A stretch of 64,000 nucleotides of DNA, taken from NCBI GenBank assembly GCA_001600055.1, contig BCIV01000004.1:1-64000 (forward strand). The letters are read 5' to 3'. How positions within the stretch are numbered: position 1 is the first letter of the stretch; each line of letters starts with the position of its first letter. The position numbers and the translations under genes are program-made. Of the stretch, positions 1-64,000 are shown one piece after another. The stretch comes from Filobasidium wieringae. Its lineage: Eukaryota; Basidiomycota; Tremellomycetes; Filobasidiales; Filobasidiaceae. Under the pieces are notes generated by a model, which was not told the DNA's origin, searched no databases, and saw nothing but the letters and a program-made list of their open reading frames with translations.

Positions 1-1842
1 GTGAGTCTCAAAGCCACTAATGACGGTTCTCGATTGGTATTGATGTTTAGTCTGGAAAAAGAGTCGCGCAAGCCCTCAATCTGAACCACGTTGGTCCAGA
101 CTCATACTCACTGTCTGCCGAATCGACCGAACAGACTCCAGTACAATTGTCGTCAAAAGCATTGATCAGCAGGGAAGTCAAGAAACGCACATGGTGGCAG
201 TTGGTGATACAAGGTAAGCAATCTACACATACATCACATGGTACCGGTATTGAGATACTTCAACTTCAGACTGGTTTCATGCTGCCTTTAACAGATCAAA
301 TGGTGAGTCGTGACAGAAACCCTAGCCGATGACTTATCTGACCGACCGTAATCGATCGTCAGCAATCTCCCAAAACCAATTCGACACGCCTACGCCGTTA
401 CACTGTTTCGACATCGACATGGCTAATCCTAGTCAATTGAAACCCCTCTCCCTTGAGATACCCAGTATGGACTCCCATATCAAGCAGCTTCTCAAATGTA
501 CGTGGGCCGTAGTCATATAGCGCGTATACAGTCCCTTGACTTGATCTTACCACAGTGGCGATCACGATACACAAGTTAGTCTTGCCAGAGTCTATTCTGC
601 TATGGCATGTCTGATCACGCGGACGACAGATACTACCGCCAATTTCCCCACCGTGGATGCGTATCATACCAACGGGTGATGGAAATTGACAACGAAATGA
701 AAGGAGTCCTGAACCAAGCGCCAAGCTGGATGAAATTCGACCCAGTCACCGAGATGCCAAACCCGGTTACTCCGTCTGAGAATTTGCCGTCCTGGCTGCA
801 GTGGCAGCGAATGAACTACATGGTACATCAGATGGAATGATAAGGATAGCGGATTGAACTGATCGAAACGGTCTACTTGCGATAGATATCTGCTGCACAC
901 AAGGTGATAGTAATACATCGACCATATCTAGGTAGGGCGTTTCGAGACAAGCGCTACGCCTATTCGAGACAGGTACGTGCTTTTGTAACACGTTCGAGCT
1001 GTGTCTTTCCCTAATTCTTTCGGCTTTTAGGTCTCTGTAACAAATGCCAAGAGAATCTTGCTTTGGTTTACAACTTATTCCTTTGAGCCATTCCGTAAGA
1101 CTTGGTCAGTTTGCCGAATATGCATAGCTATGTGGAGATGTTGACTAATAAGCTAACGCACAGGACTACGCTCGCTCATGCCGTGGCAGCTTCGGTTGTA
1201 TTGCTACTGGAAATTATGCACGGAGCGGACGATACATCGCCAGCACCTCAGGTGCTTTTGCCTTTGGTATTAGATTCGATTGAAGTCTTTCGCTCGGTGC
1301 AGCACTCCTCGCATATCGCTGCTCGGGGGATGGAGATGATCACGGCTATGGTGGAAGAGTATCGAATGAGAAACGTAGACAAGCTGAACAAGAAACAACG
1401 AGCAGAATCGTTTGGTGACCGGTCCCGGGCAGAGATGAACAATGCATTGCAGGTCATTGGCGCCAGTAGAGAGCACATCTTGAAGCGTAAATCGGTCTCC
1501 GGAAAGACGCCACCTGCAACGAAACACCTAATGACGCCACCTATGGAGCAGGTGACTCCTCCCGCATTCGCACAACATGCGCCGCCTCAATCAAGACCTC
1601 AGGTGTCGAACACGGCCAGCTATGGTTCTCAAGGCGAATACGACATGACGGCTCAGGCCATCCAGTCCCCGTTCCAATGGCTTGCGGCGAATCCAGCTAC
1701 TATCGGTCAAAACGTGGATACGAGCATTCCAGAGCATTTCATGATTCCAGAGTTTGGAGGGACTGAAGGGTTTTACGCGGACTGGGATTACGATCTAACC
1801 TGGGCAGGAGCAGAACAAGTGTATGATCCAGGAACAGGATGA
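1..1842 (+). CDS. Fungal-specific transcription factor, C-terminal part (5' partial)
   Basis: The gene enters from the left: base 1 is a GT donor, the acceptor is at 50, and coding resumes at 51. Further introns are read at 214-294, 590-629 (40 nt) and two between 830 and 1153. Segments that fit the middle homology region of zinc-cluster regulators (PF04082 family) are SREVKKRTWWQLVIQ, NQFDTPTPLHCFDID, and HKVIVIHRPYLGRAF followed by RDKRYAYSR. The last exon (about 1154-1842) encodes a helical segment and then a Pro/Ser/Gln-rich tail ending in TAG-free sequence up to the stop at 1842. The DNA-binding Zn2Cys6 domain would lie left of the window, so the target is unknown. I could not make the frame run cleanly between 303 and 365; this may be an unusual splice site or an indel. 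Confidence 0.75.
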
Positions 1843-1991
1843 TTAGAATACGTTTGGTACAGGATTTGACTATACATTACGTGATACAATATAGCGACAA
1901 GGTTGTAATAGGGGTGTAATTGCGAGCAGGTACAACTGACAAAGATGGCGTCCAGGGGTATAGAGCAGAGGGTATCGATAAGAGGCATAGA

Positions 1992-4912
1992 TCAAAGCCC
2001 AGTCGCTTTACTGGGTGTTTGCGGTAATGCTAATGTTGTTGTTGTTGTCGTTGTTACGGGGGACGGTGCAAAGCTCCAGACCCTGACTTCTCCATCGTCC
2101 GAGCCTGAAATGATCATGTCGTCCGATAGTTGGAGACTTGTGACCGCTGTACGAGAGATTCTATCAGCAAGGAGATCAATGGCCAATGTGGCTAGTGGCG
2201 GCTCACCTCCTCTGTGTCCGGATAAGGTGTGCACGTTTCTTCCCGACTCTCGATCCCAGATCTTGATTGTGCGGTCTACAAGAAGAGCATATCAATACAG
2301 GTTCTCCCATCAAGCGGCATTTGCGGGACTTACCGTGCGAAGCTGAAGCGATCCTCAGCGAGTCCACATCCACACTCCAGACTCCCTCAATATGGCCAAA
2401 CAAGGTGTTTTGCACGTTCCCAGTAGCCACGTCCCAGACCTTGACGGTATTGTCGAGAGCTCCAGAGACCAAGATGGCGCACTTATCTTCCGGAAGGAAA
2501 CTGGTCGCCACGCCCGCGTGAGCCGTTTCCGACCGAGTCGCTCGTCTCGTCTGAGCATTGTTCGCTGAAGATGTTGCGGCATTCTGTTGTTGCTGGAAAG
2601 GAGCGAACGGGGTTGAACAAAAGATCGGTCCCGAAGCCGAATGAGGTGGGGTGTTGGAATTGCTCGGTGAGATGCTGGAAGCGACCTGTTGATTCGCCGC
2701 TTGGTCCGAATGTCTTTCTTTATCGTCCACCTCCTTGTCTACCACGAGCAACCGGATGCTCTGTACCTGCCCCTTGTGGCCATAAAACGTGCGCAGGCAC
2801 GATCGCGTTCTAAGATCCCACAGCTTGATGGTCCCGTCATCGCTAGCGGAGAATAAGAACTTGACTTCCGAGTCTGGACTGTTGGTGGTTCTCGTAGGAG
2901 GTTCGGTGATGGCGTTGAAGGCTCGTTCTGAAGGTGAAGTCTTGCCGTCCCACAAGAGGACGGAATTGATCATATCCGAATGACCTCTCAGAACGAAACA
3001 ACTTCCCACCGCCATGTTCCATATCTATCCGTCATCGACCGTATCAGCCCAACGTGTTCGACGGACGAACGATCAAAACCCGGACTCACCTTGATCGTAT
3101 GATCCGCACTACCACTGGCCAACGTATTCCTATCATAGTTCAAACAGATCACCCCATCCTCATGGCCCTCCAACACTCTCAAACATTCTCCTGTCCTCCA
3201 ATTCCAGATCCTCAACGTCCGATCGCTAGACCCCGTGACGAGCATGACCTGATCAAATTGTAACGCTCGGACGACACGGGTATGACCTTTCAACGTCCGT
3301 ATGACCTCTCCCGTATCGAGGTTCCAAACCTTGACCGTCTTGTCGTAAGAACCGGTGATGAGAACGGGGTAAGAAGGCTTATGCAGGTTATGATGTGCTT
3401 GAAGACACATGACCCCGTTCTCGTGTCCCTTGAAGGAACGGACGATCGGTTTCCCTTTCCTCCAGTTTCGTTCGACAACGAGACGTTCGCAGTAGACGTG
3501 TTTCCATGGCATTCGTTTCGTCTCCTTTACGGGTGTCTGAGCGGGTTTGATGACGGTAAGGGCGCTTGTCGTGGATATGGTGGATTCGATCGGTGTGGAT
3601 GTCGATGATTGAACGGGTCCCATGGTATTGCTCTGCTGTACTACCGAACATCTCCTGACCGACTGTTCCCCCGACCCATCCCCTTCAATCGTTCCCACCT
3701 TCCTCCTCTTCCCCTCCATCCCCACCTCCTCGGCCCCCTCAGCCCCGCGTTTAAACCCCGAATGAAACCTCTTCTCATGTTCTCTCAACGCCCTCTCTTC
3801 CTCCCTTATCCCCACCCTCTCCCCCCTCTCCTCCATCCTCAACCGTCTTCTCTCGAGTAAAGGCAACCCCCATCCACACCTCACGCATTTCCTCTCGATA
3901 TGTTGCCCACACATCCTTCTCCATAACAAATCATCGTCCGCGAGTACCTTCCAACCTCTCGATACCTGAGCGGCCTTTCCTAGAGAAATCGCATCCAAGT
4001 ACCCGAGGACTGTCAGGCTGACTTCTTCTGGGAAGAGAGAGAAGGGGTCTACCCGGATGATCTGGGATAGGGATTCACTTAGGTGAGAAAGTTGAGAGAA
4101 ACAACACATGGTGAGGATCCCTTCGAGAATGATCTTGCGTTTAGGATGAGGAGAGGAGGAGAATGTTGACCAGAGGGAGGTGATGGCGGCTCTTTCGGAG
4201 AGCGGGAGGGCGTCAAGGGACTGTGAACAGGTTGAAAATGAGAAGCGTCAGAACATGACGATAGCTATGAAGTCATTGAGAGATAGCATACCTGCTGTAA
4301 TTTCCCATTAATCCCTTGATCCGCCATACTCTGATGTCTCACACACAAAGTCCTACTCGATTCCGACCTACTTCCCAAAGGAGCGACAGAACTCGGATGA
4401 TCCTCCACCCCTTGTATCTGTTCCTCCGATTTACTCGAGTTCAAAGAAGAGGAACCAGCGGCACTCTTTGCGCTAGCCAAAAGACCTTTCGCCGAGCCTC
4501 TTCTCTCCTCCCCTATCCCGCTTGGTTCAGTCACCGTCAACTTCCCGACCTCTTCGCTAGTCAACAATCTCCAACTAGGTCTTGTAGGTTTCACGGTAAG
4601 ATTCGCATCTCTGTTGCTAGTCGACTCGGAGTTGAGGTAGCGACTGGGTGACATAGGAGGATCTTGCCACTTTCCGGAATGGCTTTGAGATACGCGGGGA
4701 GTTAGGGGACGTTGTTGAACGTAGTTTGTTTCGAAGCAGGGCAAGGTATGTATATAGCTGAATGTAGGTGAGTCTATCGGAGGACAAGATGGACGATGAT
4801 GTTGGTAAGAGATGGTCGCCAACATGATATCGAAGGTTGATAAGTGCGAGATACACGTCGCCTCAAACTCGCTGAAGCTAGATCTCTGAGATCTCTGATC
4901 TCTGCTTATCAA
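1992..4912 (-). CDS. MET30: F-box/WD40 protein, Met30/SconB type (SCF ubiquitin ligase, sulfur control)
   Basis: Five exons fit: 4912-4292, 4220-3090, 3024-2334, 2275-2207, 2146-1992. Order: a divergent Ser-rich N-terminus, a dimerisation-like helix with KIILEGILTMCCFSQLSHLS, an F-box (DPFSLFPEEVSLTVLGYLDA, then WRRMCGQHIERKC), a linker, and WD40 repeats such as GHENGVMCLQ, LITGSYDKTVKVWNLDTGE, LVTGSSDRTLRIWNWRTGE and FLFSASDDGTIKLWDLRTR. This order and the FLLRGH-type repeat before the ASDD repeat match Met30/SconB better than Cdc4. Known role of the family: substrate receptor of an SCF E3 ligase that restrains the sulfur-assimilation activator (Met4/Cys3). Two inserts rich in Ser/Asn lie inside the repeats. 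ATG at 4912 is the first; an in-frame ATG at 4828 is an alternative start. Confidence 0.82.
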
Positions 4913-5255
4913 CAGAAACTACCACGCTCTCTTATCAGACACACACAACTGTCCCTATATCACTCGCCTCGTGACCCAAGCTGACGCCTCGCCCTCCCAC
5001 TTTCCCGCCTTCCATTTCGCAATCGAGATCCCCTCCATCCTGCAATGTCGCCATCCATCACCATTCTGACGTGCTCACTCTAAAGTCACGTGACACATCT
5101 ACTCGTACACTTCCCACCAGATCGTCGTAAAATGTCGTCAACAGAGTCCACAAGTACATCATCCATCCACCTTCCTATCGTCTCAGAGTGTCGTTTTCCA
5201 GATCTAAAGACCATATGGCGTCACAAGGGCACGTGCACAGGATGAACCTGCGCTC
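4913..5255. promoter_or_regulatory. MET30 upstream region with TCACGTGA and CACGTG sites
   Basis: This gap lies between the MET30 start and the BOS1 stop. It holds the palindrome TCACGTGA at 5086-5093 and a second CACGTG core at 5230-5235. CACGTG preceded by T is the Cbf1/Met4-type element known in yeast sulfur genes. Its presence upstream of a Met30-type gene fits feedback control, but this is inference. No other feature was seen. Confidence 0.4.
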
Positions 5256-6126
5256 TCAGCCGAGGTAATGATAAATCACCCCAAACATCACCAGCGTTCC
5301 CGTAGCGCCTCCGAGAAAGATGTACCAATCTTGCGTTCTACCCGCGAAGACGAGTACGATCATCGTCAACAACTATCAGTGTCCCTCTCTTTCGATCAAT
5401 GTATCCACACACACTCACGTCCGTCTCTCGACCCATCCGATCGTCTCCCTACTCAACCCCAAAGTCTCCCCGACCCCTCTCAACCCTCTCGAACTCCGTC
5501 TAAGCACATCCCTCTGTTCCTGCAAGTTATCCAGCACAGCCCTCCCTTGAGCCAAGAAATCATCGATCTGTCCCTCGCTTCGTTGTAAGAACGAATGTTC
5601 ATTCAACGCATGCTCGGCCTTGTCCGGTCGACCAAAGGGGCTCTCCGAGTATCCCTCCCCTTCTTCTTGAGAGGGTATATTTCCTCTCTGCCTCATCCCC
5701 CCCGCTCTCGACCCAGGTCCGGAAGCTCCGATCAATTCCGTGCGTTTACGTTCTTGGGCATCCGACTTGGCCTTCTCAAACTCGATCCCGAATCGAGCAT
5801 AAGACTCTTTGAACCCCGTCAACCTGTTTAGAGCTTTCGTACGTTTCTCGGGTTTCTCGGTATCGATCGTTTTGGAGTAATCGGAGATGAGCTTGTTGAA
5901 GTGCGTAAGGGTCGTACTGATCTGACCTAACGTTCCACGTCCACAGTCAAGTCCAAGTTCATAATGACAAGTAATCAGCAACCCCCTACCTTCCCTGCTT
6001 GATCACAATAGCAAATCTCAACGAACCTTGAACATCAGCACCCCCATCCCCACTCCTCATCCGATCAAGATCTTTCTGGATGATCTCCACCTGTCTCGTC
6101 CCCGCGTTATAAAGACTCGCTAACAT
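5256..6126 (-). CDS. BOS1: ER-Golgi v/t-SNARE, Bos1/membrin type
   Basis: Three exons: 6126-6027, 5926-5419, 5337-5256. The start is set at MLASLYNAGTRQ, which matches the short N-terminus with SLYN typical of Bos1. Then come QISTTLTHFNKLISDYSKT (N-terminal helices) and the SNARE motif from about ALNEHSFLQRSEGQIDDFLA through GVGETLGLSRETIGWVERR. A C-terminal membrane anchor (YIFLGGATGTLVMFGVIYHY) follows, two residues from the end. Bos1 acts in ER-to-Golgi vesicle fusion with Sed5, Bet1 and Sec22. Domain order and tail-anchor topology are complete. Gos1 is the main alternative, but the SLYN start and the ISATL-like segment favour Bos1. Confidence 0.8.
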
Positions 6127-7674
6127 CCTTTTCACGTTCTCAAATTGATGAAGGGAGTTTGTTCTGATGATCCCGTTCTGGTCGTTTCTGTCTATACGGA
6201 CTTTGAATTCCCAACGAGGCTATCCGACCTTTTACCCTCAAAGATCACTCAGAGATGAAGGTCGACAGGATAGAACAGGTCAGGGGAGGGATATGACGAA
6301 CCGCCTGACCGAGCCTGACATCTATACAGTTGCCCAGTCGATCATCGCGGAAGCGAATTCTGTGGCGTTCGGTTCAAGTAGATTCTCTCGGGAGTGCGGG
6401 AGTCGGGTTGTACGATTCAAGTGAGTCAAGGGAAATGTTAGGGAAGAGTTTGGGATTGGGTTTCTCCAAGATCATGATAGTAGCTATGTCTATATGGCCA
6501 AATCTTGAGGACCGTGCGGTACAGCATCGGAGTGGGCCGGGCTGGTGTAGCCATTCCTGCTTGAGCGACGGTCTGGCGAATAATTATCGAGGGAGCTGAG
6601 TAAAACCGATGCGGAACGACCTGTGTAGGCAGACAGGCTAGGAGGACGAGACAGGGCTTTTACCAATTCATGGAGATGTTACCAAAAACAAAGACGAGGC
6701 ATTCGAATCCCACATAAACACTCACAGACGGACCCAGTGATATATCATCCAACTTGCCACGATCCCTGACCGCCACAACCTGACTTCAAAACCCTACCCC
6801 TGATTGAGGTAGGTCATGTACACAGCCAAGTATCGTCTATGAACAAGCTCAACGTACATTGCGGAACGGCAGCATTAACACATGAACGGTCGTTTTCTCA
6901 TCAAGTAGGCAGATTTGTTTACGCGCAAACAGGACGCGCAAGTCATTCCGTAACCTTGTTACTCTCTATCTACAGCGTACGCAAAACCTCATTGATTATG
7001 ATGCTACACATTCAAAATCAGTCTCAAAACCACAATCATCCCTTGCGTGATATAGATTCAGTACAGCAAGACATCTTCAGATTCGGTGAAGCGGATACTC
7101 TGTAGGGCTTATAGGTGTTTCTTCGAACTAGTTCACAGAAGCCAATTACAGGAATTTGAAGATGTCGATACACTGCTCACCCTGAGCGCAGACACCTCCT
7201 GTGATCGGCATCCAGTTCTGCAGGCCGTGTGATCGCTATTGTCAACGCGCCACATGATGAATGCTTGACCTCGCCCTCCCCTATCAATCTTGGTACGAAG
7301 GATCCAGGGTATGCCTGTTTTTGCGTCCATCCATACTGCAACGCACAACGCTTGGCTACTTGGACAGATCCAGAATAGATCCAGCATCATACATCTCACG
7401 TTGTATCGCTCAAGGCCCGGCCTCTCGTACAGCGGGACGTCGACGAACTAGGTCCAGAAACACTGATCTGACTACGTGCCGTATCCGTTTCTTCATCGGT
7501 TAGAACCCCAACGCATTTGTCACTAAACCAGCTCTAAACCTCATCATCAACTGCGGTCTACGGCCGACTTGTATGATTCGATCATGATCAGAGTGCCATC
7601 ATTGCACATGCTACCGCTCGTTGGTCATTACATCATAAAGTGTGTCGTGAAAGGTATTCTGCCACCATTCGAGC
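6127..7674. other. Intergenic, no supported gene
   Basis: About 1.5 kb between the BOS1 start and the 3' end of the dynein light intermediate chain gene. Only short open frames without recognisable motifs or convincing splice continuations were seen on either strand. No tRNA or 5S-like fold was recognised. The part next to 6127 is presumably the BOS1 promoter. Confidence 0.5.
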
Positions 7675-10295
7675 TCAATGCCCACTTTCCGGCTTGGACG
7701 GGGTCGATCCAGGAGTACGTCGACCTGCTATTAATCCTTGGAACTGTGAAAAGGAACGGTCAGAGACGATCCACCTCGCTCCGTGCGTGGATTGACTGAC
7801 AAAGTTGTTGAGAGTTTCGTCATTCGACGAAGCACTGGGAGGTAATTCGCTCGCAGGACTGATCCCCTTGCCTCCGTTTAACAGGACGTTCTGCTTGGTT
7901 TCCTGTGAAAAAGACAGATGAGACCAAGGCCTTTTCGCGCGTGCGCCAAAACTGACTCTTCTAGAGATACTGGGGGTTCTGATGTCCTCCAGTCCTCCCT
8001 TGCCTTCCATAGCCGCGAAAGCCATCTCGACGTTCGGCATGCTCAAACCGTCACTCGCCATAGGTCCTACCACACCTGGCGTGGCTCTGCCAAGTCCGAG
8101 TCGCTCTTCAAGCATATTCTGCATCCTCCCACCAGTCGGCGTCTGAGGTACCAGCGCGGCGTGTCTGAGTGCGCGCCGCGGGTCGCGATGAGGGTCTTTG
8201 AGGAGGGATTCAAGCTGTTTCGAGAGAAAATCCTGTTCATTCAAGCTTTTCACTTTCTTATCTGCGCCTCGATTTCCCTGTGAGCGCCGTTGAAGATCAA
8301 CCTAAAGGTATATTTATGCGCTCCCGCTGAATACTTACGGGGCTGTCCGAATGTAGGTCGGGAATAATATCCTTCCAGACCTGGTCGATGGCTGGATCCT
8401 CAACATCTTGCACCAAGCCTTCGTCCACTCTCATGCCTTCCCGATCGCCCCTCTTAGCACGCTCCTTCTCCAATGCAGCGTCCCACATCTCGTTGATTTG
8501 TTTACACTGAAATCCCTCCTTCAGGGCCTCGATCTTCCCCCACGTATCCCAACCGGCAGGAATCATGATCGAATCTCTATCTAATTGATTCGCTCGGTAA
8601 GGGAAAGGAAACTTCCCGGTTGGTTGTGCGATGTTCATGTTCGTCGAAGTGGGCGACGATGGTTGAGGATGAAGGGCGGGTGGAGAGGTATACAATCGGT
8701 GCAAGACATGCTGTTTGAGCAGCGCAAATGTCTTTGGCTGAGCGATCGTTGTGTAGAACACGGATGCTCCGTCTAAAACGACTCACTCGATCAGTACCTT
8801 GATTTCCATCTATCGATTACTTGTCAGACTCACACATCATAGCGGCCACCCTCACACTAGCCAACGCCCAATCAACCCTTTCGTCCCAATTCCATCCTGC
8901 GTATACGTCTTGCTGCCCCTTCGTCAAGGAAGAAGTCAAACCCTTACCCTTGACCATACCTCTCGAAACCAACTCGTCCCCTATACTATCCAGCTTGTCT
9001 GCTTTGGTCAGAACGATCATGATTGGAACTCCGCACCTTTGACGAGGAATTGTTACCTCTACAAGTTCTTCGAGATGAGATGAACGACTCACTTGTTATG
9101 GGTCAAAGATCCGGGAGGAAGGGGTAAGATCGAGTCTGTATTACTTGTATACGTGTTGTTCGCTACGATCTTGGTCGACTCTATTCCGTCAACTCCTTTT
9201 TCGGTCGACGACGATGGCCCAACTTGCGGCTCGGAGTAGTGTTGCAGATGCGAGGCCACTAAATTCCAAGAGGAGGTATGAGAATAGCCCTCGGATGTTG
9301 ACCGTCTTCAACTCACGTTTATCATGCCCTTCTATCTCTTCCGCTCTTGTAGCTACGGAGGAGGACCACTCGTCTATCCAAGCAAGCCATCTTGCTAGTT
9401 CTATCGCCTGTAGAAATGTAGAACAAGCTGTTCAACTTGTAATCCCATTGGCGATGCCTGCGGAATCGGGGACGTACGATTGTGTGCGGTCTTGTCCAGT
9501 CAAGAACGATCATGATTCCCGTATGCTATGTAAGCGATATTTCGATCAATAGATGGGCTATGTGACGAGTATCCTGAAGTACAAACTCACGGGAAGAGAA
9601 CCTGAGGGTAAGGCGGATGGTAGTGCTTTTAATACTGTTGGATCATAAGCTGATGCGGAATAGAACGATAATGGGGGGACATTATCTGATCACCTCGAAC
9701 AGAGTTCAACCATAAGCAACTCGTTCAGCAAAGCTCTAGGTATATACTCACCGATATCTCCATCACTCCAATCCACCCAATCAAAATCTACAGCTAGACC
9801 TTCCGTCGGCTTAAGTCGGGCGTCGAAAAGGACTTCCTCGTCAAGGGCAGAAAGCCCCGTAGATTCATTCTCTTTGTCGTTTGCTCCTGCAGTCGATTTC
9901 TCGTCACGAGCTTTGTTCTTTGGGGGGCCCTTCCGTGGGAGGAACGAAGACCCAGATCTAGCCTGGTCCTTGGAGGTGCGTTGGAAAGACGTGTATGACT
10001 TGTTGTGATTGCTAGTATTCTGGGCAGTCGAGTTGAAGGAATGTAAAGATGATGCGGATGTACCAAAGATGTTTTCTATGAGGGTCGATTTTCCGTGACC
10101 AGCTTCACCTGTATATGTCGCACGTACCAAGTTTCATGAGTGCTCGTTCGATGAGACTATAACCGTTTGCTTACCTAGCACCAAGACATGCTTTGATGGC
10201 AACTTCTCTCCATGTCGACGAGCTCCCGCTAAGATCTCGTTCCAGAGGTTCTCTGATCCTAATTTCGACTCGGAAGTGGAAGCTTCGACCGGCAT
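7675..10295 (-). CDS. Cytoplasmic dynein light intermediate chain
   Basis: Start ATG at 10295 gives MPVEASTSESKLGSENLWNE. An intron splits the P-loop: SKHVLVLG joins EAGHGKSTLIENIFG, a Ras-like GxxGxGKST nucleotide site. Then follow VDFDWVDWSDGD, a TKAD guanine-type motif (MIVLTKADKLDSIGDEL), FPFPYRANQLDRDSIMIPAG and WDTWGKIEALKEGF, all hallmarks of the family. Splicing out 7800-7744 in the last coding part gives ETLNNFFQGLIAG and then the stop at 7675. That is the short amphipathic C-terminal helix known in animal light intermediate chains to bind cargo adaptors. The product links dynein heavy chain to cargo. Many introns; the internal exon borders between 8250 and 9650 were read only approximately. 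Confidence 0.85.
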
Positions 10296-10560
10296 ATTCA
10301 ACAGACAGGTATTCAGCAAGACCAGAGCTATCTTTTTGGGTATTCAACTCTGTTGCCGAGTGTATACGAACGAACGACTTGAACGATGAGAACGAGGATG
10401 AATTGATCAAAGGTATTTGTTGACGATGTCGCGCAAATCCAATTGATTGACCTCGGTCGACGAATCGTTATCGCAACTGAAGTCTCGAATGAACCTACGA
10501 ACACTGTGACACAGGCATATACAACTACTATAAACACAGCTTCAAGAACCAAACGTCGTT

Positions 10561-12630
10561 ATGGCCGTAGGATCGCCCTCCGTGTCTTCGAGACAGACAG
10601 ATCCAGATCCAGAATGGTGGAAACGCCGACCCGGCAGCTCACCTGCTCCTTACAAGCAGTTGGCCGTCGGTCTTGTGAGCACTACATAGGGCATCGTCTG
10701 CGATACTTAAAGGACCCTAACATATGTATTTCTTCAGCTATATGAGCCTCAGGTATGGGATGTCAAACCCGGTCAAACCCCAGGAAGAGCGACGAATCAT
10801 GCGATCCAATTCTTTCCTTATGCTGAACACGATTTTGACGACAATCCCCAACAAGATCCTAAAGGTTTCCGAAAGATGGTTTTGGAATGGAAAGATGTCT
10901 TTGCTACTTGCGGCGGTCAAAAAGTGTGTCTGATGGATCTCAACCCGATACGAAAGGTCTGCAGTCAACTTTAACAATTGATCCAGCTGGTACTCGCTCG
11001 AACTTGTCCGAAAGAAGGCTTCAAGCTGCTTTTCGAGGTATCTTTTCCTGATGTGAGTGTTGTTGTTTCGTTCACTCAATGATCTCACGAAACAGACTTC
11101 CCTGCGTTTTCAGGACGATCTGTACACCATAGCTTGGTCGTTCGACCCATTCACCTGGGAACCTATCATTGCTGTTGCAGGTGTAAAGAGCCTCATCCAC
11201 ATAGTAGACCTGGTTGAAAAGCGGATACGAAGAGTACTCAAAGGACATGGCGGTGTAAGAAACCATATTCATACCTGTCAAATCATTACGCACTAAGGCT
11301 GGGTCCGTTCTCGGTCGCAGGAAGTCTACCACCTCGCATTCTGTCACACCGATCCTCACATCCTCGCCTCCTGCTCGGCAGACAAGACAACCCGGATCTG
11401 GAATATCCTTGGTGCAGATCTACCTCCACTGCCTTCATCTTCTCTCGATTGGAACTACCCTATGGGTCAAGCGGACGAGGGTGAATTCATCGTAGCTGTC
11501 TTGGCGGGAGAAGGTAGTGGCGGACATAAAGCTGGAGTAGTCTGCGTAACCTTTCACCCGCAATATAGAGCAGTCGTTACGGGAGGTTTGGACTGGCAGA
11601 TCCGCATTTGGGCTTTGCCGGAATTTCCTAAACCGGTCGATAGTAGAATAAGAAGGAGGACGAAGTTGGGATATCGGCCAGAGGTGATCTACCACCCCGT
11701 GTTCGCTACGGGAAGATTGCATACGGAAGCCCTCGACTGGGTGGAATGGTAAGCAGTCTCTACTCGGTCGGTGGGAATATTGGCCAGACTTATTCGACGA
11801 AATTTTCGTAGGTTGAGCGATGATGTCCTTGTTTCGAAAACCGGATCTTCCCTTGTGACCTGGCGTTGGCTACGTTTTCCCAAAGTAGCGGACCCTACGA
11901 CCGACACGTTTGATACAACAGTAGTCAGACGGTCGGATTGGAGCGATTCTCGTGAGTAGTTAAAGTAGTCGCAGATACATTGGATCGGTTTAGTTGACGT
12001 GACATTACTGATGTTACTCTAGACTCGTTTCGTATACTCGGGCGATCTGAGATCAAGTCGAAACTTTGGTATCAAAAGGCGGGACTCCATCGAGCTTTCG
12101 AGACGTCAAACTCTCAGGGCAAAGTTACCGATATCCTCATCGCAACTGGTCTTAGAGGGAGAAATCCGAGTATCATGATATGGAACCCTACCCTGATTGA
12201 TTATCCACCCACGCCGCCTGTTCCAAAATATCACCTGCGAAAGGACATTCTGCCAATCGAAATCGACCTGAGCGATGATGATGAAGATGACCGAGTCGTG
12301 GAGGACGACTCGAGCGACCTCTCTGATCTACCCGTCAAGATGGAGAACGGCAAGGAGGAGGTCTCTGCTATACGCTCTCCAGAAGAGAATCCTGTCATTG
12401 AGACAGGCCAGTTGCCGAGGCTGTGCCCGTGGACTATAAAGACGAGAGGGTTTGACACGGCTTATGCAGCGGCCAGACGCAACGCAGGGGAAACGAGCAA
12501 GGGGGACCACACTGGGACTACGATACAAAACGTAGCTCTCAGCCCTGGTGGCGCAGAATGGATGGTGTCGACGGGGGAGCGAGGATATCTGATCGTACAC
12601 CGGTTACGAAGCTGCGTCACAGCAAAGTAA
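10561..12630 (+). CDS. EED1: WD40 protein of the EED/ESC family, PRC2 subunit
   Basis: ATG at 10561. At least six introns are removed; the joined protein reads EPQVWDVKPGQTPGRATNHA, then VFATCGGQKVCLMDLNP, then DDLYTIAWSFDPFTWEPIIA followed by VAGVKSLIHIVDL. This matches the EED segment in which the stimulated WD repeat reads YTCAW...LLAVAG...IRII. Later repeats include VYHLAFCHTDPHILASCSAD, KTTRIWNILG, GHKAGVVCVTFHPQYRAVVT, GGLDWQIRIWAL, and ALDWVEWLSDDVLVSKTGSS. An acidic loop (SDDDEDDRVVEDDSSDLSDL) sits before the last repeat. EED binds trimethylated lysine and activates the H3K27 methyltransferase; Cryptococcus is known to have a PRC2 with Eed1. A generic WD40 protein is the alternative, but the YTIAW...AVAG segment is distinctive. 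Confidence 0.78.
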
Positions 12631-12745
12631 ACAAGGTGATAGGATTTAACGAAATTGTAGCGAAATTGTAGTCGAATCGATCATACCCTTCAGCAGTGGT
12701 TATACACATCAAATTACGGGTCTGCTTCATTGTTATTACCTCGAT

Positions 12746-14703
12746 ATGACAGCAAACGTTCTCGAATGGCTAAAACAGGCTGGTGGTGAATACGATGCGG
12801 AGAAGATTGCGCTCAAGGACTACCAAGAGATGGGAATGGGGGTAGTAGCGTTGCAGGATATCCCGGTAGATACTCGGACCGCTTCTCGCCGAGCGGACTA
12901 TTCAGTACTGATTATCCGATTAGGAAGACACTGTGCTGTTCTCGGTGCCGGATGACCTGCTTCTGACTGCCTCGAACACATCTCTTCGAGGCCTTATAAG
13001 AGCTGAGGATTGGGAGACTTTGGAAGAAAATGGAGGCTGGTCGTCCCTGATATTATCCATGATGTGGGAAGATGCGAAGGGGAAAGAGAGCAAATGGTTT
13101 GGATATATGAGTATGTCAGTCTCGTTTGACTATTTTACATTAACTGATAGGCAATAGCGCAGATTCTCTGCCACAAAAGTTCGATACGCCCATGTTCTGG
13201 ACGGACGAGCAGGTCAGTGAGCTGAATGGAACCGACATTGCTGGCAAGATCGGCAGGAAGACTGCAGAAGATACCTATCAGAAGGAGATTGTACCACTTC
13301 TCAATGTAAGCTAGAACGAGCGGCATAGTCGAGGAGCATCGCTGCATAGTGCTAAATCATTCAATTGACAGAGATACGAGAACCTGTTTACCTCTGCTCG
13401 CAAAGGTGCTCCGGAAGCATTCTCTTTCGACCATTTCCATATTCAAGGATCCCGGATACTATCTCGATCGTTCAGTGTTCCAAGTTCTCGAGCAGGCCGG
13501 CACATAAAACGGAGATCCGAGCAAGAAGATGCAGGTGACGTTGACGGGGATGTCAGTATGAACACAGCTGTTGGAGATGAGACTCAGGCTACTGTTGACG
13601 ACGAGGAGAAGGAAGAGGCTGAAGAGGAGGAAGAGAATGATGACGATGATGAGGCGGAAGAGGAGGTCATGGTGCCAGTCGCTGACATGCTAAACGCTGC
13701 ATATGAGCGAGATAATGTGAGTAGTCTGTTGCCCATAAACGACTTCATTGTTGACCATGGTTGAAATGATCATCTAGGCAAGGCTCTTTCACGAAGAAGG
13801 CTGTTTGAACATGGTATCGACCAAGCTTATCCCTGCCGGCGAACAGATCGTATGTGCCTACATCGCCTCCGCAAAGGCGTTGTGCTAAATGCTTCTCGGA
13901 CATGGCAGTTCAACACGTACGGTTCACCTGCAAACTCGTACTTGCTGCGCAAATACGGACACGTGGATGTCTATCCTTTGCGAGATGACATCGTCTCAGA
14001 GTTGCCCGAAGAATACAAAATTTGGCCGATGGGGAACGAAGGGGATGAAGTTGAGATAACCGGAGACGTCGTTCTACAAGCGGCATTGAGAGTATGGAGT
14101 ATCACTGCAGGCGGCAAAACTCTCAAGAGTCAAGAGGAGGAGGAACAGAGGAAGCAGGCATTGGCCGAGCGAGTCGACTGGTGGCTCGAGGAAGGGGAAG
14201 AAGAGTGTGTTTGCGTCTTTCTCATTCCGATGCAGAAGCACGTCACTTACAAACGGCCTTGCAGTACTTTCGTGTTGACTTATCCTCCTGATGAGATACC
14301 CGAGGCAACCATCGCGTTCGCCCGTCTCTTGCTCGAAGAGGATGTATGGGAGAAAGCGCGGGACAACGGAAAAGTACCCAAGCCCAAGGTCGAAACCACT
14401 GAAAGCGGACTCCAAGTCTTGGATGTCTTGCTCGAAAGCTGTGCGATCAGGATGCGAGCTTATACTTGCAGTATTAAATCGGATCTAGCGGCTCTCTCAA
14501 GCGGAGAGTTGGACAAATACGACTTTATGGCTCGTGTCGTACGGACAGGAGAGCTCAGGGTTCTGGCTGTTACCCGGGCGATCCTGACCAAGCAAAGAGA
14601 CGAGCTCTGCGCAAAGTTGACCGCTCCTGCCAAAGGAAACAAGCGAAAAGCTGAGAATTTAAGCAAAGGAGGGAAGAAGTCCAAGAGTAGTGGTGGGAAG
14701 TGA
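12746..14703 (+). CDS. RKM4: SET-domain lysine methyltransferase, Rkm4/SETD6 type
   Basis: ATG at 12746 gives MTANVLEWLKQAGGEYDAEK. After splicing the 5' intron (from 12865), IPEDTVLFSVPDDLLLTASN appears. The SET core is split around an insert: GVVALQDIPED at the N-terminal side, and MVPVADMLNAAYERDNARLF with FNTYGSPANSYLLRKYGHVD at the C-terminal side (the NxxY region that closes over the cofactor). The C-terminal half resembles the Rubisco-methyltransferase substrate-binding domain. An acidic tract (about 13590-13665, mostly Glu/Asp) lies just before MVPVADML. The C-terminus is Lys-rich. Yeast Rkm4 methylates ribosomal protein L42 and human SETD6 methylates RelA, so the substrate here is uncertain. 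Confidence 0.78.
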
Positions 14704-14864
14704 TCGTCTATCGCTGTATGCAGGCCGGGTCGTCCTTATACATCACACACATCCATCTACCAAGATACAACACGAAGTTTGGCATTCGTCGAACGAGTTA
14801 CAAGGATTGAATAGGTATACCGAATTCCGAATGGGGTTCTCATCAAGTCGATTTCAATTAGCGA

Positions 14865-15821
14865 TCAGCCAGCTAGAAGATCTTGCAATTCTTTCTGCAT
14901 GCGTTGCATTTCTTCTTCCGTATTGACGTCCTCTTCCGTCTCCTTCTGTGCCTATTGTGTATCCCTTCAGATCTCGATCTTTCAGGCTTCAGCGACATCG
15001 TGCTCACAGGTAAGTCCGAAGTGACCGTCCCAGCGAGACCCAACTTTCCATCTGTCAGATCGTAAAGGATCTTATCGACCTCCTCGTCTGCTTCTTCTTC
15101 TAGATCATCGTCATCTATCGCTTCCATCGTATCGTCCAACATCTCCTCGATGATCCCAGACTATCATCGCAAGTGCCTAGTGGTAAGGGACCGAGTGCAA
15201 CAAGCCTAGAACAGACGAAAGACGAACCTTCATCATCTCCATCTGCATTTCTCTCATTGTCGCGTTCAGTTGAGGTAGTTTGATAAGTTGATTGCTGACT
15301 TTCATGATCTCTGTTGATTTCTGGAAGGCACCTGTCACTTTGACCATCGCTGCATATCACAGAACAGTCAAGAAGAACACGGATCAGTTCTCTTCCTACA
15401 AGAGAGTGAAGATGAGGGGACAACTCACAAAGCTGATGTTGCATTTGCATCTGAATACTCCCTAATCTAGCTTTGCTCATATGTAACCGATTCTTCTGCT
15501 TATTCGTCCTGACGACCTCTCTAGCTAACAACCTGGCGGACTTGACGTCTCCCTTCTTCGCCAACTGCTTGAGAGATTGTTTCGCTTTCATCGTGGCGGT
15601 ATCCAACTGCAAACACCATACCAGACCATGACCATGAAATCAGCTCGTCCGTTCATCCGTGGACAAGCCTCAACGAAAGCCAGCTCTCGGCGACCCGGAG
15701 GACGAACCTGCTTGATCTCTCTATCCAACATGCGCTGTTCCGTCTTCAGCTTACGGTCCCATTCCTTGATCCTTTCTTCTGGCGTGGGGCCGTAGATGTA
15801 TCGATTGATGCTCTTGAGCAT
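14865..15821 (-). CDS. VPS24: ESCRT-III subunit Vps24 (CHMP3)
   Basis: ATG at 15821 gives MLKSINRYIYGPTPEERIKE. The spliced protein continues with WDRKLKTEQRMLDREIKQ, LAKKGDVKSARLLAREVVRT, GAFQKSTEIMKVSNQLIKLP, NATMREMQMEMMKSGIIEEM and LDDTMEAIDDDDLEEEADEE, the charge pattern of ESCRT-III (basic first half, acidic second half). The GIIEEMLDDT segment and the lack of a CHMP2-type start favour Vps24. Removing a last intron that starts after TSDLP gives a C-terminal exon ending MQRMQKELQDLLAG, a MIT-interacting motif, with the stop at 14865. Role: polymer at endosomes with Vps2 and Snf7, disassembled by Vps4. Confidence 0.88.
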
Positions 15822-16265
15822 GACGAAAGGAAGCCGAGAGCCGATGGATTAGGGTCTGGTTTGGGGTTAGCGTTCCGAGCCGCCTGCTTGAAGGTTCACA
15901 ATTCGGATGTCTGCGTTAGAAAGGGTTGTGCAAACTGATGCTATATCGACTTTGAGGTGATTCTGTAAGGCAAAAGGGTTTGCCTAAAGATTCAAGTGAA
16001 CACAAGTTGCCTGGTCTGAATGACGACTGAGCGATTGATGGCGGAACCAGTCAACGCTATGTCCACCTCGATAACGCCAAGGGCGACAAACGACAAAATC
16101 GAAACCATGCATGCATTCCGTATCATATAAATCAGGTCGTAATCGAGTTGCACAAGATGAACAAACAGCATATTTTGGGGATCGATCTAAAGATCTAGTT
16201 GGGTCAACCCGTCAAGAGTTACAGTAAGGCGAGGAAGGATGGTGAACGAGCCCGCGAGATCCGAT
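15822..16265. other. Intergenic between VPS24 start and ILV5 stop
   Basis: About 440 bases without a supported gene. It should contain the VPS24 promoter and the ILV5 3' end. No repeat or RNA gene was recognised. Confidence 0.5.
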
Positions 16266-18034
16266 TTAGATCTGATCAGACTTGTTGTTCTCCGGCCTGA
16301 GGGAACGGACGGTCTTTCCGGCCCTCCACATCTCCTGGTTGTCAATCTCGGCCGTCTCCTTGTTGAACAGTTCACGGTAGTTCTTCTGTCCGTTGAAAGT
16401 CAAGGATCGTCGGGTCTCGTCACCGTTCTTGACGGAAGCGTAGAGGGACTTGAAGACGGGAAGGTTGGCGTCGTAGAACTTGGGGGCCCAGTCGAGACTG
16501 CAATGGTGAGCGCCATGGTGATCAGCCGGGAAGATGAAACATCAAAAGGCTTGATGACTACTTACGCTCCTCGCTTGGCGGTGGTGGAACAGGCGTTGAA
16601 CATGTAGTCCATCTAATCATCGCAAAGTAAAGATCAGTATCCTAGATAGGTAGTTCCACCACATGAAACACTTACACCGTTCTTGGCGACCAAGGGGTAG
16701 AGGGAGACCAAAGCCTCCTCACAAGTCTATCAAGGAAACGAGCCACAGTTCAGCGCCTGGTACTATCCTCTCAAGTTTAAAAGGCCAATCTACCGACCTC
16801 GTTGAAAGCCTCCGATGGGCTGTGTCCGTTCTCCCTGAGGACCTGGTACTGAGCCAAGAACATTCCCTGGATTCCTCCCATCAAACAACCACGTTCACCG
16901 TACAAGTCGGAGTAGACTGTGGGGTGGAAATAGAGGTCAGTGGAAGCGTTTCTCAGATGACTATAGGGATTCAATTGCTCACCCTCCTTCTCGAAAGTCG
17001 TCTCGTACAGGTACTAAGGAAGGATCGAGAACCAAAAGTCAAATAGCGTTCGGTTGAAACCCTTTCAACCACGCGAGGACTCACTCCGGATCCAACGGCG
17101 ATTCCCATAGCGATGGCCTTCTCCTTGGCCTTTCCGGTAACGTCCTGGAAGACGGCGATGGAGGAGTTGATTCCTCGTCCCTCGAGGAAGAGAGTTCGGA
17201 CGGTTCGTCCGGATCCCTTGGGGGCGACGAGGATGACGTCGACATCCTCAGGGGGTACAACACCGGTCTGGGGGGGAAGGAAGGGAAGGAGGGTTAAGGT
17301 TAGATACGTCATGGCATGAGGGAAAGTTGCGAAGAGGGTAAGGAGGAAAACACTCACGTCCTCCTTGTAAACGACGGAGAAACCGTGAGCAAAGTACAAA
17401 GTCTTTCCCTTGGTAATCAAAGGCTTGATCTCGTTCCAAGTCTGGGACTGAGCGGCATCACTGAGCAAGTTCATGATGATGGTACCCTTCTCGATGGCCT
17501 CGTGGATAGGGAACAAGGTCTCTCCGGGGACCCAACCGTCCTCCTGAGCCTGTTTCCAAGATTCACCTCCTTCTCTTACTCCGACAATGACCTTGAGACC
17601 GTTGTCACGAGCGTTGAGGGATTGACCGTGTCCCTGCGAACCGTATCCGATCATGGCGAGGGTATCATTCTTGAAGTACCTGAGCAGGAGTAAGAGGGTG
17701 AGTGAAGCGCACGACGGTGACCAACGTAGATCAAGCACTCACTCGGTGAGCTTCTCAGTGGGCCAGTCGGCACGCTCGTAAATGACCTCTTCAGTACCAG
17801 CAAAGTCAAGGGTCTTGAGTCCTCGAGTGGCCTGGCGACGTGTCACGCGATCAGACGACCATCCAGGTATCGACCACCCGTACGTCTACTCACAGAGAAA
17901 GCGGTCTTGGCGATCTGAGGCCTGGCAGAGACGGCAGCCCTGGCAGCCAAAGAGAAAGACCTCTTCGCGGCGGGCTGGGCAGCGGCGGTGAGAGCCTGTT
18001 TGAGGACACGAGAGGAAGTGGATCGGAATGACAT
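16266..18034 (-). CDS. ILV5: Ketol-acid reductoisomerase, mitochondrial
   Basis: ATG at 18034 gives MSFRSTSSRVLKQALTAAAQ, a Ser/Arg/Ala-rich, acid-free leader typical of mitochondrial import. Then TLAMIGYGSQGHGQSLNARD (NADPH-binding glycine loop), GETLFPIHEAIEKGTIIMNL, GKTLYFAHGFSVVYKED, DVDVILVAPKGSGRTVRTLF, and the C-terminal helical domain VYSDLYGERGCLMGGIQGMF with LGENGHS-like RENGHSPSEAFNE. The protein ends RSLRPENNKSDQI with the stop at 16266. The enzyme converts acetolactate and acetohydroxybutyrate in valine and isoleucine synthesis. It has several short introns and looks complete. Confidence 0.95.
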
Positions 18035-18467
18035 TGCGGTTGTGTTTTTTTGTTGTGGATTGATAGAAAGGTGGACTGGCAGAGTGCAGGAGGTGCTCGA
18101 GGTGCCAGGTGTGTCCGGTATAAGAACGCTGCAAGTAAGAAATCGGGCGAGAGGGAGAATGCGACATGAGCTGGATCCTCTGACTCGCTCCCACCACTTT
18201 CGCTTGGAAATTTCGGGTCGGAAGCTAATCACGTAGGCAACCGCGGTGTTCGTGGCGTGAGAAAGCATGCGCTCTGTATTTAATGAATGACCACGGGGTC
18301 TCCATGTTTCAAGTAAACGTGCATCATCTGATTATTATAAGGTAGGACACTCGATACAACAAACCAAATAAAGGCAAAGGCAAGGTCATCCAAGCCACAA
18401 AAACCAGCGAAAAGCGAACTAGCGTGTTGTTGTTGTTGTACATATCCGATGAACACCTCTCCCCGTC
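18035..18467. other. ILV5 upstream region
   Basis: About 430 bases between the ILV5 start and the stop of the next minus-strand gene. No coding frame was supported. A CAA-type TTG/TTGTTG run occurs near 18425-18440. Confidence 0.45.
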
Positions 18468-20975
18468 TCAACGTCTCCCTCGACTCCCCACAGGTCTCCA
18501 ATCGATAGCCTTCCCACCACCCCTCTGCACGCCTCTGAGCGGGCGCATACAGCTCCCCAGCTCGGCCGCTCGATCTTGATCAGGGTCGTTGGTGGGGACG
18601 TAATAGTATAGCGGTAAGAGGGGATGACCGGACGAGTCCTACGTCAAGTGAAACACATGATCATCAACTCCCGTCCGTGAAAGCCAGAAGGGAGAACGAC
18701 GCGGACTCACCTTTCCTTTCCTATCCACCCGTCCGAACATATCGTGACCCCTCAAGACGTCCCCGATCCATGTAGCCCAAACCAAATCGGTTCCCAAATC
18801 CCTCATCGAAGGTTGAGACTACCGTCGGCAAGAAAACGAACAGGAACACTTTATATCAGTCTCCCCGGCTCTTTGGTTCTTGCATTACCCACACAAAGGA
18901 GGACTCACATCGAGAATAGCCTTGACCAGATCGAACGCACTGATAGCGCTCACTCCGGAGAAGACGATACTGGTCGCTACCAAAGCCTGCAGGTCCAAGT
19001 TCTCCGGAGGAGCGACCACCCCGTTGGTTTCCTCCAGCAACGCAGGACCGGGAACCATAACCGGTCTGATCTTCTCCGCCCTCTTCTCCTCCACCGGCTT
19101 CGATTCGGGCTTGGTAGGACTGACCGCCCGGCCCACTCCCGTAGACACCTCTGGGGACTCCTTCTTCACCCGATTCACCCGTCCCGCCTTCTTCTTCCGT
19201 TTGAGTTTCTCAACGATCATGCTTTCAGGATCAAGAGGGTCCGACCTATCGTCCTCACTATCGCTCGTCATCTGGGAATAAATCGATCGGGTGGGCGAGG
19301 AAGGATGTTGGACCTCTAGCTCAGGGGCGGGAAGTTGGAGGACGGGTTCGGGGACGACGGAAAACGAATCCCGGATGGAGGTTTCCGGTTCGCTAAGGCG
19401 CTCGAGAGGTGTGAGCGGTTCGACCTCGACCTCGACCTCGACCTCGATGGGAGATGGGACGGTGGGTTGTTCCGATAGAGGAGATTCAGCGATTTCTTGC
19501 CTGGGTTCCACTCTCGGCTCTTCAGGTACGGGTAAGGTTTTCTCCTTGACCCGCTCAACCACTCTCTCCACGGTCCTCTCGACCGATCTTTCCGTGACGA
19601 CCTTCTCCTTCTCCTTGACCTCAACAACGGGAGTAACTCCCCTGAACATCACCGGCGTGACCGTTCTCGAAACAACAGGGGTGATTTCCCTCGATCGGAC
19701 CGGAGTAGTGACGATCTTACTGATCTTCTTCTGTACCACGTTCCTCCTCCCCTGTCCGGCCAGTCCGACCAGTCCGAAAATATCCGCCTCGAGCGGTTTC
19801 AAATTCCTCCTCACCGGTTCAAACGAGGCGTAATCTCTGCGTCTGATTTCCGGAAGGTCTTTAGGTCGGTCGATTTCCTGAACGGGGGTGGGGATGGGTT
19901 GAGGGGTCTCCCTCATCGGTCCTTCTTCTTCTATGCTCATCTCCGGCTCGTCTTCTTCCAGATCATCTAATACTCCTAGAGGTGGGGAACTGGGTGGCAA
20001 ATCGTTCAATTCAGGGTAATCGTGCATCCCAACGGGAGTGATTTCTCTTCTAACAGGAGAACTGGGGGGGGATAAAAGTCCACTCAACGCCGTCCTCTTG
20101 AGGGAATAAGATTGAGCCAAGGGAGCTTCCGGGGTGGTACCCCGTTCGAAAACGGGTGGCGTCCAGGTGACGATGACTTTACAAGAATACATGTCGATCT
20201 CGATATCCACGAGCAAATCTTCCCTCGCCTCTTCCTCCGAGGGAGGTTTGATGGTGATCGTCCTTCCGGCGGTATAACGTTTTCCTACTTGGCCATCGTC
20301 TGGTAGTAAAGGTGAGCTGGAATAGGCTCTCCGACGTGAACCCAGGATCCGAACCCGACATCCGTTCTGTCCGAGAACATGTAGCAGGAGTTCCCCGTGG
20401 ATGGATAAGGTCAGGACGACGTGTTGCCTTGAAGAATGTTGAGCGTGACGCGGGAGAGGTAAGAGGTTTGTTGGTAGTAAACGACAAGAGATGTTTGAAC
20501 TTCGAACACATTCTGGAACTTCTTCGTCCGAGACGGTCATCAATTGAGAGGAAGAGGTAGAAGGTCTTGCGTTCCGACTTTTTCGTGATCGTCCGAGGAC
20601 GAGGTTACACGTCCCGTCGAAAGGGACATTCAACGTGTTGCCCAAACCAGGTAAATCGATTCTCTCCGGTCTCACGGGCGTGGTAGGAAGGAGCGGGGAG
20701 GAAGACCTTCCAGGAGAACTGGACAGGACGTGTGGCCTGAACTGTACGCGCCTCACCACATCTTCCTGCGAGTCGTTCAATCCAGGTATGTCGAGTTCCG
20801 AACTGGGAGGAGGGGTGAACAAGTCTCGCGGAGGCAACTTGTATGCAGAAGAGGGAGCGACCTTTCGTCGTTTTGGAGAAGGAGAAAAGGGTGCGAGATG
20901 GTTCTCCTTTTCTTGCAAGAACGAGGTATGAGATCGTTTGCCAGCCAGATTGACTGGGTGGAATGTCGAGACCAT
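18468..20975 (-). CDS. FHA-domain protein, Tos4-like nuclear regulator
   Basis: Exons: 20975-18909, 18818-18711, 18638-18468. I chose ATG 20975 (MVSTFHPVNLAGKRSHTSFL); the frame is open to an upstream ATG at 21158. The N-terminus has a basic KRSHTSF/SPKRRKVA stretch (possible nuclear signal). A forkhead-associated domain follows: CNLVLGRSRKS, LPRHAQHSSRQHVVLTL, LLLHVLGQNGCRVRI. The middle is disordered, rich in Pro/Ser/Glu, with an EVEVEVEVEV run encoded by a 6-base repeat. The C-terminus reads LQALVATSIVFSGVSAISAF, DLVWATWIGDVLRGHDMFGR and GHPLLPLYYYVPTNDPDQDR. I take this to be a conserved terminal domain of these fungal FHA proteins. Yeast Tos4 binds histone deacetylase complexes; transfer of that role is inference. 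Confidence 0.62.
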
Positions 20976-22146
20976 GATGTTGGGCGTATGATGAGTTTGT
21001 AATGGCAGGCCAATGGTTTCTATCGATGGTGGTGACTGAGAAGATGAAGCAGCAGACGATTTCCAGGTGAAGGAGATGAACCTCCCAGCTTGAGAGCAGC
21101 TCTCTCTGCGAAACGCTCTTGACGCGACCTTTTGGATCCGCAGCGCGTCATTACTCATGCATTTGCTGCGCGTTCTAGATCACGTGAGCTGTGAAGGATG
21201 GTGATGATCACGTGATTGGATTTCGCAAAGAAGGGTCGGCGCATGCGGACGTCGCCTTGTGATATATTGTTAGGCCGTCGTTTCATATTGTCGTTGAGTT
21301 GATATTCTACGGCTATCAGGATGCTGCAATGGCACAATCGCACAAGCTATTGTATCCGAACGTCAGCTCATACATGGTTCGCAAACGAACTCTGAGACTG
21401 GCACGACCAAGCTTCAAGCAGGACGACCAGCCAATGTAAGGTCCGAAATCGGATCAGACTAGCATTATTAGATACATGACCGCATCCGACATGCATGATG
21501 CACCGCACAAACGTCTTTTGTTCGACCTTTTGAATCGTTCATCTGCCAGATCCATCATACAACCACGACATCGACATCTGGCATATCTCACCTCCTATCT
21601 CTTAGCTCGCAATCCAAATCGCCCCTGAGAGTCAGCTGATACGCGCGAAACGCGTTCCTGACCGCCCCTGTTCTTTCTCGGAACGTCGTAAAATTTCCGA
21701 TTCGGGACCTAGTTCGAAACACAACGGAAACGGTAGTAGTCATGATATTCCATGGTGTAGGAGAATTGATGACTGTTTAGTGATCGGAACGAGTGTTGGT
21801 TCCATTCGATGTCGTGTTTCATGTTTTCGTTTGGTGATGTAGCAGATAGCTGGTGGCCATCTGGAAACAAGCGCGAGTTCTTGTCCGAATTGCAGTGTTT
21901 GCTGTTGTACGTAGAGCAGCAAACAGATCGAATAATGGTCAGGACGACGCGATCTGAAGGTAGGATTCGAATGAATGTTTGTTTTCATTGGGTTGGTTGG
22001 CGAGGAGGTCAAGATTACAACGAGGTGGGGAGATTATGGATTCTACGATCTAAGGACATCTAATATGATTTTGTGGGTTTGCGATTTTCAAGGTTCATTG
22101 AGGGGGAGAGGGAGAGAAAGAGGATGGGGGTTGCCGACTAAGATGT
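20976..22146. promoter_or_regulatory. Intergenic with paired TCACGTGA sites
   Basis: Over 1 kb without a supported gene. Two TCACGTGA palindromes lie 28 bases apart, at 21180-21187 and 21208-21215, upstream of the FHA gene start. If the ATG at 21158 is used the sites sit only 22 bases from it, which favours the start at 20975. The rest (21220-22146) shows only short frames. Confidence 0.4.
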
Positions 22147-23134
22147 TTATCGTCGGTGTCGAGCGGGAATACCGGTAGCTCTCGATCGTCGAGAGTAGGT
22201 CTTTTGGTCCTCGGCGGCGGTGGAGGGGATACAAGCGTTATCGACCAACTTGAATCCTCGGAGACAAGAGTTGACCTTGCATCCTCCGCTGATACAGGCG
22301 ATCTCGTCGGCTCCTGGAATGGCGGTACAATCCTGTCCCTGCTTTCCACCTTCCATAGGCTGCTGGCATCCTCCACAGGATTCCAAATCGGCCTCCGTGT
22401 TGACACATTCCCATCCCGCGGCTTTCCCACCGAACCCGAGCAGCCCGGTGGCACACATCTCGAACCCGTTGGCACATCGTTTGCGCTGGAATTCACGCTT
22501 GACGGTGGAGCCGGATTGACAGGTGGCGGTGGAGGCGATACAGGTGGTACCACATGCCTTTTGGTTGGTAGGGCAGGTGAAGGTACAGGTGGTACAGGAG
22601 GTAGGGATGGAACCGGCAGGGTAGACACAGGTGGTGGTCTTTTGGTTCAAAGCGTTGGTGATCGAGCTGGTGATGGCGCTGATTCCCTGAGCACGGGTCA
22701 GTTGGTTGGTAGTGAGGTAGGACTGGAAGTTGGTCTCGTTGATCTGACCACTGTTCACGGCGAAAGCGGTGTTGATGTCGGAAGTGGTGGCGGAGGTGAG
22801 GACACCGTTGGAGTTACAGTAACAGTGGATGGGTCGGATGTTCTGAAAGGGTGGCAAGAGGTATTAGTTGTCGATCGAACGAATGAAAGATGAAACAACA
22901 TGGACTTACACCGAGGACGGCCTTTGTGTTCGAATCGACCAAGTTGATGGTCAAGGTGGCACACAAGGTTGTTCCGGCACGAGCCATCAAGTGGTTCTGA
23001 GGGGCGGACATGGTGGTACCATCATCGGCGGAGACCCCGTAGACGGTGGAAGGGACGGAGTAGGCTCGGGTGAGGGTGAGGGAGAAGAAGAGGGTGATGA
23101 GGAGGACGAGGTTGATTCGGAGAGAGGCGAACAT
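22147..23134 (-). CDS. Secreted cysteine-rich protein with CPL1-like domain
   Basis: Two exons, 23134-22910 and 22842-22147. A clear signal peptide starts the protein (MFASLRINLVLLITLFFSLT, cleavage near TRAYS). The mature part is rich in Cys, Thr and Asn. Its C-terminal half carries the CPL1-like pattern: ADLESCGGCQQP, GQDCTAIPGADEIACISGGC and KVNSCLRGFKLVDNACIP. The protein ends in a basic tail (SRRSRATGIPARHRR). CPL1-domain proteins are known from Cryptococcus, where Cpl1 is a secreted, capsule-associated protein; the domain also occurs in other basidiomycetes. Function in this organism is unknown. An opposite-strand open frame across most of the gene is a shadow of the biased codons. Confidence 0.75.
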
Positions 23135-23393
23135 GGTTGCGGGTTGGTCGGGTGTTGATGGGGTTGGAGTTGGGTGGAGGTGGTTTAGGGGGTAAGAGTG
23201 GAGGTTGAAGAAGAAGATGAGAGGGAGGGTGAGAGTGAAGTGAGGAGAGTAGAGAGGGAGGAGAGACTGAGGTAGAGGCTCGGAAGGATGAAGGCGGGTG
23301 AGGTGAGGTGAGGAAAAGAGACGGGAAGAAGAAACATCCTACAACGACCTGGTCCATCCCTTTCTTATATGCCAATCCGATCTGCTGCTTACA

Positions 23394-24169
23394 TCAACAA
23401 CCAGCGCGAACGTGTTTTCTGCTAGTAGAAAATAATCCCCCGGAGGACGCGGAGGAGGTGAATGCACGAGCTAGGTCACCGGCTAATCTCGAGAGGAACG
23501 ATCTGAGATCAGACAACCTCTGTCTCGCCAAGAATCTGGGATCGTACGTATGCGTGGTCTCTGCGCAAGCGTCGAGCATGGGTTCCAGTGTGATACCTTA
23601 ACATGGCCTCAGTCCCCGGCTCTCGCGCTGCCACACTCGCTCGGCGTGCAAGGATCACTCACCTGGGTCTGATCTGAAACTTGGTACATGAGATCGGATA
23701 GATTGCAAGACATGACGTACCTGAGACAGTTCATTCAACCGACCCAAGAGCGCGACTGCTTCCGTTTGCCCCGATCGTTCTGCCAGAACCTCGGTTTCTT
23801 TCGTTTCCGAAGGTCCACGGAGTATTTCGGGAAGCGTTCTCGTTCGAGACAATTTCCCTGGGGATAGGGCGAGAACCCGGTTGATCTGTCTCGCGTCGGC
23901 GTTCTCGGCGTAGGGAAAAGAAAAATTGGCGGACGTTTTCGTGTGAAAGTTTCTATCTGCCCCTGCTGGTCCGGGCTCGTGTCCAGCCCGGCGTCAATCA
24001 GCTGCATCACCACCGGCAGCCGTAGAAGACGAAAGCTCGGGATTCCGGGATCCACACTTTCGCTTGGTATCGGCTTAGAATCGATCAACCGAAATGAACC
24101 GCAAAAGTCGGAAGATCTCGACGTAAGTGGTATATCGGCGATGGCCAACTCGCCCAAACTCGAATACAA
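23394..24169 (-). CDS. Hypothetical helical protein, 5' end not resolved
   Basis: I do not recognise this product. Two exons join in frame: one ending near 23661 (ARQINRVLALSPGKLSRTRT, then TEAVALLGRLNELSQ) and one from about 23593 to the stop at 23394 (ITLEPMLDACAETTHTYDPR, then RLSDLRSFLSRLAGDLARAF). The intron has a GTGAGT donor and both sides keep a helical, high-GC3 reading frame. No ATG is found in frame before about 23950, so at least one more 5' exon is needed; the left limit of 24169 is only the open stretch. It could be a small coiled-coil subunit of a complex, or a chance reading. Confidence 0.35.
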
Positions 24170-24860
24170 TTGCGTGCAAGTCCACGGATCCTCGGTTGTT
24201 GGCTAGATCTCTGGCTGGCTGTCACAAGCCACAACCTACCATGAATCTACCTGACCGCCAAGGTCCTAGCCTACTCGCGCGAATCTACCAAGCTCACTAG
24301 TCACTAGACTAGCTACCTATTTTCAGAAGACGAGTTCGAACACCGGAAAAGGTGAATCGATGGGTTCAATCATTTTGGGGTCATATCGTGAACAGCGTGT
24401 ACATAGCCACATGTCGCGATACACGCATGTTATTACCGGCCTCCATATGCCATATGTCCATGTCAAGGCACAGAACGGTGATGGTGGATGGTGATCGCAT
24501 GAGATGCTCCTGACCCCTGACGCGTCTGGCAACAGCCACGGAGCCTTACCCGTGTAAGAGTCATCAATCCTCCGATGACCGATGAGCACCTTCCATTCCT
24601 CTCAAACACTTCTAGAGAGCGCCAAGGGATGCTTCCATGTCATGTTTTCCATTCGATGAAATGTCTTTCCTCGACTTCCTCCGCTGTTCGATCGCACCTC
24701 GTTTCCTGGTCATCGGTAACGGCATCATGAGCCGAGAGCTCGATATCACGTGACCTGGAAACGAACTCCATGCATAACCGGTACAGTGCACCTCGTTCTT
24801 CCGAAAGCGTCACATCCACCGTAGCAACCAACTACTTTCGTCATCTCAGTCCAATCAACC
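24170..24860. promoter_or_regulatory. Intergenic, TCACGTGA upstream of the SDR gene
   Basis: About 690 bases without a supported gene. TCACGTGA lies at 24746-24753, about 108 bases before the next start codon on the plus strand. Nothing else was recognised. Confidence 0.35.
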
Positions 24861-26372
24861 ATGTCAGCCTCGAACTCTTACCTCCTTCCCCTTCTTTTCG
24901 CGCTCCCTTTCCTCTTAACCCCTTACCTCACCTCAAGTCCCGTCAAGAGGGAAAGCATCGTCCGACCAAAGGATGAAAAGGTCGTCATCCTCGGAGGCAG
25001 CGAAGGCTGCGGAAAAGGTCTGGTCGAGGAGTACGTGTTGAACAGGGGTGCTAGCGTGTGAGTATTCTGTGTTGGGAGCAATGTGAACCGGATACCCATC
25101 TTACCTCGTCTTGGTCTGCTGCTTAGGTTGATCCTCGCACGGACGGAATCCAAGCTTCAGGCATTACGTTCAGAACTTGTCGATACCCTGACAAAGACCC
25201 AAGGCCTTGCTCAAGCTGAAGCGGAAGACAGGATCCTGGTCGTTGCAGGTGATATCAGTGTCCCATCCGATCTCGTTAGAGTACGAGACCTAGTACTCGA
25301 GAGTACGTCTTTTCCGCAAACTCAAAACGGTTTCAGAGATAAGATATCGATCACTGATCACCGGTCATCACATAGAATGGGGGAAATTAGATACCCTTCA
25401 TATAATCTCCGGTCTCCCTTCGACTAGCACCATCTACGCCTCCCTCGGTCTGGAACTGGAACCCATCTCCGGATCGTCGTCGAGATCACATCGATTCGTT
25501 TCCAAGTCAGGCAAGGGGGATGATGAGAAGAGTTTACCTAGGGTGGAGGAGTTGGAAGAACTGGCGGAGGAGGCTAGGAGGGTGGGGGAGGTTAATATGA
25601 CCGGAGTCATCCTTTCCGTTGGAACGTTCGTGAGTAATCTTCACCCGGGGCGTCATCATAGCCCTGTTCATTCCCATTCATTACAAATCTGATCATCTTG
25701 GAATTTCACAGCTACCGCTTCTTTCTGCAACATCCGCCTCGCCCCTAATCCATCATCTCTCCTCCGTCGCGGCACTCGTACCAGCTCCTACGAGGATGGT
25801 ATACAGTGCCACGAAATCGGCCGGACTGGCGGCTTTCAAGACGTGTGCGGTGGAGTGTGCAAGGGATAAGGGTAATGGATCTGGCGTCAGGTTTCTAGGT
25901 GAGTTGGGCGGTGGGTTTCATGTGCGGGAGGCAATGGACTAAGAACGGGAGGTGGGACAGCGGTTTGTCCTGGAACGATCGATACGGGGTTTAGGAGGAA
26001 AAGCGCTGGAGCGAAAAAGGCAGGGGGGTTGGAGAATAAGTTGGAAGGTATGGGAGGTGAGGTTGGGAAGGTTCTGACCGTTCAGGATAGTAGGTCGAAT
26101 TCTCCTCGATGTTCTGCGAGAACGATTGTTGATCGCTTGATTCAGCGGTGGATGCGATCATCTACCACGCTTCTCTACCAACCACTTCCTCTCCCCTTCA
26201 ATGGTCCGCCCTGGGAGGCTTGATCAAGCTACAAATCCCATTCCTTCGAGTCCCACCACGAGACCTCGTCGTTCTCCCCGATCTACCTTATCGATTCGGT
26301 TGGTGGGTCGACAGTACTTGGTTAAGAGGATACCTCGAATCGATGGGACGTCGCAAGTATGGGTTGGTGTAG
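24861..26372 (+). CDS. Membrane-anchored short-chain dehydrogenase/reductase
   Basis: ATG at 24861 gives MSASNSYLLPLLFALPFLLT, an N-terminal membrane segment. The Rossmann start KVVILGGSEGCGKGLVEEYV replaces the usual TGASSGIG. Splicing at 25057-25122 restores GASVLILARTESKLQALRSE. Then come a VVAGDISVP acid-loop motif, KLDTLHIISGLPSTSTIYAS in place of NNAG, and the catalytic S-x12-Y-x3-K (SSVAALVPAPTRMVYSATKS). The C-terminus (DLPYRFGWWVDSTWLRGYLE) suggests membrane association. Length and topology resemble ER or lipid-droplet SDRs such as 3-ketosphinganine reductases, but no exact assignment is supported. Multiple short introns; stop at 26370-26372. Confidence 0.72.
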
Positions 26373-26409
26373 ATCGATCGTCATGATATATGATATGCAT
26401 AACGCTGAG

Positions 26410-26417
26410 TCACGTGA
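26410..26417. promoter_or_regulatory. TCACGTGA palindrome upstream of the MFS gene
   Basis: An 8-base palindrome 223 bases before the MFS transporter start codon, in the short gap after the SDR gene. Sequence match only; the binding factor is inferred from yeast Cbf1-type bHLH sites. Confidence 0.35.
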
Positions 26418-26639
26418 TTCAAGTGAAATGACATGTGACCCGACATCACCGGACTTGACCGATTCGCCCGAAACCCGAGGCTTCGGTCATGTCGGGGATG
26501 ACTCGGGCCGAATCGTTTATAGGCAGAGCGACCTTTCTCTTGCTCATATTTCGTACTTTATGACTCGCTCGAGCTGTTACGACTTTGGCTCATTCACTTG
26601 CAACCTAGGACCTAGGACCCGTTACAACTGTCCTCCAAG

Positions 26640-29136
26640 ATGACAGGCTCATCTGCTATAATGAATGCGCCCGACCAAAAGACTGGAGAACCCATCTCAC
26701 TGCTAGACCCAGCGCCTAAAGCCATTCTGGCGACGACCAACGAAGCAGAGCTGGAGCAATCCATGGAGACGTTGAGGAACATGTCTCAGGAAGAATACGA
26801 CGAGTTTGAAAAGAAGTTGTTATGGAAGATCGATTTGAAAATCATTCCTTGGATGACGTGAGTTTCATCCGATTCAATTGAAAGTTGCATCGATTGCAAT
26901 CCTGACCGACTTGCCTGCAGTTTACTGTTCACTATGAGCTTCTTGGATCGTGTATCCACCGGAACGGCGAGATTAGCTGGACTGGAACGGGATCTGAATA
27001 TGAGCGGAGGACAGTTCAATAATGTCACCGTCATCTTCTTTGTGGGATATGTCGGTCGGTCCAGATCGCAATCAAACCTTTTTAGAGCATTGCGGTTGAT
27101 ATTCAATTTATGCTACAGTATTTGAGGTCCCATCCAATTTAGTCTTGAAGAAGGTCCGGTAAGTTGATTTGCCAAAACAAAAACCCTATCTCAAGATCTG
27201 CATCGGCTGAACCTCTGTTCTTCAAAGACCTAGTATCTGGATCCCCTTGATCACTGTCCTCTGGGCTATCATGCAGACATGCAGTATGTGTGGCCTCTTC
27301 TCGCGTCCTCTGTGATTTTTAACTGATCGGAAAGCGTGACTCTGTTTAGTCGGATTGGTCACGACATACCATCAACTCTTAGCTCTTCGTTTCCTTTTGG
27401 GTGTATTCGAAAGTGGACTTTTTCCCTCAATAAGTTTCTTCCTCGTGCGTTCTCCATCTCTCGTCCATTTCTTCTACGTTGCACTTTTTGACCTTTCATC
27501 GCCACGATCCGATAGACGGGATGGTACCGCGTGAGTTCTGCCTGATCGATTCTTCGAAGATTTCACATTCTGATGAAAATATGTATCCTTACTCGAATAG
27601 AGAAAAGAAATGAGTAAGCGAATCTCGCTGTTCTTCGCTGGAGCCGTGCTTTCTGGGTGAGTTTCATGCGCAAGATTATCATTCTAGAATCGGTCGCTGA
27701 CAATGGTCATATCTGATAGGGCCTTCGGAGGTATCCTTGGATGTAAGCGCGAACATATTCGTACCTGTATCCCGGAAGTCTTATCAAGCTTCATTTTCGT
27801 TTGACAGACGGTTTGAGTAGGATGGACGGGGTCGGTGGAAAAGCTGGTTGGAGCTGGATCGTAAGCAAGTTTCCATCGAAGATGCCCGTATCCATTGATG
27901 AACCGAAACTTTCCTTGCAGTTCATCATCGAGGGTCTTTTGACCCTAGTTATCGGAGTAGCTTCTCCCTGGATGGTACAGGACTGGCCCGAACAGGCCAA
28001 GTTCTTGACCCCGCTTGAACGCGCCGCTGTCCTTCATCGGCTCAAACAGGACGCGGGATTAGGAAATGAAGGAGAATTCTCGTGGAACATTATCAAGCGA
28101 GCGGCGCTCGACTGGAAGACTTGGCTCTTGATGCTCACGTATATCGGAGTTGCCGAGGGAATCTACTCTCAATCGATTTTCACCCCCACTATCATTCGGG
28201 CTTTGGGAACATGGTCGACTCCTCAGAGCTTGTTACTCAGTACTCCTCCTTATGCTTGGGGATTCTTTACTACCTTGCTCACGGCTTACCTCTCGGATCG
28301 AACGGGGAAGAGAGGGTTCTTCTTGATGTTCTGGAGTCTGATCAGTGTCATCGGATACATATTATTCATTACGGTGCCTCTATCTCAACCAGTCAGTATA
28401 AAATATAGGATGTTCGAGTGCTTCAACCACTGACCCCTCGCGCTATTTCAATCAGGGTGTCCTGTACTTTGCCGTATTCTTGACTATCGGAGCGATCGCT
28501 CCCTGTATCGCTACCACTATCGTTTGGGCAGGAGGCACATTCGGTAACATCATCAAAAGAGGAACCTCCATGGGATTGGTCTTCAGTCTGGTAAGGGTTG
28601 TTTTCATGTATCCGTAACGACATAATCACTGAACAGCATATACGTAATCAGGGAAACTCTGGAGGAATTGTTGCGAGTCTTGTTTACCGTACATCCGATG
28701 CCCCAAGGTATATAACCGGACATGCAGTCACGTTAGGATTCAGTGCTGTAAGTTTGTTCGTGACTTTTTCAGCGTTGGGTCGCTCAGATATCGTGTCCTA
28801 TCTAGATGGCATTCATCTGCTCGATCTTGCTCTACTTCGGCCTCAAGAGAGAAAACGCCAGACGGGAAGCTCAGTTCGGACCGCTTCCTCCTCCAGCATC
28901 AACGAAACCAGGACCGGCTTACATAAAAGGGGACGAACGCGGTGCTTCGACAGATATTCATGAAGACATCGACAGTCCTCAGTACAAGGAACGATGGGGA
29001 TTGACAGGCATGACAAGGAGTGAAATCATAGCTTTGGGAGATGACGTGAGTGTTCAAGACAGTGCCGACAGATACACCTCGTCTGACGTGGTTTTTTTCC
29101 TTACTCTAGCACCCAGCCCATCGATTCTTGCTATAG
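26640..29136 (+). CDS. MFS transporter, anion:cation symporter (Dal5-like) family
   Basis: ATG at 26640. The cytosolic N-terminus ends KKLLWKIDLKIIPWMTLLFT with the first membrane helix. DRVSTGTARLAGLERDLNMS and VVFEVPSNLVLKKVRPSIWI (after splicing) match the loop 2-3 signature of the Dal5/allantoate permease group. Further helices include LALRFLLGVFESGLFPSISF and FIIEGLLTLVIGVASPWMV. About ten introns of 45-70 nt are present, several in consistent frame. The last exon, after a GTGAGT donor at about 29045, ends DDHPAHRFLL with the stop at 29136. Known substrates in the family include allantoate, vitamins, and cysteine; the substrate here cannot be read from sequence. Confidence 0.82.
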
Positions 29137-30587
29137 GATACTAGATCTCTGTTCGTTCATCACATGTATCGCTACGTAGGGAATCTTAAAAGCCGAATGA
29201 GGCGAACTATCATAATATATCTAGTGGCAAAGGTTGTGTATTGGAAGCGTCATTGACTGCCCGCGTCAGTATGGGTTTTGCAGTGTCCTAGTCGAACAGT
29301 TCGCTAGAAACCGACAAAAGACTCTTCTCCTAACCAAACGTGAGAAAATAAGCCAGCAAGCAGTTCTGTTCATACTTGTAACGACTGAGTTCTGATCTGA
29401 TGATCACACATCAGGTCTGTTCTTTGTCCTTTCAACATGACATGCTTAGACGCATCATTGACACCGCTCAAAAGAGAGCCAACAGCATTTTTGGCGGTTC
29501 CACTAGGCTATTGCTTGATGCCTGTTGGTCGGCACCAAGAGGTTGACTGTCCGACCAACTGAATACATGATGTACGAAAATTAGCAACCAATGTGCCATC
29601 GCTAGTAAAGGACAGTTTTCTGGACTTTTGGTGCATAGTGCCATTGCATTGAGACCTGTTTGTAGCGTGCATTTTTCTTATGCCGCATCCTTTTTGTTTT
29701 GAACCCCCTAGTCATATGTGTGCATAGCGACAAGGTGAGCTCTCTGTTGCGGCTAAGCTCCTAAATCCTGCTCATTCACACCGCGTCTATCTATTGCTGC
29801 GTGTTTAGGACGAAGCTCAGACTTGAAGGCCTGGCATCATCACACACTTTGCTTGATTGAGTACGGCAATGCTCCTTGCATCCTTGACGTCCTTCATTGC
29901 TATCAGGAAATCATCATCGATAACTTGCCTACAATCCACGTCAATCGGCTCACCGCATCTACTATCAATGGAGGCGAGGATTCTAAACCTCAAGCTGCTC
30001 ACAATTAACTTCCCGGTCTCAAGAAGCTGTTCCTTTGACCAAGCATCGATGGCGATTTTCCACAATCGCAATGATTCACGCCGCCTTGGTCTGATGTACA
30101 AAGCCTTGCGCTCAACTTACATACAAGGATTTGGACTGTGCTCAAAGTCATTTTGATCTCCTCTCTTTGGGGTTGACTAGCAGAATAGGGCATGTCTTGG
30201 CATGCCGATGGATTCATCCTGCCCGCCCGCCGCTCTTTCAATCATGAATGTTCTGTTTGCTTCTGATGCATCGGTCCTCACTATTCTTTCACGGGACGTC
30301 GTGCGCGCGACTCGCCACCGAGGTGTCAATCCTTCAGCGAATAAAAATTTCAGAAATTGGGAAAATGTGTCCAAAGGGGACGTCGATCTGGACCTCCCTC
30401 TAGCTGACCACGACGAGACTACTCGGTACCATGCATGCAAAATTTATAATTTCATTTCGTTTCGTATTCCGACCCTAAGGGACATCGATTATAAACACCT
30501 TTTTCCGCCACCCCCACGTCGACGCCTTTTGCCCCTTGGTATGACAAATCTTCGTTTTCCACCGAGCCGGCAGACCGCATTGAACCC
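29137..30587. other. Intergenic, no supported gene
   Basis: About 1.45 kb between two converging genes (MFS on plus, Btz-type on minus). Short frames only; AT content is higher than in the flanking genes. No RNA gene or repeat was recognised. Confidence 0.5.
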
Positions 30588-31197
30588 CTAATACTGCCCA
30601 TACCCATAATCGTACCCGATCTGGGAGGGTAAATAACCCCGAGGGGTCTGCATGGTCGGGTAATACGGTTGACCGGGCATGGGCGAACCATCCTGATAAG
30701 CGTACGGGTTATCTACCGAATAGACCTGACCTTCCAGTTGTTCGTTCATCTCGTGAGGTTGATCGTGAGCGAGTTTGTTGGGGTTTTTGAGGATGGCGAC
30801 TTCGTGTGACGTCGGCGCTCTTATCTGGATCTTTCCGCTCGGTCGGGGAGGGGCGAAATAACCGGGAGGTACCGAGTTCTGAGGTATCCCCAGTGGAGAA
30901 TCCCGACCGTAAGGGGGAGGGGTGAACGTTCCGTAAGAATCGCGATGAGGGATATGAGGGGGCGGTTGTTGATGATGATGATGATGAGCATAAAACGGTC
31001 CCGGTTGAGCGTTGGGGTAGTACGGCTGATGATGAGTCATATGAGGCGGAGGAGGGTAAGGGGCACCCATGTACCCCGATTGAGGCGCGGGGGAATGGGA
31101 AGCGACGAAGACGACGGGTTGTCCGGTCGCGATCTCGAAGAACGAACCGTTCTCCGCCATGGCGATCCCGGGGGGAATGAAACTGGGTTGAACCTGT

Positions 31198-31232
<35 letters not shown>

Positions 31233-33003
31233 TTGAGGCAAGTATCGATTGGGTGGTGGGATGTAGGAAGAAGAAGCGCTCCCGTTCTCGCTAGCGGGCA
31301 AGGCGGTGGACTCCACCCTCCTGGAACCCAATTCCAACCTCTTGAACTCCTCCTCCAACTGTCTCTCCTTCAGAGCGACGGAGGCTTGCTGTGATTTCAA
31401 AAACTCGATCTCGGCCTGCAAGTTCAAATTCGCTACCGTCGCCGAATCTTCCGCCTGTTGTTGGTTGTTCAGGTTCAAGTTCAAGTTCAGGGGGACGGCG
31501 GCGGTGGGCTCGTGAGCAGGTGGGAGTTTCACGACGACGGGCGTTTCGGGGGAAAAGTGAGGTTCTTGGGTAAGTTCCTGTACGTCGAGAAGGTCGGGTT
31601 GTAAAGTGGGTAAACCACCTGGAGGGACGGGTACGAATTCCCCAACGACGGGTGGTAATTTGACCGTCACCTGGTTACCCGTGGGGACACCCGTGTGGAT
31701 CTAAATTCAAAGCGAGATCGTCATAAACAGCCCATCCTCACGGCACATGATCGGAAAGACTCACCATCCCCTGAACCCCGCCCCATCCTCCCCCAAACGC
31801 GCCTCTCCCTCTTCCCCTCCCCCTCGCCATCCCCGAGCCCGAGCCCGAGCCCGATCCGGTCCCTCTCCTACGTTCCCTAGCCTCCTCCCTCTTCTTCTCG
31901 GCCAACTCCATCTTCTCGTACGCGTCGTGACCCCAATTAAGAGGTTTCGAGGGAACAGGCGGGGTGGAAGTCTCTACCGTTTCTCTTTCGGGGAGGACGG
32001 GTTCCCCCTCGATAGGCGCCGGTCGCGGTCTGTTCTTCTCCCTCCCCGTTGGGTTCGATTGATTCGAAGCACCTCCCGCTCTTCCACCCCTGCCCCTACC
32101 TCTCCCCCCTGCGCCGCGCCACCACCCACTCATCCCCCTCAACCCGGCAAACTCCCCATCCTCCCCGAACTTTCCGGAGGAATAATGCCGCTCGTCGTGC
32201 GTCCAGAACGAGCCTACGCGGGGTGTGAACGATGGGTCGGCCGTGAGGCGGGAGAGGTAGAGTTGACGGTTGGATGGGTGCGGGGGGTGCGGGGTGGGGG
32301 GGTGGTCTGGTTCTTGTGGTTGCGATGGTTCTGGTTCTTGCGATTGCTCTGGTTCTTGATCTCGCCCCCTCCCCTCCGCCCCAGCCCCGGCCTCACCCAA
32401 CCTCAAAGCCCTCTTCTTCTCCTTACTCTTCAACCGCCTCGCTCGTTTCTTCTCCAGTTCCTTTTCTTCCTTTGACAGTGGTTTTACGTGGAGGGTCGTA
32501 GGGGTGGTGGTGGTGGTGGTGCTCGTAGTGGCGGTAAGGTCGGTGGGAGTGATGGTGGTGGTGGTGGTGGTGATGGGTTTTCGTTTATCCCCCGACCGAC
32601 CCCCAGATCTAGGCCGGGTGAATGAGTCATAGGAGACCACCTCCTTCTGCCCTTCCCCGTTTCCGTCCCCGTCCACGTCCACGTCCTCGTCCTCCTTTCG
32701 TTCATCCACCTCGCTCTCGCTCTCACTCCCACTCCCGCTAATCCCTGCTGCGTCCCTATCGTCCACATCATCATCGTCATCGTCACTAGTACCACTCCCC
32801 ACCCCCACCTCGGAAGACCCGGCGGAGGAAGCGCTATCGGATCGTCTTCTACGTCGACTACGTTGTTTCGGTTTCGGTTTCTTGGCCGTTTTAGGGTTTG
32901 AGTGGTGGTTGTGGTGGTGGTGGTGGTTGTGGTTGGGGAGTGTGGATGAGGAGCTGGTGGGGACTGCCGTTGTGGGAGATGCGGGGGAGGTGTGATCGGA
33001 CAT
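30588..33003 (-). CDS. Btz/CASC3 (Barentsz)-type exon-junction complex protein
   Basis: Two exons: 33003 to about 31764, and about 31701 to 30588. The N-terminus is low complexity: His runs, RSRRRRRSDSASSAG, acidic and Thr runs. The core reads DPSFTPRVGSFWTHDERHY, then LRGMSGWWRGAGGRGRGRGG, then PLNWGHDAYEKMELAEKKRE. These match the bipartite Btz motif (PRxGxFxxHD...R and WxHDxx) that binds eIF4A-III and RNA. The second exon is disordered, with LNLNLNLNN, a 14-residue Gln run, Pro/His-rich stretches and a QIGYDYGYGQY end. Role by family: exon-junction complex, mRNA localisation or decay. The long G/A-rich coding strand also creates long opposite-strand frames that I do not consider genes. Confidence 0.72.
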
Positions 33004-33731
33004 GTTGAGATTCAGTTCCGTTCAGTTCAGTTCCGTGAAGTTCAGTTCAGGGAGGTCGGTTCAGGTTCGATTCGATTCGCGTCCCCTCCGATCCGTTTTC
33101 TTCCAATCGAGTTCAGCCGAGTAACACCGTCAAGCAGAACAGTGGTACGGTAGGGATCTCCAGTCTCCAGTCTCCAGTCTCTGATACCTATCACCTGTGC
33201 TGAGTTGTGGTTGTGGTTGTGGTTGTGGTTATGGCGATCTGAACCAACTGAACCGGTCAGAGGGACGAGAAAAGGGCAGAGCTGAGCGTTGCGTCGTTTT
33301 TACGAGGCGAATGCAGGGATCGCGTGGACGCGAAGCTGGACGGCGCTCTCTGGGGGTTTACGCTGGGTCGGTCGATCGTGGTCAGTCTTGAGTGAACGAA
33401 AAGGGGTTCGTTGGAAAGATGGAGAAGAGGCGAGTAAGATGAACTTGATCTCGATTCGTTGAAGTGACTAACGGCCGAGATGGAGACGATCCAAGATGAC
33501 CAGCACGACCACCCCGTGCCCTGCTTTCCCACGCGTCCACACCCCGGCTGTGTATTACGTAATCCAGCCAATTGTCAACAAAGCCAATTCTCGTTGGGAG
33601 ATCAACAAATCGCCGGATCAAACAAAACAAATCGAAATCATCGGATTCTCATTTTCGCTCGACCGGACTCGACTCGACTCGACCTGACCTGGGATCTCGA
33701 AATGTCTCACCCCCAACCGCTCGCTCAGTAG
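33004..33731. other. Divergent intergenic region with short tandem repeats
   Basis: Promoter region between two divergent genes. It holds GTTCAGTTCCG-type repeats (33010-33060), four tandem copies of TCTCCAG near 33158-33182, and a GGTTGT repeat at about 33206-33232. No coding frame was supported. Confidence 0.45.
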
Positions 33732-36700
33732 ATGACCATGCTCCCCNCCTCCCCGCTCCCGCCATTCCCGTTCCCCAAGGACCAAGGGAACGCGTTCGAC
33801 CCGCTCTCGATCGAGCAGCAATTGAATCGGTTGGGCACTCGACGCCGGACGTTCTCTGATCCGGTAAAGTCGAGATGTACCGACCCGGCTGGGGGTGGCG
33901 GGGTTGGGGAGAGGAGGGGAGCGAGTGAGATTGTTCGTCCGCGGGAAAGAGGCCATGGGGAGGAGGGGGTTGAACGACAACTCCAGCTGCAGGAGGAGGA
34001 TTCGGAAGCGGACGAAGCAACGCCAACGCCGACCTCGACCTCGAACGAGATGGACGAGAAATGTCCATGTTGTCTCCGCAGAGAACCTCTCGACCCATCG
34101 ACCACCAGCGAACCTTGCCTGACGAACACGGAATTGAACCTCCTCTCCTCCGACCTGAAACTCAGTGCCGGTAAGCCCCCTCTCGGTCTCGGTCTCTTCC
34201 TCTCTTTCTCCCTGACTAACGGTCTCCTCATCCCATCCATCCTCCTCCTCATCTCGACCCGTATCACGCAATTTCCAAACGTACAAACCCGAACGCAACA
34301 GAGATCGGTCTCTCCCTCCTAACACGTCTAAACACCCTCCAAGCCCTCCACACCCCCCTCTCCCTCTCCCACAACACCTTGCAGTCATCCTACACATCCC
34401 TCCAAACCGCTTACCACGAGCTCTCCATCTCGTTCCAGTCACAAAAACAACTCCCGTTGAAACTAAGCAGGGAGAGGGCGTTGTGGGAAAAAGAGAGGGC
34501 GGATTGGGACCGGCTTAGGGAGGGGTTGGAGAGGGATCTAGAAGCGTGCAGGGAAGAGGGGGAGAGGAGGGGGAGGGAGGTCAGGGGGTTGAGGAGGGTT
34601 TTGGACCGCGTGAAGGGGAGGGAGGAGAGCGGGGGGACGCTTGGGTCATATAGTACGGCGGAGGCGGTGATGCCTCAACGGGAACGGGAAACTCGACCTC
34701 AACCTGAACCTGAATCAGAACAAGAACATTCGGGACATCCGGAAAAAGAGCGAGATCAAATCCGATCCCTCTTACAGGAACTAAGACAATCCGAGACCAA
34801 ACTGAGGGAAGTCGTAGCGGAGAACACCCTCTTGAAATTCAGAAACGAGAAACTCAAGCCCCTCGACCTCGGTTCGAACTCGCATGAGCAGTCGATCGCT
34901 CAGAACGGACAACCGGAGAACGGACAGATGAACCAGGCGTTGATGAGGAGACAGACGTCCGTTTCGGGGTGGGACTGGGCTAGACCGACTTATGGTCCGG
35001 GGACGAGGAGCGTCTCTGAGGGGGAAATCCGGTCGTACGGTGAGCAAGGGGAGACAGGGGCGACAAGCGTGGGACAGATGGGACAGGGTCAAGCGGGGAG
35101 ACGGAAATTGAGACCACTGAGTTTGAGCGCTTCGAGTGGGTTTGATTGTGGCGCTGGGGTCCTTACTGCCTCGCACTCCGGGTCGAACTCCACCTCGCAC
35201 TCGAACTCCACCTCGGAAAGGGAGAGGGAGAGGGAGAGGAAAAACTCGATCGCCTCTTCCCGCCGTACCGCATCCATCAGTACCTTTTACTCGCCCCGGA
35301 ACTCATGGGCCGCCATGATGGGGTCCAACTTGATAAGGGATTCAGAGGGGGTGCCTCTTTACCCCCAACCTAGTCCGATCTTGGCTCCCGTGGCTGAACT
35401 CGAGACGTCCGCCGCCGCGACCATGACCGCCACCACGACCGCGACGACCGCGACGACCGCGACGACCGCGACGATGCCGGGGAAAGGGATCAGTCCGAGA
35501 GTCAGACAGGTGGGGTATGTCGTCAATGGAGTCCCGAAGAGGAGTTTGAGTATGGATAGGAACTCGGGGTTGGGGAGGTTGGGTTCGGTGAGTCTCGATT
35601 CTGGGTCCTGGGTCTCTCACGCGCGTGTGATCGGGACGGATCGCTGATCGTGGGTATATTTTTCACACCGATCTAGGGAACCCATACGGTCGAGAGTATC
35701 GCGGAAGGGTCGACGGGGACGGGGGAACGGGAAGTGGTCGATTCGGAAACGTTACCGGCGTCTTCGACCAGTCGACAGAGGAAACGGAATTCCATGTATC
35801 ACGGTCATTATTCTCATCGCCCGCCTACCTCCCCCTTGATCCATGAGGGATTCTCCTTCGCCGCTTCTTCCGAACCGGATAGTATGGTCGAAGGGGACGA
35901 GACGAGTCTCTCGAGGGATTCAGAGATGGATCGGACGACCGATTCGGAGCCGCTCGCGAGGATGAAGGAATCAAAGGGCACACAGACGGAGGACGTGGTA
36001 CTGGTCGTCGGACCGGAAGAGGGCAGAGGAACTCCGAGACCTAGATGGGGGGAAGAGGATCAGGTCCGGTTGACCCTCGGCGGACTTGGGTTCCAACAGG
36101 AAGAGGACGGGACGTCTTGTTCTTCCCGGATTACACCTCTCCTCGCTACACCTTATTCCCCTGCCGACATGTCTTCTGCCACTTCCGAGGGCGCGAATCG
36201 AGCGCTCGATGTGGATTCGAGGACGGGGGCGTTGTTGCTCCTCATCGAACACGTCTCGAAATTACTGGTCAGGCTGAGACAGGCGGATGTACCGACTCTG
36301 ACGAGGAGGTTGAAGAAACAGCACCTCGTCGGAGGAGACGTTGGGCATCTCAGTAAGAGCGAGATCAAGTCGTTGAACAATGAGATGACGGAGATGAGGG
36401 GGTACTTCCGGACCATCTTGGAGGACGAAAGACGGACCGGAAGACGATCGAGTTCCCGTGGGATGGACGACAGCGCGGTCACCAAAAAGGATTTCAACCT
36501 GCTCTTGAAACTGTTCAAGGAACTCTTTAGCGAGTTGATCGAATTACGAGGGATCGTCAATGACGTGACTGTCAATCCCGCCCTGGCCGTGGAACTGAAA
36601 CGCAAGCAGGAATCGTTACAAGTCCAGGAAGACGAGCCCGCACGAGGAAGAGGAAAGGGGACGAAGGGGACTACTGGAGGGTTGGGTTGGATCGCCGCAC

Positions 36701-37848
36701 CGATAACCAAGTTGTTCACGGCTCCTTCACCGGATCCACCCATCAGCAACAAGTCCGGAAACGATAAGAACCTCTTGCAACCGCCAAACATCCGATCATC
36801 TGCCGTCAAGCTGATGCCATCCACATCAGCCACTACGACCCAAGTCAGCGTGGAATTCGCGTCTTCGGGGCAGGTTAGACGAGCTACGCACGCCCTGCCT
36901 ACGGTACATGACGATCTCCCCGCTTCTCCCGTGGAGACTTTGACTCGAGCTACGGGGCTGGCGAAGAGCATGGCGATTGCCACGCAACAGCAACAGAATA
37001 GGGGTTCGGCTATCTCGCTAGGTGATGGATCGACAAGAGGTCCTCCTGGAGATCGACAGAGCCTATATGGAATATTCGCTGGAGACAGCTCTGTCACCCA
37101 CACCGGCATGATCCAGGAGCACCGATCACAGACAGTTGTCGCGAGAAACATGAACAATCGACATCGCCGGCAATTATCGACGGTCGTGGACGCGGTATTG
37201 GACGACGACCATCGATACTTTGATCCCACTCAACCCGCATTACTCGAGCGAACTTTGCGACCACGAGGTTTGTCTGATTCCTCGATCAGGACGACCTTTC
37301 AGCAGCATGGTGCAATAGCATCTGAGCTGCAAGCCCCAAATCAGGCGCAACAGGCGTCGTACTATGGCTCCTATTGGCCAGCAGCATCAGCCGTGAAGAA
37401 TATGTTCGGGAAGAGATTCCAGGCTCTCGCAGGGTCTAACGCTGCCGGCACAACCGGGCCTACAGCAGGCTCCGCAATTGGTTCCAAAGAGACTGACGAG
37501 AATTCCGCTCCGTCACCCGCACAGGGTAGGAGAACAGACCCGACGAACCCGTCCACTATGCCTACGCTGAGCCCACGTACCATCGTCAAGAAGAAGAGCG
37601 CGACCAATTTGGGATTCATCTCGCCCGCCTCGATGACGGATACTGGAGGGTTCCTAGGAATGTTATCGGCGAGCACAACAAACGACACGTTGAATCCGAT
37701 GTCAGCGAACATGATGGGATCAGCCGCCTCTTCCGCCAAGACTGGAGAAACTCAAATACCGGCTCCCACTAGGTCTGCTTCGGTTGTGAGGAGACCAACT
37801 GGAATGGCGTCGAGTTCGAGAGGATTGAGGGGGGAGATGGATTTATGA
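33732..37848 (+). CDS. Large conserved fungal coiled-coil protein of unknown function
   Basis: Three exons: 33732 to about 34170, about 34302 to 35588, and about 35678 to 37848. The start MTMLP is followed by one ambiguous base (33747). The N-terminus has CPCCLRREPLDPSTT. Exon 2 begins a long coiled coil: RLNTLQALHTPLSLSHNTLQ, RALWEKERADWDRLREGLER, and SETKLREVVAENTLLKFRNE. A linker with a Thr/Ala repeat follows. Exon 3 contains the best conserved block: LIEHVSKLLVRLRQADVPTL, TRRLKKQHLVGGDVGHLSKS, EIKSLNNEMTEMRGYFRTIL, DFNLLLKLFKELFSELIELR, then GGLGWIAAPITKLF. I have the impression this block recurs in other fungi, but cannot name it with confidence. The tail is Ser/Thr-rich and probably disordered. 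Confidence 0.72.
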
Positions 37849-39627
37849 TTGTGATGTTTCTTTTTTACGAGATTTGAAATGTTTTTGTTACCGTTGTACC
37901 CTTTATGTGGAAGAGATTCGGCTTGTGAATCAGCAGTTTTATGCGATTTTGTCCGTATGTTCCTTTTGGTACGCATGCCGTGAAACGAGATTCTGGCATT
38001 GAAGAGATCCGAGTCAAGATTGGAGAGATGGTCGTGTTCCTGGTGGAGATCATTGTGCCAATCACTGATTCAATCACAGCATCTAGCAGCGTTCTCAGCT
38101 ATGATCTTCTCTTGGCTTAGAAAGAGACCCGCCAGGTGAGACATTAGACATTCTGAAGCCTCCGGTTTCACTTCCATCTTCTTGACAAGGTTCTTGACAA
38201 TCGGTCTTGTCCTCTTGTAGAAACGAGCGAGATTTCAATGGAAGATTACAATCCTTTGTCTGATTCCTGTGTGTCAGCAAGATTGATGGTCGTGTCTCGA
38301 TTTGGTCAGTTGCGGCAATGCCGACGTCAACAAGCCGGGGTTATGCTGATGTTTCCAATCACATGACCAGGCTGCCCACAAGGCCCCTTTCGTTCCACTA
38401 GTACTACCACGCTCACACTCATCTTTGACCGCAGATAGAAGAATAGAAAGTTCACCATGATTCAGATTGAGTGCGACCTTGTTACAAAGCACCTCAGTCT
38501 TAGCAATACAGGCCCACACGATCTCGCTTGGCAAACGAAACAGAATAGCAAGCGGGATAGAGGTTGATTTCGAATGGGTCATTCGGTGAAAGCGCAAACT
38601 CATCTTACTATGCTTTCACCGCAAATAATCCGATCTTACGATCAGCATGGTTTCTGGCTCAAGGCACAGGAAAAGGGGCGAGCGGGAACGGGTGTCCAGC
38701 GAGAACGAAACGGCGACAGCTTATATTGATTTGTGCAGGTGGCACGGGTGCGTCTTGAAGGACATTTCTTATACCTCCAATACATTTGTATTTCTCTACC
38801 AAGATAATGGCGTCTTGTCTTGGATATCTCCTATTGTAGAGAAAGAAAACCTGCGCGGCGACGAATGGAGCGAATGGAAGTGGCGCGCCTGCTATACTAG
38901 TTCTGACATTCCAGCCCGCCGCTATGTAGCCAGCTACCAAACCCTTTCAATACACTCATAACCTTTTCGTTAGTGTCTGTCCATTCAACAGATCAGACAT
39001 GTCTCGGTCTTGGTATCCCGTATGAGGATATGAGTCATGTCTTTCGAGCCAGCTTACTTCTCTTTGGGGTGACAGCATTACCAGTCAAACGTACGTGTAT
39101 TAGCTCCCACCTGAATCGCGTATAAACTCGTGTGTCTTATAGGTCCCTCGTGTTTGGCAGTATCCACTCCCATGTCAATCAATTGTCTCACTCGTGTGCC
39201 CATTGATCAAGCAAAAACTTGTCCCTGTCATGAAACCCATCTCCATCGACTGAACTTGATAGCCCTGTAACACCCGTCCTTGTTGAAATCTTCACACATT
39301 CCCCTGGGAGCATTACGAAATCGATGCATGGGACTGAATGCATCCACCCTTGTTGCAGGATCCGATGAACTGTTGTATTCTGCTAGAAGGCGAGGTGTCG
39401 ATGAATGTCAAACACTCCCTGATGCGTGATCCATTAACGGCATCGCGAGTTGGTGATGATCAACAACAAGATTTATTTCATACATTCCGGTATACAATTC
39501 CTACCGAACGTGTTCGAATGGGGAAGAAGGGGGTGTCCTTTATTTCTATTCAATACAATCTATAATCCGTCCCCGTCCTCCGCTCAGTCTCTCCTCATCT
39601 CCCATGACCATCGATCGATTCCCCCTC
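37849..39627. other. Intergenic, no supported gene
   Basis: About 1.8 kb between two converging genes. Several open frames of 60-110 codons occur (for example around 38274-38603 minus and 38647-38961 plus) but none has a motif, a splice continuation or a codon pattern like its neighbours. Confidence 0.45.
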
Positions 39628-40474
39628 TCAATGCTCCAAATCCTCCCAAGCCCTGCCCACCGTCAAGTGCAAGTCCTCCACCCGGACCTGTTTCCCTTCG
39701 GAAAAGTACCCGGCGGCGATCTTGGCGTCGATCTCTACTTGGGAATCGGGAGGTAAGAGTTCGGCTGGGAGTTCGTAGCGTCTTTGAATGGGGATTCCAG
39801 AGTTTACAATGGCGTCGTATTTCATATCCGACTGCACGGTCGAGCAAGATCAGTCATCCACACTCGGACGCAAGATCATCCCGAACGTGAACGTGGCTCA
39901 CCATGGAGATCATATTATCAATCTTCTTGACTCCCAACCAATGCAATACGTCGGGCATGAGAGCTTGGAACCTCATATCCTTGACTCCTGCGATATTCTC
40001 CGTCGCTGCGAAATACTTGTCGGCCGTGTCCCCCGCTCTCTTACGGGAATTATAAACCAGGTCTAGGAGCGTGCGTTCCAAGATCAGCTCGTCATTCGAA
40101 ACCCAGGGGGGACAACGCTCGACGTACATTTCAAAGTCTCCCCCAACGCCCTCCCCTCTTTTCTCATATAAACGACCAACCCCACCCCGCCCCGTTGAGC
40201 GCACTTGATGGCCTCCTCGATCCCGTAGATCAAGTAAGGTCGGCAAGTACAGATATCCGATCCAAAGACGTCCGACCCGTTACACTCGTCGTGAACCCGG
40301 ACGGTGAGTTCCTTGGTGGGGTCGGAGAGGTAGGAGGGTGGGCCGAAGATCATGATGGAGGTGCTCCCGATGGGAGGAAGGAATGCTTTTAGGTCCGGTC
40401 GGGTCAAGAGGTCCGGGTACATCCCTCCTGTCTCTAGCGGAACGGAAACGGGATCGAGTTGGGGTCAATTCCTG

Positions 40475-40514
<40 letters not shown>

Positions 40515-41394
40515 CAGAGGGGGACGGAGCGGCGGAACTCACCCTCGAATAGACACCTCCTCAACAATTCCTCCTTGATCCCGAACCTCTCTGCCATCCC
40601 GGGTAAGAACCAGACCGGTTCCACAGCGACTTTACTGACGTTGACTTCCACTCCGGCCTTTTCGTCCGGGAAAGAAGCACGCGGGGCGCTCTTCTGTACC
40701 ACTCGACCGTCCGCGTGGAGCGTACCGAGATGGTGGGAGGAGTCTAGTTCGGCCATCTTGATGTGGGCTCGGGTTAGTGCGATGGTGGGTCGGATTTCTT
40801 GACCGAGGTTCAGTTCCTAGAGGTAGAGATTTGAGATTAGAGATCGGGGGAATGAAAGGAAGGAACCGTGTGTTTGCGCGCTCACATTCTTGAACTCGGT
40901 CTGTACCAAATGACCCATCGGATCCAACGTACATATCCTCCCATCAAACCAAGCCTCGTTCGGTTTGACGACGAAGCTAGGTTCAGTGTTGGTGTAATCG
41001 GGCTTGTGATCCTTATCCAACGTGTTCAGTGCCATAGCGAGAGCGCGGTAGATGGAATAAGACCCGCTATGGGCCCCGATGGCGTTCCTCTGTCCTAGCT
41101 GGGAGGGACGGTGGGAACATACGATCGGGCCTCGGAGTTGGGGCGTACGGGCGTTCCAGTTCAGGGGGATCGGGTTGGTCGATAGGTCTTTCGGGTAGGC
41201 TGAGGCGAGATGAATGAGTTGTTATGAGCTACGTGCAGTGCTTGGTACATAGGCGTGGACTCACTGAGGAGGACAGGATCGGATGGGTAGATATCCTTTA
41301 CTTCATGAGCTTTCGCAGTGAGATCGAGTACTTTGATGGGGGCGGTGGCGGGGGGGATGATTTGAGTTGTTGATACGAGCGATCGGTATGACAT
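39628..41394 (-). CDS. URC1: Uracil catabolism protein Urc1, GTP cyclohydrolase II-like
   Basis: ATG at 41394 (MSYRSLVSTTQIIPPATAPI), stop at 39628. Spliced segments run RGPIVCSHRPSQLGQRNAIG, AHSGSYSIYRALAMALNTLD, PNEAWFDGRICTLDPMGHLV, ALTRAHIKMAELDSSHHLGT. The GTP cyclohydrolase II-like core follows: VRVHDECNGSDVFGSDICTC, in which C-x10-C-x-C fits the zinc ligands, then VVYMRKEGRALGE. After removing an intron, LKYLVYNSRKRAGDTADKYF, NIAGVKDMRFQALMPDVLHW and MKYDAIVNSGI complete the family pattern. In yeasts Urc1 is required for use of uracil as nitrogen source by the URC pathway. The divergent neighbour is URC4, which strongly supports this over a riboflavin RibA enzyme. Confidence 0.88.
40479..40510. 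repeat. (CT)n dinucleotide repeat in a URC1 intron
   Basis: About 16 uninterrupted CT units on the plus strand, inside the intron between the exons ending RRCLFEG and starting ETGGMYPDLL. On the coding (minus) strand this is a GA run. A simple repeat, likely length-variable. Confidence 0.8.
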
Positions 41395-41906
41395 TGTTGT
41401 GAACGTTGTTGTTATGCGTGAGTGGCGCGAGGTGGAGTATGGGTTAGGTATGGAGGATAGGGAACGATGGATACCTGGTGATGTCTACCCCCAGCGTGTG
41501 TGTGTGTATGTATATATATATGTTACCTGCCTGTGCGTGTGCGCTGCTCTGCCCTTTCACGACGCTGCGACGTTCTGAACGAGGAAGAGCGAGCGATCAC
41601 GTCTGAACGCAGAATCACCTGATTCTCGGGCCGATAACGTCGCCCACAACTCGGCCGGGCTGCTCACGTAAGCGCCCGAACGGGGACGTGATAAGCGGCT
41701 GAGTCGGAGCGGCATACACGTGCGTACACGTCATTCGCTTATCACGCGGGGATGACCGAGCGGGTTGTTTACTTTGTGAGGATCGTCGGGTGAGTCACGA
41801 GTTGGGACTGGGCCGAGGGTCGAGTGAGCGTTTGTTATATCCTCGACCACTCGTTCTCATGTTCACTCTCACTGCCCAGCAGGAACAACACCATCACTCA
41901 CCAGCC
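41395..41906. promoter_or_regulatory. Divergent URC1/URC4 promoter with GATA sites
   Basis: The shared upstream region of two uracil-catabolism genes. GATAA at 41633-41637, GATAAG at 41690-41695 and its complement at 41738-41743. The last two are part of a perfect 11-base inverted repeat (41687-41697 and 41736-41746). A TG/TA repeat lies at 41495-41523. GATA factors are the known regulators of nitrogen-source genes in fungi, so nitrogen control is likely but inferred. Confidence 0.55.
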
Positions 41907-43927
41907 ATGTCGACCACCACCACCACCACTCCCGCACTCACACCAGACTACCTCCTCTCCCTCCCCTCCATCCGTGCCCGTTCCGCGAAAGTCTACGACC
42001 TAGCCAAACAAGGCCAACTAGACTGCTTCGACCTGCACCAAGAGAAACTGGAAGACGTCGTGGATTATTGCATAAACGTCATTCACGTCAGTCCCTCCCG
42101 CTCTCCCGTTCTCGTCCCGATCTTCCGCTCGAGCTGAACACGTTGCCTCGTTTCCACTGCAGAGAGACTACGGGACCGCCTACACTTCCATCCCACCTCA
42201 TTCACGCTGGCGACACTTCTCCACCCCCTCCACGCCCGATCTCTTGCAGCCGCTGATAGACCGGTGGAAGAAGGAGGACGTGGGCGAGGAAGAGATGACC
42301 AAGAGGTTGTTGGATTTGTTCGTCGTTAGTGTGCTTTTGGATGGTGAGTGGGAGGCTCGGGTTCGCGTTCGAGTTTGGGTGCGGGTTCACGTTCGTTCGA
42401 GGTTTGCGTTCGAGATTCGCGTTCGAGGTTCTTCGGTGAGAACGCGGAAAGGGAAGGTGACGATGACGAGAATGAGAAAGGAGAAAGGAGATCCGACCCA
42501 AGAACCCCTCTCACCCTCCCCTCTTCCTCTTCCTCCCTCTCCCCCTGCCCTCATCCCCCACATTCCCGTCCCCGCCTACGAGTAGAACCAACTCACTAAC
42601 CCCCCTTACCCCCTCTTCTCATTTCCCCACCCCTTAACAGCCGGAGCAGGCCCAACCTGGACCTACACCTCTGAATCAGGGGAGAAAGTCTCCCGGTCCG
42701 AGGGACTCGCCGTGGCTAGTCTTGAGATGTTTCAACGGGGGTTCTTCGGGTCCGGCGAGGATGGGGCGGGGATCGTCACTTGTACGTATCGTCTTTCCAT
42801 TACATCTAGCTTCTTCACCGGTTCCTTGGCGTGCTAACTTCCTTTCACCCCCACTCGATAGCTAAAGGATTACGTTCCCTAACACCCCAATCGATCGGTC
42901 AGGCGTTACAAGTGACGAAGACGAACCCGATGACGGGGCTCGAAGGTCGTTCTTCCCTCCTCCTCAACCTCGGGGAAGTATTGGAATCTTCCCCCTTCTT
43001 CGCCCCCGCAGCGTCGTCCTCGTCCTCGTCCTCGTCGCCAGCTCAAGAAAAGGGCGTACAACAAACGCTCCATCGACCCGGTAACTTGATCCATCATCTC
43101 CACCCAACGACCCGCGGGTCATACAGGGTCGCAGACCTATGGCGAGTCATCATCATCGGGATGAAAGATGTTTGGCCGAGTAGGGGGTTGGAGATGGACG
43201 GACACGGGTTGGGGGACGCTTGGGTCTGTGAGAGTTTGAGGAGGGTGGAGAGTGGGGAGGGGACGGGGATGTGAGTGGGTGTGATTGGGTTTGGGATGAG
43301 GATATTGATTCTCAAACACTCGCACTCGACCTCGCACTCGACCTGGACCTGGACCTCGACGCACATAGAGTGACCTTCCATAAACTCTCACAGTGGTTGA
43401 CTTATAGTCTTCTGGAACCGCTCCAGAAGATCATGGGCTGGGAATTCGAAGGGGTCGAGGAATTGACCGGTACGTCGTCGATCGTTTTCGTCGAGTCGAG
43501 TTGGGACGAATGTACTGATTCGGATTCGAGTGAAACAGGTTTACCGGAGTATAGGAACGGTCAGTCTTCATCCCTCTCTAACCCTAGCGAAACACTCGCT
43601 CTCATACTGATACAAACATGCACCGCAGGCGGTCTCCTGCTGGACCTAGGCATGTTGACTCTCAAACCGTCATTCACTAACGCGGACCAGGGCCCCCCCT
43701 CCTTCCCCCCCTCATCCCAAGTGATCATAGAATGGCGAGCGCTGACCGTCATCGCCCTGGACCTAGTGGCCGATCGGATCAAACGGAAATTAGGCCCAGA
43801 GGCGGGGGAGATGACGACCGCTCAGGTTTTGGAGAGCGCGACTTGGAAGGCGGGGAGGGAGGTCGCCAGGGAGAAGAGAGGAGGGGGGCCTCCGATTGAG
43901 ATCGTCAGTGATGGTACGGTGTTCTAA
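41907..43927 (+). CDS. URC4: Uracil catabolism protein Urc4, DUF1688 family
   Basis: ATG at 41907. Exon 1 gives DYLLSLPSIRARSAKVYDLA and LEDVVDYCINVIH; introns at about 42087-42162, 42343-42641, 42783-42861, 43271-43350 and two more around 43470-43628. Joined segments: RDYGTAYTSIPPHSRWRHFS, LLDLFVVSVLLDAGAGPTWT, SRSEGLAVASLEMFQRGFFG, FHKLSQWLTYSLLEPLQKIM, and GLPEYRNGGLLLDLGMLTL, the last crossing a 21-base exon. This is the DUF1688 (PF07958) pattern. Urc4 is needed for the URC uracil-degradation route in yeasts; its biochemical step is not settled. The C-terminus reads VIEWRALTVIALDLVADRIK and ends at 43927. Complete by length (about 430 residues). Confidence 0.88.
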
Positions 43928-44424
43928 GGGTCGAACGTGGTGTACAAATGTACGCGAGGTCGTCAGCGTATATAGTAATCGAATACGGTTTTCTAAGTGC
44001 TGGGGGATCGGATGTGGTGTACAAGCGTAGGGGCTCGTCAGCGTTTATAGCTATTGAATGCATGGTAGAGGTTATACGGTGGGATGGTCGTCTTTGACGT
44101 TGACGATATTGAACCTCGCAAATGGGTTTCGTCCGCGAGATTCATCTGATTCCACCGTAGCGAACTGTACTGTTGCCCGTAAGCAGGGCTAGGTCGCCGA
44201 ATAACTTGGTGGGGGAACGAATCGACCAACCAGTCGGCTGGGTTGAAGAACGGATCGCGTCAGTTCGCGTCCTTATGGCGCGCCGTTTGCACCAGGAGAA
44301 AAGCATCTCTTCTGCCTTTCTTGAGACGACTGCACTGAGAGCTGTCGGTAGCTGTAGGTGACAGGCAGAAGGAAACGATTGACATGGCGGATCGAGCGGG
44401 AGTAAGGAGGTGTAAAACTCGACG

Positions 44425-44462
44425 CAAAAAGACAATCCCTAGTGCGGCTCGAACGCACGACC
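44425..44462 (-). repeat. Dispersed 3' fragment of tRNA-Arg with terminator
   Basis: These 38 bases are identical to 45576-45613, the 3' end of the tRNA-Arg(ACG) gene: T-arm, 3' acceptor strand and the T5 terminator. The bases beyond it do not provide the matching 5' acceptor strand, so this is a fragment and not a second gene. Confidence 0.75.
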
Positions 44463-44565
44463 GCACCGACCATGCTTCACTTTAGGCCGCATTATCACCT
44501 AAATAAGTCGATTTTTATCACATTTCTGTACGTAACCACGTTTCTTAGCGTTAGAGTTGACAGAA

Positions 44566-45070
44566 GTTCAAAAGTTCAATTGAACTCCTGTTGAACGCGT
44601 TCTAAACCGGTTTTTTTTTTTGTTCAACTTGAACTTGAACTTAAACTCCTTAGGAGTTCAAAAGTTCAAAGTTTAAACTCCTAGGCGTTCAAGCGTTCAT
44701 TAAACTCTTGAACTTCCAAGATATTCAGCCCCGTCAAGGAAGGCCTCCAGCAAAAATACAAATGTTCCCACAGCTTTGTATGGTGTCCATATGAGGTCTA
44801 CTAGGCGTAGCAATACATCATCTACCTTGGTTGGAGACTAAGAAGGGAAACAAGTAGAAGTTTAAGAGTTCAATTGAAGTTCAACCCCTTAAACTCGCTA
44901 AAATGGAGTTCAAGTTTAGTAAAGTTCAATAAAAGATTCTTGAAAGTATTAAACTTGAACTCCAGATTGAACTTCTTGAAATTGAATGCGTTCAAAGTTC
45001 AACTCCGATGGCGTTCAAACGTTCAAAAACAGCTGTTCGTTTGTTCACGTTCAAGCGTTCAAGTTGAACT
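44566..45070. repeat. Two blocks dense in GTTCAA/TTGAAC hexamers
   Basis: I count 11 copies in 44566-44718 and 13 in about 44870-45070, in both orientations and with irregular spacing. Flanking words such as TTAAACTC and GGCGTTCAA also recur. No open frame or tandem period explains them. The two blocks are separated by about 150 bases of ordinary sequence. Confidence 0.75.
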
Positions 45071-45576
45071 TGTGCCAACTCTACTTAGCGTAATAGCAGC
45101 ATGCGGTGTTTCAGTACAGCGCTAAGATATTCAGCTCCTAATACCTGCTTAATTGCATCTGAATTACGTAAACTGCCTTTGAAGTATGTGCACTAGCGAC
45201 TGCCTCATCACGTGACTGCTTGAATTACCTTAAGTACAGCAAATAATAGGGCCAATAGGCTCAGGACTGAACACTCCAAACAGCCTGAAACACGAACTGA
45301 ATTTTCGACTAAATTACGCAATTATGTACGCACGTGACGACTGAAAACTCGACTGGACAACCAAATGCNCCCTTNCCCTCTCTTGCCCTACGCGCGCTGC
45401 GCAAGCCTCTCCCTACATATGACTGAAAGACCCCCCTCTTTGTAGCATCTTCAGTTGACTTGTACATCATCATCTCATCATTGTCTCTGTGTTTAGCCAT
45501 TTCAGGGCTTACAGCGATACACTCGGCCGTATTTTTTGGTAAGCAAAGAGAACTCCTGGCCCAGTCAAAAGAGGCC

Positions 45577-45581
45577 AAAAA
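45577..45581 (-). terminator. RNA polymerase III terminator of tRNA-Arg
   Basis: Five T residues on the minus strand, three bases after the discriminator base of the tRNA. Confidence 0.7.
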
Positions 45582-45584
45582 GAC

Positions 45585-45668
45585 AATCCCTAGTGCGGCT
45601 CGAACGCACGACCCCCTGATGGATCCACTTATTCGTAGTCAGATGCTCTACCGCTGAGCCATAGGGAC
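45585..45668 (-). tRNA. tRNA-Arg(ACG) with a 12-base intron
   Basis: The cloverleaf is complete on the minus strand. The acceptor stem pairs GTCCCTA with TAGGGAT (G1-T72 wobble). The D arm is GCTC/GAGC with loop AGCGGTA. The anticodon stem TCTGA/TCAGG encloses loop C-T-ACG-A-(intron)-A, with a 12-base intron after position 37. The variable region is GGGTC. The T arm GTGCG/CGCAC has the canonical TTCGAGC loop. The anticodon ACG reads CGU/CGC/CGA arginine codons after inosine formation. It sits beside tandem copies of its own 5' half. Confidence 0.9.
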
Positions 45669-46145
45669 TTCAACGTTCTCGACCCGTTCAATTGCCCCAT
45701 CTATCCCCAGATCCCAACACCGAAAATCAAAAGCCGACGNNNNNNNNNNNNNNNNNNNNNNNNNNNNNNNNNNNNNNNNNNNNNNNNNNNNNNNNNNNNN
45801 NNNNNNNNNNNNNNNNNNNNNNNNCAACACCAAAAATCAAAAGCCGACGCCCAAAACCCACACCACACCACACCATTCTCGTAGTCAGATGCTCTACCGC
45901 TGAGCCATAGGGACTTCAATGTTCTCGACCCGTTCGATCGATCCATCGATCCCCACATTCCCAACACCGAAATCAAAAGCCGACGCTCAAAGCCCACACC
46001 CACGCCCAAAACCCACACCACACCACACCACACCATTCCCTCCGTCAGAGCTCTACCGCTGAGCCATAGGGACTTCAATGTTCTCGACCCGTTCGATCGA
46101 TCCATCGATCCCCACATTCCCAACACCGAAATCAAGAGCCGATGC
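45633..46145 (-). repeat. Tandem repeat of tRNA-Arg 5' half plus 5' flank
   Basis: The intact tRNA's 5' half and about 70 bases of its upstream flank recur. Truncated 5' halves lie at 45879-45914 (to the anticodon) and 46043-46073 (shorter, with a small change in the anticodon stem). Each is followed on the plus strand by TTCAAYGTTCTCGACCCGTT and a segment ending AARAGCCGAYGC. The two truncated units are 159 bases apart. ACCACACCACACC runs occur between units. The gap at 45740-45824 hides part of one unit. Confidence 0.85.
45740..45824. other. Assembly gap (85 N)
   Basis: A run of N inside the tRNA-flank tandem repeat; the true repeat number is unknown. Isolated N bases also occur at 33747, 45369 and 45375. 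Confidence 0.95.
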
Positions 46146-46632
46146 TACGCATCGGCCGCCACCTCCGGTGGCGCACTGTCCTTTGTGTTCTCGCAGTCCG
46201 CTCTCGACAGCCGCTAAGACCCTGTTGCTGTATCCGTACTACCAGCCATTGGTCAACTACCCATTCCTCACACAGCGCTTGGACCACCGCTGATTGCTCA
46301 CATAACGCCCCATCCACAAAGCAACATCATGGACGTTCATACCAAGAATGCCAGGCTCGGATTACCCGTCCACGTCGGACTGCGACGGCATCGAAGTGTC
46401 CCCACAGCGCAAGAGGACTCCTTTGTCATCGCAGCCAATTGCACGACCGACCACTGCTCTACCTGGAGACCCCTCAATCGACCGACTTGACACCTGCGGA
46501 CACTACGACAGCCGACCGCCCCGAACCAGCATCTCCCTCGCGACGAGAACGTGGCGCGACCAACGACGCACGCGCGCTAACGACGATTGCGTTTCAGGCT
46601 GCAAGGACACCAACCCTCCTCATGCGCAGGCC

Positions 46633-46640
46633 TATATAAA
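46633..46640 (+). promoter_or_regulatory. TATA box
   Basis: TATATAAA 88 bases before the ATG of the membrane protein gene at 46728, within a stretch lacking other coding signals. Confidence 0.5.
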
Positions 46641-46727
46641 TTCGGCTCACTCGTCCTATACTCTACAGTTCTCGAACAACTCCATCTCATCCTCCACATA
46701 AAAACTCATCGTCTACCACACCTCGAC

Positions 46728-48154
46728 ATGACTCAAATCGGACTTTCCAGCTTTGCCTTCATCCACCCCCTTGAGGGAGAACGGATCCAGCCTGGATCGA
46801 CTTATACCATCACATGGTAAGTACTCGGGGGGCATTATCAGTCTCGTGTCGGCTCTGAACATCCTCCATCTTCTGCAGGGCATCTACACAAGAAATACCC
46901 AACCCATCTTTCCAACTCTGCGAGACCACTACGTTGTGCGGCACCGGCGTAACGCCCGATGTCTGGGCGAACGAGGACGGGACCTGGTCTTCCAGCATGT
47001 GAGTCCGTCGTAGCTGACAAGCAAAATGTCAGAGACTGACCATTGGAGTACCCTTCAGCGGCATCCCTGACCTTCCAGATGGATCGCAATCGTCAGAATT
47101 TTCACTTCGGATCACCGACCCGATGGGCAATCATTATCAGTCGTCACCCGGTTTCTCGATCGGTGCTGTTGAAGAGATCGCCCCCCAGCAACCCTCAAAC
47201 GAGGGATCGGCGCAGAACGAACATTGGGAACTGGCTTCCGAATGGAACACTCCCACATCTCCATGGGAAGAGGTAGCGGCCTCTCCCACCGCAGTCATAC
47301 CTGCACCATCGCCTCCTGTAGCGATTCAAATCGACAGCTCGGTGCAGTTACCATCGCCCACGTCTACCGCCAGCGTGACACCCCTCTTCGTCGAGTCTAC
47401 CATCGCGCCAACACAATCGATGGCCCCAACCACTCTCTCGATCGCCCTGCCCACTCCCGAACTCGCTCCAGCAGCGTTGGTACCTTCAGGTAGAGGCAAC
47501 GCCCATGTCGCGCTACCCGTCACCATCGCGGTCATCGGAATCGTGATGACTCTGGCCACCATCCTCTGCTGCTGGATCGGTCAACGTCGACGACAGAGGT
47601 CCCGTAAACTGTCTTACTTTGATGAACGGCTCTACATTGGTACTCCGATGGAAAAAGAAGTGGAACAAAGTTCCTTTGATCAGGTCTGGAGTGGACGTGC
47701 TGTGGGACATGACGAGAACCTCGCGGGGATTGGTCTTACTTTAAGGAAATCCATCCGGTCGATGAGGCGCGCCCTTCGTCGAGGAGGACGATCCGTGGTC
47801 GACGCTCCAGTCCCTCGAACGCAACCACCACCAACCAAAGATGAAAAACAAGTCACCCCCTTTGACTCGCCGTGCTCCTCGTTCGATTTCCCCTCCCGTA
47901 CCGGCACCCCTTCCTCGATGTGCTCCACCCCGACCTTCCCGATCGAAGCGGTAATCATGACGGCCAAGCGTCAACCGATCCCTCAAATCCCCTCGGACGT
48001 AGGCTCGGTACTGAGTGAACCTTCGTACCTCAGCTCACCTACCTTTTCCCACGATCATGTGATTCAAGACCGACGAGACCTGGGTCGAAGGGGAGTCCAA
48101 TACTTTCACCCCATGCCCGTAGCTCCCTGGCCAGTCTTGTCCGCTCGTTCGTGA
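46728..48154 (+). CDS. Single-pass membrane protein with Kre9/Knh1-like N-terminal domain
   Basis: ATG at 46728. Splicing two introns (about 46817-46877 and 47000-47059) gives FIHPLEGERIQPGSTYTITW, PSFQLCETTTLCGTGVTPDV and SSEFSLRITDPMGNHYQSSP. This resembles the Ser/Thr-rich extracellular Kre9_KNH-type fold seen in fungal wall proteins. A Ser/Thr/Pro-rich ectodomain follows, then one membrane segment (PVTIAVIGIVMTLATILCCW), a basic stop-transfer (IGQRRRQRSRK) and a cytosolic tail of about 180 residues. No signal peptide precedes the domain, which is odd for this topology; an upstream exon may be missing. Possible role: wall sensing or synthesis (inference). Confidence 0.65.
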
Positions 48155-48478
48155 CGATTCAAAACGACTCTGTCTTTCGATTTCGATCCATGTCTTTGTA
48201 TTACAGTCTGTCGCTATACTATACCATTTCGGTTACAAGTGATCTGATTCACGATCCCACCCAGCTAATCTGAGCGAGACCCTATGCTCGTGAGCTACAA
48301 TAAAGTAAGAAGAGAAAAAACCCCATCCACCGCGTTCGATGATGGCGATGATACTGTTGATGTGCGCGTCCGGTGGAATGTTGTTGGCTGTCTGGTTGTT
48401 GGGTATCTACGATTGTCGGTCGGGGGGTATTCAAATGCGAGTCCAGTGTCGAATCGGGCATGGAAGCCACCTTATGCA
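48155..48478. other. Converging 3' region
   Basis: Gap between the stops of two converging genes; no feature seen. Confidence 0.5.
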
Positions 48479-50456
48479 CTAAGCTCCTCGTCTGCTGACC
48501 CTCTTCCTCTCCCTCTCCTCCTCCTCCTCGCTCCCATTCCCTCTCCCATTCGTAGCGAACCTGGCGAACCCACCGCCCCTCCCCCTCCTCCTACCCCCAA
48601 CCACCCCACTCTGTCCGAAAACCGGTGTCGGACCGAAAACGCTTCCTCCCGTATTCCCCCCCATCCCTGCACCAATCAGTCCGAAAGCCGATTCGTGCCC
48701 TCTCTTGCCGAGGGAAGGTACGGGCGTGTTGTTCCCACTCCCGAACCCTTCCCCCCCGTCCTCCCCCTCTTGAGGACCGAGCGAACCGGGGTAGACGGGC
48801 ATCTCTCCTCCCTTGGGGAGACAGGGAACGAACCCCTTGTTGAGGTTCAACAATTTACTCCGATGATCTTCCCTCGCATTCCGATAATTCCCCCCAGGGT
48901 ATTTGTACGATCTCGAATTGAACCCTGGCGTGGGGGTCAGGGGGGAAGAAGCGATGACGAGTGGACTCGAGCTTCTCATCCTCTGTAACGTCGGTGTCGG
49001 CGTGGGCGCGGGCGCGGGCGTAGGTGTGGGTGTGGGTGTGGGTGCGGGTGTTGGCGGAAGCATAGGCGTAGAACCCAAACCCTCCTGTCTATCCTCATCC
49101 GCCATATCCAAGTTCATCTCCCTCGTCCCACTCCGAGCTCTGGCATTAGCAACAGCCTGGACCAAAACGTCCCTCTGTCTTATCGCTCCTCTCGATTTCC
49201 CTCCCTGTGCTTGTGCTTGTCCACCTTGCGCTTGCGCTTGCACCGGCACTTGCGCCTGTCCCCCCTGTCCCTGTGACAGTCCAGGTTGCACGGGATCAAG
49301 CTCAACCCTCCCACCCCTCGGTACGGTGGGATGTAAATTCCCCCTCGCCTCGGCCTCCTCCTTCTCCTTGTCCTCTTCCGCTTCCAACTTCATCGCTTCC
49401 TAGAATCGCCAACGCAAACGCAAGTGCGCCATCCAAACCGAAATTGAAATCGACATCGAAAACCGAATCAAAGAAAAAAAGAAAAAAAGAAAAAGAAAAA
49501 AGCATCAACCCCCATCCCGCAAAACCTTTCAAACACCCAAAGAGAGGGGGAGAGACTGACCTGCCTAGCTTCCACCCAATCCATCAACCTCGCCAACACT
49601 TTCGAGCTGTTCCCTTCTCTCAGTTCCTCTTCTTCTTGCCGTGAATGCGAATGCGAATGCGAGTTGAATTGCGAATGCGATTGCGATTGAGAGCCCAAAT
49701 CCATCCCCATCCCCCCCGCCGGAAATGGGGCAGGAACCGAACCAAGCCCATCTCGTCTCAAAAGCGGCGAGGAGGTGGATAACGAGGCCTGTAATGTCTG
49801 AAGGATATCCGTCCTGTATCGAAAAGTGAAAAAAAATCAAAATCAATACCCCGTCCCGTCCCGTCCCGTCCTTGTGAAACCACCGCCGGCCGGGCTGTGG
49901 AATACGGGACTCACAGACAAGCGGAATATCCTGCCGAGTAGGCTTGCTGGTGGTCCGAATGGGATGCGCACCGGACAGGACAGTGCAGGACAGGTCGGAT
50001 CGGGTCGGGTATTTGAATTTCGATAGCGAGGAGATATAACCGAACGTGAACGAGTCGAGGATGAGCGAAAACGAAAAGACGATAAGCGAAACATACACGA
50101 GCACAGGAGAACAAAAGGAAAGGAGAAGAGGGGAAGAGAAAGGAAATCCCGGAAAGACGTACCTTTGAGGTATGTACTGAACTCTTGTATAGATGGGTTA
50201 TGGATAATGCTGCCGCTGTTATCGACGAGAACGAGGGAAGAGGAACGAGGAAAGAGGAAAAAGGGACGAGAAAACAAGAACGGAAAGATGATCATCAGTA
50301 CAATAACCCATCAACGATCGAACGAACGAAAGCCCAAGCAAAAGGACAAAGCCCAATCAAAAACCCACCTTTGAACCTCTCCATCATCTCATTCTCGGCC
50401 TGCTGTAACTGACCGGGTGGAGTGGAGAGTGTGTTGTAGAGGGAAGAGAGGTCCAT
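48479..50456 (-). CDS. Conserved low-complexity protein resembling DUF4588/HAPSTR1 (C16orf72)
   Basis: Start MDLSSLYNTLSTPPGQLQQA at 50456. Small exons join as ENEMMERFKAAALSITHLYK, SSVHTSKQAYSAGYSACLTD and ILQTLQASLSTSS, then (after a His/Ser/Gln-rich insert) VLARLMDWVEARQEAMKLEA. A helix with LYK..., an AGYxA segment and a later MDWIEAR-type helix is the pattern I associate with DUF4588 and the HAPSTR1/TAPR1 group. The rest is low complexity: GQGGQAQ repeats, PTPAPTPTPTPTPAPAPTPT, and SYKYPGGNYRNAREDHRSKL near LNLNKGFVPCLPKGGEMP. The protein ends RKRVSRRGA at 48479. Family assignment is tentative; the human member acts in stress signalling with HUWE1. Confidence 0.5.
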
Positions 50457-51002
50457 CCTGGCCTGATTTGAGGATTTCGAGGTCGTTGCGGTTGAGTGTG
50501 TTGTGGTAGGCCTGGTAGGTTGTGTTAGATTATGAGACGGTCGATTGATCGGACAAGATGATCGGTATTGAGAGTTCTCCGTTGAGAACAGAAGGGGGAT
50601 GGATGAAAGGGAGTTGCGGTGGTACTAGCCGGTAGCCAGTGGTGTTGCCCTGTGTGCTATGTATGTGCTGCGTGTGTGCTGTGAATGTGCTGTGAATGTG
50701 CTATGAATGTGAGCTGTTGGCGCTATTGGAACGATGTGATCAACTTTGAAACCAGTTGAACGATCTCCCAACAGAATGATATAACTCTCTTATCAAATAG
50801 TGGCACGCGATGTATGACGTGTATATACATTCAGCTCAGTCATGACGTATAGCCTGTCTCATAACGCATCAGATAACGCATAACATATGTCTTACGTCAT
50901 GTACTCGACCTCGAACCTCATCTCAACTCGATGGAAACAAGACCAACCTCTCAACCTGAAACACAGACAAATCGCTTCCCAACATTTCACTCGCCACTCA
51001 CA
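50457..51002. promoter_or_regulatory. Divergent promoter with CRE-like sites and TGTGCTGTGAA repeats
   Basis: TGACGT at 50815-50820, TGACGTA at 50843-50849 and TTACGTCA at 50892-50899 lie within 85 bases. A degenerate TGTGCT(G)TGAA repeat covers about 50650-50710. The TGACGTA-type word is the known ATF/CREB bZIP half-site; use in vivo is inference. Confidence 0.45.
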
Positions 51003-53028
51003 ATGACGACCGTAACTCCCACACGCCACAATCCAATCCCACTCCATACCATCCGACTCTCAGCCAAATCGAACCTCTCCCCGATAATCGATCCTCCCCA
51101 CCCCGAACCGTCACACCTCCCCGAACCGGGTCATGTTCATCAACACGAGTCCGCCCCCTTTACCGAGGATGCGAAGATCCAGGATGGGGGCAAGGCGAGG
51201 TTGGTCTTCGTCGGGACTGCTACTTGTGTTCTGGAATGGTGAGTCCCCCGAAGGCGCTGGAGGAGGGCTTTCGGGTTTGTCCGGTAGAGGTTGGTATGGA
51301 GTTTGATGAGTCTGACGACGGTCGGGGGTTTGGGCATGCATAGGCAGGGGATAAGGATAATGACGGATCCTAATTTCGTATGTCCCATCCCGTATTCACT
51401 CATTACCTCCTCTCACAAACCTAATCCCACCCAACTCCTTCAAAAACAGTTACACGTAAGCCACCCACCCCTCCCACCACCCATATCCTCCGCATCTCAC
51501 CCCCCCCCACCCCTTCCCTCGACAGGCCGGGGAACACGTCCACCTAGGCCCCCTCGTAACGTCCACCCGTCTAACAAACCCCGCCTTCCCCCTCTCCTCA
51601 CTCCCCCCGGTCCACTGCGTCGTGCTGAGTCATTTTCACGCGGACCACTTCGATCAGGAAGTGGAGCGGAGGTTGAGGAGGGATCTGGTCGTGGTCACTA
51701 CTAGACATGCGGAGAGGGAGTTGAAGGCTGTCCAGAGACCTGATGGAGGGTTTACCAGGGTCGTGAGTCGGGTCGATTCGGAAGCGTCAGCCGCTAGTCT
51801 CTACGTTTCGTGGATTTCTGATCCTCTTGCCTCGATGCGGAAAAGTACGGAATGGACGTCTGGGAATCCACACTCTTGGAATTGAAAGACACGTTATCGA
51901 CCCGTGAACCGGTCGTCAGGGTGGTCGCTACGCCCGGTACGTCTCGGGCTCTTTTCCTCTTGGTTCTCTTCTCTCGTTCTTCTGTTCCTTATTCTCTCGC
52001 TTCCCTTCTCCTCTCGCTTGTCCCCTTCGTGCCCCTGATCCCTTTTTTTCCCTGTCTCACGAACTAACACTCCCAACCGAAAACTGACCCTCCTCCCTCC
52101 TCCCCCCTCTTTCCTCCTGTGCGTCGCGCGACGATAGGTAAACACGTAGCGGGCGTGGTAGGGGCGGTGAATGATACCATCTTACATGCCATCCCACCCG
52201 TTCGTCCCTTTTCATCTCCTACCATCCTAGGACTTTTGAGTTGATGCGGAGATGATCTTGCGCCCCAGACGAATGGACATATACTGGAATTGGGGTATAA
52301 GAGTGCGACCGGGAAAGAAGGGGAGGAGGGGGAAGGGCAGGCCGTACAGGTCGGATATAGGATTTATATTTCGGGGGATACGTTGATGGGTCAGTCTTCC
52401 CTCGTTCTCGCGCTCGTCGATGGCGACTTGAAATCTGATGACCATCCGACTGGTCTACAGTGGACGATCTCAAAGTAAGTCCATCGTGTGACCGGGGCAT
52501 GGAATAGACGGGTCATCAACGCTCCGATTCGAACCATATAGGAAATCCCTAAACGTTACCCCGATGTGGACCTGCTCCTGATTCATCTAGGCGGGACATC
52601 CATCCCTAGTGCAAAAGCTCCTCTTCTAATGGTCGTCAGTCCTTACGTTCTCTTTTCTGATCCACGAATTCTCTTCATGTTGATACACACCTTACCTTAT
52701 ACCCCCGTCCTCACGCCCGACTCGACTCGACTTGAACCGACTTTGACAGACGATGGATGGGAAACAAGGAATAGAACTCGTCCGTCTCATAGGACCCAAA
52801 CTCACCATCCCCATTCATTTCGACGATTACGACGTTTTTGCCGTAAGCACTCCCGGTCCCCTTGTCGCGCGCGCGCGCGCGTGTATGTGTGCGATGTTGA
52901 TTAGGGGTTTCTCGTATGGATAGAGCCCGAGGAGCGATTTCGAGAAGGAGATGAAGGAGGCGGGGTTGGAGGGGAAGGCGGTTTATTTGGAAAGGGGCGA
53001 GGCTTTCGATTTCGGCGTGAGGGGATGA
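51003..53028 (+). CDS. Metallo-beta-lactamase-fold hydrolase
   Basis: ATG at 51003 (MTTVTPTRHNPIPLHTIRLS); an in-frame ATG at 50931 is possible. After splicing: ARLVFVGTATCVLEW, QGIRIMTDPNF, and the metal motif CVVLSHFHADHFDQEVERRL (HxHxDH). Then REPVVRVVATPGKHV, VQVGYRIYISGDTLM (the Asp ligand strand), DVDLLLIHLGGTSIP, and LTIPIHFDDYDVF (last His). The protein ends GEAFDFGVRG at 53028. The order matches the UlaG/NAPE-PLD-like branch rather than glyoxalase II or lactonases. Substrate is unknown. Introns are numerous; the borders between 51480 and 52470 are approximate. Confidence 0.75.
52866..52881. repeat. (CG)8 repeat
   Basis: Alternating CG over 16 bases in an intron of the hydrolase gene, followed by TGTATGTGTG. 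Potential Z-DNA former; a simple repeat. Confidence 0.7.
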
Positions 53029-53281
53029 AGGGTTTTAGGTCGTTACTGCTTTCGGGCTATGAATCTTCGTGACTGTCCAATGCCTACTTTGTCAATGTTT
53101 AGCTGTTCAGAGGTTTCTATCGCTTGCACCTGGTATCAATACGTAGAGCTACTGGGCGGACACGGTGAACAGCAGGCAAGAAGACACATCCCGTTCTGTG
53201 TAACTTTTGAGATCGATACAAGGCCGACTGAATATGAATGATATGTAACATGTTTTTATATCTAATCAAGGTTTCGAATCT

Positions 53282-54163
53282 CTAATATCGTTCCTGTGTA
53301 GTGGTGGGAGCCTGGAGCTTATCGACTGACAAGAATATCATGGTTAGTTTGGTACAAACTGGAAGTCGCGCCGATACTTGAACTCACGCATTCTCCGGCA
53401 TCGCTGTACATCTTTGTTGTTCAGGTCCCATTTGGCCTTGCCCTTGAAACGCGGTCTCTCCCCCATGTTATGAACTTCCATAGTTATGAGCTCAGCGTAT
53501 CATCATAGGCCACTGAACTTTGATGCAAAACAGGCGCTGAAAGGTTGCTCGTCGGGTTTATCAAGATAATCTATGACCGGGCCGTCATATCTGCTCACCT
53601 TGACATCTCCAGTTATCTACCAGATCATCAGTTTGGGCGACGCCGATATATCTGTTTCGATTATATCGCTGATCCGCCATTATCTTCACTATATCTCCAT
53701 ATAGATCCTGGTGCTTTGCAGATTCAGAGCAAATTCCATCGCCCTTTGGTACCGGAAGGTTCTCCTTGTAGTGACAAACGGGGCAGTTTTCAAACAGCCT
53801 TCCAGCGATCTTGTCGACAATGCTTCCCATTTTGGTATTACTAGCGGGATAACACAAAGGTATGTCGCTGTGAAACACCTTACCGGGACAGCTTCTCTCG
53901 GGGAAAGTAACAGCCTCCCTTCACGTTGTAGCCTGCACGTCGTATTCGGATTCGTCCGACATTATCTGGAAGTCTGCCAATTCCAAGGCGCCTTCTTGAA
54001 CGGGGCCTTCATTGGCGGGAGCTGCTGATTCGTATTCTGAATATCGTCCAGTCACAAAAGATCCAGATTTGTCCGTTTCGATATGACTGCCTGCCGAAGG
54101 TTGAGTACCGATGATACTATGCGTTCCCGGCTGCGTTGACTTATCGGATCTTCATGAGGACAT
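53282..54163 (-). pseudogene. CCCH-motif family copy A, disrupted
   Basis: The family motif reads NCPVCHYKENLPVPKGDGIC followed by SESAKHQ (C-x2-C...C-x5-H), near 53700-53820. Lys replaces the Pro after the second Cys. The basic segment ERPRFKGKAKWDLNNKDVQR and the short last exon (MLDKLQAPTTTQERY, stop at 53282) align with copies C-E. Disruptions: the best start (ATG 54163) is followed by TGA at codon 4. The frame of the acidic region (PANEGPVQEGALELADFQIM) ends in a stop without a good donor. About two bases extra break the DTLSS-MEVHN junction seen intact in copy C. It may be a decaying copy, or splice in a way I could not find. Confidence 0.55.
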
Positions 54164-55431
54164 GGAGCGGTTGAATATGGAAGAATTGTCGTTCATTATA
54201 GCTGTGAGACTGCTTGTGCGTGTTATAGGGCCAGAGTAATTGGGTGATACATTTCAGCAATTCTAGCATCGTTCTCCCTTTCTTTATATATACTGGAAGA
54301 TCCTCGTTGTCGTGGATCTCGTTGACGATTGCGTCATCCTTTTCAGTGCTTCTCGGATGGCGAATCTTGTGCAAGCTCGTGACACAAGTAAACCTGCTTC
54401 TTTGAACTGCCATGCGCTATCGCCTGGAGAAGTAGTATCACTACGTTCGCTCGCAGTCACGAGCTCCTTTGACCTGACGCGTCATAGGTTTTGCTTGATT
54501 CTCAACAGAATCACGAATTTGCACGGTACAAGTCCTCCCTTACATTATTAGAAGTATAGGATTCTTTCAGAAGGCGATGGGCGTGATCATTGCTCACCCG
54601 ACCATCATTGCGAACATGCTTGATTCGGGTGAACGAGAACGTTCGTTGTCTATGGGCTAGCATAATGCAACGGTAAGAGGGAGAAAACAACTCATAGAAG
54701 GATGAGGTATCCCTCGACACATCATACCAAATACTGGATGGTTAACTCGCAAGCGTACGCCCAACAGAAAATCGAACTAGGTATTTACAGTTCTACAGCC
54801 TTACAGGAATTATCAACATGACGCTATCTCTCGCGCGTGTTCGTCAACCAGGGTGCATCCTTTGTTTAGCGAATAGGCGAGTCATGGCATTTCATACCGA
54901 AGACATCAGATAGCGGCGGCAAACTTTCGTCTTGGATCTTTGGACATCATCTCGCATTGAGAGTTGTGCTGGTCGTGTCGTGAAGCTATGCTATTCAAAT
55001 CATCAAATACGCAGAAGGGACGCGACGTCGCGCTTGCAGTGCTCTAAACGGTTCTGTAGCTGATGTGATCATGTCTCCACTAGAACGTACGAGACATAAA
55101 CTCGCATAACTGACAAGCAATGCGCGAAAATGGATATGGAATGCTTCAGGTCCCTTCGAGGACTGTACGCCTATAATTCAGGTTGGGGGAATGAAGAGCT
55201 TTGTGAGCCGCTTTTGGCATTCAAAAACCCTCTCTATGTCTCCTACGAGAGTGAGGGTTACACGACGGTTATGCAGAGCTCAGAATACGGAAGCGGTGGA
55301 GAGGTATCTCGAGACTGAGATTTGGACTGATGGAACAAGACAGAATTGGGCGTAGATGCTCTGCTCGTAACTCGAAACACGAAGATGGATATCTCATAAA
55401 GCTATCGTTATCTTTCTTGATCTAGTTGCAT
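54164..55431. other. Intergenic in the CCCH cluster
   Basis: About 1.3 kb of AT-richer sequence between copies A and B. Short frames only. Presumably the upstream region of copy A. Confidence 0.45.
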
Positions 55432-56174
55432 GCGTCTCTAAGGAAGTTAGTGAGCAGTGAATGACCTCTAGCCCGGTCTTCATCGGGTTCCAAACCTTTT
55501 ACTGAAGATGAAGGCTTAGCTTCGGCATCCATAGTGTACGGCAGACGATTACGGACATACACAGGGTAACGGTTTCCTCAGGCTCAACCTTCGAGTTGAT
55601 CTTAAGCAAGCGGTCAAACTGAGGATTGTCTCCTGTTACTGATCCACACGATCTTGTATCAGTAGCTGAATCGCTGCCTTGATGTGATGCCATTACCTTT
55701 CCATTTGTGTTCCGCGTAGCCTCGGTGCAAGTCCCAGAGACTGGCTGTCTTGCTATCATCGCCTTTCACATCCTTGGTCAACACAGACAAACCCTCCTTT
55801 GCGATCAATAGATGATTCTGCCACAAAGGGCAGATTCCTTCTCCTTGACCGACTGCTAGATACCAAGGGTATCCACAGCGGTCGCAACCCTCGGTGTTGG
55901 AAGGGATAGGTCTGATGGGACCATAATACATTGTGGCGAACGCCCAGATCGACTTCTTGAATTCCCTCGGGCTGAAATCGATTGTATCGTGTTCGTCCTC
56001 CTTGTCAGCATCATCATAAAACCAAGTAGCTGCATCCATATCTGAGGAATTGCTGGCCTCGCTGTTCGTTGACGACCGCTGCATTGAAGTGTCCTGGTCG
56101 CTTTGGTAGCCATCGCTTCCGTCACAAGGATGGGTGGAACCATCCGCCGATGAGGACCCCATAGAAGAAGGCAT
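55432..56174 (-). CDS. CCCH-motif family copy B
   Basis: I do not recognise this family. Exons: 56174-55697, 55638-55561, 55501-55432, both introns in phase 1. The N-terminus is polar and Ser/Asp-rich (MPSSMGSSSADGSTHPCDGS). Then an aromatic segment (SPREFKKSIWAFATMYYGPI) and the motif GCDRCGYPWYLAVGQGEGIC followed by PLWQNHLLIAKEGLSVL. The chain continues LWDLHRGYAEHKWK, exon 2 VTGDNPQFDRLLKINSKVEP, and exon 3 LLKGLEPDEDRARGHSLLTN. No signal peptide or membrane segment. The four conserved Cys/His suggest a small zinc site (inference). Confidence 0.65.
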
Positions 56175-56940
56175 GATAGTTATTTCGAGTTGTAATTGAT
56201 GTGTAGTGGTTTATGCCTGTGACAAAAGTATCAGTGAATGTCTTGAATTTCTCAACTTAAAGACGCAAGCAGATATCTACCCCCTTATACAGTGTCAGTC
56301 TGCCTTACCAGAAGACCTCCCTTTGTTGGGGTCAAGAAGGCAAAGACGATTACCAAAGAATCTCGTGCTAATTCCCAGACTGCACGTGTGTCTCGTGACC
56401 GGAGTTTCCAGTCGTCTCATACCGTTTTACCGCTAGGGTATGCTAGGTAACGCAGACGTCAGACAATCATATACGAAACTTGACTATGGCCAGGAGAACA
56501 CAGCGGTGCGTTCTTGACTTGGGCAATGATGTCCAGAGCGTTCTTTGCTACAAGCTGACGCACGTGCGTTTAGGAGTTGCCGTATGCTGACCGATGTCCC
56601 ATAAAAGAAACTTGTTGGACGATCAACTCGAGATCCAACCACACATGCGACAATAAAATCCACGTGCTATGAACACTGACGATCGATTGTTTACCAACTT
56701 ATCAACGACTCGAGTTTGTGGCGAAGGAGTGAATAACCAAAGGACAAAGCCTTTTGACGATCGTGTGATTTGTCAATTACCGTATCGTCACGAAATCTGA
56801 AATCTCGGATTGCTCAGTTTACCAATGCAATCACATTTGAAGAGCTATAAATTCTATAAATCTATGTTCAGATATTCTGACCTTTCGAATCGACTGCCGT
56901 ACTTTGCGAGTGCAGAGCAATGATAAATAATGGATTCCTG
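56175..56940. other. Intergenic in the CCCH cluster
   Basis: About 770 bases between copies B and C; no coding frame supported. Contains CACGTG-type words near 56383, 56572 and 56662. Confidence 0.45.
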
Positions 56941-57856
56941 CTACCCCTGTATTTCCTCGACTATGGATCGACAAAACGTTAGTTCAGATGGGAGGTCCTA
57001 CCATAATTAGGCTTACTCATTTTCTTTGCCTTGTTGATTTGTTCCGTACGCCTTTTCCACTCTCGGCGGGCTTTCAGGTCAATAGCTTTAGGCTTGTTAC
57101 CTGGTAATTGGAGTTCCATGTTCGACAACGTATCAAATGCGTTCCATTTTAGGATGTTATCGTTGGGTAGTTGTACTTTTAAGTTTACCGCTCTTTAGCA
57201 ATCGCGCGACGCAAATCGAAATGAAACGCGCGAGTCGACACACCTTGAAACGCACGGTCATGTACAAAGTCGACGACCTGTTTGAGATGGATGGATGTTC
57301 CGGGAGTACGGGTCCGGTAATCTTGCATTGCAATGATTTCTTTGTAAACCTCAACCTCGTCTAGGTGTACTTGAAACTCCTTGCAAATACCAGGTCCTTT
57401 TCCTACTGCAATATACGTCGGATGGCCGCATTCACACGGATGCATGAGTCGATTATTGATGACCCTGTTCTGGATGCGTTCTGCGAGCTGCTTCTGTCTC
57501 TCATCATTCGTTTGGTACTTCAAAGGGATCTGAGGTAAATACGTATGTCCCTGAATCTGTCCAGGAGGCGGATAGTAGTACTTTTCATCGAAAAGCAAAG
57601 TTCCGTCTATGACAATGCGCTCGCAGTCGATATGGAATGGTTTGAGTTCTATTCTATTCCCGGTAGAGGCTCCAACAGTTTGTGGATCTGCGATGGACCT
57701 GTCGCCGGACAGGACACCAGAGGTCGCGGTGGCAACACTCGTCAAGCCTGAGGTAGATCCTCCCATGGAGCTGGCATTATAGAAAGAGGAAACGCCACGT
57801 TCAGTAGCGCTACCCGGATCGAGATGAGAGCCGTCAGTATGGTTCGAATAGACCAT
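56941..57856 (-). CDS. CCCH-motif family copy C
   Basis: Exons: 57856-57244, 57175-57017, 56960-56941, both introns in phase 1. N-terminus MVYSNHTDGSHLDPGSATER, then Gly/Ser/Thr-rich. Before the motif: IELKPFHIDCERIVIDGTLL and RQKQLAERIQNRVINNRLMH. The motif is PCECGHPTYIAVGKGPGICK with EFQVHLDEVEVY; here the first two Cys are C-x1-C instead of C-x2-C. Exon 2 is basic: KAIDLKARREWKRRTEQINK. The last exon is only 20 bases and gives the ending KKMIEEIQG. The longest and best-formed N-terminus of the cluster. Confidence 0.7.
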
Positions 57857-58903
57857 AGATTCTTGTGACAAGTAAAACTTCGATGTATGTGGTAGAGATC
57901 AGTCAACAGATAAGTGAAGAATACAATGCGAGAGGGAAGAGCCGTGTCGTTGCCCTCCCCTTATAACTGTTTTCTTCTTTCGGTATGCAAGATACTGCTC
58001 CTTTGTTCTGAATCCAGTCGAAACGCGTTATGTTGTCTCACAGCAAAGACTTCGTGCCTTTCAAAGGCAGAGCGAGTTCTATTCTTGGACACGAGACTTT
58101 CGCCCACACTTCGCCCCGATATATCTAATCGCCTAATTGATCCTTTTTCGTGAATGGCGGAATGTTAGCGAAGCCCGTCTTTTTAATGGCGGGATTAGTC
58201 CATAGTAACATCTTCCAGACCAGAACTCATTTGCCGCGATTCTCTAGGCCTTTCAACCTTGGTGAAATGTGCGCGAACCCGATTTGCATAACGATGGAGT
58301 GACATATGTTTATGGTATCAGCTTACTTTTACGACCGAACTCGCGCTCATCAGGACAATCTCGTAGTTATAGTAACCGAATTTCTTTCTGTATAACGAAA
58401 AACTTTCCAAAGTAGCTTCCCAAGTGTTGCAATGTTTTCGAACGGAATGTCAATTGGGCGGCGGGATGACGCTCACAGTATGATTTGGCTCCCCTTATAT
58501 TGTAGAGCACTACATATACCCGAAACCAATCATGATGGAATCCATACCTTTCGTACGATCATGTGCACGATACGATACCCCTAGAAGTGTGCTCTTAACG
58601 TCTTACGAATGCGCGAGAAACAGGCCAGCTTGTAGAAGTCTCTGGTAGTCTATCGAATTACTCATAAGTCTTGCTGACGCAAACTAGAGTTCGAAAAGCA
58701 CGTATCGGACCCTGCACAAAGAAGGTTGCATCATCGTGTCAAATAGCTGCAGTTGATTGATTCAGGGTGTTTGCGGGCTTGAGAAGCGTCACGGTTTGTC
58801 GATAGGTTATATGCAAACTGGATACACCCAACAGCTCAACAGCAGACTTCGATGCCATCCATAATAAACATAAGAAAAGCCTGATAGTCTATTGTTCAGG
58901 TCG
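57857..58903. other. Intergenic in the CCCH cluster
   Basis: About 1 kb between copies C and D, AT-richer than the left half of the window. No supported gene. Confidence 0.45.
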
Positions 58904-59670
58904 CTATTTGCTCTCCGATGGTAACAACAAATCATTGACTGATCAATAAACCTTATGAACGACGGACGGTATGAAGTTTGAGCAGGGATCCGTCTTACTT
59001 AGCTTGCCGACTCTTCGCTCTGCACCTGCTTTCGTTTCTAATTTCACCCATTTTACCGAAAGGGGGCTCTTCAGAACATCGTATCCAAGCCAATCCTGAT
59101 ACAGATCTTCTGTAAGGTGCTTTGGTTCATCTAGGGGCAAAACGGATTGAGTTGATTTGACATTGATCGCACATTTGACTTACAGTTCTTTTTCCCGTAT
59201 TTAAGCCAGTTTACTATATCAGGTAGCAGTGTGACCCGGCTGACGTTTCCACCCCATCTACTCAGAATAGCAAACGACGTGTCCGAATATGTCATGTGGT
59301 CGTCCCAAAGAGGGCAGATTGTGGTATCCGCCAAGACCGGAAGGTAAAGCGGATAGGGGCATTTGCCACATCTTCCCAATTCCCCTCTTGCAGCCTTAGC
59401 GAAGAAATCACGCTCATGTGGCTTCCATTTCGTAATTACCCCCTCTTCCAAGTAAATGGGGGACTCCTGTACATCTAGAGGGATTTCGACCGGCATTTCC
59501 GTCATCGGCGTGTGACTGAATGACAGACTTCCATAGCTTGGAGGGTCGCATGTGGAGGATGCTGGATTGTTCAAACTTCCTGTGTACCACGTCATAGTAC
59601 CGGTACCTTGGCATGAGACTTGTGAAGGACAGCTGAGCTCAGAGGTGGATTTAGCATCATTGAACGGCAT
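58904..59670 (-). CDS. CCCH-motif family copy D
   Basis: Exons: 59670-59184, 59130-58999, 58938-58904, both introns in phase 1. N-terminus MPFNDAKSTSELSCPSQVSC, polar. The motif is RCGKCPYPLYLPVLADTTIC followed by PLWDDHMTYSDTSFAILSRW; the PLW after the third Cys is shared with copy B. Then LLPDIVNWLKYGKKN, exon 2 YEPKHLTEDLYQDWLGYDVL and VKWVKLETKAGAERRVGK, and a last exon giving LINDLLLPSESK. The YIWYSEG/VNWLKYG region is comparable to copy E. Function unknown. Confidence 0.68.
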
Positions 59671-60337
59671 GTCGAGTAAAGAGTTTGGGATCAGATGAAG
59701 ATATTCCAGAGAGTTAAATCCAATATTGCAGCGATGGAAGATGAGAGCGAGACTCTAGAATATATAGTGCTCTGAATTGCTCTTCAATGTGGTGACATCA
59801 TCGAAAAGTCCCTCCTTTTATGTTCCATCACTTCTTATGACTCCTTTTAGACCATTCGCTTGTGACCATCATAATCAGGTCATCTGTGAAATCCTACCAT
59901 TACATCAATCTGCGGCTGAACGCACGTGATATGGGTTGCTCTCTCTGCAGCTGATGGACCCACGGACAGCTTGCTCTCCTCCCGCTATTTGAACCAGGAC
60001 ATAAGGATTTTCCGACTGTCATACGCGAAATCAAAAGCGGCTCCTCAGCAATTTAGTAAAGTAAAATGACTCACAAGTATATCATGCCATAACCGTTGGA
60101 GGACAGCTCCAACGAAACGTAAGTGCTGCGTCCCGCCCCCTTTTGATCAGAACCATCGTTCCGCTTTCATGACCACTCTCAGGGTTTCGATAGCAGATTA
60201 TGAAATTTATGGGTACGCGTATCATTCTGTTATAGTCACAGCAATCGGACAATTGAGAAACGGTTATATGCATGCCTTCCGATTGACATTGCGAAATATC
60301 GATCCAACCACGCCCATAAATCGATAGAATCGCAAGA
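59671..60337. other. Intergenic in the CCCH cluster
   Basis: About 670 bases between copies D and E; no supported gene. A GCACGTGA word is near 59925. Confidence 0.45.
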
Positions 60338-61021
60338 TCAAGTGGTCTTTCCTTCTTTAAGATCTTCAACTGTGCAAGTATCGTTAGCCGCATACAGTTC
60401 CATTACAGTATAACAACTTACTCAGACCCTTCAGGGTATCGATTCCAACGGACCCTTCAGCCGATTTGGCCATCAGAGGAGCATATTTCTCATTGATTTG
60501 TTCAACCAAGTGTACTCGAGAACGTGCTAGAAGACCAGGTGTTAGATAAGTCAAGCAGCTGTCCAATGAAGCTTACCATTCAGCTTTCCCTCCGAGTACC
60601 AAATATAGACATCGACCAAGGTCGGGACTTGTCGAGAATCGCGTCTTGCCACCCATCTCAGAACACACTCAGCTTCTTCTAGATGCGCCTGCCCGTCCTT
60701 GCAGATCTCTTCACACAATCCAATCGGTACCCACAAAGGACATATACAAGTGGTACACATAGAGGGAAGGCGATCCAAAAAGTTCTCGTGTCGTGTGTTT
60801 CTTTCAACCCGAATCTCATCAAAGAAGCCCTTCAAAGCGGCGGATTAGTAAAGCGCGGGAGAAACGTTCAGGCTGGAGGGGTAACCACTCACGGATGCTA
60901 CGGCTTCATCGTACGAGGTCGGAGGTTTTGCATCCATACCGATTGATGGTGTAGATAGACCCGAGGACATATCGCCCGGCTGAAAGCTTATTTCATCTGT
61001 TTCCTGGCTTAATGCACTCAT
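60338..61021 (-). CDS. CCCH-motif family copy E
   Basis: Four exons: 61021-60903, 60829-60577, 60526-60422, 60369-60338. The first intron (phase 0) is not seen in the other copies; the other two are phase 1 as in B-D. N-terminus MSALSQETDEISFQPGDMSS. The motif reads MCTTCICPLWVPIGLCEEIC then KDGQAHLEEAECVLRWVARR, with an extra Cys on each side of the PLW. Then VPTLVDVYIWYSEGKLN, exon 3 ARSRVHLVEQINEKYAPLMA, and a last exon giving IEDLKEGKTT. All joins keep frame, which is good evidence for a real gene. Confidence 0.68.
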
Positions 61022-61743
61022 TCTCAAGGAAATATTCTAGGATGATGACGAGACCGAAGTAAATGTTGGATTTCTGTTTTGGGAAGATGAAATGGTATCA
61101 GGCGGATGGATGATGCAAGACTGTAGTGGGATCAATCTTGTATAGATCCCTCACAAGTCCCTTTCCAAATCGTCTCCTTTCTATGTTTCATGCGTCGAAG
61201 ACATCCTTTTTAGTGCATCCTTGTGGCGTGTGCCCACCGCGGACAGCTAGATAGAGGCCTTCTACGAAGTAAATTGCGGGTCAGATTTATCATTACCATG
61301 CCTTGTGTCGGCAGAGAACCGGGTTGATGTCTATCGTAGCTCCCCTCCCTGTCGTGACAACATCTGCGATTTGCCACCCGCGACCAGAAATCTCGGCATC
61401 ATTTAGGCAACCTCGGGAAAACGGACTGGGACGCCTGCTGAGCCGCTGTCAACGAGCTATCGTTCTTGAACTTGCTTCAACGGACATCATGTATGTAAGA
61501 GAAACGTCACATATTATGGGATTTACACATCAGAAGACAGTGGGTAAGACTCGGAGTCTAAGGTCCTGCCCCATCATATGATACGAGAGAACCAGTAGAG
61601 CCATGCGATGGTATGATATCGCGCGGCAAACAATTCTCGATTCGTTGATATAAATGCCATCACAAAGTCTCGCTACAACCGTATGCCCTCTTTCGGAATG
61701 CGCAACATCCTAACCCTTCACAGCTGCGCATCTCTCCCGGCAA
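61022..61743. other. Intergenic in the CCCH cluster
   Basis: About 720 bases between copies E and F; no supported gene. Confidence 0.45.
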
Positions 61744-62277
61744 CTAATACTGCCTCTGGTCGTCGAGATGCCAATCAAAGTCAAGTTCCGATTGTAATCT
61801 GCACACACCGATGAAGAGACTACTTACAGTTGAAGTCCGACCCCTTGATTCCTCAAATTCTGGAGGTTCGCCTGTGTCAACTAAAACCTTTAGATCCTCC
61901 GGACCGAAATCTTGGTGATATCTGCGATGATGCCAGCTATACCGTCGCAACACTGAGATTCCAGTGATGTACAGATGCTCATGCATCTGGCTCTCAGTAC
62001 AAGCTTCAGATTCCAGGTAGACTGGGTTGTTGCACTTCTCACACGGGACCTTGAAATTCGGGAGTTCCGCCACCCAATCAGCTCCCTTATACGATCTGTC
62101 CCATACCCACGATGGGACCTCTTGTATGCTGACGCGTGGCAAAGTCGGCTCGTCTTCCAGGAGTCGGATACTTTCGTCTTTGCTATAGTCGAGAGGACAA
62201 CGATCCTCGATCATGTGACTAACGGATGGCTCTCCGTCGTAAGAGTCCTCACAAGCGGAAGTTCGAGAATCAGCCAT
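61744..62277 (-). CDS. CCCH-motif family copy F, divergent
   Basis: I set the start at MADSRTSACEDSYDGEPSVS because the other copies begin with similar polar Ser/Asp-rich stretches; the frame is open to another ATG at 62457. Upstream of the motif: VPSWVWDRSYKGADWVAELP. The motif reads PCEKCNNPVYLESEACTESQ then MHEHLYITGISVLRRY. The linker between the second and third Cys is about four residues shorter than in B-E, but C-x2-C, the Pro-x-Tyr and C-x5-H are kept. The frame runs on to ELDFDWHLDDQRQY and a stop at 61744. I did not find equivalents of exons 2 and 3, so the copy may be truncated or spliced differently. Confidence 0.55.
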   Translation of the reverse strand: MADSRTSACEDSYDGEPSVSHMIEDRCPLDYSKDESIRLLEDEPTLPRVSIQEVPSWVWDRSYKGADWVAELPNFKVPCEKCNNPVYLESEACTESQMHEHLYITGISVLRRYSWHHRRYHQDFGPEDLKVLVDTGEPPEFEESRGRTSTVSSLFIGVCRLQSELDFDWHLDDQRQY

Positions 62278-63581
62278 ATCACCGATGGAAGCGGGCCCAG
62301 TGGAATTGCTGTGTGAGGAAATCGTGTTACCGTGGACTGTTTGTATATATGGACGAGTGAATTTCACTTCGACACAGTTCTGGGGTATCATCAGAATCTC
62401 CAACTGTCCTATATACTGGCGCGGCTCGTACGCTCGATAACAACATCGCGCGATCATCCATAGTTCCTTTCATTAACGCTTCTCTCCTCAGACTGTAGAC
62501 GCCATAGTGATGATATCACCAGGGAAAAGGGAAGTCTTACCTTTGTACCCCTCGACTGCTCATGTGATCATTCGTCAAATCATCTAATCCCCTTCATGCT
62601 CGGGTCGAAGGGAAGAAGTCACGTGGTTCATATCCCCTGATAAGCAATCTTTCGGAGAGATCGTTATAGACCCTCATTTGAAGTCGATTCGACCTTTCAA
62701 ATAAACCTGGTCTAGTCTACATTGCTCACGTGAATTCATATTGGTCCAGGTACTCTGCTCGGTCTCCTCCCAGTAGAAGCACAATACAGGTAAGGAAAGA
62801 TGCACTTAGTAAATATAGCTCATGTTTGCCCATGCGACATCGCCTTTGCATGTCAAGTCCTAAGTTATCCCACGAACATCTCGTTCATAATCAGAACAAT
62901 TACTAGGTGTGGAATTGTGGAACGAGCTAGGAGATTCATCTCGAATATACCAGACGCATGGCAGAGAGTAGAGAATGCATGAACGTTTGGTGTTCTTCCG
63001 TGTTTCAGGTCGTTTAGCACGCGATCAAATTTATTTGGATCCGCGCGTTTCGGGTTGTGACGTATATTTGCGTAGGTGTGAACCAGTTTCTTTAGGTCGA
63101 GATTTAAGTGCGTTGAGATGGGTAGGGCGGATTGAACGATTCAGCTTGATATGCAAACTACTGCAACGTATGAAAGCGGTCGGCGAGAGACGATGTTGTT
63201 GTCGAGAAAGGAAGGTAGAAGGTGGAAAGTGGTTGAACAGGCTGATGAAAAGATGTTGATCAACGATCTACTTTCACGGATAACGGTTTGTTTTGATTTG
63301 ATGGGAACGGTCCAGCCGGTTCAAATCTCCGTTCGAGCTTTATAACGGATCGTCATTGTACAAATAGCAACGTCAACGTTACCTCGCTCGCTATGACTTG
63401 AATCGATTGTATCATCGTCCTCGAATCCCTTCACGTCTCTTCACATTCTCTTGTACTCCTCTCTCTTAGCCCGGCACTACCCACCTCTGAACAGCGTTAC
63501 CCGTCGATCCCACAACCTAGCGAAGTAATAGGACCTACTCGCGATACACTCCTTTCACCTACACGTTCACTTCAAACAACA
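62278..63581. other. Intergenic right of the CCCH cluster
   Basis: About 1.3 kb. TCACGTGA lies at 62726-62733. An open frame of 94 codons at 62975-63259 (plus) is Arg/Cys-rich but lacks any motif. Nothing else was supported. Confidence 0.4.
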
Positions 63582-64000
63582 ATGTCCGAACCCGCACCAC
63601 TCCCGCTAGTCTTGACAACCACAATCCCATTGATCCTCGGTCTTCTACCCATCCTCCTCCTCCTCATTGCTCTTATTCATCCCGCTACTCGTTCTCGACT
63701 CACGACCACCTCCATATCTCTTCCAACGCTTTCATCGATTACCAAACAACCGGCAACCACTACAAAGAAGACGTCCAAGATCAGACCCCTCCTTCTGAGC
63801 GCTCAGGGGATCGCGAGTGATCGTAAAAAGATGGTCAGGAGGGAAGATTTTGGGATCACTCCTCGACCTAGTATGGATGGAGATTCTGGCGGTCTTCGTG
63901 GAGTGTTCGGTTCGGTCACTCCTGGCCAAGTCGTCGAGGCTGAAGTGCAAAAGGCGAAAACGGAGACGGGGAATGGGAAAGAAATGATGGTTCGGAACTT
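63582..64000 (+). CDS. Hypothetical protein with N-terminal membrane segment (3' partial)
   Basis: ATG at 63582 after a CA-rich leader (CAAACAACA before it). The frame stays open to the window end. It starts MSEPAPLPLVLTTTIPLILG followed by LLPILLLLIALIHPATRSRL, one strong membrane segment with a short Ser/Pro lead. A Ser/Thr/Lys-rich cytosolic-type stretch follows (KQPATTTKKTSKIRPLLLSA, EDFGITPRPSMDGDSGGLRG). I do not recognise it. The codon pattern resembles the GC-rich genes to the left, unlike the CCCH cluster beside it. Confidence 0.6.
   Translation, partial: MSEPAPLPLVLTTTIPLILGLLPILLLLIALIHPATRSRLTTTSISLPTLSSITKQPATTTKKTSKIRPLLLSAQGIASDRKKMVRREDFGITPRPSMDGDSGGLRGVFGSVTPGQVVEAEVQKAKTETGNGKEMMVRN

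Follow-up and report, generated by a model that had tools for sequence, protein, structure and literature searches.

What are the six short units that follow one another on the minus strand between 53.3 and 62.3 kb of this DNA, each carrying a C-x(1-2)-C pair and then C-x5-H: members of one gene family, and if so a family of what function, or motifs that recur by chance? The genome measures 19.76 Mb in 33 contigs, and the window analysed here covers bases 1-64000 of contig 4. Its short spliced genes point to a fungus, putatively a basidiomycete close to the Tremellomycetes. A motif scan placed the Cys/His cores, all on the minus strand, at 53711-53785 (copy A), 55812-55886 (B), 57365-57436 (C), 59296-59370 (D), 60683-60757 (E) and 61981-62043 (F), with core-to-core distances of 1.3-2.1 kb. 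The minus-strand tandem of six motifs described in the original prediction was thus recovered in full, together with both deviations that it had pointed out, a Lys replacing Pro in copy A and a shorter linker in copy F. A six-frame scan of the 64-kb window yielded no further motif copies beyond the six array units. On 264 kb, consisting of the window and 200 kb downstream, the motif form originally drawn from copies B-E gave four matches, all four in the array, and a looser form covering A-F, which had been adjusted to these two end copies only after both had been seen, gave seven, six of them in the array and one by chance in the downstream 200 kb (at L012). Neither form matched the reversed 264-kb sequence.

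The array stretch (54001-62000) has a GC content of 0.46-0.47 per 2 kb and the rest of the window mostly 0.48-0.58, with one other low-GC stretch of 0.444 at 44001-46000. The window includes 88 undetermined bases (33747, 45369, 45375 and 45740-45824). Adjoining the array is a plus-strand ORF (52542-52904) whose product, read by eye, may be metallo-beta-lactamase-fold hydrolase-like; a minus-strand ORF at 16974-17738, also read by eye, may be ketol-acid reductoisomerase (ILV5)-like.

The units had been described as six genes; four of them, copies B-E, each have an open spliced model on the minus strand. Copy B (55422..56174) has exons 56174-55697, 55632-55561 and 55501-55422 and encodes 209 aa; copy C (56941..57856), in a refined model, has exons 57856-57244, 57175-57017 and 56960-56941 and encodes 263 aa; copy D (58932..59670) has exons 59670-59184, 59130-58999 and 58951-58932 and encodes 212 aa; and copy E (60338..61021) has exons 61021-60893, 60829-60577, 60526-60422 and 60369-60338 and encodes 172 aa. 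Copy F (61744..62277, minus strand) begins at an ATG at 62277, and its frame stays open as far as a stop codon whose last base is 61744; its 3' exon structure is provisional. The frame of copy A is broken as it stands. Copies B-E each contain one intron directly after the core and one near the end, and all eight of these introns are in phase 1; copy E has an extra intron, in phase 0, upstream of the core. The first intron of copy C spans 57243-57176 in the refined model, which reduces it from 143 to 68 bases. In introns B1, B2, C2, E1, E2 and E3 a branch-like site, in which CTNA precedes a C, T or G, begins 18-30 bases from the end of the intron; in the shortened C1, CTNA is found at 23 and 8 bases, and neither D1 nor D2 shows the branch-like pattern.

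A TATA-like site lies 71-130 bases upstream of the ATG in five of the six copies, those of F falling just outside this interval, which was picked after inspection; such a site occurs in 6% of 60-base minus-strand stretches of the window and in 12% of those in the array region. Copies B and C also have TATAAGGGG in common upstream of the start, at 56283-56289 and 57959-57965 respectively, with TATA at approximately -115 in B and -109 in C. AGGGG is a stress-response element in yeasts.

Copy A (53282..54196, minus strand) has a start-like ATG at 54196, an intron after the core at 53598-53537 and, read by eye, a last intron at about 53387-53326 with a tail running to 53282. Residues 18-186 of spliced copy C matched it at 53642-54136 (E 4.2e-4 in the whole genome), a stretch that is interrupted by one in-frame TGA. 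A second in-frame stop lies close to the start, the exon after the core meets a stop after DTLSS, and the C-like tail sits in another frame. Because of the in-frame stops and the displaced tail, copy A is probably a decayed copy, as judged from its reading frames; a possible alternative explanation is an unrecognised splice pattern.

The relationship among the copies was assessed by searches of the 19.76-Mb genome with single members. Eight such searches scored the best candidates only, so that the match counts are lower bounds, and they returned at least 19 matches, all in the array, of which 10 were self-matches and 9 cross-matches. Apart from the C-A match given above, cross-matches linked B with D (E 1.9e-4 to 7.5e-4), B with C (0.0011 to 0.019) and C with E (0.02 to 0.04), and the cores of A and F as queries found themselves alone. 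In leave-one-out searches of the 264 kb, copy E was found at 4.8e-7 by a profile built from B, C and D, copy A by a B-F profile at E 0.0012 and copy F by an A-E profile at 0.013. Copy F was missed on the same 264 kb by the B-D profile (0.96) and by the B-E profile (2.4), the latter ranking a chance match at L027 (0.5) above it. Finally, longer regions around the cores were compared with 500 decoys per copy in which the Cys and His positions were fixed, and for each of the six copies none of the 500 decoys reached the real score, although the margin for copy F was slim (12.2 vs 11.7 bits). As the ligand positions were held constant in the decoys, the similarity among the copies exceeds the four ligands. 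The copies had been called otherwise dissimilar, a description that these profiles contradict, since similarity extends beyond the motif; the genome and decoy searches support the companion proposal that the family expanded locally and combines a compact Cys/His core with variable ends. Judged from these similarities, the six units are one family, with copy F as a marginal member.

A search of 5.8 billion proteins with copy D returned two relatives at E <=10 among 127 candidates. One of these, P0001, shares 75% identity with copy D over 99%, and the other, P0002, 93% over 57%. The alignment of A-F with both relatives, used as a query, found the same two proteins among 2245 candidates, and the unspliced first-exon frame of copy C found no relatives among 255 candidates. 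P0001, named a hypothetical protein in the database, was called without splicing and continues across both introns; its translated introns could therefore be used as a rough neutral yardstick. Copy D and P0001 differ at 32 of the 160 residues of exon 1, at 3 of the 43 of exon 2 and at 3 of the 30 translated intron codons (15 counted from intron 1 and 15 from intron 2, with the indel-shifted end of intron 1 excluded). P0002 departs from D at 18 of the 137 exon-1 residues that align and at 1 of the 15 codons of intron 1. Diversifying selection, assessed by comparing exon 1 with the introns for copy D and P0001, was not significant (Fisher p 0.30); as change in exon 1 is not significantly above that in the introns, selection is not claimed.

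All four Cys/His ligands are present in the six copies and in both database relatives. The absence of a signal peptide was upheld for copies B-F by simple Kyte-Doolittle hydropathy, which detected no hydrophobic N-terminal stretch: within the first 46 residues, no run of 12 averages above 0.56. In this respect copies B-F differ from secreted small cysteine-rich proteins, which have a signal peptide. The N-termini have no single common character. The first 60 residues contain 13 Asp and Glu against 2 Lys and Arg in B, 11 against 4 in E and 15 against 5 in F; the corresponding acidic counts are 5 in C and 4 in D. Ser and Thr make up about one third of B, C and D and 18% of F. The structure prediction that had been suggested for the core gave a helical model of moderate confidence for copy D (AlphaFold2, 8 rows; mean pLDDT 73, pTM 0.63), in which a helix, a Cys loop, a His-bearing helix and a further helix follow one another with no strands. 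The model of copy C was poor (pLDDT 64, pTM 0.45) and placed three helices in the same order as in D.

Several explanations of the array compete with that of a locally expanded, lineage-restricted family. The least probable, to which we give almost no weight, is that chance motifs lie within non-coding sequence. It would account for units that are without DNA-level similarity except in short stretches, but is contradicted by the decoy and genome-wide tests, by the shared phase-1 introns and by the two relatives that copy D has in the protein database, 75% and 93% identical to it. Membership of a known family was examined in Pfam with six cores and six proteins, of which C entered as its first model, F with 149 residues and A with 77. 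Matches were listed at E up to 10, with program filters that drop most of those above about 0.1, and none exceeded the Pfam cut-offs; NCBIfam, PADLOC and PDB sequences gave no convincing match. This agrees with the original prediction, in which no matching family could be named. Tristetraprolin-type zf-CCCH fingers resemble the array copies in having three Cys and one His, but their spacing is C-x8-C-x5-C-x3-H, into which the array spacing of C-x(1-2)-C-x(10-14)-C-x5-H does not fit, and zf-CCCH was listed for none of the six proteins or six cores. C2H2 and BED fingers, whose fold is beta-beta-alpha, likewise have a CxxC and then a second ligand pair, which in the array follows some 10-14 residues on; there, however, the third ligand is Cys and the order C-C-C-H, and neither type was listed at E up to 10 for any of the proteins or cores. 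A weak match was seen to PF13963 (Transpos_assoc), positions 35-63 of whose 74-position profile align with the CxxC-to-His stretch of copy F, which lies within its matched residues 75-108 (E 0.041, or 0.012 for the core alone). Two other weak Pfam lines were taken as chance. The match of copy F, together with the strongly basic tail of copy C (pI 10.4 in the first model), would suit an origin from a transposase-type zinc finger (Transpos_assoc or BED-like) that this lineage has domesticated and multiplied, the copies now being small regulators that bind DNA or act on chromatin. We consider this unlikely, since F reaches 14.5 bits where the cut-off is 27.7, none of the other five proteins is listed for PF13963, only one of the six cores matches (best E 0.012), and the pI of the tail is 5.2 in B and 5.6 in E.

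Somewhat unlikely, in our estimate, is that the array belongs to an ordinary fungal family, known already but absent from the collections searched. In favour of this, the relative P0001 is called unspliced through both introns; against it, Pfam-A, which covers eukaryotes, has nothing at its cut-offs. Allorecognition or conflict genes of a self/non-self or killer type, with ends diversified by selection, could also give rise to tandem, divergent copies, one of them apparently decayed, for which few relatives are found. Given that the rough selection test was not significant and that Pfam and PADLOC revealed no partner or killer domain in the array proteins, this explanation appears improbable. 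A more elaborate proposal, namely a new, lineage-private, zinc-nucleated recognition module, present in tandem copies that selection diversifies while the metal ligands stay fixed, with a function in self/non-self recognition or genetic conflict, we regard as distinctly improbable; the self/non-self or conflict role raised in the original prediction is no more than a possibility.

The explanation that we tentatively prefer, with a confidence somewhat short of even, is a gene family that expanded locally and is probably restricted to its lineage; its small, non-secreted proteins would each be built on one zinc-nucleated helical module for partner recognition, and the family would evolve by birth and death. 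Related units have grown in tandem on one strand, and the copies would be relatives of a single small gene that are old and diverge fast. From the retention of the four Cys/His residues we infer that they bind one zinc ion, which would pin the loop to the start of the helix and support a two-helix surface, and the polar N-terminus may be disordered. The proteins would remain inside the cell, where the zinc-nucleated helices of each copy may recognise a partner protein, with the ligands retained as the rest of the sequence changes. Copies are envisaged to arise and decay through birth and death, a turnover suggested by one broken copy among divergent neighbours. On the collections searched, the family is provisionally considered undescribed. 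Should it prove private to one fungal group, it would provide a clean small case of a metal-binding module that is multiplied, diversified and lost in place, as well as an entry to accessory function; should it prove widespread, a model of the family would still be worth building.
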